This document shows positions 1-64,000 of a DNA stretch of 64,000 bases, one piece after another. The notes below the pieces were generated by a model that was given only the letters and a program-made list of their open reading frames with translations, had not been told where the DNA came from and made no database searches. Every line of letters starts with the position of its first letter. Positions within the stretch are counted from its first letter, which is position 1. The DNA is from Sphingopyxis sp. L1A2A (GTDB lineage: Bacteria; Pseudomonadota; Alphaproteobacteria; Sphingomonadales; Sphingomonadaceae), in the NCBI RefSeq assembly GCF_005502465.1, contig NZ_SCOT01000007.1, positions 62,001 to 126,000 of the forward strand, written 5' to 3'. The position numbers and the translations under genes were made by a program.

Positions 1-362
1 TCGGCGAGCAGGCCTTCTACCTTGCCCATCGCCATATACCAGTCGCGGCCCGGCGGACCTTCAAACGCCTGCCGTTCGGCCCAGTCGGCGGTGTAAACGC
101 CCGGGCGCCCGCCCAGCGCCGCGACTTCGAGTCCGCTGTCGTCGGCCAGCGCGGGCAGCCCCGCCGCCGACGCACTCGCATGCGCTTTGAGCAGCGCATT
201 GTCGCGGAACGTCGTGCCCGTCTCATCAGGCTCGGGCAGGCCTAGGTCGCCCGCCGACACCGGGTCGATGCCGAAGGGTTCGAGCAGCGCGCGAATTTCG
301 CGCACCTTGCCCGCATTGTGGCTGGCGATGACAAGACGGCCGGGGGTGAGTTTGCGGGTCAT
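1..362 (-). CDS. rdgB: RdgB/HAM1 family non-canonical purine NTP pyrophosphatase, partial (3' end outside window)
   Basis: About 120 N-terminal residues are visible; the rest lies beyond the left edge. The family hydrolyses dITP, dXTP and XTP to monophosphates in the cytoplasm and so keeps deaminated purines out of DNA and RNA. The substrate loop [10 protein letters not shown] is at residues 14-23 and the metal-binding motif DDSGLEV at 74-80. The ATG at 360-362 overlaps the stop codon of the upstream DUF559 gene in an ATGA arrangement, suggesting translational coupling. rph lies further upstream on the same strand, the usual alphaproteobacterial neighbourhood opposite hrcA-grpE. Family assignment is secure. 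Confidence 0.93.
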
Positions 363-760
363 AAAGCCCTCTCCCCTTGGGAGAGGGTTGGGTGAGGGGT
401 TCCGCCGTCGGCGATCGTGGCCAAATGTCCGCGCAAATCCTCCAACACGCCCTCCAGATTGCCCATGATGTCGTTGTTCCAGTATCGAATGACGTGATAG
501 CCGGCTGCTTGCAAACTAGCTGTGCGGCTCGCATCCGCAGCGCTGTCTGCATGCTGCCCACCGTCAGCTTCGACGATGATCCGCAACTCTTCGCAGAGGA
601 AATCGGCAATGAACCCGGCAACCGGTGACTGTCGGCGAAATTTGAGGCCGAGAAACTGACGCGCGCGCAATACTTGCCAGAGCTTCTTCTCGGCATCGGT
701 TTCGTGGCGCCGCAATTTGCGGGCAATACCCGTTGACGGCTTGTGCTGCTTTGGCGTCAC
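359..760 (-). CDS. DUF559 domain protein (small Vsr/restriction-endonuclease-like nuclease fold)
   Basis: A 133-residue protein of the DUF559 family, which shares the very-short-patch-repair/PD-(D/E)XK-type fold. Functions are unproven; nuclease activity is inferred from fold. Recognisable parts are the N-terminal block with [12 protein letters not shown] (about residues 21-32), the core [16 protein letters not shown] (41-56), the strand ending VEADGGQH (63-70) and the [10 protein letters not shown] helix start (89-98). It sits between rph and rdgB, which are normally adjacent, and overlaps rdgB by 4 nt. The last dozen residues are encoded by a dispersed palindromic repeat, so the natural C-terminus may have been replaced. 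Confidence 0.85.
366..399. repeat. Short palindromic repeat (CCCTCTCC...GGAGAGGG type)
   Basis: A stem of CCCTCTCCC against GGGAGAGGG followed by a TTGGGTGAGGGG tail. It lies inside the last codons of the DUF559 gene and supplies that protein's C-terminal residues ([11 protein letters not shown]). A related stem occurs at 811-825. Confidence 0.6.
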
Positions 761-832
761 ATCCCCTCACCTGCTGCGACTAGCCAGCAAGCTGCCAAGT
801 CTCGCTTCCTCTCCCGCCGGGAGAGGAAATTA

Positions 833-1549
833 TTACCGCCCCGTCGCCTTGTCCTGCGCCGCGAAAATTTCGGTGCAGCCGATGCGCGCCAGGCGCAGCA
901 GGCGAAGCAGGCCTTCTTCGTCATAGGTCGCGCCCTCGGCGCTCGCTTGCACTTCGACGATCTGGCCGCGGCCGGTCAGCACGAAATTGCCGTCGGCCTC
1001 GGCCACCGAATCCTCGTCATAATCCAGGTCGAGCACCGGCGTGCCGTTGTAGATGCCGCACGAAATCGCACCGACCTTGTCCTCGATCGGATCCTCGGCA
1101 ATCGCCTGGGTTTCGAGCAGCTTGTCGACCGCGATCCGCAGCGCGACCCACGCGCCCGAAATCGACGCGGTGCGGGTGCCGCCATCGGCCTGAATCACGT
1201 CGCAATCGATGATGATCTGCCGCTCGCCCAGCTTCTTCATATCGACCACGGCGCGCAAGCTGCGTCCGATAAGCCGCTGAATTTCCTGGGTCCGTCCCGA
1301 CTGCTTGCCCTTCGCCGCTTCGCGGCTGCCGCGGGTGTGCGTCGCGCGGGGCAGCATGCCATATTCGGCGGTGACCCACCCCTGCCCCTTGCCGCGCAGG
1401 AACGGCGGCACCTTTTCATCGACGCTGGCGGTCACCAGCACCTTGGTATTGCCAAAGCTGACCAGCACGCTGCCCTCGGCATGGATGGTAAAGGCGGTTT
1501 CGATGGCGATGGGGCGCATCTGATCGGGGGCGCGGCCGGATGGGCGCAT
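833..1549 (-). CDS. rph: Ribonuclease PH
   Basis: 238 residues, the usual length. RNase PH is a phosphate-dependent 3'-5' exoribonuclease that trims tRNA 3' ends and works as a hexameric ring. The protein begins [14 protein letters not shown] and contains the conserved segment [17 protein letters not shown] (about residues 59-75), the [19 protein letters not shown] phosphate-site region and [15 protein letters not shown] (about 125-139). The frame stays open upstream into a family A repeat, adding about 60 residues of repeat-derived sequence; the conserved N-terminus fixes the start at 1549. It is transcribed with the DUF559 gene and rdgB, divergent from hrcA. Confidence 0.96.
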
Positions 1550-1610
1550 GGGGGATTCTCCTGTGATGGTGTGCGGCGCGCTTAGCGGGGTTGGCCCGTC
1601 TCCGCCACCC

Positions 1611-1704
1611 GTCATTGCGAGGAGCGCAGCGACGAAGCAATCTCCAGCCATCGATGTCATCTTACGCCGATGGCTGGAGATTGCTTCGCTTCGCTCGCAA
1701 CGAC
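1611..1704. repeat. Family A dispersed palindrome (GTCATTGCGAGGAGC type), between rph and hrcA
   Basis: Left arm GTCATTGCGAGGAGCG through GCAATCTCCAGCC, a short centre, and a right arm GGCTGGAGATTGC through CTCGCAACGAC. It lies in the divergent rph/hrcA gap and could form a cruciform or a long hairpin. Related copies are at 3368, 4689, 5087, 6994, 18638, 31289 and 63561. Confidence 0.9.
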
Positions 1705-1754
1705 GGCAAAGGCGAATGCTTGCCCCCACGCCCGCGCGTCCCTAAATCCTCCCC

Positions 1755-2798
1755 ATGACCACCGCGCCGATCACCGAACTCACCACGCGCGCCCGCGACG
1801 TGTTCCGGCTGGTCGTCGACGCCTATCTCGAGACCGGCCAGCCCGTCGGGTCGCGGACCTTGTCGAAGCTCGCCGCGCTCAACCTCTCTCCCGCGTCGAT
1901 CCGCAACGTCATGCAGGATCTGGAAGAATTCGGCCTCCTCGCCAGCCCGCACACCAGCGCGGGGCGCCTGCCGACCGAACAGGGGCTGCGCCTGTTCGTC
2001 GATGGCATGATGCAGGTTGCGGAACCCAGCGCCGAGGATCGCGCCCAGATTGAGGCCTCCCTCTCCGACGCCGGTCCGATCGAAAGCGCGCTGGCGCAGG
2101 CGACCTCCGCGCTCTCCGGCCTGTCGGCGTGCGCCGGCCTGGTACTCGTCCCCAAGCATGAGCGTATCCTGAAACAGGTCGCGTTCGTGCCGCTGTCCGA
2201 CGCGCAGGCGCTTGTCGTGCTCGTCGCGGGCGACGGCGCGGTCGAGAACCGCGTCATCGACACCCCGCCCGGGCTCGACCCGTCGGCGCTGGTCGAGGCG
2301 GGCAATTATATCAGCGCAATGCTCGCGGGCCTGACGCTGACCGAAGCGATGGCGCGGGTGCGCCATGAAATCGAGGCCGAGCGCATCGCGATCGACCGCG
2401 CCGCGCAGGATCTGGTCAGCCGCGGGCTCGCCATCTGGTCGTCCGACGGCGCCGACCGCCCGGTGCTGATCGTGCGCGGTCAGGCGAACCTGCTCGACGA
2501 CAGCGCGGTCGGCGACCTCGACCGCGTCCGCCAATTGCTCGACGAACTCGAAACCAAGCAGGACATTGCGCAATTGCTCGACAGCGCCCGCGACGGCAGC
2601 GCGACCCGCATTTTCATCGGGTCGGAAAATAAATTATTCTCGCTTTCGGGCTCTTCCGTGATAGCGGCGCCCTATCGCGGATCGGACGGGCGCGTGGTTG
2701 GCGTGGTCGGGGTTATCGGCCCCACCCGCTTGAACTATGCCCGCATCGTTCCCATGGTGGATTTCACCGCACAATCGCTCTCCAGACTGATACGATAA
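1755..2798 (+). CDS. hrcA: Heat-inducible transcription repressor HrcA
   Basis: 347 residues, full length. HrcA represses class I heat-shock genes by binding the CIRCE inverted repeat, with GroEL as co-factor. The N-terminal winged-helix domain contains VVDAYLETGQPVGSRTL (about residues 19-35) and SASIRNVMQDLEEFGLL-type recognition helix sequence (46-62), followed by SPHTSAGRLPTEQGLR (64-79). The GAF-like domain and the C-terminal IGPTRLNYARIVPMVDF signature are present. grpE follows after 5 nt, so the two are one operon. No CIRCE element was seen immediately upstream in this window. Confidence 0.97.
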   Translation: MTTAPITELTTRARDVFRLVVDAYLETGQPVGSRTLSKLAALNLSPASIRNVMQDLEEFGLLASPHTSAGRLPTEQGLRLFVDGMMQVAEPSAEDRAQIEASLSDAGPIESALAQATSALSGLSACAGLVLVPKHERILKQVAFVPLSDAQALVVLVAGDGAVENRVIDTPPGLDPSALVEAGNYISAMLAGLTLTEAMARVRHEIEAERIAIDRAAQDLVSRGLAIWSSDGADRPVLIVRGQANLLDDSAVGDLDRVRQLLDELETKQDIAQLLDSARDGSATRIFIGSENKLFSLSGSSVIAAPYRGSDGRVVGVVGVIGPTRLNYARIVPMVDFTAQSLSRLIR

Positions 2799-2803
2799 GG
2801 CTT

Positions 2804-3361
2804 ATGACGAACATCGAAAATGACACCCCGGTCGACGACAGCGCGACCCCAGAAACCGCAACCTCAATCGACGCCCCCGAAGCGGCAGCGCCCGAGAATG
2901 ACGAAATCGCCCAGTTGCACGAACAGCTGGCTGCGGTGCAGCAAGACCTGCTCTATGCGCGCGCCGAGACGCAAAATCTGGGCCGCCGCAAGGAAAAGGA
3001 AATTGCCGACGCGCATGCCTATGCCGCGACCAAATTTGCGCGCGACATATTGTCGGTCGCCGACAATCTGGGCCGCGCGCTTGCCGCGCTCAGCGACGAA
3101 CAGCGCGCGTCGGACGCGATCAAGCCGCTGATCACCGGGCTTGAGGCGACCGAGCGCGAATTGCTCAGCGTCTTTGAACGCAACGGCATCACCCGCATCG
3201 CCGCGATCGGCCTGCCGCTCGACCCCAACCAGCATCAGGCGATGCTGGAGATTCCGAGCGAGCAGACGCCGGGCACGATCGTGCAGGAAATGCAGGCGGG
3301 CTATATGATGAAAGACCGGCTGCTGCGTCCCGCGATGGTGGCGGTGGCAAAGGCGGGGTGA
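2804..3361 (+). CDS. grpE: Nucleotide exchange factor GrpE
   Basis: 185 residues. GrpE is the homodimeric ADP/ATP exchange factor for DnaK. The first 35 residues are acidic and low complexity, followed by a long coiled-coil (about 36-90, with LYARAETQNLGRRKEKEIAD) and a C-terminal beta domain with the signature around PLDPNQHQAMLEIPSE and GYMMKDRLLRPAMVAVAK. It starts 5 nt after hrcA and shares its transcript. A family A repeat follows 6 nt after the stop codon. Confidence 0.97.
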   Translation: MTNIENDTPVDDSATPETATSIDAPEAAAPENDEIAQLHEQLAAVQQDLLYARAETQNLGRRKEKEIADAHAYAATKFARDILSVADNLGRALAALSDEQRASDAIKPLITGLEATERELLSVFERNGITRIAAIGLPLDPNQHQAMLEIPSEQTPGTIVQEMQAGYMMKDRLLRPAMVAVAKAG

Positions 3362-3367
3362 TAAATC

Positions 3368-3488
3368 GTCATTGCGAGGAGCCGGAGGCGACGCGGCAAT
3401 CTCCAGCTATCGGAACGCGCGACCGATAGCTGGAGATTGCCGCGTCGCTACGCTCCTCGCAATGACGGGCTAACCTCGCAATGACGGG
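3368..3488. repeat. Family A palindrome with duplicated 3' tail
   Basis: A full inverted pair (GTCATTGCGAGGAGC to GCTCCTCGCAATGAC, 3368-3466) followed by a second copy of the terminal CCTCGCAATGACGGGCTAA segment. It fills the gap between the convergent grpE and def genes. The tail touches the def stop codon. As a long hairpin between convergent genes it may also stop transcription. Confidence 0.88.
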
Positions 3489-4022
3489 CTAAGCCGCTTT
3501 CCGCATCTTCATCAGCTTCTTCAACACCATCTCGCGCTTCAGCCGCGACAGATGGTCGATGAACAAAATGCCTTCCAGATGGTCATGCTCGTGCTGGATG
3601 CACGTCGCCATCAGCCCGGTCATGCGTTCCTGATGATGCTTGCCGTCTTCGTCCTGCCAGTCGACGGTGACCTCGGCGGGGCGCGTCACATCGGCATATT
3701 GTTCGGGGACCGACAGGCACCCTTCCGAATAGACGCTATGCTCCTCGCTCTCGTCGGAAAAGACGGGGTTGATGAACACGCGCGGCTCGCGGATCACCTT
3801 CTTGCCCTCTTCATCCTCGGGATCGGGTTCCTGCAGGTCGATCACCAGAATGCGCTTCGCCACCCCGACCTGAATCGCCGCCAGCCCGATGCCGGGGGCG
3901 TCGTACATCGTCTCGAACATGTCGGCGACGAGCTGCTTCAGCTCGGCATCGAAGGTCTCGACGGGCTTGGAAATGACGCGCAGCCGGGGATCCGGGGTCT
4001 CTATGATGGGGAGTAAGGCCAT
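3489..4022 (-). CDS. def: Peptide deformylase
   Basis: 177 residues. This metalloenzyme removes the N-formyl group from nascent proteins. All three motifs are present: motif I GIGLAAIQVG (about residues 45-54), motif II EGCLSVPE (about 100-107, with the metal-binding Cys) and motif III QHEHDHLEG (about 142-150, with two metal His and the catalytic Glu). It lies 31 nt downstream of recR on the same strand. fmt, which acts at the other end of the formylation cycle, is nearby on the opposite strand. The TAG stop codon sits against the repeat tail. Confidence 0.97.
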   Translation of the reverse strand: MALLPIIETPDPRLRVISKPVETFDAELKQLVADMFETMYDAPGIGLAAIQVGVAKRILVIDLQEPDPEDEEGKKVIREPRVFINPVFSDESEEHSVYSEGCLSVPEQYADVTRPAEVTVDWQDEDGKHHQERMTGLMATCIQHEHDHLEGILFIDHLSRLKREMVLKKLMKMRKAA

Positions 4023-4053
4023 GGGGTGCAGGTATGAACTCGAACGCCCGCCG

Positions 4054-4650
4054 TCAACCCACCGGCCGCCTTGCCCGAAGCGCCTGCGCCAGTGTCCCCT
4101 CGTCGAGGTAATCGAGTTCGCCCCCCACCGGCAAACCGTGCGCCAGCTGCGTCAACCGCACCGGATAGCCCTCCAGCCGCTCGGCGAGATAATGCGCCGT
4201 CGTCTGGCCCTCCAGCGTCGCGTTCATCGCCAGCACGACCTCGTCGATGCCGCCCGCCGCGACGCGCGCGACCAGGGCGTCGATCGCCAGATCCTGCGGG
4301 CGGATACCCTCCAGCGCCGACAATCGCCCGCCCAGCACATGATATTTGCCGGGGAACAGCCGCGACTTGTCGAGCGCCCACAGGTCCGACACCTCCTCGA
4401 CCACGCACAGCGACCGCGCATCGCGGCGCGGATCGGCGCAGATCGCGCAGGGATCGTGGGTATCGACATTGCCGCAGATCGTGCAGGTGACGAGCCGTTC
4501 GGACACGGTCTGAAGCGCCGCAAGCAGCGGCACGAACGCGGACTCGCGTTTCTTCATCAAATGCAGCACCGCGCGCCGCGCCGACCGCGGGCCGAGGCCG
4601 GGGAGACGGGCGAGTTGCTGGACGAGGGCTTCGATTTCGGTGGAGGCCAT
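4054..4650 (-). CDS. recR: Recombination protein RecR
   Basis: 198 residues, normal length. RecR works with RecF and RecO to load RecA onto gapped DNA. The N-terminal helix-hairpin-helix includes [20 protein letters not shown] (about residues 13-32), then a Cys4 zinc finger ([16 protein letters not shown], about 56-71) and a Toprim domain beginning [14 protein letters not shown] (about 79-92). The C-terminus ends with the Walker-like [20 protein letters not shown] segment. It is the first gene of a recR-def pair. Confidence 0.96.
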
Positions 4651-4688
4651 GGTGGGTGTTTGGCGTAGCGCGCAAGGTCACGCAAGGG

Positions 4689-4784
4689 CGATAGCTGGCG
4701 ATTGCCGCGTCGCCTGCGGCTCCTCGCAATGACGTTCTCAACTTCGTCATTGCGAGGAGCGAAGCGACGAAGCAATCTCCAGCC
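4689..4784. repeat. Family A repeat pair in outward arrangement, upstream of the GIY-YIG gene
   Basis: A right arm (GGCGATTGCCGCGTCGCC... CTCGCAATGAC) comes first, then about 11 nt, then a left arm (GTCATTGCGAGGAGCG... CAATCTCCAGCC). This is the reverse order of the standard element, as though two copies met. Its last bases directly precede the ATG of the GIY-YIG gene. Confidence 0.85.
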
Positions 4785-5084
4785 ATGCGTCAAGAGAAAC
4801 AGCCCGCAGTCTACATCATGACCAATCGGAAAGATGGGGTGCTTTACACCGGCGTCACGTCCGATCTGATCGCGCGGGCGTGGCAGCACCGGCAAAAACA
4901 GAGCGGGTTTTCGGCTCGCTATCGCTGCGACAAATTGGTGTGGTTTGAACTGCACGGCGACATGTATGCGGCGATCACGCGCGAGAAGCAGATCAAGGCG
5001 GGGTCGCGCGCGAAAAAAGTGGCGCTGATCGAGGTGGAAAATCCCGAATGGCGTGACCTGTTTCCGGAGTTAACGGGCGGATAG
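4785..5084 (+). CDS. Small GIY-YIG nuclease-domain protein
   Basis: 99 residues comprising a single GIY-YIG domain of the short stand-alone (YhbQ/UPF0213-like) kind. The first strand reads AVYIMTN and the second LYTGVTSDL (about residues 20-28), where GVTS replaces the usual YIGxT pattern. The conserved Arg/His region is AWQHRQ (about 32-37) and the metal-binding Glu is in AITREKQIKAG (about 63-73). The ATG directly follows a family A repeat and the stop lies a few bases before another, so the gene is bracketed by repeats. Function is unproven; such proteins are often multicopy in this bacterial group. Confidence 0.85.
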   Translation: MRQEKQPAVYIMTNRKDGVLYTGVTSDLIARAWQHRQKQSGFSARYRCDKLVWFELHGDMYAAITREKQIKAGSRAKKVALIEVENPEWRDLFPELTGG

Positions 5085-5086
5085 GC

Positions 5087-5177
5087 TGATAGCCGGAGAT
5101 TGCTTCGCTTCGCTCGCAATGACGAGTTTTGGCGTCATTGCGAGGAGCGTAGCGACGCGGCAATCTCCAGCTATCGA
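5087..5177. repeat. Family A repeat pair in outward arrangement, downstream of the GIY-YIG gene
   Basis: It has the same reversed order as the copy at 4689: GGAGATTGCTTCGCTTCGCTC... CAATGAC, about 9 nt, then GTCATTGCGAGGAGCG... CAATCTCCAGC. It separates the GIY-YIG gene from fmt and creates a false in-frame N-terminal extension of fmt. Confidence 0.85.
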
Positions 5178-5216
5178 TCTTGCACAACCCCTCAACCTCC
5201 GCCAAAGCCCGCACCC

Positions 5217-6137
5217 ATGCGTATCGCTTTCATGGGAACGCCGCCCTTTGCGGTGCCGACGCTCGCTGCGCTGCATGCGGCGGGGCATGACATTGCGGCG
5301 GTCTATACCCAGCCGCCGCGCCCGGCGCAGCGCGGCAAGAAATTTCAGAAAAGCCCGGTGCAGGTCTGGGCCGAAGAACACGCCCTGCCCGCCCGCACCC
5401 CGAAAAGCCTGAAGGGTGCCGACGAACAGGCCGCGTTCGCCGCGCTGAACCTCGATATTGCGGTCGTCGCGGCTTACGGCCTGATCCTGCCGCCCGCGAT
5501 CCTCGATGCCCCGCGCCAAGGGTCCCTCAACGTCCATGGCTCGATCCTGCCGCGTTGGCGCGGCGCGGCGCCGGTGCAGCGCGCCATATTGGCGGGCGAT
5601 GCCGAAACCGGTGTGACGATCATGCAGATGGACGTCGGGCTCGACACCGGCGCGATGCGGCTGGTCGAACCGACCCCGATCGGCCGCAAGACCGCGGGGG
5701 TGCTGACCCACGAACTCGCCGAAATGGGCGCACTGATGATGCGGCTGGTGCTGAGCGAGCTTCACGCCTTTCCGCCGGTGCCGCAGCCCGACGACGGCGT
5801 CACCTACGCCGCCAAGATCGACAAGAGCGAAGCGCGGCTCGATTTTCTGGTGAGCGCGGTGCAGGTCGAACGCCAAGTGCGCGCATTTAACCCGGTGCCG
5901 GGGGCGTTTTTTGAGCTGGACGGTGAGCGGTACAAGCTGCTCGCCGCCGAGGTGATCCATCCGGGCGAGACGGTCGCGGGCGCGGCCCCCGGCGTCACGC
6001 TCGACGACGCGCTGACCATAGCCTGCAACCCCGGCGCGATCCGCGCGACGCGGGTGCAGCGGGCGGGCAAGCCCGCGATGGCGGCGGGCGAATTGCTGCG
6101 CGGGCGGGCGATTCCGGCGGGGACGCGGCTGACATGA
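5217..6137 (+). CDS. fmt: Methionyl-tRNA formyltransferase
   Basis: 306 residues. Fmt formylates initiator Met-tRNA using 10-formyl-tetrahydrofolate. The start [19 protein letters not shown] is the conserved Rossmann N-terminus. The catalytic region [20 protein letters not shown] is followed by [19 protein letters not shown] (about residues 106-124), containing the active-site His and the hallmark LPRWRGAAP. The substrate loop [14 protein letters not shown] follows. The C-terminal OB-like domain starts near residue 205. The frame extends upstream into a repeat, but homology starts at 5217. It forms a pair with truA. Confidence 0.97.
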
Positions 6138-6155
6138 ACCAGCCATTTCTTCCTC

Positions 6156-6226
6156 GTCACCCCGGACTTGATCCGGGGTCCAAGCCTTCGGCGCCGGAAT
6201 GGACCCCGGATCAAGTCCGGGGTGAC
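6156..6226. repeat. Family B dispersed palindrome (GTCACCCCGGACTTGATC type), between fmt and truA
   Basis: Near-perfect inverted arms GTCACCCCGGACTTGATCC and GGATCAAGTCCGGGGTGAC around a 33-nt centre. Other family B copies lie at 8833 (divergent), 14365 and 20296. Confidence 0.9.
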
Positions 6227-6249
6227 GAAAATGGGGAATATCTCCGCCC

Positions 6250-6990
6250 ATGACCCGCTTTGCCCTCACCATCGAATATGACGGCCGCCCTTACATGGGC
6301 TGGCAGCGGCAGGCGCATGGTCCCAGCGTCCAGCAGGCGATCGAGGAGGCGATCCACCGCTTCACCGGTGAGACGGTGCAGGTGTTCAGCGCCGGCCGCA
6401 CCGACGCCGGGGTCCATGCGATCGCGATGCGCGCGCATGTCGACATCGCCAAGCCGCTGACCCCGTTCAAGCTGACCGAGGCGCTCAACGCCCAGTTGCG
6501 CCCCGCCCCGATCGCGATGCTCGCGGCGGAGGTCGTCCCCGACGACTGGCACGCACGCTTTGCCTGCACGGGGCGCAGTTACGAATATCGCATCGTCAAC
6601 CGCCGAGCGCCGCTGACGTGGGACAAGGGGCTGTCGTGGCAAGTCGCGCGGCCGCTCGATGCCGACGCGATGCACGCCGCGGCGCAGGCGCTGGTCGGCC
6701 TCCACGATTTCACCACCTTCCGATCGGCGCATTGCCAGTCGCAAAGCCCGGTCAAGACACTCGATAAACTGACCGTCAGCCGCCACGGCGACGAGCTGAT
6801 CATCGAGGCCGCGGCGCGCAGTTTCCTGCACCATCAGGTCCGATCGATGGTCGGGTGCCTGTCGCTGATCGGGCATGGGCGGTGGACGGCGGGGGATTTG
6901 AAGGATGCGCTGGCGGCGGCGGATCGCAACGCACTGGGGCTGAATGCGCCGCCCGACGGGCTGTATTTTGTGAGCGCCACTTACCCGTAG
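6250..6990 (+). CDS. truA: tRNA pseudouridine(38-40) synthase TruA
   Basis: 246 residues. TruA converts uridines 38-40 in the anticodon arm to pseudouridine. The catalytic Asp lies in [20 protein letters not shown] (about residues 46-65; GRTDAGVHA is the family signature). Other conserved blocks are [16 protein letters not shown] and [12 protein letters not shown], and [14 protein letters not shown] near the C-terminus. It follows fmt in the same direction across a family B repeat. Confidence 0.96.
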
Positions 6991-6993
6991 TTC

Positions 6994-7084
6994 GTCATTG
7001 CGAGGAGCGTAGCGACGCGGCAATCTCCAGCTGGCGTCCGAGCAAAACGATAGCTGGAGATTGCTTCGCGACGCTCGCAATCAC
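6994..7084. repeat. Family A dispersed palindrome, downstream of truA
   Basis: Left arm GTCATTGCGAGGAGCGTAGC through CAATCTCCAGCTGG, and right arm TAGCTGGAGATTGC through CTCGCAATCAC. It begins 3 nt after the truA stop codon. Confidence 0.88.
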
Positions 7085-7091
7085 GGCAACG

Positions 7092-7121
7092 AAAAAGGGC
7101 GGCCCTCGCAGACCGCCCCTT
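7092..7121 (-). terminator. Rho-independent terminator of the CarD gene
   Basis: On the minus strand GGGGCGGTC pairs with GGCCGCCC and is followed by TTTTT (plus-strand A-run 7092-7096). It lies 23 nt beyond the stop of the CarD gene. On the plus strand it has a weaker tail and may also stop truA transcripts. Confidence 0.75.
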
Positions 7122-7144
7122 CCCTAAATCACCACCCCGCGCGC

Positions 7145-7672
7145 TTACACCTTTTCGGCGTAATACAGCGGCGCGTGTTCATTCAAAATCTGCAGGATCT
7201 TCGCCTGCGCTGTCTTTTCGTCACTTTCTTCCATCGCGCCCAATTCGCGCGCGAGGCGGCTCGACGCCGCTTCAAAGATCTGGCGTTCCGAATAGCTCTG
7301 CTCGGGCTGGTCGTCGGCGCGGAACAGGTCGCGGGTCACTTCGGCGATCGACACCAGGTCGCCCGAATTGATCTTCGCTTCATATTCCTGCGCGCGGCGC
7401 GACCACATGGTGCGCTTGACCTTCGGCTTGGTGGTCAGCACCTGCAACGCTTCCTTCAGCGTCTTGTCCGACGACAGCTTGCGCATCCCGACGCCTTCGG
7501 CCTTGTTCGTCGGCACGCGAAGGGTCATTTTTTCCTTTTCGAAGCGCAGGACATAGAGTTCGAGCTGCATCCCGGCGATCTCCGACCGCTGCAACTCGAT
7601 GACGCGCCCCACGCCATGTTTGGGATAAACAACATAATCACCGACTTCGAACAAGAGCGTGCTTACGGACAT
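7145..7672 (-). CDS. carD: CarD family transcriptional regulator
   Basis: 175 residues. CarD proteins bind RNA polymerase beta through an N-terminal Tudor-like domain and stabilise open promoter complexes. The opening LFEVGDYVVYPKHGVGRVIE is typical of the RNAP-interaction domain. The C-terminal helical DNA-binding part runs from about residue 70 (KRTMWSRRAQEYEAKINSGD). The ATG at 7672 is preceded by AAGGAA at good spacing and opens the conserved domain; the frame continues upstream for 21 less plausible residues. Monocistronic, with its own terminator. Confidence 0.92.
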   Translation of the reverse strand: MSVSTLLFEVGDYVVYPKHGVGRVIELQRSEIAGMQLELYVLRFEKEKMTLRVPTNKAEGVGMRKLSSDKTLKEALQVLTTKPKVKRTMWSRRAQEYEAKINSGDLVSIAEVTRDLFRADDQPEQSYSERQIFEAASSRLARELGAMEESDEKTAQAKILQILNEHAPLYYAEKV

Positions 7673-7975
7673 GCAAATTCCTTTTGTTGTGCCTTGACCC
7701 TGATCTGAAAGTGCGACAACAGCGGCGCATCCCACCCTCTAGCCAAGGGGGATCTACAATCGCTCGGCGCTAGCCAGTCAGAGTGACAAGGGATATGGCT
7801 CCATCGGAACGCCGTGACATACCCCAGCCCGCGACGGGCAGAGGCAGAATGTCGGCGCGTTGATATTTATTATAACAGATTCGCAACAAAATTGCCACCC
7901 CTGCGCGGCGGGGCGCCTTGACGCCATCCGGTCGTCGTTTCACCTTGGCACGAAATCACAAACGGGAATGCCGAT

Positions 7976-8794
7976 ATGGATGGTCAATGCTGGTGGGTGA
8001 CAGGCGCTTCGTCGGGGATCGGTGCGGCGCTGGCGCGGGGGCTGGCGGCGCGCGGCGCAAAGCTGATCCTGTCGGGGCGCAACGTCGCGGCACTCGACGC
8101 CGTCGCCGCCGATTGCAGGGCCGAGACGCTGGTGCTGCCGTTCGAGGCGACCGACTATGCCGCCCTTCCCGCGATCGCCGAACAGGCGTGGGGCTGGCAG
8201 GGCCGCGTCGACGGGCTGGTCAACAACGCCGGCATTTCACAGCGCAGCCTGGCGATCGACACCGATTTTGCCGTCTATCAACAGATTGTCGCGGTCGACC
8301 TGCTCGCCCCGATCGCGCTGACGCAGCAACTGCTGCCGCACATGGTCGGCGCGGGCGGCGGCCAGATCGTCGCGATCTCCAGCGTCGCGGGGATCGCCGG
8401 GGTGCCGCTGCGCAGCGCCTATTGCGCGGCGAAGCACGGCCTGATCGGCTATCACGACAGCGTGCGGGCCGAAAATGAGCATCTGGGGTTGCGGGTGCTG
8501 GTCGTCGCGCCCGGATCGGTCCAGACCAACGTCAGCCGCAACGCGCTCAACGCCGACGGCAGCGTCCGCGGGGAAAGCGACGCCGCGATCGACAACGGCC
8601 TGTCGCCCGATTTCGCCGCCGCGCAGATATTGGCGGCGGTCGACGCCGGGACGCGCGAGCTGGTGGTCGCCGAGGGCGCCGAGGCGGCGATCGCGGCGCT
8701 GCGCCGCAGCGACCCCGACGCGCTGTTCGACCGCATGAGCGCGATGGTCCAGGCAGGTTATGCGGCGCAGATGAAAGCGACAACGGCAACCTGA
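7976..8794 (+). CDS. SDR family NAD(P)-dependent oxidoreductase
   Basis: 272 residues, classical short-chain dehydrogenase. The dinucleotide motif TGASSGIGAALARGL is at residues 9-23, NNAGIS at about 83-88, and the catalytic Ser with Tyr/Lys in AISSVAGIAG and YCAAKHG (about residues 152-158). Substrate is unknown. It stands alone after a 240-nt gap from the CarD gene that holds AT-rich sequence around 7860-7890 (a possible promoter) but no other recognisable signal. A family B-like palindrome follows. Confidence 0.9.
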   Translation: MDGQCWWVTGASSGIGAALARGLAARGAKLILSGRNVAALDAVAADCRAETLVLPFEATDYAALPAIAEQAWGWQGRVDGLVNNAGISQRSLAIDTDFAVYQQIVAVDLLAPIALTQQLLPHMVGAGGGQIVAISSVAGIAGVPLRSAYCAAKHGLIGYHDSVRAENEHLGLRVLVVAPGSVQTNVSRNALNADGSVRGESDAAIDNGLSPDFAAAQILAAVDAGTRELVVAEGAEAAIAALRRSDPDALFDRMSAMVQAGYAAQMKATTAT

Positions 8795-8832
8795 ATGGCG
8801 GCTAACGACCGGAAGCCGCCATCCACAACCTC

Positions 8833-8908
8833 GTCATCAAGGCGAAGGCCGGGATCTCGTCGGTGCGTTAATCCGAGAGGTTGAGATCCCGGCTCTCGCC
8901 GGGATGAC
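8833..8908. repeat. Divergent family B-like palindrome
   Basis: Starts GTCATCAAGGCGAAGGCCGG and ends CCGGCTCTCGCCGGGATGAC, with GGGATCTC and GAGATCCC as the inner inverted pair. It lies between the SDR gene and the convergent DUF1465 gene. Confidence 0.75.
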
Positions 8909-8955
8909 GAAATGGGAAATGGCTGCTACCCACCCCAAAGCGACGTACCGCAAGA

Positions 8956-9405
8956 CTAAAGCCGCGCCTCTAGCTGCGCCAGCAGCCTTTGCACCGGGGT
9001 CATCGCCTGCGGCGCATTCCACCCCGCCTCCAGCGCCGCGATGCGTTCAAACAATCGCTCGCTTGCGGCGATGATGCGGCAGATCGACGCCTCAAACCCC
9101 GCGCAAATATCCCAGTCGGCGGCAACCGGTTCGCCGATCCTGGCCGCGCTGTCGTGCGGCCCGGCCCCCGGATCGCCGGCGATCATCGCGCGGCGATGGA
9201 GCAGCCAGGCGATGACGTGCATCAGCCGCGTCGTGGTCTTGAGCGATTCGCACGCGAGGCTGATCTGCATCAGCCCGTCGCGCCGGACGTCGCCCAGGTC
9301 GCGCTGCGCGGCAAAGGCGGCGTGCGCTTCGTCGGCGAGCACCATCGCCTCGACATAAAGATTCTCGATCTGCGCGCGCTGCACCGGCGCTGCGATTGCC
9401 ATCAT
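8956..9405 (-). CDS. DUF1465 family protein
   Basis: About 149 residues from the chosen start. DUF1465 proteins are small all-helical alphaproteobacterial proteins of unknown role, sometimes labelled regulatory. The typical opening appears as IENLYVEAMVLADEAHAAF near residue 12, followed by ISLACESLKTTTRLMHVIAW (about 45-64) and the C-terminal SERLFERIAALE helix. The frame is open further upstream, with other possible ATGs at 9426 and 9402 and no convincing ribosome site, so the start is uncertain. It lies downstream of a DUF465 gene on the same strand. Confidence 0.75.
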   Translation of the reverse strand: MMAIAAPVQRAQIENLYVEAMVLADEAHAAFAAQRDLGDVRRDGLMQISLACESLKTTTRLMHVIAWLLHRRAMIAGDPGAGPHDSAARIGEPVAADWDICAGFEASICRIIAASERLFERIAALEAGWNAPQAMTPVQRLLAQLEARL

Positions 9406-9561
9406 GTCTGGATGCCGGGCGACCATGTGCCAAGGGATGCCACGCCCGCGCCGCAATGCAATGCCGGTAACCATGAAAATGCGGCGCCGCGGCGTCCCGT
9501 TTTGATTCAGGCGGTCGTCCTGCGGGGCGGGAGCGGGCCGGTGCCGCACTTTAAAAGGCAA

Positions 9562-9762
9562 TCAGGCAATAATGTCGGGAACCAGCTGATCCTCGCACCA
9601 GGCGATCTCGTCGCGCAGCCGCAGCTTGCGTTTCTTCAGCCGGGCCAGTTGCAACTGGTCGGGAATCGCCGCGGTGCCAAGCGCAATGATCGCGGCATCG
9701 AGGTCGCGATGCTCGATCCGTAACAATTCCAGGCGCTGGGTAATTTCGTCGGGGCTCACCAT
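9562..9762 (-). CDS. DUF465 (YdcH-like) small helical protein
   Basis: 66 residues from MVSPDEITQRL. DUF465 proteins are short antiparallel helical hairpins of unknown function. The second helix shows the usual IPDQLQLARLKKRKLRLRDE pattern. The start is supported by GGGAAG just upstream and by family length; 11 more upstream residues are open but look non-conserved. It is divergent from a second DUF465 gene at 9885. Confidence 0.82.
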   Translation of the reverse strand: MVSPDEITQRLELLRIEHRDLDAAIIALGTAAIPDQLQLARLKKRKLRLRDEIAWCEDQLVPDIIA

Positions 9763-9884
9763 CGCTTCCCTGCCACGTTCACCACTGGGCCGCAACGGGG
9801 ACCGGCTGGCCGAATCGCGACGACAATCGCTCCGATTCGTGATTTACTCGGTCCTGCCAATCGAGTCGAAAAGGAGAATGGCCC

Positions 9885-10043
9885 ATGAGCACGTCGCATC
9901 TTTCCGCCCTGAAGTCGCGCCACGCGAACCTCGACGAGAAAATTGCGAATGAAGAGCGGCGTCCGGCGCCCGACATGGCGGCGCTGGCGCAACTGAAGAA
10001 ACAGAAACTGAAACTCAAGGAAGAGATGCTCGCGATCGCCTGA
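9885..10043 (+). CDS. Second DUF465 (YdcH-like) small protein, 52 aa
   Basis: 52 residues beginning MSTSHLSALKSRHANLDEKI and ending with a basic helix (AQLKKQKLKLKEEMLAIA), the DUF465 hairpin pattern. A clear AAGGAG at 9871-9876 precedes the ATG by 8 nt. The overlapping ATG at 9878 in another frame gives an arginine-rich non-family sequence and was not chosen. Divergent from the DUF465 gene at 9562. Confidence 0.85.
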   Translation: MSTSHLSALKSRHANLDEKIANEERRPAPDMAALAQLKKQKLKLKEEMLAIA

Positions 10044-10094
10044 CGATCGCCTGCCGCTACCGCCCCCGCTGGTGCCGCCCTATGGCAGGACGCA

Positions 10095-10484
10095 TCAGCG
10101 TCGGCGGTACAGCGGCCCCCGCTCCAGCCCCGAGCGCCGCAGATGCGGTGGCAAATCGGACTGCGATACCACCTGACGACGCACCGCCTGCGGATCGATC
10201 GGATGATCGAACGCGATGCCGAACTTGCCCTCGCCCGCCCACACGACGCGGCCCGGGATCGGGCCGACATTTTTCAGGTCGACCTCGATCGTCGCGCCCT
10301 GTTCGACGCGCACCTGGCCCTCGACCAGCATGCCGCCCGGCGACAGGTTGCGCACCCGGACGACCACCGGATCGGGACGCCCCGGCAGGACCAGGCTGGC
10401 CTGCAGGAACAAGCTGTCCCGATCGGCACCGCGCGACAGCGCCGCCACTTCTTCATCCGTCGTTATTGGTCCGCGCGATTCCAT
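10095..10484 (-). CDS. PilZ domain protein
   Basis: 129 residues, a single PilZ domain. PilZ domains bind cyclic di-GMP through an RxxxR and a (D/N)xSxxG motif. The second motif is NLSPGGMLVEG (about residues 46-56). The N-terminal arginine motif is less clear, perhaps SRGADRDSLF (about 17-26), so cyclic di-GMP binding is likely but not certain. Monocistronic, between a DUF465 gene and dksA. Confidence 0.82.
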   Translation of the reverse strand: MESRGPITTDEEVAALSRGADRDSLFLQASLVLPGRPDPVVVRVRNLSPGGMLVEGQVRVEQGATIEVDLKNVGPIPGRVVWAGEGKFGIAFDHPIDPQAVRRQVVSQSDLPPHLRRSGLERGPLYRRR

Positions 10485-10590
10485 TGCGACCTGTTCCCCG
10501 CGTTAGGTGTCAGGGTCGCGAATCTAGAGCGCAGCCATTGCCGAAATGTAAACTGCCGATGGGGAAATCGGACATTAGCCCCAAAGTGGG

Positions 10591-11052
10591 TCAATCTTCG
10601 CGCGAAATCCGCTCGTTGCGCTCGTGGCGCTCCTGCGCCTCCAGCGTCATCGTGGCGATCGGGCGTGCTTGCAACCGCGCCAGCGAGATCGGTTCGCCGG
10701 TCACCGCGCAATAGCCATATTCGCCCTCGTCGATGCGGCGGATGGCCGAATCGATCTTGGCGATCAGCTTGCGCTGACGGTCGCGGGTGCGCAGTTCGAT
10801 CGCCCAGTCGGTTTCGCTCGACGCGCGGTCGGCCAGGTCGGGTTCGCGCAGCGGGCCGTCCTGCAAATGGGCCAGGGTCGATTCGGATTCGGACAGGATC
10901 GACTTTTTCCAGGCGAGCAGCAGGCCGCGGAAATATTCCTGCTGCCGCTCGTTCATGAACGCTTCGTCGTCGCCAGGAACATAGTCCGTATCGAGATTGG
11001 ATTTCGCTGCGCGAAGCGCGTCAGCGCCAACGTCGGCAATCTTGGTCGGCAT
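10591..11052 (-). CDS. dksA: DksA-type RNA polymerase-binding transcription factor (single-cysteine)
   Basis: 153 residues. DksA inserts a coiled coil into the RNAP secondary channel and works with ppGpp in stringent control. The coiled-coil tip and its acidic residues lie around RASSETDWAIELRTRDRQRK (about residues 76-95). The C-terminal globule GYCAVTGEPISLARLQARP retains one cysteine; the other zinc ligands of the four-Cys form are replaced (ATMTLEAQERHER). Alphaproteobacterial DksA proteins of this one-Cys type are known and do not need a complete zinc finger. Confidence 0.9.
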   Translation of the reverse strand: MPTKIADVGADALRAAKSNLDTDYVPGDDEAFMNERQQEYFRGLLLAWKKSILSESESTLAHLQDGPLREPDLADRASSETDWAIELRTRDRQRKLIAKIDSAIRRIDEGEYGYCAVTGEPISLARLQARPIATMTLEAQERHERNERISRED

Positions 11053-11293
11053 GAGGGGCTCTCGCGTCCTTTCCTGTCACCCCGTTGGCCGTCTCATGCG
11101 GTTCGGGGAGTGGCGCGCCTATAACCAGCCGCCGGTTGCGATACAAGCGCCTAAGCAGCTGATAGCGACGGGGCGTGAAGCGCGGCTGAACGGAGAGCGG
11201 GCTCCGGGTGATTCCCATCGGTTGCGCGCGACCCGCGACGCGCCCTTGACGAAGCCGATTTAGGGCCGAAGATTAACCAATTGCATAGAATCA

Positions 11294-11323
11294 TTGCAGT
11301 TTCCGTGCTATTTTGGGACAATA
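11294..11323 (+). promoter_or_regulatory. Possible sigma-70-like promoter in the 440-nt gap before the Ser-rich gene
   Basis: TTGCAG (11294-11299), 18 nt, ACAATA (11318-11323). It would give a leader of about 165 nt before the ATG at 11493. The rest of the 11053-11492 gap holds the dksA upstream region and no other recognisable gene. Weak evidence from consensus matching only. Confidence 0.3.
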
Positions 11324-11492
11324 ACCGCCATTGGGGTTGATTCCGGCGCCCTTTTCCCGCTGTCGGACAGGCAAACGCGGTTAACGCAATTGCCGCGTTC
11401 GCAAACCTTTGACCTTTTGGGGTATAGCGAAGGTGAGATTGGGTGTTGGTCGGTGATGCTTCGCACCTGCAACGGGAAAGAAAGAGAAACCT

Positions 11493-12779
11493 ATGTCTGT
11501 CCGAATGGCCCTCGCCAAGCTCTGCGCCTGCACCTGCGGCGGCGCGATCATCGGTAGCGGCGCGATGCAGATTGCGGATGTGCCGAAGGCGCGCGCCCAG
11601 ACGGTCAAATCCTGCTCGCCCTGCGTCGGCAAAAAGGTGGTGCGCAAGCGCCACGCCGCGCGCAAGCCGGTGAAGCGGATCCGCCGCGTCGTCACGACCA
11701 AACGCATCATCCGCACCGCGACCCCGCAGATGCAGGTGGTGACGCAGACGATCCCGCTGCCTCCCATCCCCTACGCCCCCTTCCCGCAGCGCGGCGGTTT
11801 TGAAGGCGGCGGCAGCGGCGGCGGTGTCACCGTGATCGGTGGCGGCTTTGGCGGCGGTTTCGGCGGCGGCTTTTTCGGAGGCTTCTTTGGCGGCAGCAGC
11901 GGCGGCGGCAGCAGCGGCAGCATCGTCGTCACCTCGACGACGACCGGCGGCCTCAGCACGACGTCCAGCAGCACCTCGGGCGGTGTTTCGACGTCGACCG
12001 GCGGGGTCAGCACCTCGACGTCGACCGGCGGCGTGTCGACCTCGACCGGCAGCGTCAGCACCTCGAGCGGCGTGTCGACCTCCACCGGCGGCGTGTCGAC
12101 GTCGACGGGGGGCGTTTCGACCTCGACCGGTGGGGTCAGCACTTCGACCGGCGGCGTTTCGACCTCGTCGGGTAACGTCAGCACTTCGTCGGGCAACGTC
12201 TCGACGTCATCGGGCAATGTCTCAACCTCATCGGGCAACGTCAGCACGTCGTCGTCGAGCAGCAGCTCGTCGTCTAGCTCGTCCTCGTCTTCCTCCTCGT
12301 CCAGCTCGTCGTCGTCGGGCGGCAGCTCGTCAAAGGGCGGTTCGTCGCACGGCAGCTCGGGTTGGGGCAGCTCGTCGCACGGCAGTTCGGGCGGCTCGAA
12401 CGGGTCCAGCGGCAGCTCGGGCGGCTCCAGCAGCAGCTCGGGCGGGTCGAGCAGCTCGTCGTCGAGCTCCTCGTCATCGAGCAGCAGCAGTACGTCCAGC
12501 GGCGCGACCTCGTCGGGCGCGACCGGCGGCAGCAGCAGCTGGGGCTCGACCGGCAGCACCAGCACGGGCAGCACCGGTTCGTCCTCGTCGTCGAGCAGCA
12601 GCTCGTCATCCTCTTCGTCGTCTTCCAGCTCGGGCGGCAGCACCAGCAGCTCGTCGGGCAACCCGCCGACCCCGGTTCCGGCACCGCCGATGATGCTATT
12701 GTTCGGCGCCGCCGCTGCCGCGCTCGTCGCGCGCCGCCGCGCCGCCAACCGCAACGACAAAAACGCCGACGCGGCGTAA
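11493..12779 (+). CDS. Ser/Gly/Thr-rich exported repeat protein with PEP-CTERM-like C-terminus
   Basis: 428 residues. It starts with a hydrophobic, Cys-containing export-like segment (residues 1-37, ending near KARAQT) and a strongly basic stretch (about 47-72, [19 protein letters not shown]). A glycine/phenylalanine-rich tract follows (about 100-135), then tandem GGVSTSTG-type units (about 150-260) and long serine runs up to about residue 390. The tail has Pro-rich [10 protein letters not shown], a hydrophobic [12 protein letters not shown] segment and the basic cluster RRRAANR, the layout of PEP-CTERM/exosortase sorting signals. I infer a heavily modified surface or matrix protein. The product is not otherwise recognised. 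A terminator follows. Confidence 0.8.
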
Positions 12780-12824
12780 GCGATCCACTGGAGGTCGGGG
12801 GGGCTAACCCGGACCACCATACTG

Positions 12825-12854
12825 AAGGGCCGCCTTGCGAGGCGGCCCTTTTTT
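12825..12854 (+). terminator. Rho-independent terminator of the Ser-rich gene
   Basis: Stem AAGGGCCGCC with GGCGGCCCTT, loop of about 6 nt, then TTTT. It lies 46 nt after the stop codon. Confidence 0.85.
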
Positions 12855-12893
12855 CATGGGCGCGTCGGGTTTGCGCAGCGCCGTTAGCTAACA

Positions 12894-13028
12894 ATCCTCC
12901 CTGTCGCGCAGCGATGGGGAGGTGGCAGCGCGAAGCGCTGACGGAGGGGCAATGGCGCACCGTCGCTGCCCCTCCACCACCGCCTGCGGCGGCGGTCCCC
13001 CTCCCCATGGCTGCGCCACAGGGAGGAT
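12894..13028. repeat. Family C dispersed palindrome (TCCTCCCTGT... ACAGGGAGGA type)
   Basis: Outer arms ATCCTCCCTGTCGCGCAGCG and CATGGCTGCGCCACAGGGAG enclose a second pair, GACGGAGGGGCAATGGCG and the complementary CCCCTCCACCACC segment. It lies just upstream of serS and makes the serS frame falsely open for about 240 codons. A second full copy is at 42070 and a short one at 15224. Confidence 0.88.
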
Positions 13029-13078
13029 CGAGCAAGGACAGGCTTGCACCCCTCGCCCGGCAACGCCATAGCGCGCCC

Positions 13079-14359
13079 ATGCACGATATCCGCCTGATCC
13101 GGGATGACCCGCAAGCCTTCGACGCCGGCCTCGCGCGCCGCGGTCTCGAACCCCTGTCCGCTGCGATCCTGACCGCCGACGCGTCGGTGCGCGCGCTGCA
13201 GACCGAAGTTCAGGCGGCGCTGGCACGCCGCAACGAAGCGTCGAAGCTGATCGGCCAGGCAATGGCGCAGGGCGACAAGGACAAGGCCGAAGCGTTGAAG
13301 GCCGAGGTCGCGACGCTCAAAACCTCGCTGCCCGAAAAGGAAAATGCCGAACGCGAACGGCTTGCCGCGCTGCAAGACACCCTCGCCGCGCTCCCCAACC
13401 TGCCCGCCGCCGACGTCCCCGAAGGCGAAGACGAGGACAGCAATGTCGAAATCGCGCGCTGGGGCACTCCGCGGACGTTCGACTTTGCGCCGCAGGAGCA
13501 CGCCGACTTTGCCCCCGCGCTCGGGCTCGATTTCGAAACCGCCGCGAAGATGTCGGGCGCGCGCTTTGCGTTTCTTCGCGGCCAGATGGCGCGTCTCGAA
13601 CGCGCGCTTGGCCAGTATATGATCGATCGGCAGACGATCGACGCGGGCTACACCGAATGCGCCACCCCGCTCATGGTCCGCGACGAAGCCGCGTTCGGCA
13701 CCACCCAGCTGCCCAAATTCCGCGAGGATCTGTTCCAGACGACTGACGGCCGCTGGCTGATCTCGACGTCGGAGATGAGCCTGACCAACGCGGTGCGCGA
13801 GGATATCCTGCCCGAGGCCGACCTGCCGATCCGCATGACCGCGCTGACCCCCTGCTTCCGCTCCGAAGCCGGATCGGCGGGGCGCGACACGCGCGGCTAT
13901 ATCCGCCAGCATCAATTCTGGAAGGTCGAGCTGGTGTCGATCACCCGCCCCGAGGACAGCGACGCCGAGCTGGAGCGCAAGACCCGCGCCGCCGAGGCGA
14001 TCCTCGAGGCGCTCGAACTGCCCTATCGCAAGATGCTGCTATGCGCCGGCGACATGGGTTTTGCGGCGCGCCAGACCTATGATCTTGAGGTGTGGCTGCC
14101 CGGCCAGAACGCCTATCGCGAGATTTCGAGCTGCTCAAACTGCGGCGATTTCCAGGCGCGGCGCATGAACACCCGCTTCCGGCGCGAGGGCGGCAAGAGC
14201 AATGAATTCGTCCACACGCTGAACGGTTCGGGGCTGGCAGTCGGGCGGACGCTGGTCGCGATTCTTGAGAACTACCAGCAGGCCGACGGCAGTGTTGATA
14301 TTCCGCAGGCGTTGCTTCCCTACATGGGCGGGATCACGAAAATGACGCCCGCCGCCTAA
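13079..14359 (+). CDS. serS: Seryl-tRNA synthetase
   Basis: 426 residues, class II synthetase that charges tRNA-Ser. The N-terminal [20 protein letters not shown] opens the long coiled-coil arm (about residues 30-100). Class II motif 2 is around [20 protein letters not shown] (about 258-277) and motif 3 is [19 protein letters not shown] (about 380-398). The start is set by the conserved N-terminus; the frame is open much further upstream through a family C repeat and the tail of the Ser-rich gene. It is followed by surE, the usual order. Confidence 0.97.
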
Positions 14360-14364
14360 TGCTC

Positions 14365-14434
14365 GTCACCCCGGACTTGATCCGGGGTCCACGACGCCAT
14401 CGCCGAATGGATGCCGGATCAAGTCCGGCATGAC
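14365..14434. repeat. Family B dispersed palindrome, between serS and surE
   Basis: Arms GTCACCCCGGACTTGATCC and GGATCAAGTCCGGCATGAC. It contains an in-frame ATG (14411) that would add a false 15-residue extension to SurE. Confidence 0.88.
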
Positions 14435-14455
14435 GAAGAGAGAAAGACCAAAACC

Positions 14456-15220
14456 TTGCGCATCCTCCTCACCAACGACGACGGCTATCACGCCCCCGGG
14501 CTCGCCGTACTCGAAGCGATCGCGCGCCAGCTGTCCGACGACATCTGGGTCTGTGCGCCCGCCGAGGAACAGTCGGGCGCCGGCCATTCGCTCACCCTGT
14601 CGCGCCCGGTGCGGATTCGCGATCATGGGCCGCAACGCTGGTCGTGCAGCGGCACCCCGACCGATTCGGTGATGATGGCGATCAGCAAGCTGATGCCCGA
14701 AAAACCCGACCTGATCCTCTCCGGCGTCAACCGCGGTGCCAATCTGGGCGACGATGTCACTTATTCGGGCACCGTCTCGGCGGCGATCGAGGGCGCGCTG
14801 GCGGGCATCCGCTCGATCGCACTCAGCCAGGTGTATGCGCGCGAAGGCATGGGCGACACCGTGCCGTTCGAGGCCGCCGAGGTGTGGGGCGCGAAAGTGC
14901 TGCGGCCGCTGCTTGCGATGGACATGGCGCCGCGCACGCTGATCAACGTCAACTTCCCCGCGATCCCCGCCGCCGACGTGCGGGGCATCCGCGTCACCCG
15001 CCAGGGCTTCCACGATTATGGCCGCGGCTCGATCGTCGAGGGCACCGACCCGCGCGGCTATCGCTATTACTGGTTCGGGCTGCACGGGATCGAACATTCG
15101 CCGGGGCACGACAGCGATCTGGAGGCGATCGACGATCGCTATATCTCGGTCACCCCGCTCCAGCTCGACCTGACCCACGAAGCGTCGCTGGCGGCGCTGC
15201 GCGGGGCCTACGCAACCTGA
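14456..15220 (+). CDS. surE: 5'/3'-nucleotidase SurE
   Basis: 254 residues from a TTG start. SurE is a metal-dependent phosphatase acting on nucleoside monophosphates and important in stationary phase. The metal-binding motif LLTNDDGYHAPGL is at residues 4-16, with further ligands in PAEEQSGAGHSLT (about 37-49) and SGVNRGANLGDDVTYSGTV (about 89-107). The TTG gives the canonical N-terminus and family length; the ATG 45 nt upstream lies within a repeat and was rejected. It is downstream of serS and upstream of a LysM/M23 gene. Confidence 0.94.
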   Translation: MRILLTNDDGYHAPGLAVLEAIARQLSDDIWVCAPAEEQSGAGHSLTLSRPVRIRDHGPQRWSCSGTPTDSVMMAISKLMPEKPDLILSGVNRGANLGDDVTYSGTVSAAIEGALAGIRSIALSQVYAREGMGDTVPFEAAEVWGAKVLRPLLAMDMAPRTLINVNFPAIPAADVRGIRVTRQGFHDYGRGSIVEGTDPRGYRYYWFGLHGIEHSPGHDSDLEAIDDRYISVTPLQLDLTHEASLAALRGAYAT

Positions 15221-15223
15221 CAA

Positions 15224-15257
15224 GATCCTCCCTGTGGCGAAGCCATGGGGAGGATCG
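15224..15257. repeat. Short family C palindrome
   Basis: GATCCTCCCTGTGGCG against CCATGGGGAGGATC, immediately after the surE stop. Only the outer part of the family C element is present. Confidence 0.7.
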
Positions 15258-15309
15258 ACCCAATGAAATCGGCTAGCCACCGCCCACTTCCTTTGGCAAA
15301 AGCGGGCGC

Positions 15310-16392
15310 GTGGGGGTAATAAGACATCATGGTTGGGTGTTGCTGGGTGCCGTGCTGCTTGCCGGTTGCATCCCCGCGGCCCCTGCCCCGCCGCCACGGC
15401 CCATCGCGTCGATGCCGGTACCGTCGTCCACCCCCGACAGCTTCGACTTCGAACGCCAATCGGCCAGCGATGTCGTCGGCGGCGATGCCCGGCCGACCTG
15501 GACGCTGAAACCCGTCGCCACCAACGCCGTGCGCGTGACTGCGGGCGCTTACACCGTCCGCCCCGGCGACACGCTGCGCGCGATCGGCGAGATGAGCGGT
15601 GCCGGGTCCGAAGCGCTCGCGCTGGAAAACGACCTCACGCCGCCCTTCACCCTGCGCGCCGGACAGATGCTGCATATCCCCGCCGGTCTCTATCACCGCG
15701 TCGGCACCGGCGAGACCGGGATCGGCATCGCGGCCGCCTATCGCGCCGACTGGGGTGAGATCATCACGATCAACGCGCTCGCCGAACCCTATATCCTGCG
15801 CGTCGGCCAGCGGCTGCGCCTGCCCTCCGACGCGCGCCCTGCCCCTCCCGGCCCGGTCAATGTCGGCGCCCGCGCTGCTGCCTTCACCCTCGACATCGAC
15901 GACATCGTCACCGGCAGCCAGCCCGCGCTCACCGAAAGCAGCCGTCCGACCGCAGGCAACGCCGCGCCGCGCCAGCCGGTGACCACCGCCATCGCCGCCC
16001 CGGCGCGGTTTGCGGGCCGCTTTGAATGGCCGCTCTACGGTCCGATCCTCGCCCGCTTCGGCCCGCTCGCGCCGGGCAAGGTCAGCGACGGGATCAACAT
16101 CGCGGCCGCCACCGGCACCCCGATCCGCGCCACCGCCGATGGCGTCGTCGCTTATGCCGGCGACCAGATCGGCGTTTATGGCGGGCTGATCCTGATCAAC
16201 CATGGCGGCGGCTGGGTCAGCGCCTATGGTCATGCCGCCCGCATCGACGTCCAGCGCGGTCAGGCGGTGCGGATCGGCGACGTTATCGGCCGCGCCGGGG
16301 CAACCGGCCAGGTCCAGACGTCGCAACTCCATTTCCAGCTGCGCAAAAATCGCATACCCGTTGATCCGATGAAACAATTGCCGCCCCGATGA
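15310..16392 (+). CDS. LysM and M23 (LytM) domain lipoprotein, NlpD-like, degenerate active site
   Basis: 360 residues from a GTG start. A lipoprotein signal ends at VLLAGC (Cys about residue 20). A LysM domain follows (about 80-123, AYTVRPGDTLRAIGEMSG), then a second LysM-like segment (about 128-173). The C-terminal M23/LytM domain is at about 240-355. Zinc ligands are missing: the HxGxD motif is SDGIN and the HxH motif is QLH, so it is probably a non-catalytic activator of amidases at the cell envelope, like NlpD or EnvC. It lies in the surE-nlpD neighbourhood and overlaps the channel gene by 4 nt. Confidence 0.9.
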   Translation: MGVIRHHGWVLLGAVLLAGCIPAAPAPPPRPIASMPVPSSTPDSFDFERQSASDVVGGDARPTWTLKPVATNAVRVTAGAYTVRPGDTLRAIGEMSGAGSEALALENDLTPPFTLRAGQMLHIPAGLYHRVGTGETGIGIAAAYRADWGEIITINALAEPYILRVGQRLRLPSDARPAPPGPVNVGARAAAFTLDIDDIVTGSQPALTESSRPTAGNAAPRQPVTTAIAAPARFAGRFEWPLYGPILARFGPLAPGKVSDGINIAAATGTPIRATADGVVAYAGDQIGVYGGLILINHGGGWVSAYGHAARIDVQRGQAVRIGDVIGRAGATGQVQTSQLHFQLRKNRIPVDPMKQLPPR

Positions 16393-17456
16393 GCAAACGC
16401 CCCGCGCAAAAGCTCAAGCTCCAGCACCGCTTTCAACCGCTGCGCCGCGCCAGCAAATGGCCGGTTTGGGCGGACGTTAGCGCCCGGCTCAGCCTCGCCT
16501 TTTTCCTGATCGGCATCGTCGTGCTGGTCCACTGGATCGATCGCGAAGGATTGATCGACCATCACGACGGCCACATCAGCTTTCTTGACGTCGTCTATTT
16601 CACGATGATCTCGGTGACGACCACGGGGTTCGGCGACATTGCGCCGATATCCGACCGCTCGCGCCTGATCGAAGCGGTGATCGTCACCCCGATCCGCATC
16701 GCGGTGTTGTTTATCTTTGTCGGCACCGCCTATAATTTCGTCCTCAAACGCACATGGGAAAAATGGCGCATGGCCCGCATCCAGGCACAGCTCACTGACC
16801 ATATCGTCGTCCTCGGCTTCGGCATCAGCGGCAGCGAAGCGGTCCGCGAACTGATCGCGCGCGGCACCGATCCGACGTGCATCGTCGTCATCGACCAGTC
16901 GGCGTCGCGCATCGAAGAGGCCGAGGCGATGGGCTGCAACGTGCTCCAGGCCGACGCATCGAACGATGACACGTTGATCGACGTCCATATCGCGCGGGCA
17001 CAGGCGGTGCTGGTATCGGCGGGGCGCGACGACAGCTCGATCCTGATGGTGCTGACCGTCCGCCACCTGTCGCCCAAGGTCCCGATCAGCGTGGTGATCC
17101 GCGCGCACGACAACGAGCTGCTGGCGCGGCAGGCGGGCGCCAACAATGTCATCAACCCGGTCAGCTTCACTGGCCTGCTGCTCGCGGGGTCGGCGCAGGG
17201 TGCGCATGTCGCCGACTATATGGCCGACCTCGCCAGCATCGGCGGCCGCGTCCAGCTGCGCGAACGCCCGGTCGCCGCCGCAGAGGTCGGGCGCAGCATC
17301 GATCAGCTCGCCAGCGAAGGCCGCGGACTGCGTATCTATCGCGGCGGCAAGCCCTTCGGCTTTTGGGAGGCCGAAGCCCAAAGCCTCGCCCCCGGCGACA
17401 TGATCGTCGAGGTCATCCGCTGCGAAGAGTGCGAAGCGAGCGTGCCCGGCGGCTAG
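16389..17456 (+). CDS. Two-TM potassium channel with TrkA/RCK domain
   Basis: 355 residues. Transmembrane helix 1 is at about 33-50 (LAFFLIGIVVLVHWI), the pore filter is TTTGFGD at about 78-84 (a variant of TVGYGD) and helix 2 is at about 100-120. The cytoplasmic TrkA-N domain starts VVLGFGISGSEAVRELI (about 140-156) and a TrkA-C-like tail ends the protein. This architecture conducts potassium under ligand control. It starts inside the stop of the M23 gene (ATGA), implying coupling, and converges with the DUF1761 gene. Confidence 0.92.
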   Translation: MSKRPAQKLKLQHRFQPLRRASKWPVWADVSARLSLAFFLIGIVVLVHWIDREGLIDHHDGHISFLDVVYFTMISVTTTGFGDIAPISDRSRLIEAVIVTPIRIAVLFIFVGTAYNFVLKRTWEKWRMARIQAQLTDHIVVLGFGISGSEAVRELIARGTDPTCIVVIDQSASRIEEAEAMGCNVLQADASNDDTLIDVHIARAQAVLVSAGRDDSSILMVLTVRHLSPKVPISVVIRAHDNELLARQAGANNVINPVSFTGLLLAGSAQGAHVADYMADLASIGGRVQLRERPVAAAEVGRSIDQLASEGRGLRIYRGGKPFGFWEAEAQSLAPGDMIVEVIRCEECEASVPGG

Positions 17457-17854
17457 CCGAGAAACACAAACACCGCACCCATCGCGGCATAGAACGCAAT
17501 CCAATATCCGGCGTCGATCCCGAACAATTTCAAACTCGCGCGGCTGAACAGATAATTGGTGCCGATCGCCGGAACGATAAAGCCCAGCGCAATCCCGACC
17601 GAAATCATCATCGTCGACCGCGCGCTCATGTCGCCAAAATGCGCGAGCAAATGGCCCAGGAAAATCGCCGACACGATGCTGAGCAGCAAGGTGGTGCCAT
17701 AGATCAGCACCATATTGCCCTGTTGCAATTCGGCTTCGGTCAGCCCGCGTTCCTTCATCCACGCCTTGCCCAGCAGCGGCCCGTACCACAGCCCGCCGAC
17801 GACAAAGCCCGCGAGCGCCGCGACCAGAATCGCGATCCAGTTCATATTCGCCAT
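17453..17854 (-). CDS. DUF1761 family membrane protein
   Basis: 133 residues with four predicted membrane helices. DUF1761 proteins are small integral membrane proteins of unknown function. The N-terminal block NWIAILVAALAGFVVGGLWY is typical, followed by GPLLGKAWMKERGLTE and the middle helix YGTTLLLSIVSAIFLGHLL. It overlaps the 3' end of the channel gene by 4 nt in convergent orientation. Confidence 0.88.
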   Translation of the reverse strand: MANMNWIAILVAALAGFVVGGLWYGPLLGKAWMKERGLTEAELQQGNMVLIYGTTLLLSIVSAIFLGHLLAHFGDMSARSTMMISVGIALGFIVPAIGTNYLFSRASLKLFGIDAGYWIAFYAAMGAVFVFLG

Positions 17855-17927
17855 CGTCCCCTCCCCTTATCGGCTTGCAATGCCGTGCCGAGGCGACAAA
17901 CTATAGCGATGTGAAAGGGAGAAGGCG

Positions 17928-18632
17928 ATGCCCCGCGACGTTCCGCTGCCCACCGGATTAAAGCCCCCGACCCGGCTCGCGCAGCTCGGCGAGCTTGCGC
18001 TGCCGCTCGACCTGCTGCGCTACGGGCTTGGCGGCTATCACCTGATCGGCGCCCCGCGCGGCGACGGTCGCCCGGTCGCGCTGCTTCCCGGCTATGGCGC
18101 CAGCGAGCTGTCGATGCGGCCGCTCGAAGCCTGGCTGCGTCATCTCGGCTATCATGTCCGCGACTGGGGGATGGGCCGCAACCAGGGCCGCGTCGCCGCC
18201 GACGTCGATCGCTTTGCGGCGCAGGCAGCCTTGTGGGTCAAGGCCGACGGCGCCCCGCTCACCCTCATCGGCTGGAGCCTCGGCGGCGTCATCGCCCGCG
18301 AAACCGCGCGCGCCCACCCGCACCTCGTCCGCGAGATCATTACGATGGGCACCCCAATCATCGGCGGCCCCAAATATACCGCACTTGCACAGCGCTTTGC
18401 CGACCGCGATTTCGATACGATCGAGCGCGAAATCCACGCCCGCAACCTGAAAGGTCTCACCCAGCCGCTGACCGTCATCTACTCCGATCGCGACGGCATC
18501 GTCGGCCCCGACATCGCGGTCGACATCTACAACGACCAGGCACGCAACATCAAAGTCGACAGCACGCATCTGGGGCTGGGGATCAATCCGAAGGTGTGGC
18601 GGATTGTGGCGGATACGCTGGCGGGCAAATAG
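17928..18632 (+). CDS. Alpha/beta-hydrolase, lipase/esterase-like
   Basis: 234 residues. The nucleophile elbow is GWSLGGVIARE (about residues 122-132) and the following TMGTPIIGGPKY segment is typical of lipase-like esterases that act on lipids or membrane substrates. The catalytic Asp is probably in YSDRDGIVGPD (about 185-195) and the His in DSTHLGLG (about 207-214). Substrate unknown. GAAGGCG precedes the ATG. A family A repeat starts 5 nt after the stop. Confidence 0.87.
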   Translation: MPRDVPLPTGLKPPTRLAQLGELALPLDLLRYGLGGYHLIGAPRGDGRPVALLPGYGASELSMRPLEAWLRHLGYHVRDWGMGRNQGRVAADVDRFAAQAALWVKADGAPLTLIGWSLGGVIARETARAHPHLVREIITMGTPIIGGPKYTALAQRFADRDFDTIEREIHARNLKGLTQPLTVIYSDRDGIVGPDIAVDIYNDQARNIKVDSTHLGLGINPKVWRIVADTLAGK

Positions 18633-18637
18633 CCGAC

Positions 18638-18736
18638 GTCATTGCGAGGAGCCGAAGGCGACGAAGCAATCCCCAGCCATCGTCCGGTCATTTCGACGGC
18701 TGGGGATTGCCGCGTCGCTTCGCTCCTCGCAATGAC
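18638..18736. repeat. Family A dispersed palindrome, upstream of rimO
   Basis: GTCATTGCGAGGAGCCGAAG through CAATCCCCAGCC and the inverted arm GGCTGGGGATTGCCG through CTCGCAATGAC. Confidence 0.9.
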
Positions 18737-18791
18737 CTGAGAAGCACCCTCGTGACAAACCCAAAAAAATCGCCTATGCGCGCGGCCAATC

Positions 18792-20159
18792 ATGACAGTC
18801 AAAACCCTCCCCACCCAGCCGAAGGTCGGCATGGTTTCGCTCGGCTGCCCCAAGGCACTGGTCGATAGCGAACGGATTCTCACCAAGCTGCGCGCCGACG
18901 GCTACGGCCTGTCGCCCGATTATGCCGGCGCCGACGTCGTGCTCGTCAACACCTGCGGCTTTCTCGACTCGGCGAAGGAAGAAAGCCTTGAGGCGATCGG
19001 CGAAGCGATGGCCGAAAATGGCCGCGTCATCGTCACCGGCTGCATGGGCAATGAGGCCGACGTCATCCGCGCGCGCTTCCCCAACGTCCTCGCGGTCACC
19101 GGCGCGCATCAATATGAACAGGTCGTCGATGCCGTCCATGACGCCGCGCCGCCGACCCAAGGGCCGTTCGTCGACCTCGTCCCCGAAGGCGGGCTGAAAC
19201 TGACGCCGCGCCACTATAGCTATCTCAAGATTTCCGAAGGCTGCAACCACAGCTGCTCCTTCTGCATCATCCCTGACCTGCGCGGCAAACTCGTCAGCCG
19301 CCGCATCGACGCGGTGCTGCGCGAGGCCGAAAAGCTCGTCGCCGCGGGGACCAGGGAACTGCTGGTGATCAGCCAGGACACCTCGGCTTACGGCGTCGAT
19401 ACCCGCCACGACCCGCGCCAGTGGAAGGGCCGCGAAGTCCGCGCCCATATGACCGACCTCGCGCGCGAACTCGGCCAGCTGCAGACCAGCGAAGGCCGCG
19501 CCCCATGGGTGCGCCTCCACTATGTCTACCCCTACCCCCACGTCGACGCGGTCATCCCGCTGATGGCCGAAGGGCTGCTCACGCCCTATCTGGACATCCC
19601 CTTCCAGCATGCGAGCCCCAGCGTCCTCAAGCGCATGAAGCGCCCCGCGAATGAGGCCAAGGTGCTCGAACGCTTGAAAAACTGGCGCGCCATCGCCCCC
19701 GACATCGCGATCCGCTCCAGCTTCGTCGTCGGCTTCCCCGGCGAGACCGAGGCCGATTTCCAATATCTGCTCGATTGGCTCGACGAAGCGCAGCTCGACC
19801 GCGTCGGCGCCTTTCGCTTTGAACCCGTCGCGGGGGCGCAAGCCAACGCGCTCGACGATCAGGTGCCCGAAGCGGTCAAGGAAGAACGCTACCAGCGGAT
19901 CATGGAAAAAACCGCCGCGATCAGCGCCGCGAAACTCGAAGCCAAGATCGGCCGCACGCTGCCGGTGATCATCGACGAAGTTGGCGAAGCCGATGAGGAC
20001 GGCAGCATCGGCGCCACCGGCCGCTCACAGGCCGACGCGCCCGAAATCGACGGTCATGTCTATCTGCGCGACGTCGCGGCGACGCTGAAGGCCGGCGATA
20101 TTGTCGATGTCGCGATCGAGGACGCTGACGAGCATGATCTGTTCGGGGTGGTCGTCTAA
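18792..20159 (+). CDS. rimO: Ribosomal protein S12 methylthiotransferase RimO
   Basis: 455 residues. RimO is a radical-SAM enzyme that adds a methylthio group to a conserved aspartate of ribosomal protein S12. The N-terminal UPF0004 domain has the cluster Cys residues in [21 protein letters not shown] and TGCMG. The radical-SAM Cys triad is CNHSCSFC (about residues 151-158). A C-terminal TRAM domain follows (about 385-455). Transcribed alone on the plus strand. Confidence 0.95.
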
Positions 20160-20240
20160 AACCCTCTCCGAAAAATCGCTGTCCTACATTCTGCGAGCCG
20201 CATAGCCTTGCGGGATGACGCCTGCCTACCCCTGCAAACC

Positions 20241-20273
20241 GCGAATCCCGAGTGAAGTTGCGCAGTTTTCCGT
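20241..20273. repeat. Family E 33-nt repeat, copy 1
   Basis: Identical over 33 nt to 20391-20423, with core TGAAGTTGCGCAGTTTT. The two direct copies flank a family B palindrome in the 348-nt gap between rimO and the DUF4403 gene; no gene was seen there. Confidence 0.85.
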
Positions 20274-20295
20274 CGTTTCGACGCTCGCCTCTTTC

Positions 20296-20369
20296 GTCAC
20301 CCCGGACCTGATCCGGGGTCCCGCTTTGCGACGCTGCTTAGCGGGACCCCGGATCGCGTTCGGGGTGAC
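20296..20369. repeat. Family B dispersed palindrome, between two family E repeats
   Basis: Arms GTCACCCCGGACCTGATCC and GGATCGCGTTCGGGGTGAC, slightly degraded on the right side, with an inner GGTCCCGC/GCGGGACC pair. Confidence 0.85.
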
Positions 20370-20390
20370 AAGGAATGGCGCCTACGAAAC

Positions 20391-20423
20391 GCGAATCCCG
20401 AGTGAAGTTGCGCAGTTTTCCGT
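20391..20423. repeat. Family E 33-nt repeat, copy 2
   Basis: A perfect direct duplicate of 20241-20273, 150 nt away. A few positions before it are also similar (CCTACGAAAC against CCTGCAAACC). Confidence 0.85.
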
Positions 20424-20507
20424 GCTTTTTTGTACCGCACCGCGCGGCAAGGAACGCCTTCACGCCTGCGCTGTTATAAACAGCAAATTCCGCATCAGGG
20501 GCACCAC

Positions 20508-21986
20508 ATGCGACTAACCCGACTGGCCACCACGACCTTTCTGGTCGCTGCCACGCTCACCGCCTGCGACCGCAAGGTCGACATCGAACCGCCGCCGCGC
20601 GCCACCGACAAGGCGCCTTCGCCGACGCAGACATCGCTGATCGCGGTGCCGATCAATGCCGATACGACAGCGCTCAAGCAGGCGCTCGAACGTGCGGTGC
20701 CAAAGACATTGTGGACGATCAACCGGCGCGAGCGCGCGTGCGTCAAACCGCAGCAGGTCAAGGTCTTTGGCAAGAAGGTCGAAGTCACGCCGCCCATCCC
20801 CTGCACCATCGTCGGGCGCGTGACACGCGGGCCGCTGCGGCTGCGCGGCGAAGGCGACGAGATCATCGTCGATATGCCGCTGAGCGCGACGATCGCCGCG
20901 CGCGACGTCGGCGGGGTGCTGAAGGGCGAGACCGCGACCGGCGCCGCAATGGCGCATGCACGGGTCAAGATCGACATCACCCCCGACTGGCGCACCCGCG
21001 GCACGGCGCGGATCAGCTATGGTTGGACCAAGGCGCCGGGGATCGATTTCCTGGGCAAACGCATCACCTTTACCGACGAGGCCGATGCCAAGCTGAAACC
21101 CGTCGTGCGCGACGTCGAGCGCGAAGTGAACCAAGAGATCGCCCGGATCGACATCCGCAAACAGGCATCCGACATCTGGCGGCAGAGCTTCACCGCGCTC
21201 GAACTCAATCGCGACAAACCGCCGGTATGGATGCGCGTGACGCCGCAGCGTATCCTCTATGGCGGGTACCGGATGGAGGGACAGCAGATGCGGTTGAACC
21301 TGGGGCTCGAGGCGATCACCGAAACCTTTGTTTCGGGCCGCCCGGCCGATCCGTCGCCGACCCCGCTGCCAAACATGGTCCGCGCCGCGCCCAAGCCGCA
21401 CCTCGACGTGCGGGTGCCGGTGCTGGCCGACTATGCCCAGCTCGAACCCGTCGTCGATCGCGCGCTGCTGAAGCGGTCGGTACGGCCGTTCGACCTGCCA
21501 AAGGTCGGCGCGATGACGGTCAAATTCGGCAAATCGACGATCTATGGCGCGCCCGATGGGCGCATCGCGGTCGGCGTCGATGTCGATATGCGGCTCGCCA
21601 ATCGCACCGGCGAGCCCACCCACGGCCGCATCTGGATGACCGCGGTGCCGGTCAATAAACCGGGTTCGGCCGAGGTGCATTTCAGCGACCTGGTGATCAA
21701 CGGCGACACCAACGGGGTCGGCGGCGACTTGCTGCTGGTGCTCGGCCGCAGCGATGGTTTTGCCCCGTTGATCGCCAGCGCCCTGACCCAGAATTTCGCG
21801 CGCGACCTTGCCGAGCTGCAAGGCAAGATCAAGCGCGCGGTCGACCAGCGCCGCGAGGGGGCGTTCGTCATCCGCACCCACGTGGATGGCTTTGCGATCG
21901 GTCAGATCAAGGCCTATGGCAACGGCCTGTATCTGCCGGTGCGGATGGTCGGCGGGGCCAGCGTCGATTATCGCCCGGCAAAATGA
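20508..21986 (+). CDS. DUF4403 family lipoprotein
   Basis: 492 residues. A short lipoprotein signal ends at TLTAC (Cys about residue 22). The rest fits DUF4403, a family of periplasmic or outer-membrane-associated proteins of unknown function with two related beta-rich halves. Recognisable blocks include PKTLWTINRRERAC (about 69-82), TPQRILYGGYRMEGQQMRLN (about 245-264) and the C-terminal ADLYLPV-like ending NGLYLPVRMVG. The start is chosen for the signal peptide, with AGGGG about 7 nt upstream. It ends exactly where the convergent PiT gene ends. Confidence 0.87.
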   Translation: MRLTRLATTTFLVAATLTACDRKVDIEPPPRATDKAPSPTQTSLIAVPINADTTALKQALERAVPKTLWTINRRERACVKPQQVKVFGKKVEVTPPIPCTIVGRVTRGPLRLRGEGDEIIVDMPLSATIAARDVGGVLKGETATGAAMAHARVKIDITPDWRTRGTARISYGWTKAPGIDFLGKRITFTDEADAKLKPVVRDVEREVNQEIARIDIRKQASDIWRQSFTALELNRDKPPVWMRVTPQRILYGGYRMEGQQMRLNLGLEAITETFVSGRPADPSPTPLPNMVRAAPKPHLDVRVPVLADYAQLEPVVDRALLKRSVRPFDLPKVGAMTVKFGKSTIYGAPDGRIAVGVDVDMRLANRTGEPTHGRIWMTAVPVNKPGSAEVHFSDLVINGDTNGVGGDLLLVLGRSDGFAPLIASALTQNFARDLAELQGKIKRAVDQRREGAFVIRTHVDGFAIGQIKAYGNGLYLPVRMVGGASVDYRPAK

Positions 21987-23000
21987 TCAGAACAGGCGGG
22001 TCAGTCCGTAAAACGCCGCCGCGACGATCGCGCTTGCGGGAATGGTGATGAACCACGCCGCAACGACATTGCTCGCCACGCCCCAGCGCACCGCGCTGGC
22101 GCGGCGCGCGACGCCGGCGCCGATGATGCTGCCGGTGATCGTGTGCGTCGTCGACACCGGGATGCCGAGCAGGCTGGCAGTGAACACCATGATCGACCCG
22201 CCGGTCGAGGCGGCAAAACCCTGATGATGCGACAGCTTGGTGATCCGCCCGCCCATCGTCTCGATGATCTTCCACCCGCCCGACAGCGTGCCGAGCGCGA
22301 TGGCGACATAGCAGCTGAAGGCCACCCAATGCGGGACGTGAAACTCGCCCTCCAGATAGCCCGTGGAGTAGAGCAGCACCGCGATGATCCCCATCGTCTT
22401 TTGCGCATCGTTCAGTCCGTGGCTGATCGAATAGGCGGCCGACGAAAACAGATGGAGGTGGCGAAAGGTCTTTTCGGCGAAATTCGCGGTTGCCCGGCGC
22501 AGCGCCCAGCTGCTGAGCAGCATCACCAGCATCGCCAGCAACATGCCGAGCATGGGCGACAGGAAAATCGCGATCACCGTTTTGTTCAGCCCGGTCCACT
22601 CGATCCCCTCGAACCCGGCATGGGCGACCCCGGCGCCGACGATGCCGCCGACCAGCGCATGGCTCGACGACGACGGAATGCCCTTCAGCCAGGTGACGAC
22701 GTTCCAGAACATCGCGCCGACCAGCGCCCCGAACACCACCGCCGGGGTCACCAGATCCTTGTCGATGATCCCCTTGCCGATCGTCTCCGCGACCTTGTGC
22801 AGCTCGGGAAAGATCACCGACAGGAAGTAAGCCGCGAAGTTGAAGAAGGCGGCAAAGATCACAGCCTGTACCGGGCGCAGCAACCGCGTCGCGACAACCG
22901 TCGCGATGCTGTTCGCGGCGTCGTGCAGACCGTTCAGAAAATCGAACGCCAGCGCCAGGATGACCAGGCCGACGAGGAGGGGGAAAGCGAGTTCGTGCAT
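21987..23000 (-). CDS. pit: Inorganic phosphate transporter, PiT family
   Basis: 337 residues with about ten membrane helices. PiT proteins carry metal-phosphate complexes into the cell with protons or sodium. The two inverted-repeat signatures are present: NGLHDAANSIATVVATR (about residues 23-39) and HGLNDAQKTMGII (about 199-211). It starts 15 nt after the DUF47 gene, the classic DUF47-pit (orfA-pit) pairing, and belongs to an operon that begins with a NUDIX gene behind a tandem Pho box. Confidence 0.95.
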   Translation of the reverse strand: MHELAFPLLVGLVILALAFDFLNGLHDAANSIATVVATRLLRPVQAVIFAAFFNFAAYFLSVIFPELHKVAETIGKGIIDKDLVTPAVVFGALVGAMFWNVVTWLKGIPSSSSHALVGGIVGAGVAHAGFEGIEWTGLNKTVIAIFLSPMLGMLLAMLVMLLSSWALRRATANFAEKTFRHLHLFSSAAYSISHGLNDAQKTMGIIAVLLYSTGYLEGEFHVPHWVAFSCYVAIALGTLSGGWKIIETMGGRITKLSHHQGFAASTGGSIMVFTASLLGIPVSTTHTITGSIIGAGVARRASAVRWGVASNVVAAWFITIPASAIVAAAFYGLTRLF

Positions 23001-23015
23001 CGTGAGCGCCCCCGC

Positions 23016-23660
23016 TTAAGCGTGGTCGATGACCAGGCCGTCGATCTCGTTCGCGACATCCTCGAAGCGGTCGACGACACGTTCGAGGTGGCTGTACAGC
23101 TCGCGCCGGATGATGAACTGCGTGGTGTGCGCCTCGCCCATTTCGCGGAACAAGCGCTTCAGCCCGGCGGCGTGGATTTCGTCGGCATGGCCCTCCATCC
23201 GGACCAGCCGTTCGGTGAGCTCGTGCAGCCGCGGACCGTTGGCGCCGATGTTGCGGAGCAACGGCAGCGCCTCGGCGGTGAGCCGCGCCGCATCGACGAT
23301 GATCCCGGCGATATCGCGCATTTCGGGCTCGAAATCGGTGACGTCATACAGATCGACCGCGCCCGCCGTCTTCTGCATCTCGTCGATCGCATCATCCATC
23401 GACGCGATCAGGTCGGTAATTGCGCTGCGATCAAAGGGGGTCAGGAACGTGCGGCGGACCGTTTGCAACACTTCGCGGGTGATCGCATCGGCATCATGTT
23501 CGCGCTCGACAATTTCCTGGATATGGTCGGCCATGCCCTCACCGCCCTGCAGCATCCGCGACAGCGCATTGGCGCCGGCGACAAGGGTCGCGGCGTGGCT
23601 TTCAAACAATTCAAAGAAATTTCCCTGTCGCGGCAGCAAACGCTGAAACCATGCGAACAT
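23016..23660 (-). CDS. DUF47 family (PhoU-like) protein, putative PiT accessory/regulator
   Basis: 214 residues from MFAWFQRLLPRQGNFFELFE, the usual DUF47/TIGR00153 start and length. These PhoU-like helical-bundle proteins pair with PiT transporters and are thought to regulate phosphate uptake. Typical blocks are ESHAATLVAGANALSRML, EREHDADAITREVLQTVRR with the metal-binding ExxxD-like motif, and FLTPFDRSAITDLIASMDD. An AGGGG lies 8 nt before the ATG. As the sequence stands, the frame is continuous with the upstream NUDIX gene, so a fusion is formally possible; separate initiation here is more likely. Confidence 0.9.
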   Translation of the reverse strand: MFAWFQRLLPRQGNFFELFESHAATLVAGANALSRMLQGGEGMADHIQEIVEREHDADAITREVLQTVRRTFLTPFDRSAITDLIASMDDAIDEMQKTAGAVDLYDVTDFEPEMRDIAGIIVDAARLTAEALPLLRNIGANGPRLHELTERLVRMEGHADEIHAAGLKRLFREMGEAHTTQFIIRRELYSHLERVVDRFEDVANEIDGLVIDHA

Positions 23661-23665
23661 TCGGC

Positions 23666-24149
23666 TTACCCCTGTTTTTTCAGCAACATTCTGGACAACT
23701 CCCGTCGGACGCGCGGCGGCACGAAAGCCGCTGTCGCCGAACGAGCGGATCAGCGCCTGCAGGTCGGGTTCCTCGACCACCGCTGCGGCGGCGTCGAACG
23801 GAAACCAGCGGCGGTCGCGTTCGTCCATTTCCTTCCAGTCGGCGAGTTCGTTGGTGACCGCCAGCGGAAAGACTTCGACGTCGAGCAGCACCGCGGCGCC
23901 ATTGGCGCGGCGCTTGCGATATTGATAGCTGCCGATCGGGGTCGGACAGACCGCGCCGATGACGCCGGCCTCTTCCTCGGCCTCAATCGCCGCCGCGGCG
24001 TGGCGGGTCATACCGGTCAGCGGATTGCCTTTGGGGATGACCCAGCGTTTCGTCTCGCGCGACGTGATCAGCAGGACTTCGGTGGCTCCGTCCTGACCCG
24101 GTCCGCCGAATCGATAGGGAAGGACGGCGATCTGACGCATAGACTTCAT
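23666..24149 (-). CDS. NUDIX hydrolase, 3' end apparently frame-shifted
   Basis: A NUDIX domain of the diphosphoinositol-polyphosphate phosphohydrolase-like (DIPP) kind. It opens MRQIAVLPYRF and carries TSRETKRWVIPKGNPL and a NUDIX box matching Gx5Ex7REUxEExGU loosely (AAAAIEAEEEAGVIG, about residues 54-68). In the present frame there is no stop before DUF47. Shifting by one base near 23730-23745 gives a natural end VRRELSRMLLKKQG and a TAA at 23666-23668, 5 nt before the DUF47 ATG. That layout suggests a one-base insertion (real or a sequencing error). Start is 24149 or 24140; AGGAAAGG lies upstream. Confidence 0.75.
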
Positions 24150-24181
24150 CCTTTCCTGAAATGGCGGCCAGACTGGCCAAG

Positions 24182-24221
24182 GTGACAAAAGCGTTACGCC
24201 TCTATGACAATATTGTGACAG
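24182..24221 (-). promoter_or_regulatory. Tandem Pho box (PhoB binding site) upstream of the NUDIX-DUF47-pit operon
   Basis: On the minus strand, 7-mers with an 11-nt period: CTGTCAC, 4 nt, TTGTCAT, 4 nt, GCGTAAC (weak), 4 nt, TTGTCAC. The first two with their AT-rich AATA spacer match the PHO-box consensus CTGTCAT-N4-CTGTCAT almost exactly. The nearest edge is 33 nt from the NUDIX start. It also lies about 100 nt upstream of the divergent monooxygenase gene. Confidence 0.82.
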
Positions 24222-24324
24222 CGACAAGCAGGCTTCATCCCGGCGCGGCTTTCCGTAAACGTCAATTCGATTGCAAAATGCAACGTGGTGCGTAAGCTGC
24301 GGCCAAACATAGTCGGGAGACAGG

Positions 24325-25866
24325 ATGATGGCAGGCACCACGACGATGGAACGCCCCGCAAACGCAAACGCTGCGCCGGTGGATCAGGATGTGCTGATCG
24401 TCGGCGCCGGCATTTCGGGCATCGGCATGGCCGTGCACCTGCAACAATATAGCCCCGACCGCAGCTTCGCCCTTGTCGAGCGCCGCGCCAACCTGGGCGG
24501 CACCTGGGACTTGTTCCGTTATCCGGGCATCCGGTCGGACAGCGACATGCACACGTTGGGGTTCGTCTTTGAGCCGTGGAAGCATGAAAAGACGATCGCC
24601 GACGGCCCCGCGATCCTCGAATATCTCAATCGCATCGTCGACGAACGCCATATCCGCGAGCGCATCCGCTTTGACCGCAAGGTGGTCGGGGCCGACTGGG
24701 ACAGCGCCGCGGCGCGCTGGACTGTCACGCTGGAGGACGCCGCGGGCGCCACGTCGACGACGACGGCGCGCTGGCTTTATCTTGGCGCCGGCTATTATGA
24801 CTATGACGCACCGTTCGACGCCAATTTTACCGGGCGCGAGGATTTTCAGGGCCAGATCGTCCATCCGCAATTCTGGCCCAAGGATCTCGACTATACGGAC
24901 AAGAAGGTCGTGGTGATCGGATCGGGCGCGACCGCGGTGACGATCGTTCCGGCGATGGCGGACAAGGCGGCGCATGTCACGATGCTGCAACGCACCCCGA
25001 CCTGGTTCGCGATCCGCCCGGCAAAAGACGCGATCGCCAATTTCCTGCGAAAGATCCTGCCCGAGGAACTGGCGTACAGGATTACCCGCTACAAGAATGT
25101 GAAGATGCAGGACGTCGTTTTCCGCAAGGCGCGTGACAAGCCGGAAAAGGTGAAGGAATATCTGTCCAAACAGATCCAGAAGAGCCTAGGCGACAAATAT
25201 GACGCGGCGACCTTTACCCCGCCCTACAATCCCTGGGAGCAGCGGCTGTGCCTGATCCCCGATGCCGATTTTTTCGAGGCGATGAAGGCCGACAAGGCAT
25301 CGGTCGTCACCGACCATATCGAAAGGTTCGACGCGACCGGCATCCAGCTCAAGTCAGGCAACCATCTGGATGCCGACATTATCATCACCGCGACCGGCCT
25401 CAGCCTGGCCGTCGCGGGCAAAATCCCGGTGCGCGTCGACGGCGACCTCGTCGATTGGAGCGAGCATTATTACTATAAGGCGTGCATGTTCTCGAACGTC
25501 CCGAATTTTTCGGCGGTATTCGGATATCTCAACGCCAGCTGGACGCTGCGCGCCGACATCGTCGCCGAATATGTCTGCCGCGTGCTCAACCATATGCAAG
25601 CAACGGGCACCCAGGTCGCGACCCCTGCCCTCGCCGACCCGGCGACGCTGACGGAAGAGAATATCTTCGATTTTTCGTCGGGCTATATCCAGCGTTCGCT
25701 GCACATCATGCCGAAAAATGCCGACAAGCTGCCGTGGCGGCTCAACCAGAATTATATCCAGGACCGCGTCGACATGAAGACCGGCGCGATCGACGATGGC
25801 GTGCTCATGTTCGGCCATGTCCGCGCGGTGGCTTCGGCTCCCGCCCAACTGGAAGCTGCCGAATAG
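24325..25866 (+). CDS. Flavin-containing monooxygenase, Baeyer-Villiger type
   Basis: 513 residues. The FAD-binding Rossmann motif is VGAGISGIGMAVHL (about residues 31-44), the Baeyer-Villiger fingerprint FQGQIVHPQFWP is at about 173-184, and the NADPH-binding motif VVIGSGATAVT follows at about 195-205. Such enzymes insert oxygen next to a ketone to make esters or lactones using NADPH and O2. Substrate is unknown. GGGAG precedes the ATG by about 9 nt. It is divergent from the phosphate operon and ends directly against the convergent DUF3008 gene. Confidence 0.92.
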   Translation: MMAGTTTMERPANANAAPVDQDVLIVGAGISGIGMAVHLQQYSPDRSFALVERRANLGGTWDLFRYPGIRSDSDMHTLGFVFEPWKHEKTIADGPAILEYLNRIVDERHIRERIRFDRKVVGADWDSAAARWTVTLEDAAGATSTTTARWLYLGAGYYDYDAPFDANFTGREDFQGQIVHPQFWPKDLDYTDKKVVVIGSGATAVTIVPAMADKAAHVTMLQRTPTWFAIRPAKDAIANFLRKILPEELAYRITRYKNVKMQDVVFRKARDKPEKVKEYLSKQIQKSLGDKYDAATFTPPYNPWEQRLCLIPDADFFEAMKADKASVVTDHIERFDATGIQLKSGNHLDADIIITATGLSLAVAGKIPVRVDGDLVDWSEHYYYKACMFSNVPNFSAVFGYLNASWTLRADIVAEYVCRVLNHMQATGTQVATPALADPATLTEENIFDFSSGYIQRSLHIMPKNADKLPWRLNQNYIQDRVDMKTGAIDDGVLMFGHVRAVASAPAQLEAAE

Positions 25867-26049
25867 TCAGCCGACGCGTTCGGGTTTGCCGTTGGTCGAG
25901 CCTGACGCGAGCTCTTCCAGCTCGGCCTCGCTCATGCTGGCGGCCATCTCTTTCGATGCGCCCTTGAGTTTCGATTTCGGCGTATCGCCGCGTTTGGCGC
26001 TGAGCGCGGCGCCGGCGGCCTTTTGCTGCGCCTTGGATTTGGCTGGCAT
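25867..26049 (-). CDS. DUF3008 family small basic protein
   Basis: 60 residues, beginning MPAKSKAQQKAAGAALSAKR with the SKLKGASKEMAASMSEAELE middle, the characteristic DUF3008 sequence. The family is small, hydrophilic and often linked to general stress responses; the molecular role is unknown. It lies next to a stress-type SDR gene on the same strand (24 nt downstream). Confidence 0.93.
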   Translation of the reverse strand: MPAKSKAQQKAAGAALSAKRGDTPKSKLKGASKEMAASMSEAELEELASGSTNGKPERVG

Positions 26050-26073
26050 GGGTTTTTCTCCTTTGCCGCCCCG

Positions 26074-27009
26074 CTACCCATTAACGACCGTTCCGCCGTT
26101 GGGATGCAACACTTGGCCCGACATATAGCTGCTGTCGTCGCAGGCGAGGAACAGGAAACAGGGCGCGACTTCGTTCGGTTCGCCGGGACGCTTCATCGGC
26201 GTACCCTCACCGAAGGTCGCGACCTTCTCCGCGGGCGCGCCGCCGCGCGGATTGAGCGGGGTCCAGATCGGCCCCGGCGCGACGGCGTTCACGCGGATGC
26301 CCTTTTCAACCAGATTCTCGCTAAGCGACCGGGTAAAAGCGGTGATCGCGCCCTTGGTGGCGCTGTAATCGAGCAAGCCGCCCGACCCCTGATACATGGT
26401 AATGCTGGTGCAATTGACGATCGCCGCGCCCTTTTCAAGATGGGACAGCGCCGCCTGCACCAGATAGAACATCCCGAAAATATTGGTAGCGAAACTCTGT
26501 TGTAACTGCTCGGGACTGATTTCTCGAATATCGTCGGCGGGGTGCTGCTCACCGGCATTGTTGACGAGGATGTCGAGGCGGCCGAGCTTCTCGATCGTCT
26601 GCGCGACAATCTTTTCGCCCGACCTGAGCTTGCCGACGTCAGCCTTGATGGCAATCGCGCGGCGGCCCTCGCCTTCGACAATCGCCGCTGTTTCGACCGC
26701 ATCGGAGCGGTTGTCGAGATACACGATCGCAACATCGGCGCCTTCTCGCGCGAACAACGCGCAGACCGCACGACCAATGCCGCTGTCCCCGCCGGTGACG
26801 ATGGCGACCTTGCCCTTCAGCCGTTCCGATCCCGGATAGCGCGGTTGCCATTTGGGCGCGCGATCGAGATCGGCTTCGCGATCCGACGGCGGCTTCGCGA
26901 TCGTTTTGCCGCTGCCGACCTCGCGCCGCAGTTTGGTGGCGGCTTTCTTTTTGCCCTTCTGTTCTTGCGGGCTTTCACCGACCTTGCCGGCCTTGGGCTG
27001 CTTCGCCAT
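26074..27009 (-). CDS. SDR family oxidoreductase, YghA/general-stress type
   Basis: 311 residues. A charged 50-residue N-terminal extension precedes the SDR domain, as in the YghA-like general-stress dehydrogenases. The cofactor motif VTGGDSGIGRAVCALF is at about residues 70-85, NNAG at about 146-149, and the catalytic YSATKGA at about 211-217. The start MAKQPKAG is preceded by AAGGAC. Substrate unknown. Likely expressed with the DUF3008 gene. Confidence 0.9.
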   Translation of the reverse strand: MAKQPKAGKVGESPQEQKGKKKAATKLRREVGSGKTIAKPPSDREADLDRAPKWQPRYPGSERLKGKVAIVTGGDSGIGRAVCALFAREGADVAIVYLDNRSDAVETAAIVEGEGRRAIAIKADVGKLRSGEKIVAQTIEKLGRLDILVNNAGEQHPADDIREISPEQLQQSFATNIFGMFYLVQAALSHLEKGAAIVNCTSITMYQGSGGLLDYSATKGAITAFTRSLSENLVEKGIRVNAVAPGPIWTPLNPRGGAPAEKVATFGEGTPMKRPGEPNEVAPCFLFLACDDSSYMSGQVLHPNGGTVVNG

Positions 27010-27026
27010 GTCCTTGTCCTTCGATC

Positions 27027-27860
27027 TCAATTGATGGGGAGGAAGTCGCGCTTGAACTCGTCTTTCACCGCGCCGACCAGCGCGCCGGTCACCGGCACAT
27101 TGATCCGGTAACTGCCCTCGGCAAAAGGGCCGATCTCATAGGGCGCGATCGCGATGGTCATGCGGTCGAGATAGCGCCCGTCCGACGAACCGAGCCACAC
27201 CGTCTGCGCCGACGCGGGCGGGCATCGAGCGAACGGACTGTCGGGCGCTTCTTCGCGCAGGATGCCCTTCGCCGCCTTGGCGCGCCTGATGCCAGCGCAG
27301 AACCGGTCGCGGATCGCCGCGTCGAATGCCTCGCCGCTGGTGAACAGGTCGAGCGGTTTCAGCCGCTTCGCGCGGTTGCGGTCCCACAGCAGCGTTTCAA
27401 ATCCGGTCATGCCGTGCGCGCCGCCGGTGTAGGTTTGGATTTCGGCCGACAGGCTGAGGAACCGCGGCGTGCTCGTCACCCGCTGCCATGTCTGCAAATG
27501 GCTGTGCGCATGATACGGGAAACCCGCCTTTTCCGCCGCCGCCTTGTCGCGCCGCGCCGCGGCAATCAGCGCGTCCCGCTTGGTCGCACGGTCGCTGGCA
27601 AGCCATGCCGCAAGGTCGGGAATCGCTGCCGCTTCGCGCGGATAGGCATAGCCGAATTCGATCAGGTCATTGCTTTCCTTGACGTTCGATGCCGTGGCAT
27701 TGCTGGCTGTAACGTCGGCCGCGCCGCCGGGCGGGGCCCCGGGAACCGCGGCAGCAGCAGTCTTTTCGGCCTGGGTTGGCGGATCGTCGGAACAGCCGAC
27801 AAGAAGCACGGGGCCGGTCAGGATCAGCAGGGTCGAGCGAAGCGATGTTGCAGTCGTCAT
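27027..27860 (-). CDS. DUF3298-type (RsiV/PdaC-like) lipoprotein
   Basis: 277 residues. The lipobox LLVGC places the modified Cys near residue 23, followed by an Ala/Pro linker and a domain resembling DUF4163/DUF3298. Supporting motifs are SAEIQTYTGGAHGMTGFETL (about 140-159) and the LDLFTSGEAFDAAIRDRF block. In RsiV-like proteins this fold binds envelope ligands such as lysozyme; that role is not shown here. The start is chosen for the signal peptide. Confidence 0.85.
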   Translation of the reverse strand: MTTATSLRSTLLILTGPVLLVGCSDDPPTQAEKTAAAAVPGAPPGGAADVTASNATASNVKESNDLIEFGYAYPREAAAIPDLAAWLASDRATKRDALIAAARRDKAAAEKAGFPYHAHSHLQTWQRVTSTPRFLSLSAEIQTYTGGAHGMTGFETLLWDRNRAKRLKPLDLFTSGEAFDAAIRDRFCAGIRRAKAAKGILREEAPDSPFARCPPASAQTVWLGSSDGRYLDRMTIAIAPYEIGPFAEGSYRINVPVTGALVGAVKDEFKRDFLPIN

Positions 27861-27915
27861 GCCAGCATAACGCCGGGAATCGACAAAATATCCACGGCGG
27901 CCTAGCACCAGCCGC

Positions 27916-29319
27916 ATGACCGACTATTCCAACCTGATCCAGCCCGACAAGGGGCAGGACGCCCGCACGATCCATCTTGTCGACAAAAAGAGCTATGCCG
28001 AATGGCTCAAGGGCCGCAGCGTGCGCGAACGCGCGCACCTCGCCGCGGTGGGTTTCAAGCCCGATGCTTATGTTCACGCGATCCTGCCCGGTGACGACCC
28101 CGACAAATGGGCGGTCGTGACGACCGTCGCCAGCACCGATAGCCTGTCTGCCTGGTGCCTCGCCAAGCTCGGGCAGATCCTGCCCGAGGGGCGTTATCGG
28201 GTGGAGGGCCGACAACCGGGCAAGGCGTTGTTCGGCTGGATGAGCGCGCAATATCGGTTCGACACCTATCGGGCGAAGGTCGAGTCCAAAGGACCGCGCG
28301 TACTGCTGACCACCGATGTCGGCGCGATCGCGCCGCTCGTCGCCGAAATGCGCGCGACCGCATTGGTCCGCGACATGGTCAACACCCCCGCCGCCGACAT
28401 GGGACCGGCGGCGATCGAAAAGGCGGCCGAGCGCATCGCCAAGGCGCATGGCGGCAAGCTGACCGTGACCAAGGGCGAGGCGCTGGAACAGGGTTACCCG
28501 ATGATCCACGCGGTCGGCCGCGCCGCGGCCAAGCATCACGCGCCGCGCCTGATCGAGATCGAGTGGGGCAAGGACGGCGATCCGCGTATCGCGCTGGTCG
28601 GCAAGGGGGTCAGTTTCGACAGCGGCGGGCTGGATATCAAGCCAGCATCGGGCATGCGGTTGATGAAAAAGGACATGGGCGGCGCCGCGCATGTGCTGGC
28701 GCTCGCCGAACTGGTGATGGCGAGCGGGCTGCCGGTGCGGCTGCACTGCCTGGTCGCGGCGGCCGAGAATGCGATCTCGGCCGATGCATTTCGCCCCGGC
28801 GACGTGCTGAAAAGTCGGCTTGGACTGACCGTCGAGATCGGCAACACCGACGCCGAGGGACGGCTGGTGCTGGGCGATGCGCTGGCCAGAGCGGGCGAAG
28901 ACAAGCCCGAACTGATCGTCGATTTCGCGACGCTGACCGGCGCCGCGCGCGTCGCGCTTGGCCCCGACCTCCCGCCGCTGTTCGCCAATGACGACGCGCT
29001 GGCTGATGCGATACTGGCCGCCGGGATCGACCGCGACGACCCGCTGTGGCGGATGCCGCTGTGGGACGGCTATGCCGATCTGCTCGAAACCGACATCGCC
29101 GACCTGGGCAACGCGGGCAGCTCGGCCTTTGCCGGGACGATCACCGCGGCGCTGTTTCTCAAGCGCTTCGTGCCCGACGGCGCCCTATGGGCGCATCTCG
29201 ACACCTTTGCCTGGCGCCCGTCGGCGAAGCCCGGTCGCCCCAAGGGCGGCGCCGCGCTGGGGTTGCGCGCCGCGTGGGCGATGCTGCAGGCGCGCTACGA
29301 CCGGCGCGGCAAAGCCTGA
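27916..29319 (+). CDS. Leucyl aminopeptidase family protein (M17)
   Basis: 467 residues. M17 peptidases are hexameric, use two metals and remove N-terminal residues. Metal and catalytic residues lie in GKGVSFDSGGLDIKPASGMR (about residues 230-249) and in NTDAEGRLVLGDAL (about 311-324), the family signature. The preceding domain contains NTPAADMGPAAIEKAA. Probably cytoplasmic. It is first of a plus-strand run with an NlpC/P60 gene and argC. Confidence 0.94.
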   Translation: MTDYSNLIQPDKGQDARTIHLVDKKSYAEWLKGRSVRERAHLAAVGFKPDAYVHAILPGDDPDKWAVVTTVASTDSLSAWCLAKLGQILPEGRYRVEGRQPGKALFGWMSAQYRFDTYRAKVESKGPRVLLTTDVGAIAPLVAEMRATALVRDMVNTPAADMGPAAIEKAAERIAKAHGGKLTVTKGEALEQGYPMIHAVGRAAAKHHAPRLIEIEWGKDGDPRIALVGKGVSFDSGGLDIKPASGMRLMKKDMGGAAHVLALAELVMASGLPVRLHCLVAAAENAISADAFRPGDVLKSRLGLTVEIGNTDAEGRLVLGDALARAGEDKPELIVDFATLTGAARVALGPDLPPLFANDDALADAILAAGIDRDDPLWRMPLWDGYADLLETDIADLGNAGSSAFAGTITAALFLKRFVPDGALWAHLDTFAWRPSAKPGRPKGGAALGLRAAWAMLQARYDRRGKA

Positions 29320-29404
29320 ACATTCTTGATAAAGCGGGTCCGGCTGGTCTAATGGCGCGCGATTGTCCGCCGGGGGCGCGGAACAGCTATTTACGGGACG
29401 GCAC

Positions 29405-30349
29405 GTGACAGGTCAAAGCGGCGATAATTCAGCGGCACATCGCGTTCGCATGGGGCGCCCCGGCGCCGCGGGCGCGGGCCGCGATCGCTTTGGCCTGACC
29501 GGTACGTCGCAGGCCTATGACCCGCGCATCGTCGCCATCCGTCCCGACCTGGCCGACATCGCCGTCGCCGGACAGCATTTCGCCCCGCATTATGCCGCGC
29601 CGATGATGCGCAGCGGCGTGTTGCCCGCCGCGGTGCTGCGCGGATCGCCGTCGCTGGACGCCGACCAGACGAGCGAATTGCTGTTCGGCGAAGGCTTTGC
29701 CCTGCTCGACCTCACCGGCGGCTGGGCCTGGGGATATTGCCTCGCCGACCATTATGTCGGCTATCTGTCCGCCGACGCGCTGGCCGCGCCGATTGCACCG
29801 ACCCATCGCGTCGAGATGATCGAAGCCATCCTGCACAGCGCCCCCGACGCGGCGAGCGGCGGGCCCGCCGTCCTGCCGCGCGGCGCGCTGGTGATGGGCG
29901 AGGTCGAGGGCGAGTGGCTGGTCACGGCGCACGGCTATCTGCCGTTGGCGGCGCTGGTCGAGGTTGGCGCCGAAGATGCCGACCCCGCCGGACGCGCCGA
30001 GGAACTGATCGGCACCCCCTATCTGTGGGGCGGCCGCACGTCGAAGGGCATCGATTGTTCGGGGCTGGCCCAACTGAGCTGGGCCGCCGCGGGGGTGCAA
30101 TTGCCGCGCGACAGCGATTTGCAGCTGGCAGCACTGGGCGCGGACAAAGACGTCGATCCGGCGGCGCTGGCGCGCGGCGATCTGGTATTCTTTCCTGGCC
30201 ATGTCGGGATCATGGCCGACGAGCGCAATATCATCCACGCCAGCCGACGATGGATGGCGGTGAAAACAGAACCGCTGGCCGACGTCGTCGCACGTTCGGC
30301 CGCCAAGGATCATAATCCGCCGGTGAGCGGATATAAACGACTGCGATAA
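29405..30349 (+). CDS. NlpC/P60 (C40) cysteine peptidase with SH3-like domains
   Basis: About 314 residues from a GTG start (a TTG at 29363 or ATG at 29450 are alternatives). Two SH3-like segments precede the catalytic domain. The active-site Cys is in KGIDCSGLAQLSW (about residues 214-226) and the His in FFPGHVGIMAD (about 262-272), with the supporting LIGTPYLWGGRTS entry. The family cleaves peptidoglycan stem peptides. No export signal is obvious. It lies 85 nt after the aminopeptidase and 3 nt before argC. Confidence 0.88.
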   Translation: MTGQSGDNSAAHRVRMGRPGAAGAGRDRFGLTGTSQAYDPRIVAIRPDLADIAVAGQHFAPHYAAPMMRSGVLPAAVLRGSPSLDADQTSELLFGEGFALLDLTGGWAWGYCLADHYVGYLSADALAAPIAPTHRVEMIEAILHSAPDAASGGPAVLPRGALVMGEVEGEWLVTAHGYLPLAALVEVGAEDADPAGRAEELIGTPYLWGGRTSKGIDCSGLAQLSWAAAGVQLPRDSDLQLAALGADKDVDPAALARGDLVFFPGHVGIMADERNIIHASRRWMAVKTEPLADVVARSAAKDHNPPVSGYKRLR

Positions 30350-30352
30350 ACC

Positions 30353-31279
30353 ATGACACAGACGGTCTTCATCGACGGCGCGGCGGGAACGACGGGCCTG
30401 GAAATTGCCGAGCGGCTGGCGGGGCGGAGCGAGTTTTCGCTGCTCGCGATCGATGACGCGCGGCGCAAGGACGCCGGCGCGCGGCGCGAGGCGCTGAACG
30501 ACGCCGATTTCGTCATCCTCTGCCTGCCCGACGATGCGGCGCGCGAGGCGGCGGCGATGATTGCCAATGATCGCACCCGCGTCATCGACGCATCGACCGC
30601 GCACCGCGTCGCGCCGGGCTGGGTCTATGGCTTTCCCGAGGTGAGCGGGCACGACGCGGTCGCCGGTGCGGCACGGGTCAGCAATCCCGGCTGCTATTCG
30701 ACCGGCTTTATCGCGCTGATTGCACCGCTCGTCCGCGCCGGGCTGCTGCCCGACGACTGGCCTTATGCCTGCAACGCCGTCAGCGGCTATTCGGGCGGCG
30801 GCAAGGCGCTGATCGAGCGGTTCGAGCAGGATCGCGACATCGCGTGGCGGGGCTATGCGCTGGGGCTTGGCCACAAGCATGTGCCGGAAATGCAGGCGCG
30901 CTGCGGCCTGTCGATCGCACCGCTGTTTTCGCCCTCGGTCATCCCCGCGCATCGCGGCATGGTGGTCGATGTCCAGCTGCCGCTTAGCGCAATGCCCAAG
31001 GCGGGTGCGCCGGATGCGTTGCGCGCTGCGCTGACGGATTTCTATGCCACCAGCCCGATCGTGGTGATGGGCGAAGCGCCGACCGATGGCGAAATGCTGC
31101 TTCGCGCGTCGGATGCGGGCGACGACCGGATCGAGCTGTTCGTTTTCGCCAATGCCGACGCCAGTCAGGCGCGCCTGATCGCGCGGCTCGACAATCTGGG
31201 CAAGGGCGCCAGCGGCGCGTGCGTCCAGAATCTCAACATCATGGCAGGATTGCCGGAGACGGCGGGGCTGCGGCTTTAG
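30353..31279 (+). CDS. argC: N-acetyl-gamma-glutamyl-phosphate reductase, short type 2
   Basis: 308 residues, matching the shorter type 2 ArgC rather than the 340-residue type. It reduces N-acetylglutamyl phosphate with NADPH in arginine biosynthesis. The nucleotide region is FIDGAAGTTGLEIAERL (about residues 5-21) and the active-site Cys is in SNPGCYSTGF (about 109-118). The catalytic His is probably in GLGHKHVPEM. It starts 3 nt after the NlpC/P60 stop. A family A repeat follows. Confidence 0.94.
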   Translation: MTQTVFIDGAAGTTGLEIAERLAGRSEFSLLAIDDARRKDAGARREALNDADFVILCLPDDAAREAAAMIANDRTRVIDASTAHRVAPGWVYGFPEVSGHDAVAGAARVSNPGCYSTGFIALIAPLVRAGLLPDDWPYACNAVSGYSGGGKALIERFEQDRDIAWRGYALGLGHKHVPEMQARCGLSIAPLFSPSVIPAHRGMVVDVQLPLSAMPKAGAPDALRAALTDFYATSPIVVMGEAPTDGEMLLRASDAGDDRIELFVFANADASQARLIARLDNLGKGASGACVQNLNIMAGLPETAGLRL

Positions 31280-31288
31280 CTCTCCGTC

Positions 31289-31373
31289 GTCATTGCGAGG
31301 AGCGAAGCGACGCGGCAATCCAGCGTAGCGTAACCCGCCCTGGATTGCTTCGCTTCGCTTCGCTCGCAATGAC
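31289..31373. repeat. Family A dispersed palindrome, downstream of argC
   Basis: GTCATTGCGAGGAGCGAAGC through GCAATCCAG, a short centre with GTAGCGTAACC, and CTGGATTGC through CTCGCAATGAC. The arms are shorter than in other copies and most like the copy at 63561. Confidence 0.88.
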
Positions 31374-31394
31374 AAAATGCTGTGGCGCTGACCC

Positions 31395-31610
31395 TCAGTG
31401 TACCGTGTCGAGAATATCCTCGACCGCCAGATAGGTGATCAGCCGTTCGATCTGGCGCCAGCGCGCAAAATGGACGTGATTGCCCAGCACACGATATTGT
31501 TCGGCGCGCGCGGCGGCGGCGAAACCGGCTTCTTCGCCATGCACGCGGATCAGCGCATGGGCATCGTCGACCGCAGCGCGATCGGTCAGAAATGGTGCAG
31601 GCAGATGCAT
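31395..31610 (-). CDS. Small hypothetical protein, 71 aa
   Basis: 71 residues, soluble and helical, with VHGEEAGFAAAARAEQYRVLG and a HFARWRQIERLI segment. It resembles short sphingomonad proteins of unknown function that carry an ARWRxI pattern; this match is from memory and unchecked. GGAG is present upstream of the ATG on the minus strand. Monocistronic, converging with argC. Confidence 0.6.
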   Translation of the reverse strand: MHLPAPFLTDRAAVDDAHALIRVHGEEAGFAAAARAEQYRVLGNHVHFARWRQIERLITYLAVEDILDTVH

Positions 31611-31793
31611 GGAGTCCCCGTCCGTTGCCTTGGAGCCGTTCTCCTAAAGCGCGCGCCTCACCGCGCCGTTCCCAACCGTGATGAAGATTGGGGTAAGGTT
31701 AATCGAAGTGCGCGTGCGGTTAACCCTTTGCTGGGCCGTACCGGGCGCGTTTCGCCTCTTTGCCGCCGCGCTTGGTCCGTGTAGGTAAGAGCT

Positions 31794-33137
31794 ATGCGCA
31801 AGATCCTGAAATATGTCGCCCTCGCCCTGTTGCTGCTGATTATCGTCGGCGGCGTGACGCTGTACATCATGTCGCGGCCCGACGTCGCCCGCTTCTCGAC
31901 CGCCGAACTCAGCGGCCGGGTGCCGGTGATGGCGTCGCAGAAGACCGAAACCTTCCCGACCGTCAACGTCCCCGAAGCGACGAGTTGGCCCGCGGGTCAG
32001 GCGCCGCGCGCGGCGCAGGGACTGGTGGCCCAGCGCTTTGCCGAAGGGCTCGACCATCCGCGCACCATGCTCGTGCTGCCCAATGGCGACGTGCTGGTCG
32101 CAGAATCGCAGAGTCCGCCGCGCGACACCTCGGGTGTCGAGGGCAAGATCATGAGCAATCTGATGACCAAGGGCGGCACCGGTCGCCGCCCCTCGGCGAA
32201 CCGCATCACCCTGCTTCGCGATGCCGACGGCGACGGCAGGGCCGAGGTCAAGACCGCTTATCTGACGGGCCTCAACTCGCCCTATGGCATGGCGCTGGTC
32301 GGTGACACGCTGTACGTCGCCAACACCGATGCGCTGCTCGCCTTCCCCTATGTGGCGGGAGAGACGAAGATGAGCGGCAAGCCCACCAAGATCGTCGACC
32401 TGCCCGCCAAGGGCACCAATCGCCACTGGACCAAAAGCCTTGTCGCTGCGCCCAACGGTTGGCTCTATATCGGCGTGGGCGCCGACAGCAATATCGGCGA
32501 AAAGGGCATGAACCGCGAGTTTCGCCGCGCCAGCGTGCTCGAAGTGCGTCCCGATCAGAAATATATCCGCACCTTTGCCGCGGGCATCCGTAACCCCGTC
32601 GGGCTGGGCTTCTATCCCGGCAGCGAGCGGCTGTGGACCGTGGTCAACGAACGCGACATGCTGGGCAGCGACCTTGTCCCCGACTATCTGACCGACGTCA
32701 CCGAGGGCGATTTTTATGGCTGGCCCTGGTATTATTGGGGCGGCTTCGTCGACCCGCGGGTCGAGCCCGAGGCCGAAGATCGCCGCCAATATGTCAAGCG
32801 CCCCGAATATGGCCTGGGCGCGCACACCGCGCCGCTGGGCATGACCTTTACCCAGGGGCTCGATCTGGGCGACCGCTGGGCGAACGGCGCGCTGGTCGCG
32901 CTGCACGGGTCGTGGAACCGCGAACCGGTGTCGGGTTACAGCGTCGTATTCGTCAAGTTCGGTGCGAACGGCAAGCCGGTCGACGCGCTGCCCGTCACCC
33001 TGCTCGACCAGTTTCTGGGCAAGGACGGCAAGACGACGCGCGGCCGCCCGGCCGATGTGAAGGTCGCGAAGGATGGGAGCGCGCTGGTTGCCGACGACAC
33101 CGGCGGGGTGATCTGGCGGGTCGCGAAAGCGGGGTAG
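31794..33137 (+). CDS. Sorbosone/glucose dehydrogenase-like beta-propeller protein
   Basis: 447 residues. One N-terminal membrane helix (about residues 5-25, YVALALLLLIIVGGVTLYI) anchors a periplasmic six-bladed propeller of the GSDH/sorbosone dehydrogenase family. Recognisable motifs are FAEGLDHPRTMLVLPNGDVL (about 80-99), KGTNRHWTKSL, YIGVGADSNIGE and FAAGIRNPVGLGF (about 262-274). Relatives are PQQ-dependent sugar dehydrogenases, but cofactor and substrate are not shown here. A strong terminator follows and dnaN converges from the other side. Confidence 0.88.
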   Translation: MRKILKYVALALLLLIIVGGVTLYIMSRPDVARFSTAELSGRVPVMASQKTETFPTVNVPEATSWPAGQAPRAAQGLVAQRFAEGLDHPRTMLVLPNGDVLVAESQSPPRDTSGVEGKIMSNLMTKGGTGRRPSANRITLLRDADGDGRAEVKTAYLTGLNSPYGMALVGDTLYVANTDALLAFPYVAGETKMSGKPTKIVDLPAKGTNRHWTKSLVAAPNGWLYIGVGADSNIGEKGMNREFRRASVLEVRPDQKYIRTFAAGIRNPVGLGFYPGSERLWTVVNERDMLGSDLVPDYLTDVTEGDFYGWPWYYWGGFVDPRVEPEAEDRRQYVKRPEYGLGAHTAPLGMTFTQGLDLGDRWANGALVALHGSWNREPVSGYSVVFVKFGANGKPVDALPVTLLDQFLGKDGKTTRGRPADVKVAKDGSALVADDTGGVIWRVAKAG

Positions 33138-33144
33138 CTTAGAG

Positions 33145-33170
33145 CCCCTCCCCTTCAGGGGAGGGGTTTT
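33145..33170 (+). terminator. Rho-independent terminator after the sorbosone dehydrogenase-like gene
   Basis: A perfect 9-bp stem CCCCTCCCC/GGGGAGGGG with a 4-nt loop, followed by TTTT. It lies 7 nt after the stop and ends next to the dnaN stop, so it separates convergent transcripts. It resembles the short palindromes at 55958 and 366. Confidence 0.82.
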
Positions 33171-34286
33171 CTACACCCGCATCGGCATCAGCACGTACAG
33201 CGCGGGGCTTTTTTCGCTTTCGCGGATCAGTGTCGGGGCGTTGGCGTCGGCGAGGTGGAGTTCGACGGTGTCGCCATCGACCTGGCCCAGGATGTCACTG
33301 AGATAGCGGGCGTTGAAGCCGATTTCGATCGCGTCGCTGTCATAACCCGCAGCGATTTCTTCGGCCGCCGTGCCATTTTCGGGGCTGGTCACCGACAGGG
33401 TGATGCGGTCCTTGTCGAGGCTGACTTTCACCGCGCGGGTTTTTTCGCTGGCGATCGTCGAGACGCGATCGACGCCCTGATAGAGGCTTTTCGGATCGAC
33501 CTTGAGCAGCTTGTCGTTCGCGGTCGGGATGACCCGGCTGTAATCGGGAAAGGTGCCGTCGATCAGCTTCGAGGTCAGGATGGCGTTGCCGAGCTGGAAA
33601 CGGATCTTGCTCGCCGACAGGCTGATTTCGACATTGCCCTCGGCCTCGTCAAGGAGCTTGCGGATTTCGGTGACGCATTTGCGCGGTACGATGACGTCGG
33701 GCATCGACGACGCGCCTTCGGGACGGGTGACGGTATAGCGCGCGAGGCGGTGACCGTCGGTCGCCGCGGCCTTCAGCACCGGACCCGACGCGTCTTCGGC
33801 GACGTGCAGAAAAATGCCGTTCAGATAATAGCGCGTTTCTTCGGTCGAAATCGCAAAGCGCGTCTTGTCGATGATCTGGATCAACTCGGCCACCGGCAGT
33901 TCAAAATTGGTCGGCAGATCACCCTCGGCGATCACCGGAAAATCGTCGCGCGGCAGCGTCGGCAGGTTGAAGTTCGAGCGGCCCGCCTTGACCTGCATCT
34001 TGCCCTCGGCGGCGGCGAGGCTGACCTCGGCACCCTCGGGCAGCTTGCGCGCGATTTCGAACAGGGTGTGCGCCGACACGGTGGTAGTGCCCGCGGTTTC
34101 GACCTTGGCCGCGATCGTTTCGACGACCTGCAGATCGAGGTCGGTCGCCATCAGCTTCAGCTGGCCCGACGCATCGGCTTCGATCAGGACGTTCGACAGG
34201 ATGGGAATGGTATTGCGCCGCTCGACCACCGACTGGACGTGGCCAAGGCTCTTCAACAACACTGCGCGTTCGATCGTCGCTTTCAT
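33171..34286 (-). CDS. dnaN: DNA polymerase III subunit beta (sliding clamp)
   Basis: 371 residues, normal length. The clamp is a ring-shaped dimer that tethers DNA polymerase III to DNA. The start MKATIERAVLLKSLGHVQSV and the block RRNTIPILSNVLIEA (about residues 23-37) are characteristic, as are GSEVSLAA-type repeats in the three domains and the C-terminal YVLMPMRV. The frame continues 18 residues upstream without conservation. dnaA is not in the neighbourhood. Confidence 0.97.
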   Translation of the reverse strand: MKATIERAVLLKSLGHVQSVVERRNTIPILSNVLIEADASGQLKLMATDLDLQVVETIAAKVETAGTTTVSAHTLFEIARKLPEGAEVSLAAAEGKMQVKAGRSNFNLPTLPRDDFPVIAEGDLPTNFELPVAELIQIIDKTRFAISTEETRYYLNGIFLHVAEDASGPVLKAAATDGHRLARYTVTRPEGASSMPDVIVPRKCVTEIRKLLDEAEGNVEISLSASKIRFQLGNAILTSKLIDGTFPDYSRVIPTANDKLLKVDPKSLYQGVDRVSTIASEKTRAVKVSLDKDRITLSVTSPENGTAAEEIAAGYDSDAIEIGFNARYLSDILGQVDGDTVELHLADANAPTLIRESEKSPALYVLMPMRV

Positions 34287-34458
34287 TCTAAATCCGCCAT
34301 CCCTGTGTTCCGCGGGAGAAGTCCCTGAAAGGGCCGCCATCGGAGGCGATTCGTTGCCCCGATTCCCGGCCCCTGAAAATGCTCACCTTCCTTAACGCAC
34401 GCGTCGGCACGTGCAAGCCATGCTTGCAAAGCATCCCCAATCGCGCGAACGAGGGCCG

Positions 34459-34956
34459 ATGCGGCGCCGGGTCTCCCTTTTCCTGATGTTGGCGGCAATG
34501 CCCGCCGTGGCGCTCGCCGCCGTTCCGACGGCATTGGGCATTTTCGACGGCTGGGGCGCGTTCCGCGATCCCGCCACGCCGCGCTGCTACGCCCTCGCCG
34601 CCCCCTCGGCAACGATCGGCACCCCGCAGGTCAAAGCCTATGCCAGCGTCGGATATTGGCCGAAATCGCGGATCCGCGGGCAATTCTATGTCCGCCTGTC
34701 GAAGGCGCGCGCGCCAGGGCGCGACCTGCGCCTGACCATCGGCAGCCGCCGCTTCATCCTGACCGGCAATGGCGCGCATGGCTGGGCCAGCGACCCCCGG
34801 ATGGACGCCGCGATCGTCGCCGCGATGCGATCGGCCCCCAGCATGAGCATTGCAAGCAGCACCGCGTCGGGCGGTGCGATCGCCGATACATACCGGTTGC
34901 GCGGCGCCGCCACGGCGATCGACGCGGCGGCGCTGGGATGCGCGAAGCTGCGGTAG
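34459..34956 (+). CDS. Conserved hypothetical exported protein
   Basis: 165 residues from an ATG preceded by GAGGG. A signal peptide covers residues 1-20 (LFLMLAAMPAVALAA). The mature part has GIFDGWGAFRDP, RCYALAAPS, GYWPKSRIRGQFYVRLS (about 67-83) and RMDAAIVAAMRSA, a pattern I associate with conserved sphingomonad exported proteins of unknown role. It is divergent from dnaN across a 172-nt gap. Confidence 0.72.
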   Translation: MRRRVSLFLMLAAMPAVALAAVPTALGIFDGWGAFRDPATPRCYALAAPSATIGTPQVKAYASVGYWPKSRIRGQFYVRLSKARAPGRDLRLTIGSRRFILTGNGAHGWASDPRMDAAIVAAMRSAPSMSIASSTASGGAIADTYRLRGAATAIDAAALGCAKLR

Positions 34957-34972
34957 GGCGATTTGGGAAAGT

Positions 34973-35006
34973 GACGAAAAACTGCGCAACTTCACGCGCA
35001 AATCGC
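34973..35006. repeat. Family E-like repeat, inverted and diverged copy
   Basis: Contains AAAACTGCGCAACTTCA, the reverse complement of the family E core TGAAGTTGCGCAGTTTT, with flanking GACG and AATCGC also matching. It lies in the gap between the exported protein and the racemase gene. Confidence 0.65.
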
Positions 35007-35141
35007 GTTTCGTCGCACGCGTTGCGCGGCGCCGAAGGGCGGCTGTAGCGGTCAGGAGGAAAGCTGTGTCGCGCATCATCGCCCCGCAGGCTAAATCGGC
35101 GGAATATTGTAGGACAGCGATTTCGGAATGGAATTGACGCG

Positions 35142-35834
35142 ATGAAGACACTCGGCCTGATCGGCGGTTTGAGCTGGGAAAGCTCGGCCGAATATTACCG
35201 GCAGATCAACCGGCAGGTGCGCGAGCGGCTGGGCGGTCTCCATGCCGCGAACATCATGATGCACTCGCTTGATTTCGCGCCGGTCGCCGCGTTGCAGGCG
35301 CAGGGCGACTGGGCGGCGCTCGACCGCGCGATGGTCGAGGCGGCCGACATGCTTGCGCGCGGCGGCGCCGACATTCTCCTGATCTGCTCGAACACGATGC
35401 ACCGCTGCGCCGATGCGGTCGAGGCCGCCTCGCCCATCCCGCTGATCCATATCGCCGACCCCGTCGCGGCGGCGATCAACGCCGCCGGGCTCAGCCGCGT
35501 CGGCCTGCTCGGCACCGCCTTTACGATGGAGCAGGATTTCCTGAAGGGCCGGTTGGCGAAGGCGGGGCTGGAGGTGATCGTTCCCGACGACGCGGGGCGT
35601 GAGGCGATCCACCGCATCATTTACGACGAACTGGTTCAGGGCGTCGTCAACGACGTGTCGCGCGACCGGTGCCGCAGCGTGATCGCCGCGCTGATCGATC
35701 GGGGGGCGCGGGCGATCATCCTCGGCTGCACCGAAATCATGCTGCTGGTCGGCGAAGAAGACAGCCCGGTGCCGCTGTTCGACACGCTGGCGCTGCACGT
35801 TGATGCCGCGGTCGAGGCGGCGCTGACAAGCTAG
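35142..35834 (+). CDS. Aspartate/glutamate racemase family protein
   Basis: 230 residues. The family interconverts L- and D-amino acids using two cysteines. The first is in LLICSNTMHR (about residues 82-91) and the second in LGCTEIMLLVG (about 193-203). The start MKTLGLIGGLSWESSAEYYR is typical. The CSNTMH motif fits the broad-specificity YgeA-like group. It overlaps the convergent LysR gene by 4 nt. Confidence 0.92.
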   Translation: MKTLGLIGGLSWESSAEYYRQINRQVRERLGGLHAANIMMHSLDFAPVAALQAQGDWAALDRAMVEAADMLARGGADILLICSNTMHRCADAVEAASPIPLIHIADPVAAAINAAGLSRVGLLGTAFTMEQDFLKGRLAKAGLEVIVPDDAGREAIHRIIYDELVQGVVNDVSRDRCRSVIAALIDRGARAIILGCTEIMLLVGEEDSPVPLFDTLALHVDAAVEAALTS

Positions 35835-36712
35835 CTGCGCGCGAGTTTGGTCAGTTCGACCGCCAGGAAATCGAGCACCAGCCGCACCCGCGGCACATGG
35901 CGCAACCGTTCATGGGTCAGCAGCCATAGTCCCGTCGTGTCTTCCTTTTTGGGCGGGATGCAGCGGATCAGGTCGGGTTCGCGGTCAGCGATGAAGGCGG
36001 GCAATATGGTCAGCCCCATGCCCGATCGCACCCCGGCAAGCAGGCCGGTGCCGGTGTCATATTTCATCACCACCGATGTTTCGAGCCCATATTGCCGCAG
36101 CCACGCCTGATAGGGTTCCCACACCCCGCCGCCGCCGCCGATGAACGGATGCGCGGCCAGTTGTTCGCGGCTGTGCGGGATGCCGTGGCGATCGGCATAA
36201 TCGCGGCTGCAATAGACCGTCCATGGATTGTCGGCGATGCGCCGCCCGACCAGCCCGGCGCCGGTCGGCTGCTTGCTGCTGCGGATCGCGATGTCGGCGG
36301 CGCCGCTCGCCAGATCGCGCTGCTCGTCCGACGTGTCGAGCTGGATGTGGATGCCGGGATGGACGGCGCGCAGGTCGCGCAGGATCGGCGGCAGGATCGT
36401 CACCGCAAAAATTTCCATCGTCGTCAGACTGACCGTGCCGCCGGCATCGCGCGACCGTGCCCCCGCCGCCGCGCCGAAGCGATCGGCCGCGTCACGCACC
36501 GCGACGGCGCTCGCCAGCATCGCGTCGCCCACCGGGGTCAGCGCATATCCCACCTGCCGCCGCTCGAACAGATTGAGGCCGGTCGCCTCCTCGAGCGCCG
36601 CGATCCGCCGCGCGACGGTCGTCTGACTGACCCGCAGCGCCTGCGCCGCGGATAGCGTGCTGCCGGTCTCGGCCACCGCGAGAAAGGCTTTAAGGTCGTT
36701 CCAATCGTACAT
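35831..36712 (-). CDS. LysR family transcriptional regulator
   Basis: 293 residues. The N-terminal winged helix (residues 1-60) contains FLAVAETGSTLSAAQALRVS and QTTVARRIAALEEATGLNLF. The LysR substrate-binding domain follows (about 90-290). Targets and inducer are unknown. It is divergent from the UrcA gene at 36865, which is the natural candidate for control, and it converges with the racemase gene. Confidence 0.93.
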   Translation of the reverse strand: MYDWNDLKAFLAVAETGSTLSAAQALRVSQTTVARRIAALEEATGLNLFERRQVGYALTPVGDAMLASAVAVRDAADRFGAAAGARSRDAGGTVSLTTMEIFAVTILPPILRDLRAVHPGIHIQLDTSDEQRDLASGAADIAIRSSKQPTGAGLVGRRIADNPWTVYCSRDYADRHGIPHSREQLAAHPFIGGGGGVWEPYQAWLRQYGLETSVVMKYDTGTGLLAGVRSGMGLTILPAFIADREPDLIRCIPPKKEDTTGLWLLTHERLRHVPRVRLVLDFLAVELTKLARS

Positions 36713-36864
36713 GGCGTCTTGTGCGTCATAAGCGGCTTCGCGGCATTCTGCAATTTTGCAGAATAGCCCTGCAACATCGTTGCTCCTCGCGCGCCCGGCG
36801 AACGCCTATCTCGCTGCTACCGGCTTCCTCCCCTCCTCCACAAGCCGGCCGATGGAGACATAAG

Positions 36865-37194
36865 ATGAAAAAACTTTTGATCCTCGCCGCGCTGGCCGCC
36901 ACGTCGGTTGGCCAGCCCGTGTTCGCCCAGTCGGCGCCCGCCAACCCCAGCGTCGCCGTCCAGCATCGCGACCTTGACCTGCGGACCGAGGCCGGTGCCA
37001 AAAGCCTGGACCGCCGCATCTGGCGGGCCGTCGTCGAGGTGTGCGGCACCGCGTCGGATTTCGATCTGAAAGGCAAGAACGACGTTCGGCAATGCCGCGC
37101 CGACACGCGGGCGACGGCGACGGCGCAGGCCGAGGTGGCGATCGCCGACGCGGCGCGCCATCAGGTCATTCGCGTCAGTTCGATCCGGAAATGA
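36865..37194 (+). CDS. UrcA family protein
   Basis: 109 residues. A signal peptide (residues 1-22, ending PVFAQS) precedes a UrcA domain with the two conserved cysteines in VEVCGTASDFDLKGKNDVRQ and the following CRADT. UrcA proteins are small exported proteins of sphingomonads and relatives with unknown function. GGAG lies 7 nt before the ATG. Divergent from the LysR gene. Confidence 0.88.
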   Translation: MKKLLILAALAATSVGQPVFAQSAPANPSVAVQHRDLDLRTEAGAKSLDRRIWRAVVEVCGTASDFDLKGKNDVRQCRADTRATATAQAEVAIADAARHQVIRVSSIRK

Positions 37195-37285
37195 TCCGTA
37201 GGTGCGGGCTTGACCCGATGACGTGAGAGCCGGGCGGCGCACGGCGCCCCGTGGCGGCATCGCCCGGGGCGCGATGGGCGCTGGC

Positions 37286-37789
37286 CTATTTCACCAATCC
37301 CTGTCCCGGCACCCAGCGCAAATCACAGCCGCCGGTCTGCCCGAGCAGCACCCTGTTCCATACCGCCTTGTCGGTGTCGGTTCCGGTGATCCTGGGTTTG
37401 GCCAGCGGTCGCCGGTCGAGGTACAGGCCGCTGACAAAGGCGGTGAGCTGCTTGCCCTCGATCAGCCGCGATGCCTTGGAATAGAGGACATAGATTTGCG
37501 GCAACTGGCCGCGGCGGACGATGGTCTGGGTTTTGTTCGACGCTACCTGGACATCGCCCGCACCGGGGGCCGACAGCCCATTATAATCGGCGAAAATCCA
37601 TTGTCCTGCGGGGCCTGAAATCAGCAATTCGACCCCGCTCGACCCGGCGCCGTTGACCTCGGCCTTTTCACCCTGCTCCAGCAGGATGGTCGAATGGCGG
37701 GTGCAGATTTTCTGCCCCGGCGCCGCCGATGCGGTTTGCGTAACGGTCATGGCCAGACCGATTGCGGCCAGCGAAATGATACGGTGCAT
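37286..37789 (-). CDS. Hypothetical exported protein
   Basis: 167 residues with a signal peptide (1-22, ending TASAAP). Two cysteines in the mature protein (ICTRHS near the N-terminus and GGCDLRWVPGQGLVK at the C-terminus) could form a disulfide. No family recognised. Monocistronic on the minus strand. Confidence 0.65.
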   Translation of the reverse strand: MHRIISLAAIGLAMTVTQTASAAPGQKICTRHSTILLEQGEKAEVNGAGSSGVELLISGPAGQWIFADYNGLSAPGAGDVQVASNKTQTIVRRGQLPQIYVLYSKASRLIEGKQLTAFVSGLYLDRRPLAKPRITGTDTDKAVWNRVLLGQTGGCDLRWVPGQGLVK

Positions 37790-37881
37790 GTGGATGACCC
37801 TTCAGGCGTCTGTCGATAGTTTAGGGCGCGCGGCAACCCCTGCCAGCCGTGATAATGTACTGGTTCAAGGGGGCCAATTGG

Positions 37882-38274
37882 CTAGCCGCGCCCGTCAAAG
37901 GCTGCCCGAGCACTTTCGACATCGGCCAGATTCGCCTCGGCCCATTGCCAAACCCCGCAGAAAGCCTCGCCCAGGCTGTGGCCCAGCGCGGTCAGGCCAT
38001 ATTCCACCTTGGGCGGGACGACGGGATAGACCGTGCGATGTACTAGCCCATCGCGCTCCATCGCGCGCAGCGTCTGGGTCAGCATCTTCTGGCTGATCCC
38101 GGGAACGAGCTTTGAAAGCCGCGTGAAGCGGCAGGTGCCATGATCCTCCAGCTCTTCGAGCACGAGCAAGGTCCATTTGTCGGCGACGCGGCCGATCAGC
38201 TCGTTGACCAGTATCTCGACGCGGGGATCGACCGGCATATTCGGGTCATAGGCAAAATTTTCGGCGGTCGACAT
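37882..38274 (-). CDS. HxlR family winged-helix regulator
   Basis: 130 residues. HxlR/MarR-like domain with GRVADKWTLLVLEEL (about residues 28-42), FTRLSKLVPGISQKMLTQTL (about 50-69) and DGLVHRTVYPVVPPKVEYGL (about 75-94). Such regulators often sense electrophiles or oxidants and control an adjacent oxidoreductase. It is divergent from the SDR gene at 38389, which is probably its target. Confidence 0.92.
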   Translation of the reverse strand: MSTAENFAYDPNMPVDPRVEILVNELIGRVADKWTLLVLEELEDHGTCRFTRLSKLVPGISQKMLTQTLRAMERDGLVHRTVYPVVPPKVEYGLTALGHSLGEAFCGVWQWAEANLADVESARAAFDGRG

Positions 38275-38308
38275 GGCGCAAAATCCAATTCTCTCTTTTG
38301 GGTAACTA

Positions 38309-38327
38309 TAGCACTTTGAGGTGCCTA
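38309..38327. promoter_or_regulatory. Candidate HxlR operator between hxlR-like and SDR genes
   Basis: An imperfect inverted repeat, TAGCAC-N6-GTGCCTA, in the 114-nt divergent gap. Location fits autoregulation plus control of the SDR gene; no experimental consensus was available for comparison. Confidence 0.35.
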
Positions 38328-38388
38328 CTTTCTTTTGGAGAGTGTAGGTCTATTTGGGTCTTCTCACCATCCCCCAAGGAGGAAGATC

Positions 38389-39132
38389 ATGAACACGACA
38401 GGCAACACCATCCTCGTCAGCGGCGGCGGTTCGGGGATCGGGCTGGCGCTCGCACAGCGCTGGCACGACGCGGGCAACATTGTAATCATTACCGGGCGCA
38501 ACGCCGCGAAGCTCGACGCCGCGATTACCGGACGACCGAATATGTCGGCGATGACGCTCGACGTGACGGACGCCGATGCGATCGCGACCTTCGCCAAAGA
38601 CATCGTCGCGAAGCATCCCGGGCTCAATGTGCTGGTCAATAATGCCGGGATTATGAGCAGCGAGGATGCGAGCGCGAAGCGCGATCTGGCCGACGCCGAA
38701 GCGACCGTTTTGACGAATGTCCTTGGCCCGATCCGGCTGACCGACGCGCTGATCGACCATCTGGCGACGCAGAACGACGCGGCGATCGTCAATGTCACGT
38801 CGGGGCTGGCGTTTGTGCCCTTGCCCAAGGCGCCAACCTATTCGGCGACGAAAGCCGCGATGCACAGCTATTCGGTCGCGCTGCGCATCCAGCTGGCGGG
38901 CGAGGTCGAGGTGATCGAGCTGGCGCCGCCCGCGGTGCGCACCGACCTGACACCGGGACAATCGACGCGCGAGAACTATATGCCGCTCGACGACTTCGCC
39001 GACGAGGTGATGGCGCTGTTTGCGCAGGCGCCGACTCCAGAGGAAATTCTGGTGCAGAATGTCCTGCCGCTGCGCCATGCCGAGGCCAACGGGACGGTAC
39101 CGCAGGTGTTGGGGATGCTGGCTTCGTTGTGA
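38389..39132 (+). CDS. SDR family oxidoreductase (DltE-like)
   Basis: 247 residues. SDR motifs are VSGGGSGIGLALAQRW (about residues 10-25, TG replaced by SG), NNAGIM (about 86-91) and YSATKAA (about 151-157). The strong AAGGAGG just before the ATG fixes the start. It is driven from a promoter shared with the divergent HxlR regulator. Substrate unknown. Confidence 0.9.
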   Translation: MNTTGNTILVSGGGSGIGLALAQRWHDAGNIVIITGRNAAKLDAAITGRPNMSAMTLDVTDADAIATFAKDIVAKHPGLNVLVNNAGIMSSEDASAKRDLADAEATVLTNVLGPIRLTDALIDHLATQNDAAIVNVTSGLAFVPLPKAPTYSATKAAMHSYSVALRIQLAGEVEVIELAPPAVRTDLTPGQSTRENYMPLDDFADEVMALFAQAPTPEEILVQNVLPLRHAEANGTVPQVLGMLASL

Positions 39133-39209
39133 GTTGTTCCTCCCGCTGAAAGGGAGGGGATGGCGGCAGATTGCACAATCCGCCCTTCCCCCCTATATGC
39201 GCGCCCATC

Positions 39210-40454
39210 ATGCAGATTCCCGGCCATATCGACCCCGTCACCACGGGCACCGTTCCCTTGCGCGGCGGCAACCGCATCGACCTGGTCGGGCTGACCCGCG
39301 ACGCGATCGGCGGGGTGCTGGTCGAGGCGGGTCTGGACGCGAAGGGCGCCAAGCTGCGCGCCAAGCAGATCTGGCACTGGATGTACCATCGCGGGGTCAC
39401 CGATTTCGAGGCGATGACCGACATCGCCAAGACGATGCGCCCGTGGCTGACCGACCGCTTCATCATCGGCCGCCCGACGGTGCGCGAAGCGCAGGTGTCG
39501 AGCGACGGGACACGCAAATGGCTGCTCGCCGCCGCCGACGGCCAGGAATATGAGATGGTGTTCATCCCCGACGCCGATCGGGGAACCTTGTGCGTGTCGA
39601 GCCAGGTCGGCTGCACGCTCAATTGCCGCTTCTGCCACACCGGGACGATGCGCCTGGTCCGCAACCTTGCCGCGGGCGAGATCGTCGGACAGGTGATGCT
39701 GGCGCGCGACGAGCTGGGCGAATGGCCCAAGGGGACGATGGCCGGCTTCGGCCCCGATCCCGAGGATGAGGACGACGAGGAAGGCGGCCACTATACCGCC
39801 GACGGCCGCATCCTGACCAACATCGTGATGATGGGCATGGGCGAGCCGCTGTATAATTTCGACGAGGTCAAGGGAGCGCTGAAGATCGTCATGGACGGCG
39901 ACGGCCTGGCATTGTCGCGCCGCCGGATCACCCTGTCGACCAGCGGCGTGGTGCCGATGATGGCGCGCGCAGGCGAGGAAATCGGCGTCAACCTGGCGGT
40001 GTCGCTGCATGCGGTGTCGAAGGAAATCCGCGACGAGATCGTGCCGCTCAACCGCAAATATGGCATCGACGAATTGCTGAAGGCGTGCGCCGACTATCCG
40101 GGCGCGGGCAATTCGCGGCGGATCACCTTTGAATATGTGATGCTGAAGGACAAAAACGACAGCGACGACGACGCGCGCGAGCTGGTGCGGCTGATCAAGC
40201 AATATGGCCTGCACGCCAAGGTCAATCTGATCCCGTTCAACCCCTGGCCCGGCGCGATGTATGAATGTTCGTCGCCCGAGCGGGTGCGCGCGTTCAGCAA
40301 CCTGATTTTCAAGGCCGGGATTTCGGCGCCGGTGCGCACCCCGCGCGGGCGCGACATCATGGCGGCGTGCGGGCAGCTGAAAAGCGCCGCGACCAAGCCA
40401 AGCCGCGCCGAACTCGACCGCATTGCGGACGAAAAACAGGCAGCACTGGGCTAA
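39210..40454 (+). CDS. rlmN: 23S rRNA (adenine-C2)-methyltransferase RlmN
   Basis: 414 residues. RlmN methylates C2 of A2503 in 23S rRNA and A37 in some tRNAs, using radical SAM chemistry. The radical-SAM cluster is [11 protein letters not shown] (about residues 134-144); the methyl-carrying Cys is in AACGQL near the C-terminus. Other conserved parts are [15 protein letters not shown] and [17 protein letters not shown] (about 209-225). An acidic insertion ([10 protein letters not shown], about 188-197) is present. Start placed at [10 protein letters not shown]; the upstream ATG at 39171 is less likely. Confidence 0.95.
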
Positions 40455-40553
40455 ACGACGCCCGATCCGGTCCCGCAGGATCGCATTCGCCTCACCTCAC
40501 ATCCGCAGGAAAGCGCCAGATTCCGCACGCCGCGGCTGCATAGCTATTCTATA

Positions 40554-40575
40554 CTGTGTGGTAAAAATAACACAG
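40554..40575. other. Inverted repeat upstream of the outer-membrane protein gene
   Basis: CTGTGT-N10-ACACAG, about 120 nt before the ATG of the barrel protein, in an AT-rich part of the gap. It may be a regulator site; there is no T-run to make it a terminator for rlmN. Confidence 0.3.
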
Positions 40576-40693
40576 GTAAGAAAATTGTCACATAAAGACA
40601 CTTCCGTTCATTGAAGCGACAGCTGCGAACGCCATTTACGGCGTGGACCACGACCCAAAGGGCGTGGCCGCACAAATGTAGAAGGAACGATAA

Positions 40694-41152
40694 ATGAAGA
40701 AATTCGCAGTTGCAGCCGCTCTCCTGACGGCCATCGTTGCAACCCCCGCCATGGCGGCCGAAGGCGGCGAAGGCCGCGTCGAAGTGCGCGGCGGCCTGAT
40801 CACCGGCAACGGCATCGACGAAGCGACGGCAGGCCTCGCTGCCGGTTATGACTTCGACCTGGGCAGCGCGGCATTTGTCGGCGCCGAAGTCGCGGGCGAC
40901 AAGGTGCTCGTCGACGGTGCGGACGTTCAGTTCTCGGCCGGCGGCCGTGTCGGCGCCAAGGTTGGCGCGGCTGGCAAGGCCTATGTCACCGGCGGCTACA
41001 CCTTCAGCGACGTCAAGGACCCGTATGTCGGTGCCGGTTACCAGCACAAGCTGGGCCAGAACCTGTATGCCAAGGCCGAATATCGTCACCAGTTCATCGA
41101 GAACTTCGGCGACTTCGACACCTTCGTCGCGGGCGTCGGCTTCGCGTTCTGA
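40694..41152 (+). CDS. Small outer-membrane beta-barrel protein
   Basis: 152 residues. A signal peptide ends at ATPAMAAEG (about residue 22). The mature 130 residues alternate hydrophobic and polar positions as in an eight-stranded barrel and end with a terminal aromatic (AGVGFAF), the usual barrel-assembly signal. AAGGA precedes the ATG. A terminator follows 27 nt after the stop. The exact family is not recognised; opacity/OmpA-like barrel is the best description. Confidence 0.82.
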   Translation: MKKFAVAAALLTAIVATPAMAAEGGEGRVEVRGGLITGNGIDEATAGLAAGYDFDLGSAAFVGAEVAGDKVLVDGADVQFSAGGRVGAKVGAAGKAYVTGGYTFSDVKDPYVGAGYQHKLGQNLYAKAEYRHQFIENFGDFDTFVAGVGFAF

Positions 41153-41179
41153 TCCTTCGGAACAGCAAGCCAGATCAGG

Positions 41180-41208
41180 AAGGGGCGGCCCGCGGGTCGC
41201 CCCTTTTC
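41180..41208 (+). terminator. Rho-independent terminator of the barrel-protein gene
   Basis: Stem AAGGGGCG with CGCCCCTT, GC-rich loop, followed by TTCTTTT. Confidence 0.78.
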
Positions 41209-41292
41209 TTTTGACCGCCAGCTGCCGCTATCCCCTTGTTCAGTCGATTTTTACCGCTCTGACCTAGGGTGGTCGCCAACGGAGGGTGGGCG

Positions 41293-41697
41293 ATGAAAAA
41301 TCTTGTTTTCGGTCTGATTGCGGGCGCAGTACTCGGGAGCTGTTCGGCGGGCGGCGTGGCAGAAAAAACCTATGCGATGCCCGCCGAGGACGCGCGGCGC
41401 ATTTTGCTGTCGGCCGATTTCGATCGCGGCGTTCTTCCCGGATCGTCGTCGCTGAAGCCGCAGGTCAAGGTGAACTACGAACAAACGCTGGAGTGGCAGG
41501 TTCTCGACGACAGCCAGAACGGCAGCGGCTGGTGGTGCCCGCTTGCGATCGAACCGGTGGGCGAAGACGGCAAGACCATCCGCGTCGTCAACCAATGCGC
41601 CGGAATGATGTCGGCAGAGCGGAACCGGCATCTGGACGAGCTGGTCGATGCCGCGCTGGCCGACCGCGAACCGAAGTTCGAGCAAGCGGCGGGATAA
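41293..41697 (+). CDS. Hypothetical lipoprotein
   Basis: 134 residues. A short signal with LGSC (Cys about residue 17) suggests lipid attachment. The rest includes the basic-acidic [19 protein letters not shown] and [12 protein letters not shown] segments, and a second Cys in VVNQCAG. No family recognised. GGAGG precedes the ATG. Confidence 0.7.
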
Positions 41698-41737
41698 CGC
41701 CCTTCCCTTTCGGGCGGCGCGGCGCCACGATCGGCGC

Positions 41738-42061
41738 ATGACCGCTCTTGCCTATATCGCCGCCGCGCTGGCTGAAATCGCGGGCTGCTTCGCCTTTTGG
41801 GCGTGGCTGCGGCTGGACAAGTCGGTGTGGTGGCTCGCCCCCGGCATGGCGTCGCTGGCGCTGTTCGCTTATTTGCTCACGCTAGTCGATGCCGATCATG
41901 CCGGGCGCACCTATGCCGCTTATGGCGGGGTCTATATTGCCGCGGCGCTGCTGTGGCTGTGGGCGGTCGAGGGCGCCAAGCCCGACCGCTGGGATCTGAT
42001 CGGCGCCGCGGTGTGCCTGGGCGGCGCGGCGATCATATTATTTGGGCCGCGGGGGAGTTGA
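41738..42061 (+). CDS. UPF0060 (YnfA) family membrane protein
   Basis: 107 residues, the standard length, with four membrane helices. It carries [20 protein letters not shown] (about residues 12-31), [20 protein letters not shown] (about 58-77) and [19 protein letters not shown]. The family is related to small multidrug-resistance transporters; function is uncertain. It starts 40 nt after the lipoprotein gene and is followed by a family C repeat. Confidence 0.93.
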
Positions 42062-42069
42062 CCTTCTCA

Positions 42070-42208
42070 ATCCTCCCTGTGGCGTAGCCATGGGGAGGTG
42101 GCAGCGCGAAGCGCTGACGGAGGGGCCATGGCGCCAACGCCGCCGCCCCTCCACGACTCATCTGCGATGAGCGGTCCCCCTCCCCATGGCTTCGCCACAG
42201 GGAGGATT
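42070..42208. repeat. Family C dispersed palindrome, second full copy
   Basis: Outer arms ATCCTCCCTGTGGCGTAGCC and GGCTTCGCCACAGGGAGGAT, with the inner GACGGAGGGGCCATGGCG/CCGCCCCTCC pair. It lies between the YnfA-like gene and the convergent arylesterase gene. Confidence 0.88.
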
Positions 42209-42211
42209 GCG

Positions 42212-42931
42212 CTACCCCGCGTCCGGCAACGCCTGTTCGACCAGCGGCGCCAGCCCCTCGGCGACCACCGCCACCCCTTTCGCATTGGGATGCATATTGT
42301 CGCCGAGCATCAGCGCCTTGTCGGTCACGACATTGTCGAGAATGAACGGGTAGAAACTCACATCATATTTGGCGGCTAGCTCCGAATAGATCGGGTTGAA
42401 TTTCTTCGCATAATCGCTGCCCAGGTTCGGCGCCGCCATCATGCCGGTCAGCAGTACCGGAATCTCGCGCTTTTTCAGCTCGGCCAGCATGGCGTCGAGA
42501 TTGGCGCGCGTCTGGTCGGGGCCGATGCCGCGCAGCATGTCGTTACCGCCCAGCCCCAGGATCACCAGCGCGGGTTTGGCTTTTGCATTGTCGAGGACAT
42601 AGGTCAGCCGCTGGCGCCCCGCCGCGGTCGTATCGCCCGACACCCCGGCGTTCTGCACCCGCGCGATCACGCTGTCCGCAGCCAGTGCGGCCTGTAATTG
42701 CGGCGCCAAGCCCTCTTTCGGCCCCAGCTGGTACCCAGCATACAGACTGTCACCGAAAGCGATGACCAGCGGTGCGTCAGCGGGAATCGCGGGCGCAGCT
42801 TTGGCGGCAACCTTGTCGTTGGTCGAAGCCGCCGGGGCTTCCGCCGATCCGCATGCGGCGAGCGGTTGGCAAAGCGCGATGGCGCAACCATATAAAGCGT
42901 AAGAGCGCCATCCGGCCGTTCGTTTTTCCAA
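42212..42931 (-). CDS. SGNH/GDSL arylesterase (TesA-like) lipoprotein
   Basis: 239 residues from a TTG start with a strong AAGGAG 7 nt upstream. A lipobox is visible at LAAC (Cys about residue 28). Catalytic blocks are GDSLYAGYQL (about 62-71), GLGGNDMLRGIG (about 130-141) and DNMHPNAKG (about 212-220), giving the Ser, Gly/Asn and Asp-His of the SGNH family. It is divergent from the YbbA/YbbP-type transporter, the same layout as tesA in E. coli. Confidence 0.9.
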   Translation of the reverse strand: MEKRTAGWRSYALYGCAIALCQPLAACGSAEAPAASTNDKVAAKAAPAIPADAPLVIAFGDSLYAGYQLGPKEGLAPQLQAALAADSVIARVQNAGVSGDTTAAGRQRLTYVLDNAKAKPALVILGLGGNDMLRGIGPDQTRANLDAMLAELKKREIPVLLTGMMAAPNLGSDYAKKFNPIYSELAAKYDVSFYPFILDNVVTDKALMLGDNMHPNAKGVAVVAEGLAPLVEQALPDAG

Positions 42932-42982
42932 AGGTTTCTCTCCTTGCCCGACACTCGACCCCAACCGGTCCTGGCGCCCGAG

Positions 42983-43654
42983 ATGGCGATCGCCGCTCAT
43001 AATGTGACGCTGACACTCGGCAGCGACAAGGCCCCCGTCGAAATTTTGCGCGGCGTCGATCTGGAGGTTCCCGCGGGTGCGTCGGTCGCGCTGCTGGGGC
43101 CGTCGGGGTCGGGCAAAAGCTCGCTAATGGCGGTGCTCGCGGGGCTGGAGCGCGCCAATGGCGGCAGCATCCGCGTCGCGGGGCTCGATTTCACGAAGAT
43201 GGACGAGGACGAACTGGCGCGCGCGCGCCGCGGGCGCATCGGCATCGTGCTCCAGGCCTTTCACCTGCTGCCGACGATGACCGCGCTGGAAAATGTCGCG
43301 GTGCCGCTGGAACTGGCGGGGATCGCCGACCCGTTCGGGCGCGCCGCCGCCGAACTCGAAGCCGTCGGGCTCGGCCACCGCCTGACCCATTATCCGGCGC
43401 AGCTGTCGGGCGGCGAACAGCAACGCGTCGCGATTGCGCGCGCGATGGCGAGCGAACCCGCGATCATCTTTGCCGACGAGCCGACCGGTAACCTCGACAC
43501 TGCGACCGGCCATGCGATCATCGACCTGATCTTTGCGCGCCGCGCGGCGCTGGGCGCGACGTTGCTCATCATCACCCACGATCCCGAACTGGCCGAGCAT
43601 TGCGACCGGGTGGTTGTGATGCATGACGGGCGGATTGAGGAACGGGCGGCGTGA
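42983..43654 (+). CDS. ABC transporter ATP-binding protein, YbbA-type
   Basis: 223 residues from the ATG at 42983; a TTG at 42944 is an alternative. Walker A is GPSGSGKSSL (about residues 35-44), the signature LSGGEQQRVAIARAM is at about 138-152, and Walker B IIFADEPTGNLD follows. It belongs to the MacB/LolD/YbbA class working with FtsX-type permeases. It precedes the permease gene across a family D repeat. Confidence 0.93.
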   Translation: MAIAAHNVTLTLGSDKAPVEILRGVDLEVPAGASVALLGPSGSGKSSLMAVLAGLERANGGSIRVAGLDFTKMDEDELARARRGRIGIVLQAFHLLPTMTALENVAVPLELAGIADPFGRAAAELEAVGLGHRLTHYPAQLSGGEQQRVAIARAMASEPAIIFADEPTGNLDTATGHAIIDLIFARRAALGATLLIITHDPELAEHCDRVVVMHDGRIEERAA

Positions 43655-43664
43655 ACTCCCTCCC

Positions 43665-43750
43665 GTTCCGTTCGCATCGAGCGAAGTCGAGATGCCCCTC
43701 GACCTTGCTCTACTCCGATGGGTGTCTCGACTTCGCTCGACACGAACGGA
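43665..43750. repeat. Family D dispersed palindrome, between ATPase and permease genes
   Basis: Arms CGTTCGCATCGAGCGAAGTC and GACTTCGCTCGACACGAACG around a 45-nt centre. The second copy lies at the far end of the permease gene (46283). Confidence 0.86.
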
Positions 43751-43769
43751 TGTCGGAGGTTTTGCTCTG

Positions 43770-46271
43770 ATGCTCCCCCTAGCTTCCCTGTGGCGGATCG
43801 CGCGCCGTGATCTGGCGACGCGCATCCGCGGCCTGCGCCTGCTCGCCGTCTGCCTGTTCCTGGGCGTCGCGACGCTCGCCGCGATCGGCAGCCTGACCAG
43901 CGGCATCACGTCGGAGCTCGAGGTGCGCGGGCAGACGATCTTGGGCGGCGACATCGAATTCGGCATCCCGCAGCGGCAGGCGACGGCCGAAGAAATGGCC
44001 GGGTTCCGCCGCGTCGGCACGCCGTCGGCCACCGTGCGGATGCGCGCGATGGCCAATGCGCCGGGCGGCGATGCCTTGCTGTCCGAGTTGAAGGCCGTCG
44101 ATGGCACCTATCCGCTCTATGGCACGATGCGGCTCGACAGCGGCGTGCGCCGTGGCCCGCCGCCCGCGGGCAGCATCTGGATCGGCAAGGATCTTGCCTC
44201 GCGGCTCGACCTGAAAGTCGGCGGCGGGGTCAAATTCGGCGAAACGACGTTCCGGATCGACGGTATCATCACCGAAGAACCCGACCGGCTGGGCGAAGGT
44301 TTCACGCTTGGCCCCGTTGCGATCATCGGGCTGCCCGATCTGCCCGCCACGCAACTGATCCAGCCGGGCAGCCTGTACGAAAGCAAATATCGCGTCCGCC
44401 TGCCCGCCAGCGCCAATCCGGAAGCGGTCGGCAAGGCGCTGACCGCCGAATTCCCCGAAGCCGGCTGGGACATCACCGACAGCAGCAACGGCGCGCCGGG
44501 GACGCGGCGCTTCATCGAACGCATGGGGCAATTTCTGTCGCTCGTCGGTCTTGCCGCGCTGGTGATCGCCGGGATCGGCGTCGGCAATGGCGTCGCCAGT
44601 TACCTCGCGGGCAAGCGCCCCGGCCTTGCGACGCTTAAGGTGCTCGGCGCCGACAGTGCGACCGTTTTGCGCATCTATGGTTTGCAAATATTGGCGGTCG
44701 CTGCGGTTTCGATCCTCGCCGGGTTGATCGTCGGCGCGCTGGCGCCGGTCGCGATCGGCGCGATTGCCGGTGACGTATTGCCGGTGCGGCCGGGCTTTGC
44801 GCTTTATCCGCTGCCGCTTGGCGTCAGCGCCGCTTATGGTCTGCTCATCGCCATTGCCTTTGCGCTACCGCCGCTCGCGGCGACGAAACATATCCCTGCG
44901 GCAGGATTATATCGCGCCACCGTCGACAAGGGGGGGCGGATCGACCGGTCCGCGCTGATCGCGGTTGCCGTTGCATTAAGCGCCATCGTCGCACTGGCGG
45001 TCGGCACCGCGCGCGAGCCGCTGTTCGCGCTGGGCTTTATCGGGGCGGCGATCGGCCTGCTGCTGATTCTCGTCGGGCTCGGCTGGCTGGTGCGCCGCAC
45101 CGCGAGCCGCCTGCCCCGCCCGCGCCGTCCGCTGCTACGACTCGCGCTCGCCAATCTGCACCGGCCTGGGGCATCGACCGGCGCGCTGGTCGTGGCGCTC
45201 GGGCTGGGGCTGACGCTGTTCGTCACCCTGGCGGCGATCCAGACCAGCATCACCAACGAGATTTCGCGCACCGTACCCCAGCGCGCGCCGAGCTTTTTCG
45301 TGCTCGATGTGCCGCGCGACGGCGCCGGGCAGTTCCGGTCGATGGTGACCGGCGCGGCACCCGATGCTCAGATCAACATGATCCCGGCGCTGCGCGGCAG
45401 CGTCACCGAATTTCGCGGCCAGCGCGTCGACGAGCTCGCCGAATTGCCCGAGGGCGCGTGGGTGCTGCGCGGCGACCGCGGGCTGACGTACAGCGCGGTG
45501 CCGCCGAGCGGCAGCGAGCTGGTCGGCGGCCGTTGGTGGGCGGCCGATTACAAGGGACCGCCGCTGGTCAGCGTCGAGCAGGAGGTCGCAACCTCGCTGG
45601 GCCTCAAGATCGGCGATACGCTGAGCGTCAATGTGCTGGGGGTCGAGGTGCAGGCAAAGGTCGCATCCTTCCGCACCGTGCAATGGGACAATTTCGGGCT
45701 GAATTATGTGCTCGTCTTTTCGCCCGGCACCTTCGACGCCGCGCCGCACAATATGGTTGCGACCGTCGCGGTCGACCCGGCCGCCGAGACGGTGCTGGCG
45801 CGCAGCATCCCGCGCGCCTTTCCCTCCGCATCGCTGATCGCGGTGCGCGATGTGGTGTCGCAGGTCACGACTTTGCTGACCCAGATGAGCCAGGCGATCG
45901 CGGCGGCGGCGAGCATCGCGATCCTCGCCGGCATCGCGGTGCTGATCGGCGCGATCGCCGCCAGCCGCGAGCGGCGGGTGTATGACAGCGTGATCCTGAA
46001 GCTGCTCGGCGCGTCGCGCGGCCAGATTTTGGGCGCGCAGGCGATGGAATATGCGGTATTGGCCGCCGTGCTGGCGGTGCTGGCGCTCGGGCTGGTCCTG
46101 ATCGCGGCGCGCTATGTCGTGGTCAGCCTGTTCGATTTCACCTTTGCCCCCGATCCGCTGATCGTCGGTGCGACCTTGGTCGGCGGCGCTGGCCTGTCGT
46201 TCCTGATCGGCATCGCGGGCAGCTGGCCTCTGTTGTCGGCCAAACCGGCGCAGGCGCTGCGGAGTCTGTAG
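43770..46271 (+). CDS. FtsX-like ABC transporter permease, YbbP-type
   Basis: 833 residues with about ten membrane helices in two FtsX/MacB-like units (about residues 260-420 and 690-833) separated by large periplasmic domains. The start MLPLASLWRIARRDLATRIR precedes the first helix; GGAGG lies 10 nt upstream. The frame is falsely open upstream through the family D repeat. With the YbbA-type ATPase it probably moves or extracts lipoproteins or lipids rather than small molecules; substrate unknown. Confidence 0.92.
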   Translation: MLPLASLWRIARRDLATRIRGLRLLAVCLFLGVATLAAIGSLTSGITSELEVRGQTILGGDIEFGIPQRQATAEEMAGFRRVGTPSATVRMRAMANAPGGDALLSELKAVDGTYPLYGTMRLDSGVRRGPPPAGSIWIGKDLASRLDLKVGGGVKFGETTFRIDGIITEEPDRLGEGFTLGPVAIIGLPDLPATQLIQPGSLYESKYRVRLPASANPEAVGKALTAEFPEAGWDITDSSNGAPGTRRFIERMGQFLSLVGLAALVIAGIGVGNGVASYLAGKRPGLATLKVLGADSATVLRIYGLQILAVAAVSILAGLIVGALAPVAIGAIAGDVLPVRPGFALYPLPLGVSAAYGLLIAIAFALPPLAATKHIPAAGLYRATVDKGGRIDRSALIAVAVALSAIVALAVGTAREPLFALGFIGAAIGLLLILVGLGWLVRRTASRLPRPRRPLLRLALANLHRPGASTGALVVALGLGLTLFVTLAAIQTSITNEISRTVPQRAPSFFVLDVPRDGAGQFRSMVTGAAPDAQINMIPALRGSVTEFRGQRVDELAELPEGAWVLRGDRGLTYSAVPPSGSELVGGRWWAADYKGPPLVSVEQEVATSLGLKIGDTLSVNVLGVEVQAKVASFRTVQWDNFGLNYVLVFSPGTFDAAPHNMVATVAVDPAAETVLARSIPRAFPSASLIAVRDVVSQVTTLLTQMSQAIAAAASIAILAGIAVLIGAIAASRERRVYDSVILKLLGASRGQILGAQAMEYAVLAAVLAVLALGLVLIAARYVVVSLFDFTFAPDPLIVGATLVGGAGLSFLIGIAGSWPLLSAKPAQALRSL

Positions 46272-46282
46272 CCACCCTCAAG

Positions 46283-46364
46283 TCCGTTCGTGTCGAGCGA
46301 AGTCGAGACACCGCGAGGTCGGGCGCCGCCGATGGGTGTCTCGACTTCGCTCGACACGGACGGG
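46283..46364. repeat. Family D dispersed palindrome, after the permease gene
   Basis: Arms TCCGTTCGTGTCGAGCGAAG and CTTCGCTCGACACGGACGGG around a short centre. It lies between the permease and the convergent TauE gene and touches the TauE stop codon. Confidence 0.86.
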
Positions 46365-47126
46365 TTAGGTGAGGATTCGCACCACTGCCGACACCGCGGC
46401 CAGCCCCAGCACGACCGCGACCATCGCCTGCCACACATGCGGCGCGACGCGGCCGAAGTGGCGACCGCCGATCCGGTTGCCGACCCACATCGGCGCGAAG
46501 AGCAATAGGGCGAGGATGAGCAGCCGCCACGTCGCGATCCCTACCCATAGCGCGGCGAGGGTGCCGGCGATCGCGGTCGCGAAAAAGATCAGCATCATCG
46601 ACGCGCGCGCCACGCTGGGCGGCAGCGAGCGGCGCAGATAAAAGGGGACGACCGGCGGCCCGGGCATCGCGGCAAAGCCGGTCAGGATGCCCGACGCGAT
46701 CCCGGTGCCGCCGATCGCGGCGCGGCCGGGCCGGTGCCCCTCGGGCTGTTTGGGCAGCAGCACCGCGACAAAGGCGCCGACCGCGATCAGGGTGATCAGC
46801 AGCCGCGCCGCGTCGGGGGTCGTCGCGTCGAGCGCGACCATACCGATCGGGGTTGTCGCCATCGCGATCAGCGCGATCGGCACCGCGGTCGACCGGTCGG
46901 CATCGGCGAGGATGACCTTCAGCCCAACCGGCCCGATCAGCAGCTGTAGCAGGATGCCCAGCACCACCGCCTCGCCGGGGGTGATGATCAGGCCGAGCAA
47001 GGGCACGAGGATGATCGCCATGCCGAACCCGGTGAGCCCGCGCACATAAGCCGCGCCAAAAGTCATGGCCGCGGCCCCCGCGAGCGTCAGCGGCGCGATG
47101 CCGACCAGGCTTTGCAGGTCGGTCAT
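46365..47126 (-). CDS. TauE/SafE family sulfite/organic-anion exporter
   Basis: 253 residues with about eight membrane helices. Characteristic blocks are AAYVRGLTGFGMAIILVPLL (about residues 25-44) and SGILTGFAAMPGPPVVPFYL (about 142-161), the two inverted-repeat cores of the family. Substrate not predictable. The ATG overlaps the phosphoesterase stop by 4 nt (ATGA), so it is the last gene of a thrS-phosphoesterase-TauE run. Confidence 0.9.
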   Translation of the reverse strand: MTDLQSLVGIAPLTLAGAAAMTFGAAYVRGLTGFGMAIILVPLLGLIITPGEAVVLGILLQLLIGPVGLKVILADADRSTAVPIALIAMATTPIGMVALDATTPDAARLLITLIAVGAFVAVLLPKQPEGHRPGRAAIGGTGIASGILTGFAAMPGPPVVPFYLRRSLPPSVARASMMLIFFATAIAGTLAALWVGIATWRLLILALLLFAPMWVGNRIGGRHFGRVAPHVWQAMVAVVLGLAAVSAVVRILT

Positions 47127-47989
47127 TTGGCCGGTGCCTGTGGTCCCAGCGTCACCAGCCACGCGTCGGGCGGGGTGTTGTAGCGCAGGGCCAGCAGGCT
47201 GGTCCCCAACCCCGCGCCGACGAACACACGCTGACCGCCATCGGTCATGTCTCCGCACGCGAAGCGGTCGCCATAGCGCGAGACATAGGTCAGCGCGCCG
47301 ACGAAGGGGAAGCGGATCTGGCCGCAATGGGTGTGGCCGGCGAAGATCGCGGCGACGGTGCGCTGCACGTCGGGGACGATATCGGGGCTGTGTGACAGGA
47401 TCAGCGGCACGCCGGGGCCGAGCCGGTCCATGGCCGCCAGCGTTGCCGGAACATCGTCGTGCCCCGAATAATCGTCATCGACCCCGCCGACGATCAGCGG
47501 GCCAAGCTGCACCGCCTCATTCTGTAGAACGCGGAGCCCGCGCCGTTCCAGTTCGCCGCGCAGCGCGTCGGGTTTGAACCAATGATCGTGATTGCCCGGC
47601 GCCACGACCACGCCCAGCGGCGCGCGCAGCTTGCCGAGCGGCGCGACGACTTCGGCGGCGGTGTAGATATGCGTCGCGCTGCGCTTTTCGCTGACGAGAT
47701 CGCCCGCGATCAGCACAAGGTCGGGGCGCAGCCGGTTGAGCTGCGCGACGATCCTGGCGAGCCGTTCGGGCGGCATGTCGGGGCCGGCGACATGGATGTC
47801 CGACAGCAACAGCAGCTTCAGCGGCGGCTGCCCCGCCGGCCAGTCGGCGACCGCGACCGTCGTGGTGCGGACCACCGGATCGCGCGTCGCGTTCCAATAG
47901 CCCTTGGCAAGAAGCGCCGCGCCGAGCAGCGCCAGCAGCAACAGCCAGCGCAGCCACCGGCGCGGGCGACGTTCGGGCGCGGCGATCAA
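47123..47989 (-). CDS. Membrane-anchored metallophosphoesterase
   Basis: 288 residues from a TTG that overlaps the thrS stop (TTGA). One N-terminal membrane helix (about residues 13-31). Calcineurin-type metal motifs are SDIH (about 63-66), GDLV (about 97-100), GNHDHW (about 133-138), HSPD (about 200-203) and GHTHCGQ (about 219-225). It resembles the YaeI/UDP-pyrophosphatase-like group acting at the membrane; substrate is unknown. Confidence 0.9.
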
Positions 47990-49986
47990 CGGCGCAGGTC
48001 GGGGGGCGTCGCTTCACCCTGAAGCAGCGCGATCGCCTCGGCGAGCGGCAAGATGCGCTGGCCTTCCTGCCCAAGGGTGCGGATCGCGACCGTGCCTTCG
48101 TCGGCCTCGCGCTTGCCGACGACGAGCAGGTGCGGAACCTTGGCGAGGCTGTGTTCGCGGACCTTGTAGTTGATCTTTTCGTTGCGCAGGTCGGTTTCGA
48201 CGCGCACCCCCGCCGCCGCCAGCTGCGCCGTGACGTCCTTCGCATAGTCATCGGCGTCGGACACGATCGTCGCGACCACCGCCTGCACCGGCGCGAGCCA
48301 CACCGGCAGCTTGCCCGCGAAATGCTCGATCAAAATGCCTATGAAGCGTTCGTAGCTGCCAAAGATCGCGCGGTGCAGCATCACCGGGCGGTGGCGCTCG
48401 CCATCCTCGGCGATGTACGATGCGTCGAGGCGGTCGGGGAGGACGCGGTCGGACTGGATCGTCCCGACCTGCCAGGTCCGCCCGATCGCATCGGTCAGAT
48501 GCCATTCGAGCTTGGGCGCATAAAAAGCGCCCTCGCCCGGCAGTTCTTCCCAGCCATAGTCCGGGGTGTTCAGTCCGGCGGCGGCCACCGCGGCGCGCAG
48601 CTCGGTCTCCGCCATGTCCCACATCGCTTCGGTCCCGAACCGCTTTTCGGGGCGGAGCGCGAGCTTGATCGAATAGGTGAAGCCGAATTCCTTGTAGATG
48701 CGGTCGGCGAGCGCGCAGAAATCCTGCACTTCGCTGACGATCTGGTCCTCGCGGCAGAAAATATGCGCATCGTCCTGGGTAAATTGGCGCACCCGCATCA
48801 GCCCGTGCAGCGCGCCATGCGGTTCGTTGCGGTGGCAGCAGCCATTTTCATAGAGACGCAGCGGCAGGTCGCGGTACGACTTCATCCCCTGGCGGAAAAT
48901 CAGCACATGCGCCGGGCAGTTCATCGGCTTCAATGCCATCCACTCGGCATCGTCCGAAACGATCGGGCCTTCATCCTCGACGTTGGGCACCTCGTCGGGG
49001 ATCACGAACATATTTTCGCGATACTTGCCCCAATGGCCCGATTGTTCCCACTGGCGCGCGTCCATCACCTGCGGGGTCTTGACCTCGCGGTAGCCCGCAC
49101 CGTCGATGGCGCGGCGCATATAGGCCTCGAGCTCGCGCCAGATCATATAGCCCTTCGGGTGCCAGAACACCGAACCATGCGCCTCGGCCTGGAGGTGGAA
49201 CAGGTCCATTTCCTGCCCGAGCTTGCGGTGGTCGCGTTTCGCGGCCTCCTCGAGCCGCACCAGATGTTCGGCGAGCTGTTTCTTGTTGAGCCAGCCGGTG
49301 CCGTAGATGCGGCTCAATTGCGCGTTCTTCTGGTCGCCGCGCCAATAGGCGCCCGACACGCGCGTCAGCTTGAACGCCGCGGGGTCGAGCTTGCCGGTCG
49401 AGGCGAGGTGCGGGCCGCGGCACATGTCCATCCAGCCGTCTCCGGAGCGGTAGACGGTGAGTTCCTCGTTCGCGGGGAGTTCGGCGGCCCACTCGGCCTT
49501 GAACGTCTCGCCGTCGGCCTGCCATTTGGCGATCAGCTTGTCGCGCTCCCACACTTCGCGCGTGAGCGGCAGGTCGGCCGCGATCAGCCGCCGCATCTCT
49601 TCCTCGATCAGCGGCAGTTCCTCGTCGCGGAACGGGCCATGGTCGGCGGTGGGGGCGAAGTCATAATAAAAGCCGTCGCCGGTCGAGGGACCAAAGGTGA
49701 TCTGCGTCCCCGGAAACAGGTTTTGCACCGCTTCGGCCAGGATATGGGCATAGTCGTGGCGCACCAGTTCGAGCGCGTCGGCCTCGTCGCGGCTCGTCAC
49801 CAGCGCCAGATTGGTGTCTTCCTCCAGCGGGCGCATGATGTCGCGCAGCTCGCCGTCGATTTTCGCGGCAAGCGCCGCCTTGGCCAGGCCGGGTCCGATG
49901 TCGGCGGCGATCTGTGCCGGGGTAGTCCCGCGCACGACGTCCCGGGCAGAGCCATCGGGAAGGGTGACACGGATCATCTGGGACAT
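47986..49986 (-). CDS. thrS: Threonyl-tRNA synthetase
   Basis: 666 residues. Domains in order are TGS (1-62, [12 protein letters not shown]), the editing domain with its zinc-like His motifs (about 65-225; [11 protein letters not shown] at about 74), the class II catalytic core (about 270-550) and the anticodon-binding domain (from about 560). Catalytic zinc ligands include Cys in [10 protein letters not shown] (about 345-354). The conserved start [10 protein letters not shown] fixes 49986; the frame is open for 41 extra residues. Downstream genes are translationally coupled. Confidence 0.96.
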
Positions 49987-50078
49987 CGAAACTATAGCCT
50001 TTCTGGGCAAAATTGCCGGGTTCCTTTGCCAGCATGAACCCCCAGCGGCAAGGGGCGGATTCACAATCGGACTTGCAA

Positions 50079-50093
50079 TGATACATTGTATCA
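50079..50093. promoter_or_regulatory. Perfect 15-nt palindrome upstream of merC-like gene (candidate Zur/Fur-family operator)
   Basis: TGATACATTGTATCA, perfectly symmetrical around one base, 42 nt before the MerC-domain ATG and about 90 nt before the divergent thrS start. Size, symmetry and AT content resemble Zur-type metal-regulator boxes; the assignment is inferred from position. Confidence 0.5.
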
Positions 50094-50135
50094 CTATCTC
50101 GCCCCACAAGCCCCTCCCGCGAAAGTTTCCCCATC

Positions 50136-50582
50136 ATGTGCCTCCCCGCCGCGCGCCCCCGCCTTGCCGACCTGCTGGGGATCAGCCTGTCGCTGACGTG
50201 CCTCGCCCATTGCCTCGCCCTGCCGCTGCTGATCCTGCTCGCACCCGCGCTCAGCCGCTGGATAGCGACGCCCGAATGGGCGCATGGCGCGATCCTGTTG
50301 CTCGCGCTGCCCGCGGCGCTGATCGCCATGACCGACGGTTGGCGCCGCCACGCCCGGTTGAGCCCCGCCGCCTTCGCGGGCGTCGGCCTGACCCTGTTGG
50401 CAGGCGGTTTGGCGGCGCATGAGGGATGGGTTGCGGTAGCCGATCGCGCGGCGGCCGACCGCCTGCTCACCTCGCTCGGCGCGTTGGCGCTGGCGAGCGC
50501 GCACGTCGTCAACTGGCGCTTGCGGCATCGCGGCGACGCGGCGCTGGGTCGCTCGCCCGGCCGTCACAACAGTCCGCCGTGA
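50136..50582 (+). CDS. MerC domain membrane protein
   Basis: 148 residues with four membrane helices and the MerC motif SLTCLAHCLALPLLILLAP (about residues 19-37), where Cys-x-x-His-Cys takes the place of a metal pair. It lacks the second cysteine pair of true mercuric-ion MerC. Together with the palindrome upstream, this suggests transport of zinc or another essential metal. The product is divergent from thrS. Confidence 0.85.
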   Translation: MCLPAARPRLADLLGISLSLTCLAHCLALPLLILLAPALSRWIATPEWAHGAILLLALPAALIAMTDGWRRHARLSPAAFAGVGLTLLAGGLAAHEGWVAVADRAAADRLLTSLGALALASAHVVNWRLRHRGDAALGRSPGRHNSPP

Positions 50583-50600
50583 CAAACAACCCAATCTTTC

Positions 50601-50642
50601 TGTCAATGTCGCTTGACTTGAGTTGGATCCAGTGTCAATGTC
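50601..50642 (+). promoter_or_regulatory. Candidate operator/promoter of the XRE-membrane cassette
   Basis: TGTCAATGTC occurs at 50601-50610 and again at 50633-50642 (32-nt spacing). TGTCAA-N6-TTGACT at 50601-50618 is an inverted repeat and contains a -35-like TTGACT. It lies 31 nt before the first gene of the cassette and is a natural site for autoregulation by the XRE protein. Confidence 0.45.
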
Positions 50643-50672
50643 CCTTTACTGATTAACAAGGGAGCTTGACCT

Positions 50673-50849
50673 ATGCCGCAAATTCTTCGCGCTCTGCCAT
50701 GGGCGGCCGCGAGTCTACTCGTCGCCGTCGCCAGCATCTTTGAGCTGATCTCCGAAACATCGGCGCAGACGCTGATCATGGTCATTCCCGCGCTGATGAT
50801 CGCGACGATCAATGCCAAGCCGTGCGCGCTGCGGCGGCGGAGCGTCTGA
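50673..50849 (+). CDS. Small membrane protein, 58 aa
   Basis: 58 residues with two hydrophobic helices (ILRALPWAAASLLVAVASIF and LIMVIPALMIATINA) and a basic end (CALRRRSV). AAGGGAG lies 8 nt before the ATG. The next gene starts 1 nt after its stop. No family recognised; first gene of a three-gene cassette with an XRE regulator. Confidence 0.72.
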   Translation: MPQILRALPWAAASLLVAVASIFELISETSAQTLIMVIPALMIATINAKPCALRRRSV

Positions 50850-50850
50850 G

Positions 50851-51444
50851 ATGGCCGATGATGCCGCCATGCCGCGCAATCGCGCCCCGTTGCTGTGGGG
50901 TCTCGCATTCATGGTCGCCATGTTCGGGACGGGCATTTTCGCGCGCACCGTCGGCCTGAACGGTTTCTGGAGCATGGCCGTCATGCTGCCGCCGATGCTC
51001 CTGCTGATCCCCCTGATCCGTTCGGCCGAGCGCGGGGGGAATCTCGCCGGATGCAACTCACCGGCGCTGAGCCGCTACAACCGGCGCGGGCTGGTCTGGG
51101 CGTTCGGCTATGTCGCCGCGCTGTTCTTCGCCATCTCGGTCAACGACTGGCTGAAACCGGACGGGCCGCTGCTGTGGCTGATCGCGGTGCTGCCGGCGCT
51201 GCCGATCCTCTACTACGTCTGGGCGCTCTATCGCTATCTGATCGAGGAAACCGACGAATATCTGAAGATGCGTTATGTCGGCGACGCATTGTTCGGGCTC
51301 GGCCTGCTGCTGATCGTTTCGACCGTGTGGGGTTTCCTCGAGAGCTTTAAAGTCGTGCCGCACGTCGAAAGCTGGATCGTCGTTCCGGTCTGGGCCATCG
51401 GCCTTGGCCTGTCGCAAATCCGGCGGCGGATAAGCGGGTCGTGA
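50851..51444 (+). CDS. Multi-pass membrane protein paired with an XRE regulator
   Basis: 197 residues with about six membrane helices (starting LLWGLAFMVAMFGTGIFA and GFWSMAVMLPPMLLLIPLI). A conserved-looking charged segment, EETDEYLKMRY (about residues 143-153), sits between helices. It resembles integral membrane proteins often encoded next to small Cro/C1-type regulators. GGAG precedes the ATG. It overlaps the XRE gene by 4 nt (GTGA). Confidence 0.75.
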   Translation: MADDAAMPRNRAPLLWGLAFMVAMFGTGIFARTVGLNGFWSMAVMLPPMLLLIPLIRSAERGGNLAGCNSPALSRYNRRGLVWAFGYVAALFFAISVNDWLKPDGPLLWLIAVLPALPILYYVWALYRYLIEETDEYLKMRYVGDALFGLGLLLIVSTVWGFLESFKVVPHVESWIVVPVWAIGLGLSQIRRRISGS

Positions 51445-51632
51445 GAAACCGCCTGAAAATCCTGCGTGCCGAGCGCGACTGGAGCCAGGGCGACCTGGCC
51501 GAGCGGCTGGAAGTGTCGCGCCAGTCGGTCAACGCGATCGAGACGGGCAAATATGACCCCTCGCTCCCCCTCGCCTTTCGCATCGCCGACCTGTTCGGGC
51601 TGCCGATCGAAGAGATATTCCTGAGAGACTGA
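51441..51632 (+). CDS. Small XRE/Cro-C1 family regulator
   Basis: 63 residues from a GTG start. A lone helix-turn-helix with RAERDWSQGDLAERLEVSRQ (about residues 10-29) and SVNAIETGKYDPSLPLAFRI, and the ending EEIFLRD typical of the YgzD/YozG-like group. It has no effector domain. Translationally coupled to the membrane gene, it probably autoregulates the cassette. Confidence 0.92.
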   Translation: MRNRLKILRAERDWSQGDLAERLEVSRQSVNAIETGKYDPSLPLAFRIADLFGLPIEEIFLRD

Positions 51633-51637
51633 GCCCT

Positions 51638-52564
51638 ATGAAACACCGTATTTCCATCGCCGCCCTCCTCATCCTGACGGTCGGCCTGATCGCGAGCCGC
51701 GCCGACGCGGCCGAGCCCTGTCCGACCGGGCTTGCCGAGGGCAAACGCATCACCGTGCTGGTCGAGGGTGACGGCCCCGACGTCGTCTTGATCCCCGGCC
51801 TGTCGAGCCCGCGCGCGGTATGGGACGCCACCGCCGACCGGTTAAAGGACAAATATCGACTGCACCGCGTCCAGATCCGCGGCTTTGGCGATGCCGCCGG
51901 GGTCAATGCCGAAGGGCCGGTGCTCGACCCGATGATGCGCGAAGTTGCCGATTATATCGACGATTGCATCACCGATCAGGGGCGGGCGGCGCCCGCGATC
52001 ATCGGCCATTCGATGGGCGGGCTGACCGGATTGATGATCGCGGCGCGCGCGCCGGACGAGGTCGGCCGGCTGATGATCGTCGATGCGCTGCCCTTTATCG
52101 GCACCCTGTTCAATCCCGCGGCGACCGCGGACAGCATGAAGCCGCAAGCCGAGCAAATGGCGGCGATGATGCGCGCCCAACATGGTCAGCCCGTACCGAC
52201 AGCGCCGATCAGCGATCCCGGCCCGGTCAGCATGGTCGGCAGCATGTCGAACCAGCCCGCCGGGCGCACCGCGATCCTTGGCTGGATGCGAACCGCCGAT
52301 GCGCGGGTGACGGCGCAGGTGTTGCACGACGTGATGACCACCGACATGCGCGGCGAACTGGCCGCGGTGACCGCGCCGGTAACTTTGCTCTACGCACAGG
52401 ACGACAGCCTGATGACGGGCGAGCGCGCCAAGGCCGCGTTCGAGCCGCAATATGTCGGGGTGCCGAAATTTGCCGCCCAGATGGTGGCTGGCAGCCGCCA
52501 CTTCATCATGCTCGACCAGCCCGAAACCTTTGCCAAGGCGGTCGACGACTTCCTTGCCGATTGA
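51638..52564 (+). CDS. Exported alpha/beta-hydrolase
   Basis: 308 residues. A signal peptide (1-25, ending RADAAE) precedes the hydrolase. The nucleophile elbow is GHSMGGLTGL (about residues 123-132), the acid is probably in YAQDDSLMTG (about 252-261) and the His in GSRHFIMLDQ (about 286-295). Substrate unknown. It starts 5 nt after the XRE gene, so it may be read from the same transcript. Confidence 0.88.
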   Translation: MKHRISIAALLILTVGLIASRADAAEPCPTGLAEGKRITVLVEGDGPDVVLIPGLSSPRAVWDATADRLKDKYRLHRVQIRGFGDAAGVNAEGPVLDPMMREVADYIDDCITDQGRAAPAIIGHSMGGLTGLMIAARAPDEVGRLMIVDALPFIGTLFNPAATADSMKPQAEQMAAMMRAQHGQPVPTAPISDPGPVSMVGSMSNQPAGRTAILGWMRTADARVTAQVLHDVMTTDMRGELAAVTAPVTLLYAQDDSLMTGERAKAAFEPQYVGVPKFAAQMVAGSRHFIMLDQPETFAKAVDDFLAD

Positions 52565-52640
52565 GCGTCCAACCGCCCCCCGCCCTTGCGAGCCGATCGA
52601 TCGCTCGCTAGGGCAGCGGCAGCCGGAAGGGAGCCACCTC

Positions 52641-52895
52641 ATGTTCAAGCGCCTGTTCGTCGACCACCCCAAGGCCGTCGATGAAAATTACATCGAGCAT
52701 TTCGGGGTCGCGTCGAAATTCGGGGTGACGATGATCTATGGCGGTCTGTGCGCGCTGGTCCATGCCATCGTCCCCGGCTGGTGCATCACCACCGGCAGCG
52801 ACACGATCCGCCGCCTCAACAAGATCATGGTCGAACAGCGCGCCGCCAAGGGACAGGCGGCGATGCAGATGAACACAATAGACTGGGTTATCTGA
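52641..52895 (+). CDS. DUF6356 family protein
   Basis: 84 residues, beginning MFKRLFVDHPKAVDENYIEH and containing GVASKFGVTMIYGGLCALVH, the DUF6356 pattern, with one membrane-inserting segment. AAGGGAG lies 8 nt before the ATG. Function unknown; common in sphingomonads. It starts 76 nt after the hydrolase gene. Confidence 0.88.
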   Translation: MFKRLFVDHPKAVDENYIEHFGVASKFGVTMIYGGLCALVHAIVPGWCITTGSDTIRRLNKIMVEQRAAKGQAAMQMNTIDWVI

Positions 52896-52900
52896 CCGCG

Positions 52901-53659
52901 GTGGATACCGCTCCCGATTATCTCGAACGCGCGGGCCGCCCCCGCCTCGCCTATCGCCATGTTGCGGGCGCAGGGCCGACGATTGTCTTCCTGCCCGGCT
53001 ATATGTCCGATATGGCGGGCGGCAAGGCGACTGCCGTGTTCGACTGGGCGGCGGCCGAGGGCCATGCCTGCCTACTGCTCGACTATGCGGGATGCGGACT
53101 GTCGGACGGGCTGTTCGCCGCGCAGGATTTGCTCGACTGGCGCGGCGATGTGCTCGACCTGATCGACGCGCGCGCCGCGGGTCCGGTCATCATCGTCGGT
53201 TCGTCGCTGGGCGGCTGGCTGATGCTGCTCACCGCGCTGGCGCTGATACAGCGCGACGGGCCGGGGCGCGTCGCGGGGCTGATCGGCATCGCCGCGGCGC
53301 CTGATTTTACCGACTGGGGTTTCAGCGACGCCGAAAAGGCGATCATCCTGGCCGAAGGCGAGCTGCGCGAGGAAACGCCGTACAGCGATCAGCCCTATGT
53401 GACGACGCGCGGCTTTTTCCAGTCGGGTGAGGCGAACCAATTGCTCGGCGGACCTATCTCGCTCGCCTGCCCCGTGCGATTGCTGCACGGCGAACAGGAT
53501 GGAGATGTACCGCCCGAAATCAGCCTGCGTCTGTCCGCCGCGCTTGCCAGCGCGGACGTGCAGGTCACGCTGGTCAAGGGCGGCGACCACCGCCTGTCGC
53601 GCGACACCGACATCGCGCTGTTGATCGACACCGTCGCGCGGCTCGCGACGGCAAACTAA
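52901..53659 (+). CDS. Alpha/beta-hydrolase, ABHD10-like thioesterase
   Basis: 252 residues from a GTG. It has oxyanion-hole VFLPGYMSDMAGGKA (about residues 31-45), nucleophile elbow VGSSLGGWLML (about 103-113), acid in HGEQDGDVPPE (about 199-209) and His in GGDHRLSRD (about 229-237). This set is characteristic of the bacterial ABHD10/palmitoyl-protein thioesterase-like group acting on thioesters or acyl glucuronides. It starts 5 nt after the DUF6356 gene and is followed by an acyl-CoA thioesterase. Confidence 0.88.
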   Translation: MDTAPDYLERAGRPRLAYRHVAGAGPTIVFLPGYMSDMAGGKATAVFDWAAAEGHACLLLDYAGCGLSDGLFAAQDLLDWRGDVLDLIDARAAGPVIIVGSSLGGWLMLLTALALIQRDGPGRVAGLIGIAAAPDFTDWGFSDAEKAIILAEGELREETPYSDQPYVTTRGFFQSGEANQLLGGPISLACPVRLLHGEQDGDVPPEISLRLSAALASADVQVTLVKGGDHRLSRDTDIALLIDTVARLATAN

Positions 53660-53668
53660 AGGATTATC

Positions 53669-54106
53669 ATGGCCCGCAGCGACTTTCGTTTCCACGTCAT
53701 CAAGCGTGTCCGCTATGCCGAAATCGATGCGCAGGCGGTGGTGTTCAACAGCCGGTATCTGGAATATTTCGACATCGGGATCACCGAATATTGGCGCGCC
53801 GCCGGGGTCTATGACCGCTGGCCCGGCCATACGAGCCCCGAGTTCCACGTCGCGCGCGCCGAGGTGGATTACAAGGTGCCGATCCTGCTCGACGAAGAGG
53901 TTGATATTTGTGTGCGCTGTTCGCGCGTCGGGCGCAGTTCGATGACCTTTCTGTTTGAGCTCCACGGCGCGGGGAAAGACGATCTGCGCGCCACCGGGAT
54001 GGAGGTCAGCGTCCATGTCGCCGAATCGCAGGGCGCCCCGACGCCGGTGCCCGATGAATTCGTAAATCTGTTCGAAGCATTTGAAGGACGCAGCCTTCGC
54101 GCGTAG
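53669..54106 (+). CDS. Acyl-CoA thioesterase, 4HBT hotdog family
   Basis: 145 residues. The single hotdog domain has VRYAEIDAQAVVFNSRYLEY (about residues 14-33), with the catalytic Asp in the AEIDAQ position of the 4-hydroxybenzoyl-CoA thioesterase group, and ITEYWRAAG as the long helix. It releases CoA from acyl-CoA; chain length is unknown. AAGGA precedes the ATG. It lies 9 nt after the ABHD10-like gene. Confidence 0.91.
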   Translation: MARSDFRFHVIKRVRYAEIDAQAVVFNSRYLEYFDIGITEYWRAAGVYDRWPGHTSPEFHVARAEVDYKVPILLDEEVDICVRCSRVGRSSMTFLFELHGAGKDDLRATGMEVSVHVAESQGAPTPVPDEFVNLFEAFEGRSLRA

Positions 54107-54115
54107 AACGGCGGC

Positions 54116-54553
54116 ATGGCCAAATATCTCCACACCATGATCCGCGTCACCGATCCCGACGCGACCGTCGCCTTTTTCCAGCTGATCGGGCTGGAAGAAA
54201 CCCGCCGCTTCGACAGCGAACAAGGGCGCTTCACGCTAATCTTTCTTGCCTGTCCGGGGCAGGATGGCGTGGCCGAGGTCGAGCTGACCTATAATTGGCC
54301 GCCCGCCGACGGCAGCGCCGCCGAGGCCTATTCGGGCGGGCGCAATTTCGGCCATCTCGCGTACCGCGTCGATGATATTTACGCGACGTGCCAGCGGCTG
54401 ATGGACGCCGGGGTGACGATCAACCGCCCGCCGCGCGACGGTCATATGGCGTTTGTGCGCTCGCCCGACGGCATTTCGGTCGAGCTGTTGCAGGATGGCC
54501 ATTTGCCCCCGGCGGAACCCTGGGCATCGATGCCCAACACCGGCGCCTGGTAA
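54116..54553 (+). CDS. gloA: Glyoxalase I-like VOC family protein
   Basis: 145 residues. Lactoylglutathione lyase converts the methylglyoxal-glutathione hemithioacetal to lactoylglutathione. All four metal ligands expected from E. coli GloA align: His in YLHTMIRV (about residue 6), Glu in EVELTYNW (about 57), His in FGHLAYRV (about 79) and Glu in SVELLQDG (about 124). It lies 9 nt after the thioesterase and shortly upstream of gloB, so both glyoxalases are together. Confidence 0.88.
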   Translation: MAKYLHTMIRVTDPDATVAFFQLIGLEETRRFDSEQGRFTLIFLACPGQDGVAEVELTYNWPPADGSAAEAYSGGRNFGHLAYRVDDIYATCQRLMDAGVTINRPPRDGHMAFVRSPDGISVELLQDGHLPPAEPWASMPNTGAW

Positions 54554-54636
54554 GCGCAGATCGGGAGCCGCAACCAAGGCGGAGGCCGCAGGGTTCCGTC
54601 TAAGGGAGCAAGAGGCTGGAGCGAAAGGAGATCAAC

Positions 54637-55365
54637 GTGGCCGCACTCGACATCGTCCGGATCCCGGTCCTCAGCGACAATTATGTCTGGCTGGTCCATG
54701 ACCCCGAGAGCGAGGCGACTATGGTCGTCGATCCCGCGGTCGCCGACCCCGTCCTCGCCGCCGCCGCGAAACGGGGCTGGACGATCACCGACATCTGGAA
54801 CACCCACTGGCATCCCGACCATACGGGCGGCAACGCGGCGATCAAAGAAGCGACCGGCTGTAAGATCACCGGCCCCGCCGCCGAGTTTGCCCGTATCCCG
54901 ACGCTCGATATTCAGGTGGCGGGCGGCGACAGCGTGCGCCTGGGCCGCCATGTCGCCAGCGTGTGGGACGTCCCCGCGCACACCGCCGGGCATATCGCCT
55001 ATCATTTCGCCGATGACGCCGCGATCTTTGTCGGCGACACGATGTTCGCGATGGGCTGCGGCCGCCTGTTCGAGGGCACGCCTGAGCAGATGTTCGCCAA
55101 TATGCAGAAACTCGGCACGCTCGACGATGCGACGCGCGTCTATTGCGCGCACGAATATACACTGTCGAACGCGCGCTTTGCGGTGACGGTCGATCCGGGC
55201 AACGACGCGCTCGCAGCACGGCTGGTCGCGGTCGAGGCCGCGCGCGCCGCCGGCGAGGCAACGGTGCCGACCAGCATCGGCGAAGAGCGCGCGACCAACC
55301 CGTTTTTGCGCGCGCCGAGCGCCGCCGAACTGGGGCGCATCCGCGCGCTGAAGGACGCCGCATGA
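54637..55365 (+). CDS. gloB: Hydroxyacylglutathione hydrolase (glyoxalase II)
   Basis: 242 residues from a GTG start preceded by AAAGGAG. It hydrolyses lactoylglutathione to lactate and glutathione. Metallo-beta-lactamase motifs are THWHPDHTGG (about residues 52-61), PAHTAGHIAYHF (about 109-120), VGDTMFAMGCGRLFEG (about 130-145) and CAHEYTLSNARF (about 169-180). The glutathione-binding C-terminal domain ends with TNPFLRAPS. The preceding 83-nt gap after gloA contains no other gene. Confidence 0.95.
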   Translation: MAALDIVRIPVLSDNYVWLVHDPESEATMVVDPAVADPVLAAAAKRGWTITDIWNTHWHPDHTGGNAAIKEATGCKITGPAAEFARIPTLDIQVAGGDSVRLGRHVASVWDVPAHTAGHIAYHFADDAAIFVGDTMFAMGCGRLFEGTPEQMFANMQKLGTLDDATRVYCAHEYTLSNARFAVTVDPGNDALAARLVAVEAARAAGEATVPTSIGEERATNPFLRAPSAAELGRIRALKDAA

Positions 55366-55429
55366 CGCCGCCGCTTCAGCGCGCGTTCATGTGCCAGCAA
55401 TATAGTCAGCAACCTCAAGGAGCAATGGC

Positions 55430-55876
55430 ATGGCGAAGCTGAACCTGATGGGGGCCGCGCTGCTGATCGCAGCCGCGCCGCTGGTTGCCAGCTGTATGCC
55501 CGCCGGCACCGCCGAACCCGGCGCCGCGGCACTGACCCCGAAACAGGCCGAGCGGCTCGATAAACAGCTCGCCGGCAAACTGCCCGGCCAACCGCTCCGC
55601 TGCCTGCCCAACTATCGCAGCAACGACACGATCCGCGTGTCGGACAACATCCTGCTGTACCGGTCGGGCGGCAATCTGGTGTATCGCAACGACCTGAAAA
55701 ACAGCTGCCCCGGCCTCGCCCGCGACAGCGACATCATGGTCGTGCGCCAATTCGGATCGTCGACGTGCAGCGGCGACTTTTTTCATCTGGTCGATCGGTC
55801 GAGCGGCATCCGCGGCCCGACCTGTGTTTTTGGTGAATTCGTCCCCTATCGCAAACCGGCGGGGGATGCTGGCTGA
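55430..55876 (+). CDS. Hypothetical lipoprotein, DUF6491-like
   Basis: 148 residues. A lipoprotein signal ends at LVASC (Cys about residue 22). The mature part has RCLPNYRSNDTIRVSDNILL, a strand repeat and cysteines in NSCPGLARD and SSTCSGDFFHLVDR. This layout resembles DUF6491 proteins of sphingomonads, recalled and not verified. AAGGAGC precedes the ATG. Confidence 0.65.
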   Translation: MAKLNLMGAALLIAAAPLVASCMPAGTAEPGAAALTPKQAERLDKQLAGKLPGQPLRCLPNYRSNDTIRVSDNILLYRSGGNLVYRNDLKNSCPGLARDSDIMVVRQFGSSTCSGDFFHLVDRSSGIRGPTCVFGEFVPYRKPAGDAG

Positions 55877-55957
55877 ACCAGCGGTTCAGTCGCAGGCGGG
55901 GACCGGTTTGCGCCGAGCTCTTCGGGTCGCACCCCCGCCTGCTATTGCAAGCCAAAT

Positions 55958-55978
55958 CCCTCCCCTGAAGGGGAGGGG
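55958..55978. terminator. Bidirectional hairpin between convergent genes
   Basis: CCCTCCCC with GGGGAGGG, similar to the hairpin at 33145 but without a good T-run on either strand. It lies between the DUF6491-like gene and the 3' end of the acyl-CoA ligase gene. Confidence 0.5.
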
Positions 55979-55980
55979 CT

Positions 55981-57786
55981 CTAGCCTTTATACAACGCCG
56001 CAATCTTGTCCGCATAAACCTCGCGCAGCACATGGCGGCGGATCTTCATCGACGGCGTCATCTGTTCATTCTCGATCGAAAAGGCTTCGTCGGCAAAGTC
56101 GAATTTGCGGACCTTTTCGATCACCGACAGCTGACCGTTGACGCGGTCGACCGCGGCGCGCAGCGCGGCGCGGAATTTTTCATGTTCGCGTAGTCGGCAC
56201 AGGTCTTTGGGCAGCCCCTCGGCCTCGGCCCATTCGGCCATCCATTCGGGATCGGGAACCAGCAGGCCGACGAGGTGCGGGCGCTTGTCGCCATAGACCA
56301 TCGCCTGCAAAATTTCGGGCTGGAGCGTCAGCATCCCTTCGACGCGCTGCGGCGAGACATTGTCGCCCTTGTCGTTGACGATCAGGTCCTTTTTGCGGTC
56401 GGTGATGACGATTCGCCCCTTGTCGTCGATATGGCCGATGTCGCCGGTGTGCAGCCAGCCATCGACGAGCACCCGCGCAGTTTCGGCGTCATTGCGCCAA
56501 TAGCCCTTCATCACCAGCTCGCCGCGCACCAATATCTCGCCATCGTCGGCGATGCGGACTTCGGTGTTCATCAGCGGCGGGCCGACGGTGTCCATCTTGA
56601 TGCCCGCAGCGGGGCGGTTGCAGCTGATCACCGGCCCCGCCTCGGTCTGGCCATAGCCTTGCAACAAGGTCAGCCCGATCGAGTGGAAAAATACCCCGAT
56701 TTCTGGGTTGAGCGGCGCGCCGCCCGACACCAGCGCCTTCATCCGGCCGCCGAAGCGTTTCTGGATCTTGGGCCGGAACAATTTGTCGAGGATCAGGTCG
56801 ACCGGGCGATCGAGAACGCCCATGCGGCGCTCATAATCCTTTTCGCCGACGCGCAGCGCCTGGTTCAGCATCCAGTTCGCGAGCTTGCCCTGTTTTTCGA
56901 CCGACTTGATCATTCGCGCCCGGATCACCTCGAACAGCCGCGGCACGACGACCATGATCGTCGGGCGCGTTTCCTCGATGTTCGAGACGAGCTTTTCGAG
57001 TCCTTCGCTGTAATAGATTTGCGCGCCGACCATGATCGGCAGGAACTGGCCGCCCGAATGTTCATAGGCGTGGCTGAGCGGCAGGAACGACAGGAACACC
57101 TCTTCGTCGCCGATGCCGAAATCATTGACCAGCACTTCGGCCGCCCCCGCCGCATTGTGCAGGATCGCGCCATGATGCTGCATCACCCCGCGCGGCGCCC
57201 CGCCGGTGCCGCTGGTGTAGATCAGGCAGGCGGTGTCCTCGCGCGTCATCGCGGCGGCGCGCGTCCTCGTTTCATCCAGCCAGGCCTCGCCGCCGGTCAC
57301 CAGCGGCGCCCAGTCGTGGATCGCGACATCGCCCTGTTGCCCGACGCGCAGGCTTTCCATGGTGATGACGATATGCGCGTCCGAGCGCGTCACCGCGGGC
57401 ATCAGCGTGCGCGCCAGCTTGGCGGTCGACACGATCACCGCCTTGGCGCCGCTGTTGTCGAGGATATGCTGGTGGTCGCGTTCGGTGTTGGTCGTATAGG
57501 TCGGCACGGTGATGCAGCCCGCCGCCATGATCGCCAGATCGGCGATGCACCATTCGGGGCGGTTTTCGCTGACCAGCACCACTCGGTCGCCGTCGTTCAG
57601 CCCCAGCTCGCGCAGATTGCGCGCGAGCGCCGCCACCTGGTTCGCGACCTGCCGCCAGCTGAGCGGGTGCCAGATGCGGTCGGCCTTGCGCCACAGGAAC
57701 GGATCTTCGCCGCCCTGTTCGGCGCGGTCGAAGAACATCGCGACCAGGCTGGGGAAATGGTCGAGATGGGGGTTGTTGAGCTTCAT
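55981..57786 (-). CDS. Long-chain acyl-CoA synthetase-like AMP-dependent ligase
   Basis: 601 residues. It activates fatty acids with ATP and CoA. The AMP-binding P-loop is IYTSGTGGAPRGVMQHH (about residues 190-206), differing from the usual TSGTTGxPKG at two positions. The A5 block GYGQTEAGPVISCNRP is at about 378-393, and A8 HTGDIGHIDDKGRIVITDRK is at about 448-467. It is last in a pyrD-ggt-ligase run on the minus strand with 40-47 nt gaps. Confidence 0.93.
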   Translation of the reverse strand: MKLNNPHLDHFPSLVAMFFDRAEQGGEDPFLWRKADRIWHPLSWRQVANQVAALARNLRELGLNDGDRVVLVSENRPEWCIADLAIMAAGCITVPTYTTNTERDHQHILDNSGAKAVIVSTAKLARTLMPAVTRSDAHIVITMESLRVGQQGDVAIHDWAPLVTGGEAWLDETRTRAAAMTREDTACLIYTSGTGGAPRGVMQHHGAILHNAAGAAEVLVNDFGIGDEEVFLSFLPLSHAYEHSGGQFLPIMVGAQIYYSEGLEKLVSNIEETRPTIMVVVPRLFEVIRARMIKSVEKQGKLANWMLNQALRVGEKDYERRMGVLDRPVDLILDKLFRPKIQKRFGGRMKALVSGGAPLNPEIGVFFHSIGLTLLQGYGQTEAGPVISCNRPAAGIKMDTVGPPLMNTEVRIADDGEILVRGELVMKGYWRNDAETARVLVDGWLHTGDIGHIDDKGRIVITDRKKDLIVNDKGDNVSPQRVEGMLTLQPEILQAMVYGDKRPHLVGLLVPDPEWMAEWAEAEGLPKDLCRLREHEKFRAALRAAVDRVNGQLSVIEKVRKFDFADEAFSIENEQMTPSMKIRRHVLREVYADKIAALYKG

Positions 57787-57833
57787 TCTATCTCTCTCCA
57801 GGGAGACTGTTTTTCTGTTCTTATCGTTGTAGC

Positions 57834-59525
57834 TTAGCCCTGCGGCGGTGCGCCATCCACCGATGATGTCCCCGGACCGCGTGGATCCGCCGCACCGCGC
57901 CAGCCGCCCTCAACCCGTTCAACCGCATTGAGCTTTGAGCCGAGATCGGTGGGGGTGAAATTATAGCCAAAGGGTTTCATCTTGGCGGCAACCGCCTCGC
58001 CCGCTGCGGTATTTTCGATCAGCACGCCATTATCACCGAAATAGAGATTGGGCAGTTCCATCGCTGTTTTGGCGTCGAGTCCCCAGTCGAGCACGCCGAC
58101 CAGCACTTTCGTCACATGCATGATGATCCGCTTGCCGCCCGCCGAGCCGACCGCGAGCACGACCTTGCCATCGGGGCCGTAAACGATCGTCGGCGACATC
58201 GACGACAGCGGCCGCTTGCCCGCCTGGACGCGGTTGGCGGTCGGCACCCCGTCCTTGGTCGGCGCGAGGTCGAAGTCGGTGAGTTCATTGTTGAGGAAAT
58301 AGCCGTTGGCGACGAGGTGGCTGCCGAAAATACTCTCGATGGTCGAGGTCATCGACACGACATTGCCCGCCTGATCGGCCACCGCAAAATGCGTCGTCCC
58401 CTGTTCGGGCACCGGCGGCGCGGCGGCGCGCGGCTTGGCGCCCGGCGGGGTGCCGGGGTCATATTTGCCCGCGGCGCCATAGGGCGAAATCAGCTGGCGG
58501 CGCTCGGCCAGATATTTTTTGTCGAGCAAACCCGTCACCGGGACATCGACGAAATCGGCATCGCCCAGATAGGCGGCGCGGTCGGCGTAGGACAGCTGCA
58601 TCGCCTCGGCGAGCAGGTGCCAGCTCATCGGGCTCTCCTGCCCCATTGCGTTCATGTCCCAACCCTCGATCATCCCGAGGATGCCGAAGACCGTGGTCGC
58701 GCCCGATGAGGGCGGCCCCATGCCGCACACTTTGTAGATGCGATAGCTGGTGCAGACCGCCGGGCGTTCCTTTGACTGATAGGCGGCCACGTCCTTGACG
58801 GTGAGCTGCGCCGCATTGCGCGGCGCCTTGGCGACCGCGTCGCTGATCGCCTTGGCATTGGCGCCGCTGTAAAACGCATCGGGGCCGCGCGCCGCGACAT
58901 CGCGCAGCAGCGCCGCATAGGCGGGATTGCGGATGCGGGTGCCGACCGGCGCGGGCTTGCCATCGACATAATAGATCGCGCGCGCCGCGGGGAAATCTTT
59001 CCACACCGGTTCGAACTGGACGAGCCAGTTGTTGAGCACCGGGGTCACGTCGAAGCCGTCCTCGGCGAGCTTAATCGCCGGTTGGAACAGCGCCTGCCAT
59101 TCGAGCTTGCCCCATTTTTTGTGCGCCATTTCCATCAGGCGGATATTGCCGGGTACCCCCACCGACAATCCGCCGGGGATGGCGTCGCGGAACGACCGCG
59201 GCTTGCCGTCGGCGCCGAGAAAACGGTCGGGCCGGGCCGAGGCAGGCGCCATTTCGCGGCCGTCGATCGTCGATATGCTGCCGTCCTTCGCGTCATGATG
59301 CAGCATGAAACCACCGCCGCCGATGCCGCTCGATTGCGGTTCGACCAAGGTCAGCACCGCCACCATCGCGACGGCAGCATCCGCGGCGGTGCCGCCCTGA
59401 TGCAAAATCTGACGCCCCGCCTCGGTCGCGCGCGGATCGGCGGACGAGGTCACGCCCTGCGCGAAGGCCAAGGACGGGAGGGTCAGGGTGACGAGCGCGG
59501 CAAGCGGCAGGAATCTTTTCAACAT
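57834..59525 (-). CDS. ggt: Gamma-glutamyltransferase
   Basis: 563 residues. A signal peptide covers 1-22 (LPSLAFAQG). GGT is a periplasmic Ntn-hydrolase that cleaves itself and acts on glutathione. The nucleophilic Thr begins the small subunit in QGTTHFAVADQAGNVVSMTS (about residues 369-388). Other conserved blocks are VEPQSSGIGGGGFMLHHDAK (about 61-80), PPSSGATTVFGILGMIEGWD and the GSAGGKRII near the C-terminus. Follows pyrD in the same direction. Confidence 0.95.
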   Translation of the reverse strand: MLKRFLPLAALVTLTLPSLAFAQGVTSSADPRATEAGRQILHQGGTAADAAVAMVAVLTLVEPQSSGIGGGGFMLHHDAKDGSISTIDGREMAPASARPDRFLGADGKPRSFRDAIPGGLSVGVPGNIRLMEMAHKKWGKLEWQALFQPAIKLAEDGFDVTPVLNNWLVQFEPVWKDFPAARAIYYVDGKPAPVGTRIRNPAYAALLRDVAARGPDAFYSGANAKAISDAVAKAPRNAAQLTVKDVAAYQSKERPAVCTSYRIYKVCGMGPPSSGATTVFGILGMIEGWDMNAMGQESPMSWHLLAEAMQLSYADRAAYLGDADFVDVPVTGLLDKKYLAERRQLISPYGAAGKYDPGTPPGAKPRAAAPPVPEQGTTHFAVADQAGNVVSMTSTIESIFGSHLVANGYFLNNELTDFDLAPTKDGVPTANRVQAGKRPLSSMSPTIVYGPDGKVVLAVGSAGGKRIIMHVTKVLVGVLDWGLDAKTAMELPNLYFGDNGVLIENTAAGEAVAAKMKPFGYNFTPTDLGSKLNAVERVEGGWRGAADPRGPGTSSVDGAPPQG

Positions 59526-59565
59526 GGCGCGACTTTGGCGCGCGCATCGGACCAACGCAACCCTG

Positions 59566-60636
59566 TCAGTGCGCGCTTCCCACCGCGTCACCCACGCGCT
59601 TGAACCCATCGCGCACCGCGAGCTTTTCCAGCCCGTGCGCGATGCGCGCCGCGAGGCCCGGCCCGGCATAGACCATCGCCGAGTAGATCTGCACGAGGCT
59701 GGCACCGGCGCGGATGCGCTCCCACGCCTGGTCAGCCGAGGCGATGCCGCCCGCCGCCACCAGCGGCACCTTGCCGCCGCTCGCGACGTGAAAATCGCGG
59801 ACCCGCTGCAACGCCAGATCGGCGAGCGGCGCCCCCGACAGCCCGCCCGCTTCGGCGGCGTGGCGCGAGACCAGCGGCGGGCGGGTGATGGTGGTGTTCG
59901 ACACGATCACCGCGGCCAGGCCTTTGGCGATCGCCACCGCGACAATGTCGTCGATGTCCGCGGGTTCCAGGTCGGGCGCGACCTTCAGGAACACCGGCTT
60001 TGCCGCGCCCACGGACTGCGCCGCGGCAACGCCGTCGAGCAAGGCTTCGAGCGCCCCCCTGTCCTGCAAGGCGCGCAGTCCCGGGGTGTTTGGCGAGCTG
60101 ATGTTGATGGTCAGATAGTCGGCGAGCGGCGCCATCGCCGCGGTCCCTTTGGCATAATCGGCGACGCGGTCGGCGCTGTCCTTGTTGGCGCCGATATTGA
60201 TCCCGAGCGGCACCGGCAGGCCGTGGCGGCGCAGGCACGCGATCCGCTCGGCCGCCTTCGCCTGCCCGCCATTGTTGAACCCCATGCGGTTGATCACCGC
60301 GCCATCCTCGACCAGCCGGAACAGCCGCGGGCGCGGGTTGCCCTCCTGCGGCAGCGGGGTCAGCGTGCCGACCTCGACAAAGCCGAAGCCGAAATGCGGC
60401 ATCGCATGTGCGACGCGCGCGTCCTTGTCGAAACCGGGCGCCAGGCCGACCGGATTGGGAAAATGCAATCCGGCGAGTTCGGTCGCGAGCACCGGGCTGG
60501 TCAGCGCCGTCCGCGCGCGCGGCAGCGGCTGGAGCGCGCTGAGCGTCAGATTATGCGCCGCTTCGCCATCGGTGGCATGAACGATCGGACGGACCAGCGC
60601 ATAGGCGGCATCGGCGGCGGAGGCAAAGAGCGACAT
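59566..60636 (-). CDS. pyrD: Dihydroorotate dehydrogenase, quinone-dependent (class 2)
   Basis: 356 residues. It oxidises dihydroorotate to orotate at the membrane in pyrimidine synthesis. FMN/substrate blocks are NPVGLAPGFDKDA (about residues 61-73), VEVGTLTPLPQEGNPRPR (about 89-106), INRMGFNNGG (about 114-123) and NISSPNTPGLR (about 177-187), the last holding the catalytic Ser of class 2. The N-terminal helix (1-45) mediates membrane contact. The frame is open 85 codons upstream with no conservation. Confidence 0.96.
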   Translation of the reverse strand: MSLFASAADAAYALVRPIVHATDGEAAHNLTLSALQPLPRARTALTSPVLATELAGLHFPNPVGLAPGFDKDARVAHAMPHFGFGFVEVGTLTPLPQEGNPRPRLFRLVEDGAVINRMGFNNGGQAKAAERIACLRRHGLPVPLGINIGANKDSADRVADYAKGTAAMAPLADYLTINISSPNTPGLRALQDRGALEALLDGVAAAQSVGAAKPVFLKVAPDLEPADIDDIVAVAIAKGLAAVIVSNTTITRPPLVSRHAAEAGGLSGAPLADLALQRVRDFHVASGGKVPLVAAGGIASADQAWERIRAGASLVQIYSAMVYAGPGLAARIAHGLEKLAVRDGFKRVGDAVGSAH

Positions 60637-60730
60637 CGCCCGCCATTGCGCGTCCTGCGCGGCTATGGCAAGCCCCGCCTCAACCCAATAAGCATCATCG
60701 CAAAACCATCGGAAAAACCGGGAGAAAATC

Positions 60731-62548
60731 GTGTCGCAGCTTCGCCTTATCGCTCGTCTGTCCACCGGCCTTATCCTGCTCGCCGCCGCGGGCTGTGCGC
60801 CGGCCGTGGTGCAGGATGCGCCCGCCACCGCCGCGTCGGTTCCGGCGCCTGTCGCCCCCGCCGGTGCGAATCTGGCGCAGTTTTTCGACAATTACGACGC
60901 GGCGCAGCTCTCGCTGAGCCCGCAGGGCAAGGCGTATCGCGGGATTCGCGATGGCGATTATGGCCGCTGGAACGATGTCAGCGACGAGGCCGCGGTCGCG
61001 AGCCACAAATTGCAGCAGGCGACCGCCGCCGCGATGCGCGGCAGTTTCGATCCCGCAGCCATGTCTGCCGATGACGCCTTGTCGTTCGAGCTGTTCAACG
61101 CGCAGGCGGCGCGCGCCGAACGGTTGTTCCCGTTTCGCGATCGCGGCTATGTCTTTGACCAGATGAATGGCCCGCAAAGCCAGCTCCCCGCCTTTCTGAT
61201 CAACATCCACCGCGTCGCGAGCGCCGCCGAGGCCGAGGCCTATGTCGAACGCATTCGCGGGCTGGGCCCCCTGCTCGACGCGCTGACCGCCCAATCGGTG
61301 GCGCGCGCCGCCAACGGCGTCCAGCCGCCCAAATGGGTCTATGCCTATCTGATTTCCGACATCGGCAATCTGCAAGGGCCGAACAACGCGGTGATCGAAG
61401 ACATTGCGGCGAAGGTCGGCAAGCTGGACATCGATGCCGCCGAAAAGGCGCGGCTGACCACCGCGGCGAAAGCGGCGTGGGCCGAGAGCGCCGGCCCCGC
61501 CTATGGCCGCCTGCTGGCCGAGATGAAGCGTCAGCAGGCGAGCGCGCCGACGCAGGACGGCGTGTGGCGCCTGCCGGGCGGCAAGGCCTATTATGAGGCG
61601 CTGCTCGCCAATTACACGACGACCGACATGACCGCGACGCAGATCCACGACCTGGGTCTGTCCGAAGTCGCGCGCATTCACGGCGAGATGAAGACGATCA
61701 TGGCCAAGGTCGGCTTCAAGGGGACGCTGCAACAGTTTTTCGAGCATCTGCGCACCAGCCCGCAATATTATCACACGACGCGCGAGGCCTATCTGGCCGA
61801 AGTCGATACCCGGACCAAGGCGATGGAAGCGCGGCTGCCGGCCTTTTTCAACACCCTGCCCAAAGCCGCGTTGCAGGTGAAGGCGGTCGAGGCGTTCCGC
61901 GAGAAATCGGCGGGCAAGGCCTTTTACCAATCGCCCTCGCCCGACGGGTCGCGGCCCGGCACCTATTATGTGAACCTCTATGACCTGCGCGACATGCCCA
62001 AGACCGAGCTGGAGGCGCTCGCCTATCATGAGGGCGTTCCGGGGCATCACCTCCAGCGCGCGGTGCAGACCGAGCTCACCGGCCTGCCGCCCTTCCGCCG
62101 CTTTGGCGGCTTCACCGCTTACACCGAAGGCTGGGGCCTCTACACCGAGGAACTGGCCAAGGACATGGGCTTTTACACCGATCCCTACAGCGATTTCGGG
62201 CGGCTGGGCATGGAGCTGTGGCGGGCGTGCCGACTGGTCGTCGACACCGGCATCCACGACAAGCGCTGGAGCCGCGAACAGGCGATCAAATATCTGAAAG
62301 ACAACACCCCCAACCCCGACGGCGACATCGAAAAGGCGATCGAACGCTATATCGTCTATCCGGGGCAGGCGACCGCCTATCTGATCGGGAAGCTCAAGAT
62401 CATGGAATTGCGCGGCCGGGCGCAGGCGGCGATGGGCGCCAAATTCGACTATCGCGCCTTTCACGACGTCGTCCTGAAATCGGGTCCGGTACCGCTCGAC
62501 ATCCTCGAACGGCGTGTCGATGCCTGGATCGCCGCCCAAAAAAGCTAA
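60731..62548 (+). CDS. DUF885 family lipoprotein metallopeptidase
   Basis: 605 residues from a GTG preceded by GGGAG. A lipobox lies at LAAAGC (Cys about residue 18). The DUF885 zinc motif is YHEGVPGHHLQ (about residues 432-442), followed by the downstream YTEGWGLYTEEL (about 461-472) that supplies a further Glu. DUF885 proteins are probable periplasmic metallopeptidases; substrate unknown. Divergent from pyrD. Confidence 0.93.
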   Translation: MSQLRLIARLSTGLILLAAAGCAPAVVQDAPATAASVPAPVAPAGANLAQFFDNYDAAQLSLSPQGKAYRGIRDGDYGRWNDVSDEAAVASHKLQQATAAAMRGSFDPAAMSADDALSFELFNAQAARAERLFPFRDRGYVFDQMNGPQSQLPAFLINIHRVASAAEAEAYVERIRGLGPLLDALTAQSVARAANGVQPPKWVYAYLISDIGNLQGPNNAVIEDIAAKVGKLDIDAAEKARLTTAAKAAWAESAGPAYGRLLAEMKRQQASAPTQDGVWRLPGGKAYYEALLANYTTTDMTATQIHDLGLSEVARIHGEMKTIMAKVGFKGTLQQFFEHLRTSPQYYHTTREAYLAEVDTRTKAMEARLPAFFNTLPKAALQVKAVEAFREKSAGKAFYQSPSPDGSRPGTYYVNLYDLRDMPKTELEALAYHEGVPGHHLQRAVQTELTGLPPFRRFGGFTAYTEGWGLYTEELAKDMGFYTDPYSDFGRLGMELWRACRLVVDTGIHDKRWSREQAIKYLKDNTPNPDGDIEKAIERYIVYPGQATAYLIGKLKIMELRGRAQAAMGAKFDYRAFHDVVLKSGPVPLDILERRVDAWIAAQKS

Positions 62549-62651
62549 TAATAGAATAAATTTGACGCTTGACGCGCAGGGATGAAACGCAAATGATTTG
62601 TTCCAGATAACAAGGTGGCCTGGGGAAAGGCTGCCACGGTCTGGGTTCGTC

Positions 62652-63539
62652 ATGTCAGAAGCATCATCCTCGCACGAAGGCGTGGACGGCGTTGCGCCGT
62701 TCGAGTTGCACTATTTTCCGCCCGATCCCGATCTGGCGGACATGGTGTCGAGCTTTTATTTCGCGCGGCTCAACATGCCGAAATTCGACGAATATGAGCG
62801 CGCCGACCGGCCGCAGTTCCGCTTTGTCACCAATGCCGACGGCGAATATGTCTTTGCCGATGGCCATCGCACCACCGTGTCGCGCGCGATCATCATCGGC
62901 CCGACGAGCGGACGGGTGCGCGCGATCAGCAATTGTCCGGCGCAATTGTTCGGGTTCGGCATGCTGCCCGCGGGATGGGCGGCGCTGATGGGCGACGACG
63001 CCGAAAAGCTGACCGACCGGGCGATCAATGCGGTCGATCTGTTCGGACCATGGATCGAAGAGGTGGCGACGGCGCTGGAAAACGCCCCCGACGTCGAGGC
63101 CCGGCTGGTCATCGGTAACAATTTCGCGCGCGAGGTGCTGACGCGCGGCGAGGCCGCTCCGCTTTGGTTCATCCGCACCGTCGACCAATGGCTGACCGCG
63201 TCCCCCTCGCCGCAAGTGTCCGACCTGGTCGACGCCACCGGCATGTCGATCCGCTCGGTCGAGCGGATGACGAAACATTATTACGGGCTGTCGCCGCGGA
63301 TGCTGGCGCGCAAATATCGCGCGGTGCGCGCCGCGTCGGCGCTGGCGCGCGGCGAAGGGCTCGATTCGGCGCAATTGGGTGATGCCTTTTACGATCAGTC
63401 GCATTTAATCCGCGAGATCAAACGCTTTGCCGGGGCGACGCCGGGGCAGTTGGGCAAACCGACCACCTATACCGAGGCAACAACCAAAGGGCGCAAGCAG
63501 CTTGCCGGCAAGGTCAGCCCGATGGTGTCGGAAACCTAA
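62652..63539 (+). CDS. AraC family transcriptional regulator
   Basis: 295 residues. An unusual N-terminal sensor-like part (1-195) precedes an AraC-type double helix-turn-helix (about residues 195-280), with DLVDATGMSIRSVERMTKHY and SPRMLARKYRAVRAASALAR, then FYDQSHLIREIKRFAGATPG. Effector and targets unknown. Start is at MSEASSS; 62598 is an alternative. A family A repeat follows. Confidence 0.9.
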   Translation: MSEASSSHEGVDGVAPFELHYFPPDPDLADMVSSFYFARLNMPKFDEYERADRPQFRFVTNADGEYVFADGHRTTVSRAIIIGPTSGRVRAISNCPAQLFGFGMLPAGWAALMGDDAEKLTDRAINAVDLFGPWIEEVATALENAPDVEARLVIGNNFAREVLTRGEAAPLWFIRTVDQWLTASPSPQVSDLVDATGMSIRSVERMTKHYYGLSPRMLARKYRAVRAASALARGEGLDSAQLGDAFYDQSHLIREIKRFAGATPGQLGKPTTYTEATTKGRKQLAGKVSPMVSET

Positions 63540-63560
63540 GGCGCCCACATCCCGCCATTG

Positions 63561-63633
63561 GTCATTGCGAGCGCAGCGAAGCAATCCAGAGCGGTTACGC
63601 TACTCTGGATTGCTTCGCTGCGCTCGCAATGAC
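63561..63633. repeat. Family A dispersed palindrome, short form
   Basis: GTCATTGCGAGCGCAGCGAA, GCAATCCAGAG, centre, CTCTGGATTGC and GCGCTCGCAATGAC. The shortest copy in the window and a good approximation to the minimal element. Confidence 0.9.
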
Positions 63634-63746
63634 GAACGGTCATAGAGAAGATGCTGCCTCAACCCCCATTAACCCTCTAAATACGAACCACGGCGCTTTT
63701 GGCGTTTCTGTCCAATCACGAATCATCGCGCGGGCATAATCCAGCC

Positions 63747-63836
63747 TTGCGACCCAGAAGAGCTCATCCTCTGACGAGGACTGAGACCTTCATCTCGGCA
63801 CTCATTTGGCCTCGGCCAGATGGGTGCCTTTTTTTT
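63747..63836 (+). ncRNA. Candidate small RNA with rho-independent terminator
   Basis: A CATAAT (63735-63740) could serve as the -10 box, giving a start near 63747; the -35 is weak. A small TCCTC-TGAC-GAGGA hairpin is followed by a strong 15-bp terminator stem (63797-63828, GGCACTCATTTGGCC against GGCCAGATGGGTGCC with two G-U pairs) and eight T residues. No open frame runs into the terminator. The product would be about 90 nt; identity unknown. Confidence 0.45.
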
Positions 63837-63905
63837 GGCGCAGCTTTTCTATCAGTGCGCCCAAACGGGCTTGCTTGCGCCGCGCAGACCGCGTGGCTAT
63901 ATAAG

Positions 63906-63922
63906 TGGAGTGATTTACTCCA
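63906..63922. promoter_or_regulatory. Inverted repeat before the Rrf2 gene (candidate operator)
   Basis: TGGAGT-N5-ACTCCA, perfect arms, 22 nt before the ATG, followed by GTTAAG. Position fits autoregulation by the Rrf2 protein. Confidence 0.4.
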
Positions 63923-63944
63923 GTTAAGAATCGTTCGCAATTTT

Positions 63945-64000
63945 ATGCGCCTGTCCAACCTTGCCGATTATGCCGTGGTGCTGATGAGTGCCGCCGCCCG
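63945..64000 (+). CDS. Rrf2 family (SUF-type Fe-S assembly) regulator, partial
   Basis: Only the first 18 residues are visible (MRLSNLADYAVVLMSAAA), a close match to the N-terminus of Rrf2 regulators that control suf operons in alphaproteobacteria. The rest lies beyond the right edge. Direction suggests a suf operon outside the window. Confidence 0.75.
   Translation, partial: MRLSNLADYAVVLMSAAA

Follow-up and report, generated by a model that had tools for sequence, protein, structure and literature searches.

A tandem Pho box before the Nudix-DUF47 fusion gene and pit of Sphingopyxis sp. L1A2A: a probable target of PhoB repression

Organization of the locus

The window analyzed in this work is a whole stretch of 64,000 nucleotides from Sphingopyxis sp. 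L1A2A [RefSeq: GCF_005502465.1; contig NZ_SCOT01000007.1, positions 62,001 to 126,000], and coordinates refer to it unless another locus is named. Two genes are arranged in tandem on its minus strand. The first (23016..24140) encodes a protein of 374 amino acids with an N-terminal Nudix domain [Pfam: PF00293; 31.8 bits, cut-off 21.1] spanning approximately residues 1-149 (23694..24140) and a C-terminal DUF47 (PhoU_div) domain [Pfam: PF01865; 139.3 bits, cut-off 24.4]; the protein scores below the cut-off of TIGR00153 (49.7 vs 104.3 bits). The second gene, pit (21987..23000), starts 15 nt further downstream and encodes a low-affinity phosphate transporter [Pfam PHO4: PF01384; 315.1 bits, cut-off 33.7]. 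A DUF47-bearing gene thus lies directly upstream of pit on the same strand, as in the orfA-pit arrangement. The divergent neighbour on the plus strand (24325..25866) encodes a flavin-dependent monooxygenase-like protein.

Two sets of loci were used for comparison: 80 named loci, i.e. the best 80 of 417 relatives of the fusion protein, among which the closest are from Sphingopyxis (45 Sphingopyxis-type loci and 35 others), and 30 loci of the genus (the window's own and 29 relatives; the gene is present in 39 of 40 genomes), which share genomes with the named loci as well as common descent, so that the locus counts given below are not independent.

A preliminary description of this DNA postulated a trio of NUDIX, DUF47 and pit with a separate NUDIX gene at its head. 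There are two genes instead, as NUDIX is the N-terminal domain of a fusion: a single frame runs through both domains with no stop between them, which rules out separate genes, and the frame is open across both domains in all 80 named loci. That the two domains form one gene is virtually certain. The AlphaFold2 model of the protein (mean pLDDT 82.7, pTM 0.56) comprises two domains with a poorly defined joint at residues 144-172.

The position of NUDIX at the head, initially considered unusual, turned out to be common in the family. In a sample of 147 genomes of the order, PF01865 was matched at E 0.001 in 35 and above the cut-off in 30; NUDIX was present in frame upstream of DUF47 in 18 of 24 family loci besides the window and absent from six, and five loci from other families of the order were without it. 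In a second alphaproteobacterial family (f46) the fusion was found in the three sampled genomes with a match. No Nudix-DUF47 fusion is described among the matches listed for the open-licence literature on Nudix, DUF47, PhoU and Pit, as far as the available text of these sources goes; two matches to 'DUF47' (PMC12210691, PMC12202601) are really DUF4743.

Alignment of relatives and a well-spaced Shine-Dalgarno sequence favour the start codon at 24140 over the ATG at 24149. A second start is predicted inside the gene, at the ATG of residue 161 (23658..23660, minus strand), preceded at a distance of 8 nt by the putative Shine-Dalgarno motif AGGGG (23669..23673, minus strand). The sequence ACAGGGGT or a near variant of it stands before the ATG of the DUF47 part in all 30 genus loci; the gene of locus L085, which lacks NUDIX, opens with an identical ACAGGGGTAAGCCG-ATG. 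Mean pairing with the anti-Shine-Dalgarno sequence amounted to -6.5 kcal/mol at the internal ATG, -2.9 kcal/mol at other in-frame ATGs and -6.0 kcal/mol at the NUDIX start. At the internal start, pairing of -4 kcal/mol or stronger was found in all 45 Sphingopyxis-type loci and in 26 of the 33 others (78 of the 80 loci; the start motif was not found in L192 and L197); the background frequency was 24% for the remaining in-frame ATGs and 29% when every codon was counted. The stronger pairing, together with the start of the L085 gene, makes a second product likely, and we consider the odds to be somewhat in favour of plain DUF47 being made in addition to the fusion.

The tandem Pho box

Upstream of the operon, at 24221-24182 on the minus strand, a tandem Pho box consists of four 7-mers in steps of 11 nt, separated by AATA, AGAG and GCTT. 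Units 1 (CTGTCAC, 24221-24215), 2 (TTGTCAT, 24210-24204) and 4 (TTGTCAC, 24188-24182) match YTGTCAY at 7/7 positions; unit 3 (GCGTAAC, 24199-24193) is weak and matches at 4/7. The preliminary description had noted these four strictly spaced 7-mers, one of them weak, and the minus-strand sequence, the shuffles and the genome scans bear it out. It also placed the box 33 nt upstream of the operon: the upstream position holds, and the distance is 32 nt to the ATG at 24149 and 41 nt to the favoured start.

The pattern of all four units, the third of which was fitted to the site itself, occurs once in the window and in none of 100 shuffles. Of the two exact matches to the neutral pattern YTGTCAYN4YTGTCAY in the genome of 3,706,695 bases, one is the box; the other (L103 4081-4098, G000:C16) lies between genes which we take to encode a TonB-type receptor and a cupin-like protein. 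When as many as three mismatches were allowed, the pattern built from units 1, 2 and 4 was matched seven times genome-wide and its reversed control not once, and the box is the sole exact match to this pattern. It is the best site of the four-unit Pho type in the 3.7-Mb genome. PhoB itself is encoded there (TIGR02154, 340.1 bits vs cut-off 296.2), with neighbours that we read as pst genes.

In all 30 genus loci the best site of this kind is situated 41-54 nt before the start. A score of at least 13/14 was reached by 43 of the 45 Sphingopyxis-type named loci and by 3 of the 35 others (L177, L187, L192), in comparison to 0.95% of random 250-nt windows; the box is present in 44 of the 45, with L152 as the exception. 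The strong box is therefore a trait of the genus and not of the family, and the idea of a family-wide strong box was dropped. Weaker Pho-like pairs occur in the order sample at varying positions.

Pattern rarity, conservation in the genus and the presence of PhoB all support the earlier proposal of a putative PhoB site. We regard it as near certain that the Pho box is real and, judging from these sequence features, very probable that the operon is under PhoB control.

Other Pho-like sites were seen in the genome. The next-best is a long Pho-like array before a gene for the phosphate-selective porin Porin_O_P (L100 8974-9013, G000:C32:28973-29012), kept at 30 genus loci. A four-unit Pho-like box (L102 4400-4439, G000:C71) stands before a presumably gspC-like gene followed by further genes for type II secretion; TAGGCG lies 10 nt after its last unit, and what we take to be a TonB-type receptor gene precedes the box. 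Opposed Pho-like boxes (L101 7496-7534, G000:C33) are located between the presumed pst/phoB cluster on the minus strand and a divergent frame of 257 amino acids.

Promoter layout of pit and the phosphate porin

Directly 5' of Pho unit 1 a putative -35 element, TTGTCG (24222..24227, minus strand), is followed after 17 nt by a putative -10 element, TAGAGG (24199..24204, minus strand), which overlaps the last base of unit 2 and the first base of unit 3 and reads TAGRGG in most of the genus. The layout TTGNNG-N17-TANNGG thus encloses units 1 and 2. When the genus loci were aligned on the box, TTG was found six nt before unit 1 in 30 of 30, and 17 nt downstream of the TTGTNG hexamer TA was likewise invariant. 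By sigma-70 consensus TAGRGG is a poor -10, and a sigma-70 scan reported no promoter facing the operon; its one match, at +24182, faces the monooxygenase gene. A -10-like hexamer approximately 10 nt after unit 4 was also considered and rejected, as the information in alignment columns 50-53 of the 30 loci does not exceed 0.42 bits and the conserved sequence of columns 54-56 is GCC.

The Porin_O_P gene (201 bits), whose promoter is likely activated by PhoB judging from its sequence, was used as a contrast. The pit set comprised 44 of the 45 Sphingopyxis-type named loci, L152 being left out for having no box, and the porin set 30 loci of 39 genomes with a match, the window's own genome included. 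Porin promoters were anchored on units -22, -11 and 0 and pit promoters on 0 and +11, so that the choice of anchors accounts for part of the unit counts; neither the TTG nor the hexamers entered into the anchoring, and their counts are free of this effect. In the pit promoters TTG is present at -6 in 42/44 and TA at +17 in 42/44, TAGGGG or TAGAGG occupies the -10 place in 34/44, and a Pho unit of at least six matches at -33, -22 or -11 occurs in none of the 44. In the porin promoters TTG at -6 is found in 0/30, a Pho-like unit lies at -22 in 28/30 and a mostly TGACG-type unit at -11, and TAACAG, TAGCAG or TAATAG follows unit 0 at exactly 10 nt in 29/30. Relative to the first unit this hexamer has the same place as the -10 hexamer of pit (TA in 42/44).

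An arrangement in which a PhoB-independent promoter is overlaid by PhoB sites has repression as its simplest reading, and we consider it probable from the layout that PhoB acts on this operon as a repressor. Pho-like units over or beyond the -10 do not prove repression by themselves, since the porin promoters also carry them at +11 (14/30) and +33 (25/30).

The opposite reading would have PhoB activate the operon, with the box acting like the tandem box of E. coli pstS and pit being raised in starvation. The layout of the E. coli pstS box resembles the order of two strong, one weak and one strong unit seen here; the box is strongly conserved, and TAGRGG follows unit 1 at 10 nt, which is the porin distance. 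However, an activator would need a dimer site upstream of unit 1, whereas all 44 pit loci lack a Pho unit there and 42 of them have the TTG element in that place; nor is there -10-like conservation about 10 nt after unit 4, and the precedent discussed below is one of repression. Activation is unlikely on this evidence.

The box may alternatively serve the monooxygenase gene, with the operon as a mere neighbour. That gene is divergent from the same intergenic region at 30/30 genus loci, and the single match of the sigma-70 scan points towards it. However, a separate conserved block is found on its side, which in 42 of 45 loci is 41-63 nt away from the box; the Pho repeats are oriented toward the operon, their distance to it is tightly kept (41-54 nt) and the box belongs to the operon-facing TTGNNG/TANNGG layout; this reading is very improbable. 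In the window the strongly conserved part covers about 50 nt (24250-24300), nearer to the monooxygenase gene, and holds the palindrome TTGCAAAATGCAA (24271..24283, no strand assigned). The palindrome probably belongs to the monooxygenase promoter rather than to the Pho box, and the block is possibly the operator of some regulator. As the preliminary description suggested, the monooxygenase gene may share the control region with the operon.

Comparison with orfA-pit of Sinorhizobium meliloti and a model of regulation

The preliminary description had invoked orfA-pit of S. meliloti as a precedent of repression by PhoB, and the available parts of two papers agree with it: expression of orfA-pit falls on phosphate starvation and its Pho box lies just before the start codon (PMC3131613, the former citing Bardin et al.), and a role of PhoB in this repression 'was proposed' (PMC3616915). 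The two systems share an accessory gene directly before pit, a Pho box just upstream and the presence of PhoB. The Sphingopyxis DUF47 protein differs by its N-terminal Nudix domain and probably by the internal start; moreover, repression of orfA-pit has been reported, whereas the repressor layout in Sphingopyxis is read from a promoter comparison. In the portion of PMC3616915 at hand, the boxes tied to proposed repression, SMc02862 included, are placed farther upstream of mapped starts, and the Sphingopyxis pit layout differs in this respect.

We propose that the ordinary sigma-70-type promoter TTGTCG-N17-TAGAGG would be active in phosphate-replete cells and would drive a two-gene operon for the low-affinity phosphate importer, the first product being a PhoU-like accessory regulator of Pit with a Nudix head. 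In starvation, phosphorylated PhoB would bind units 1-2 and probably 3-4; as the four units occupy the spacer, the -10 and the start region, the promoter would be shut, while Pst and the phosphate porin would be switched on. The Nudix head would probably bind or cleave a phosphate-chain compound (polyphosphate, ApnA or similar) and might thereby link the DUF47 gate on Pit to the phosphate status of the cell interior, and the internal start would probably supply plain DUF47 besides the fusion. Taken as a whole, this proposal of a PhoB-repressed operon with a Nudix head coupling phosphate status to Pit seems to us reasonably likely on the strength of the sequence.

The Nudix domain and its association with pit genes

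The best matches of the Nudix half among solved structures, by sequence as well as by fold, are human DIPP1 and yeast Ddp1, the fold matches behind DIPP1 being Ddp1, MutT1 and Ap4A hydrolases; the closest solved fold of the DUF47 half is PhoU-like (3l39). The Nudix box has the consensus GX5EX7REUXEEXGU, of which the fusion retains E53, E56, E57 and G59, with M44 in place of the first Glu and I52 in place of Arg; many relatives likewise have another residue in place of the Arg. Like DIPP1/NUDT3 and Ddp1, the fusion has the three metal-binding Glu residues, but it is about 25% identical to them, has other residues for the first Glu and the Arg, and is a bacterial domain joined to a PhoU-like one. 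Ddp1 hydrolyses PP-InsP, ApnA and polyP, according to the available text of PMC8064635. By analogy, phosphate chains are likely candidate substrates.

A relative of this Nudix domain was found in 44 of 289 genomes sampled from the class, the window's own included. For the neighbourhood analysis 44 of the 47 places outside the window's own were used, the three weakest (G328, G254, G272) being left out. A Pit gene lies within approximately 3 kb of the Nudix relative at 24 of these 44 alphaproteobacterial places, in 16 families; L239, whose Pit match lies at about 2.7 kb and is truncated by the end of the locus, was not counted. Across the 40 Nudix-bearing class genomes there are 39 PHO4 matches altogether, and the chance expectation that we calculated from these counts is about 0.1 Nudix-Pit pairs. 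Several layouts are represented: fused in three cases, NUDIX-DUF47-pit unfused in one, DUF47-pit-NUDIX in three, a Nudix gene divergent from DUF47-pit and separated from it by Pho-like repeats in one, and a tandem or converging position next to a longer Pit in 16. In the divergent case (L238 2737-2961) a three-unit Pho-like repeat stands between the Nudix gene and DUF47-pit, and the three parts are unfused. The association is recurrent and not obligatory: PHO4 is without a match in nine of the 40 genomes, and in a further set, picked by hand, Pit was nearby at 2 of 12 places of the same class and at 0 of 8 outside it. In view of this latter set, the idea that the Nudix family goes with Pit in every case was given up.

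These data bear on two other readings of the domain. It may be a general house-cleaning or mRNA-type hydrolase that was fused by accident and has no part in Pit gating, as could be suspected from the occurrence of the same family without Pit and from the two degenerate positions of the Nudix box. Against this stand the proximity of Pit at 24/44 places, in so many families and layouts and far above chance, and the metal ligands E53, E56 and E57, which are invariant in 22/22 aligned fusions; we rate it as a serious possibility that falls short of an even chance. Alternatively, the domain may be a catalytically spent sensor merely binding a phosphate-chain ligand. Replacement of the first Glu and the Arg would fit such a role, and so would the many basic residues invariant in the 22 fusions (R28, R32, K37, R75, K76, R108, R110), but the same invariance of the three Glu residues and the retention of E..EE in 42 of the 44 relatives from the class sample, whether Pit is present or not, make a spent sensor rather improbable. 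Within our own proposal, the step in which a phosphate-chain ligand tunes Pit via DUF47 is tentative and, taken by itself, doubtful.

Related systems and implications

PitR, an accessory regulator of Staphylococcus aureus (PMC13170248), is similar in that a PhoU_div domain is encoded with a Pit transporter. The PitR set of that study, as given in the text available, admitted proteins only if a single PhoU_div domain was all they contained, because of which NUDIX-DUF47 fusions fall outside it, and the word 'nudix' does not occur in the main text as accessible. The gene list of Planobispora, in the part of PMC8269224 at our disposal, has DUF47 and NUDIX as separate entries. In the pap-pit neighbourhood a Nudix gene is likewise found near pap-pit and polyphosphate genes, although it is neither fused nor adjacent to pit; pap-pitH1 is without a Pho box according to the accessible part of a review, unlike the pit operon of Sphingopyxis.

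It may be speculated, with the reserve due to an unlikely idea, that the module would correspond in bacteria to the phosphate switch of eukaryotes: a Nudix domain of the DIPP/Ddp1 type, fused to the PhoU-like regulator of Pit or encoded beside pit across many alphaproteobacterial families, would read or consume a phosphate-chain messenger (polyphosphate, ApnA or a pyrophosphorylated compound) and so set low-affinity import, and PhoB would remove the module in starvation.

To our knowledge, the ligand sensed by the PhoU-like helpers of Pit transporters is not settled. The Nudix fusion, in which the closest solved relatives of the Nudix domain split phosphate-chain compounds, names a candidate class of ligands for these helpers which would be testable in one protein, and the paired pit and porin promoters of a single genus may offer a test of whether the position of the Pho units decides if PhoB acts as a repressor or as an activator.
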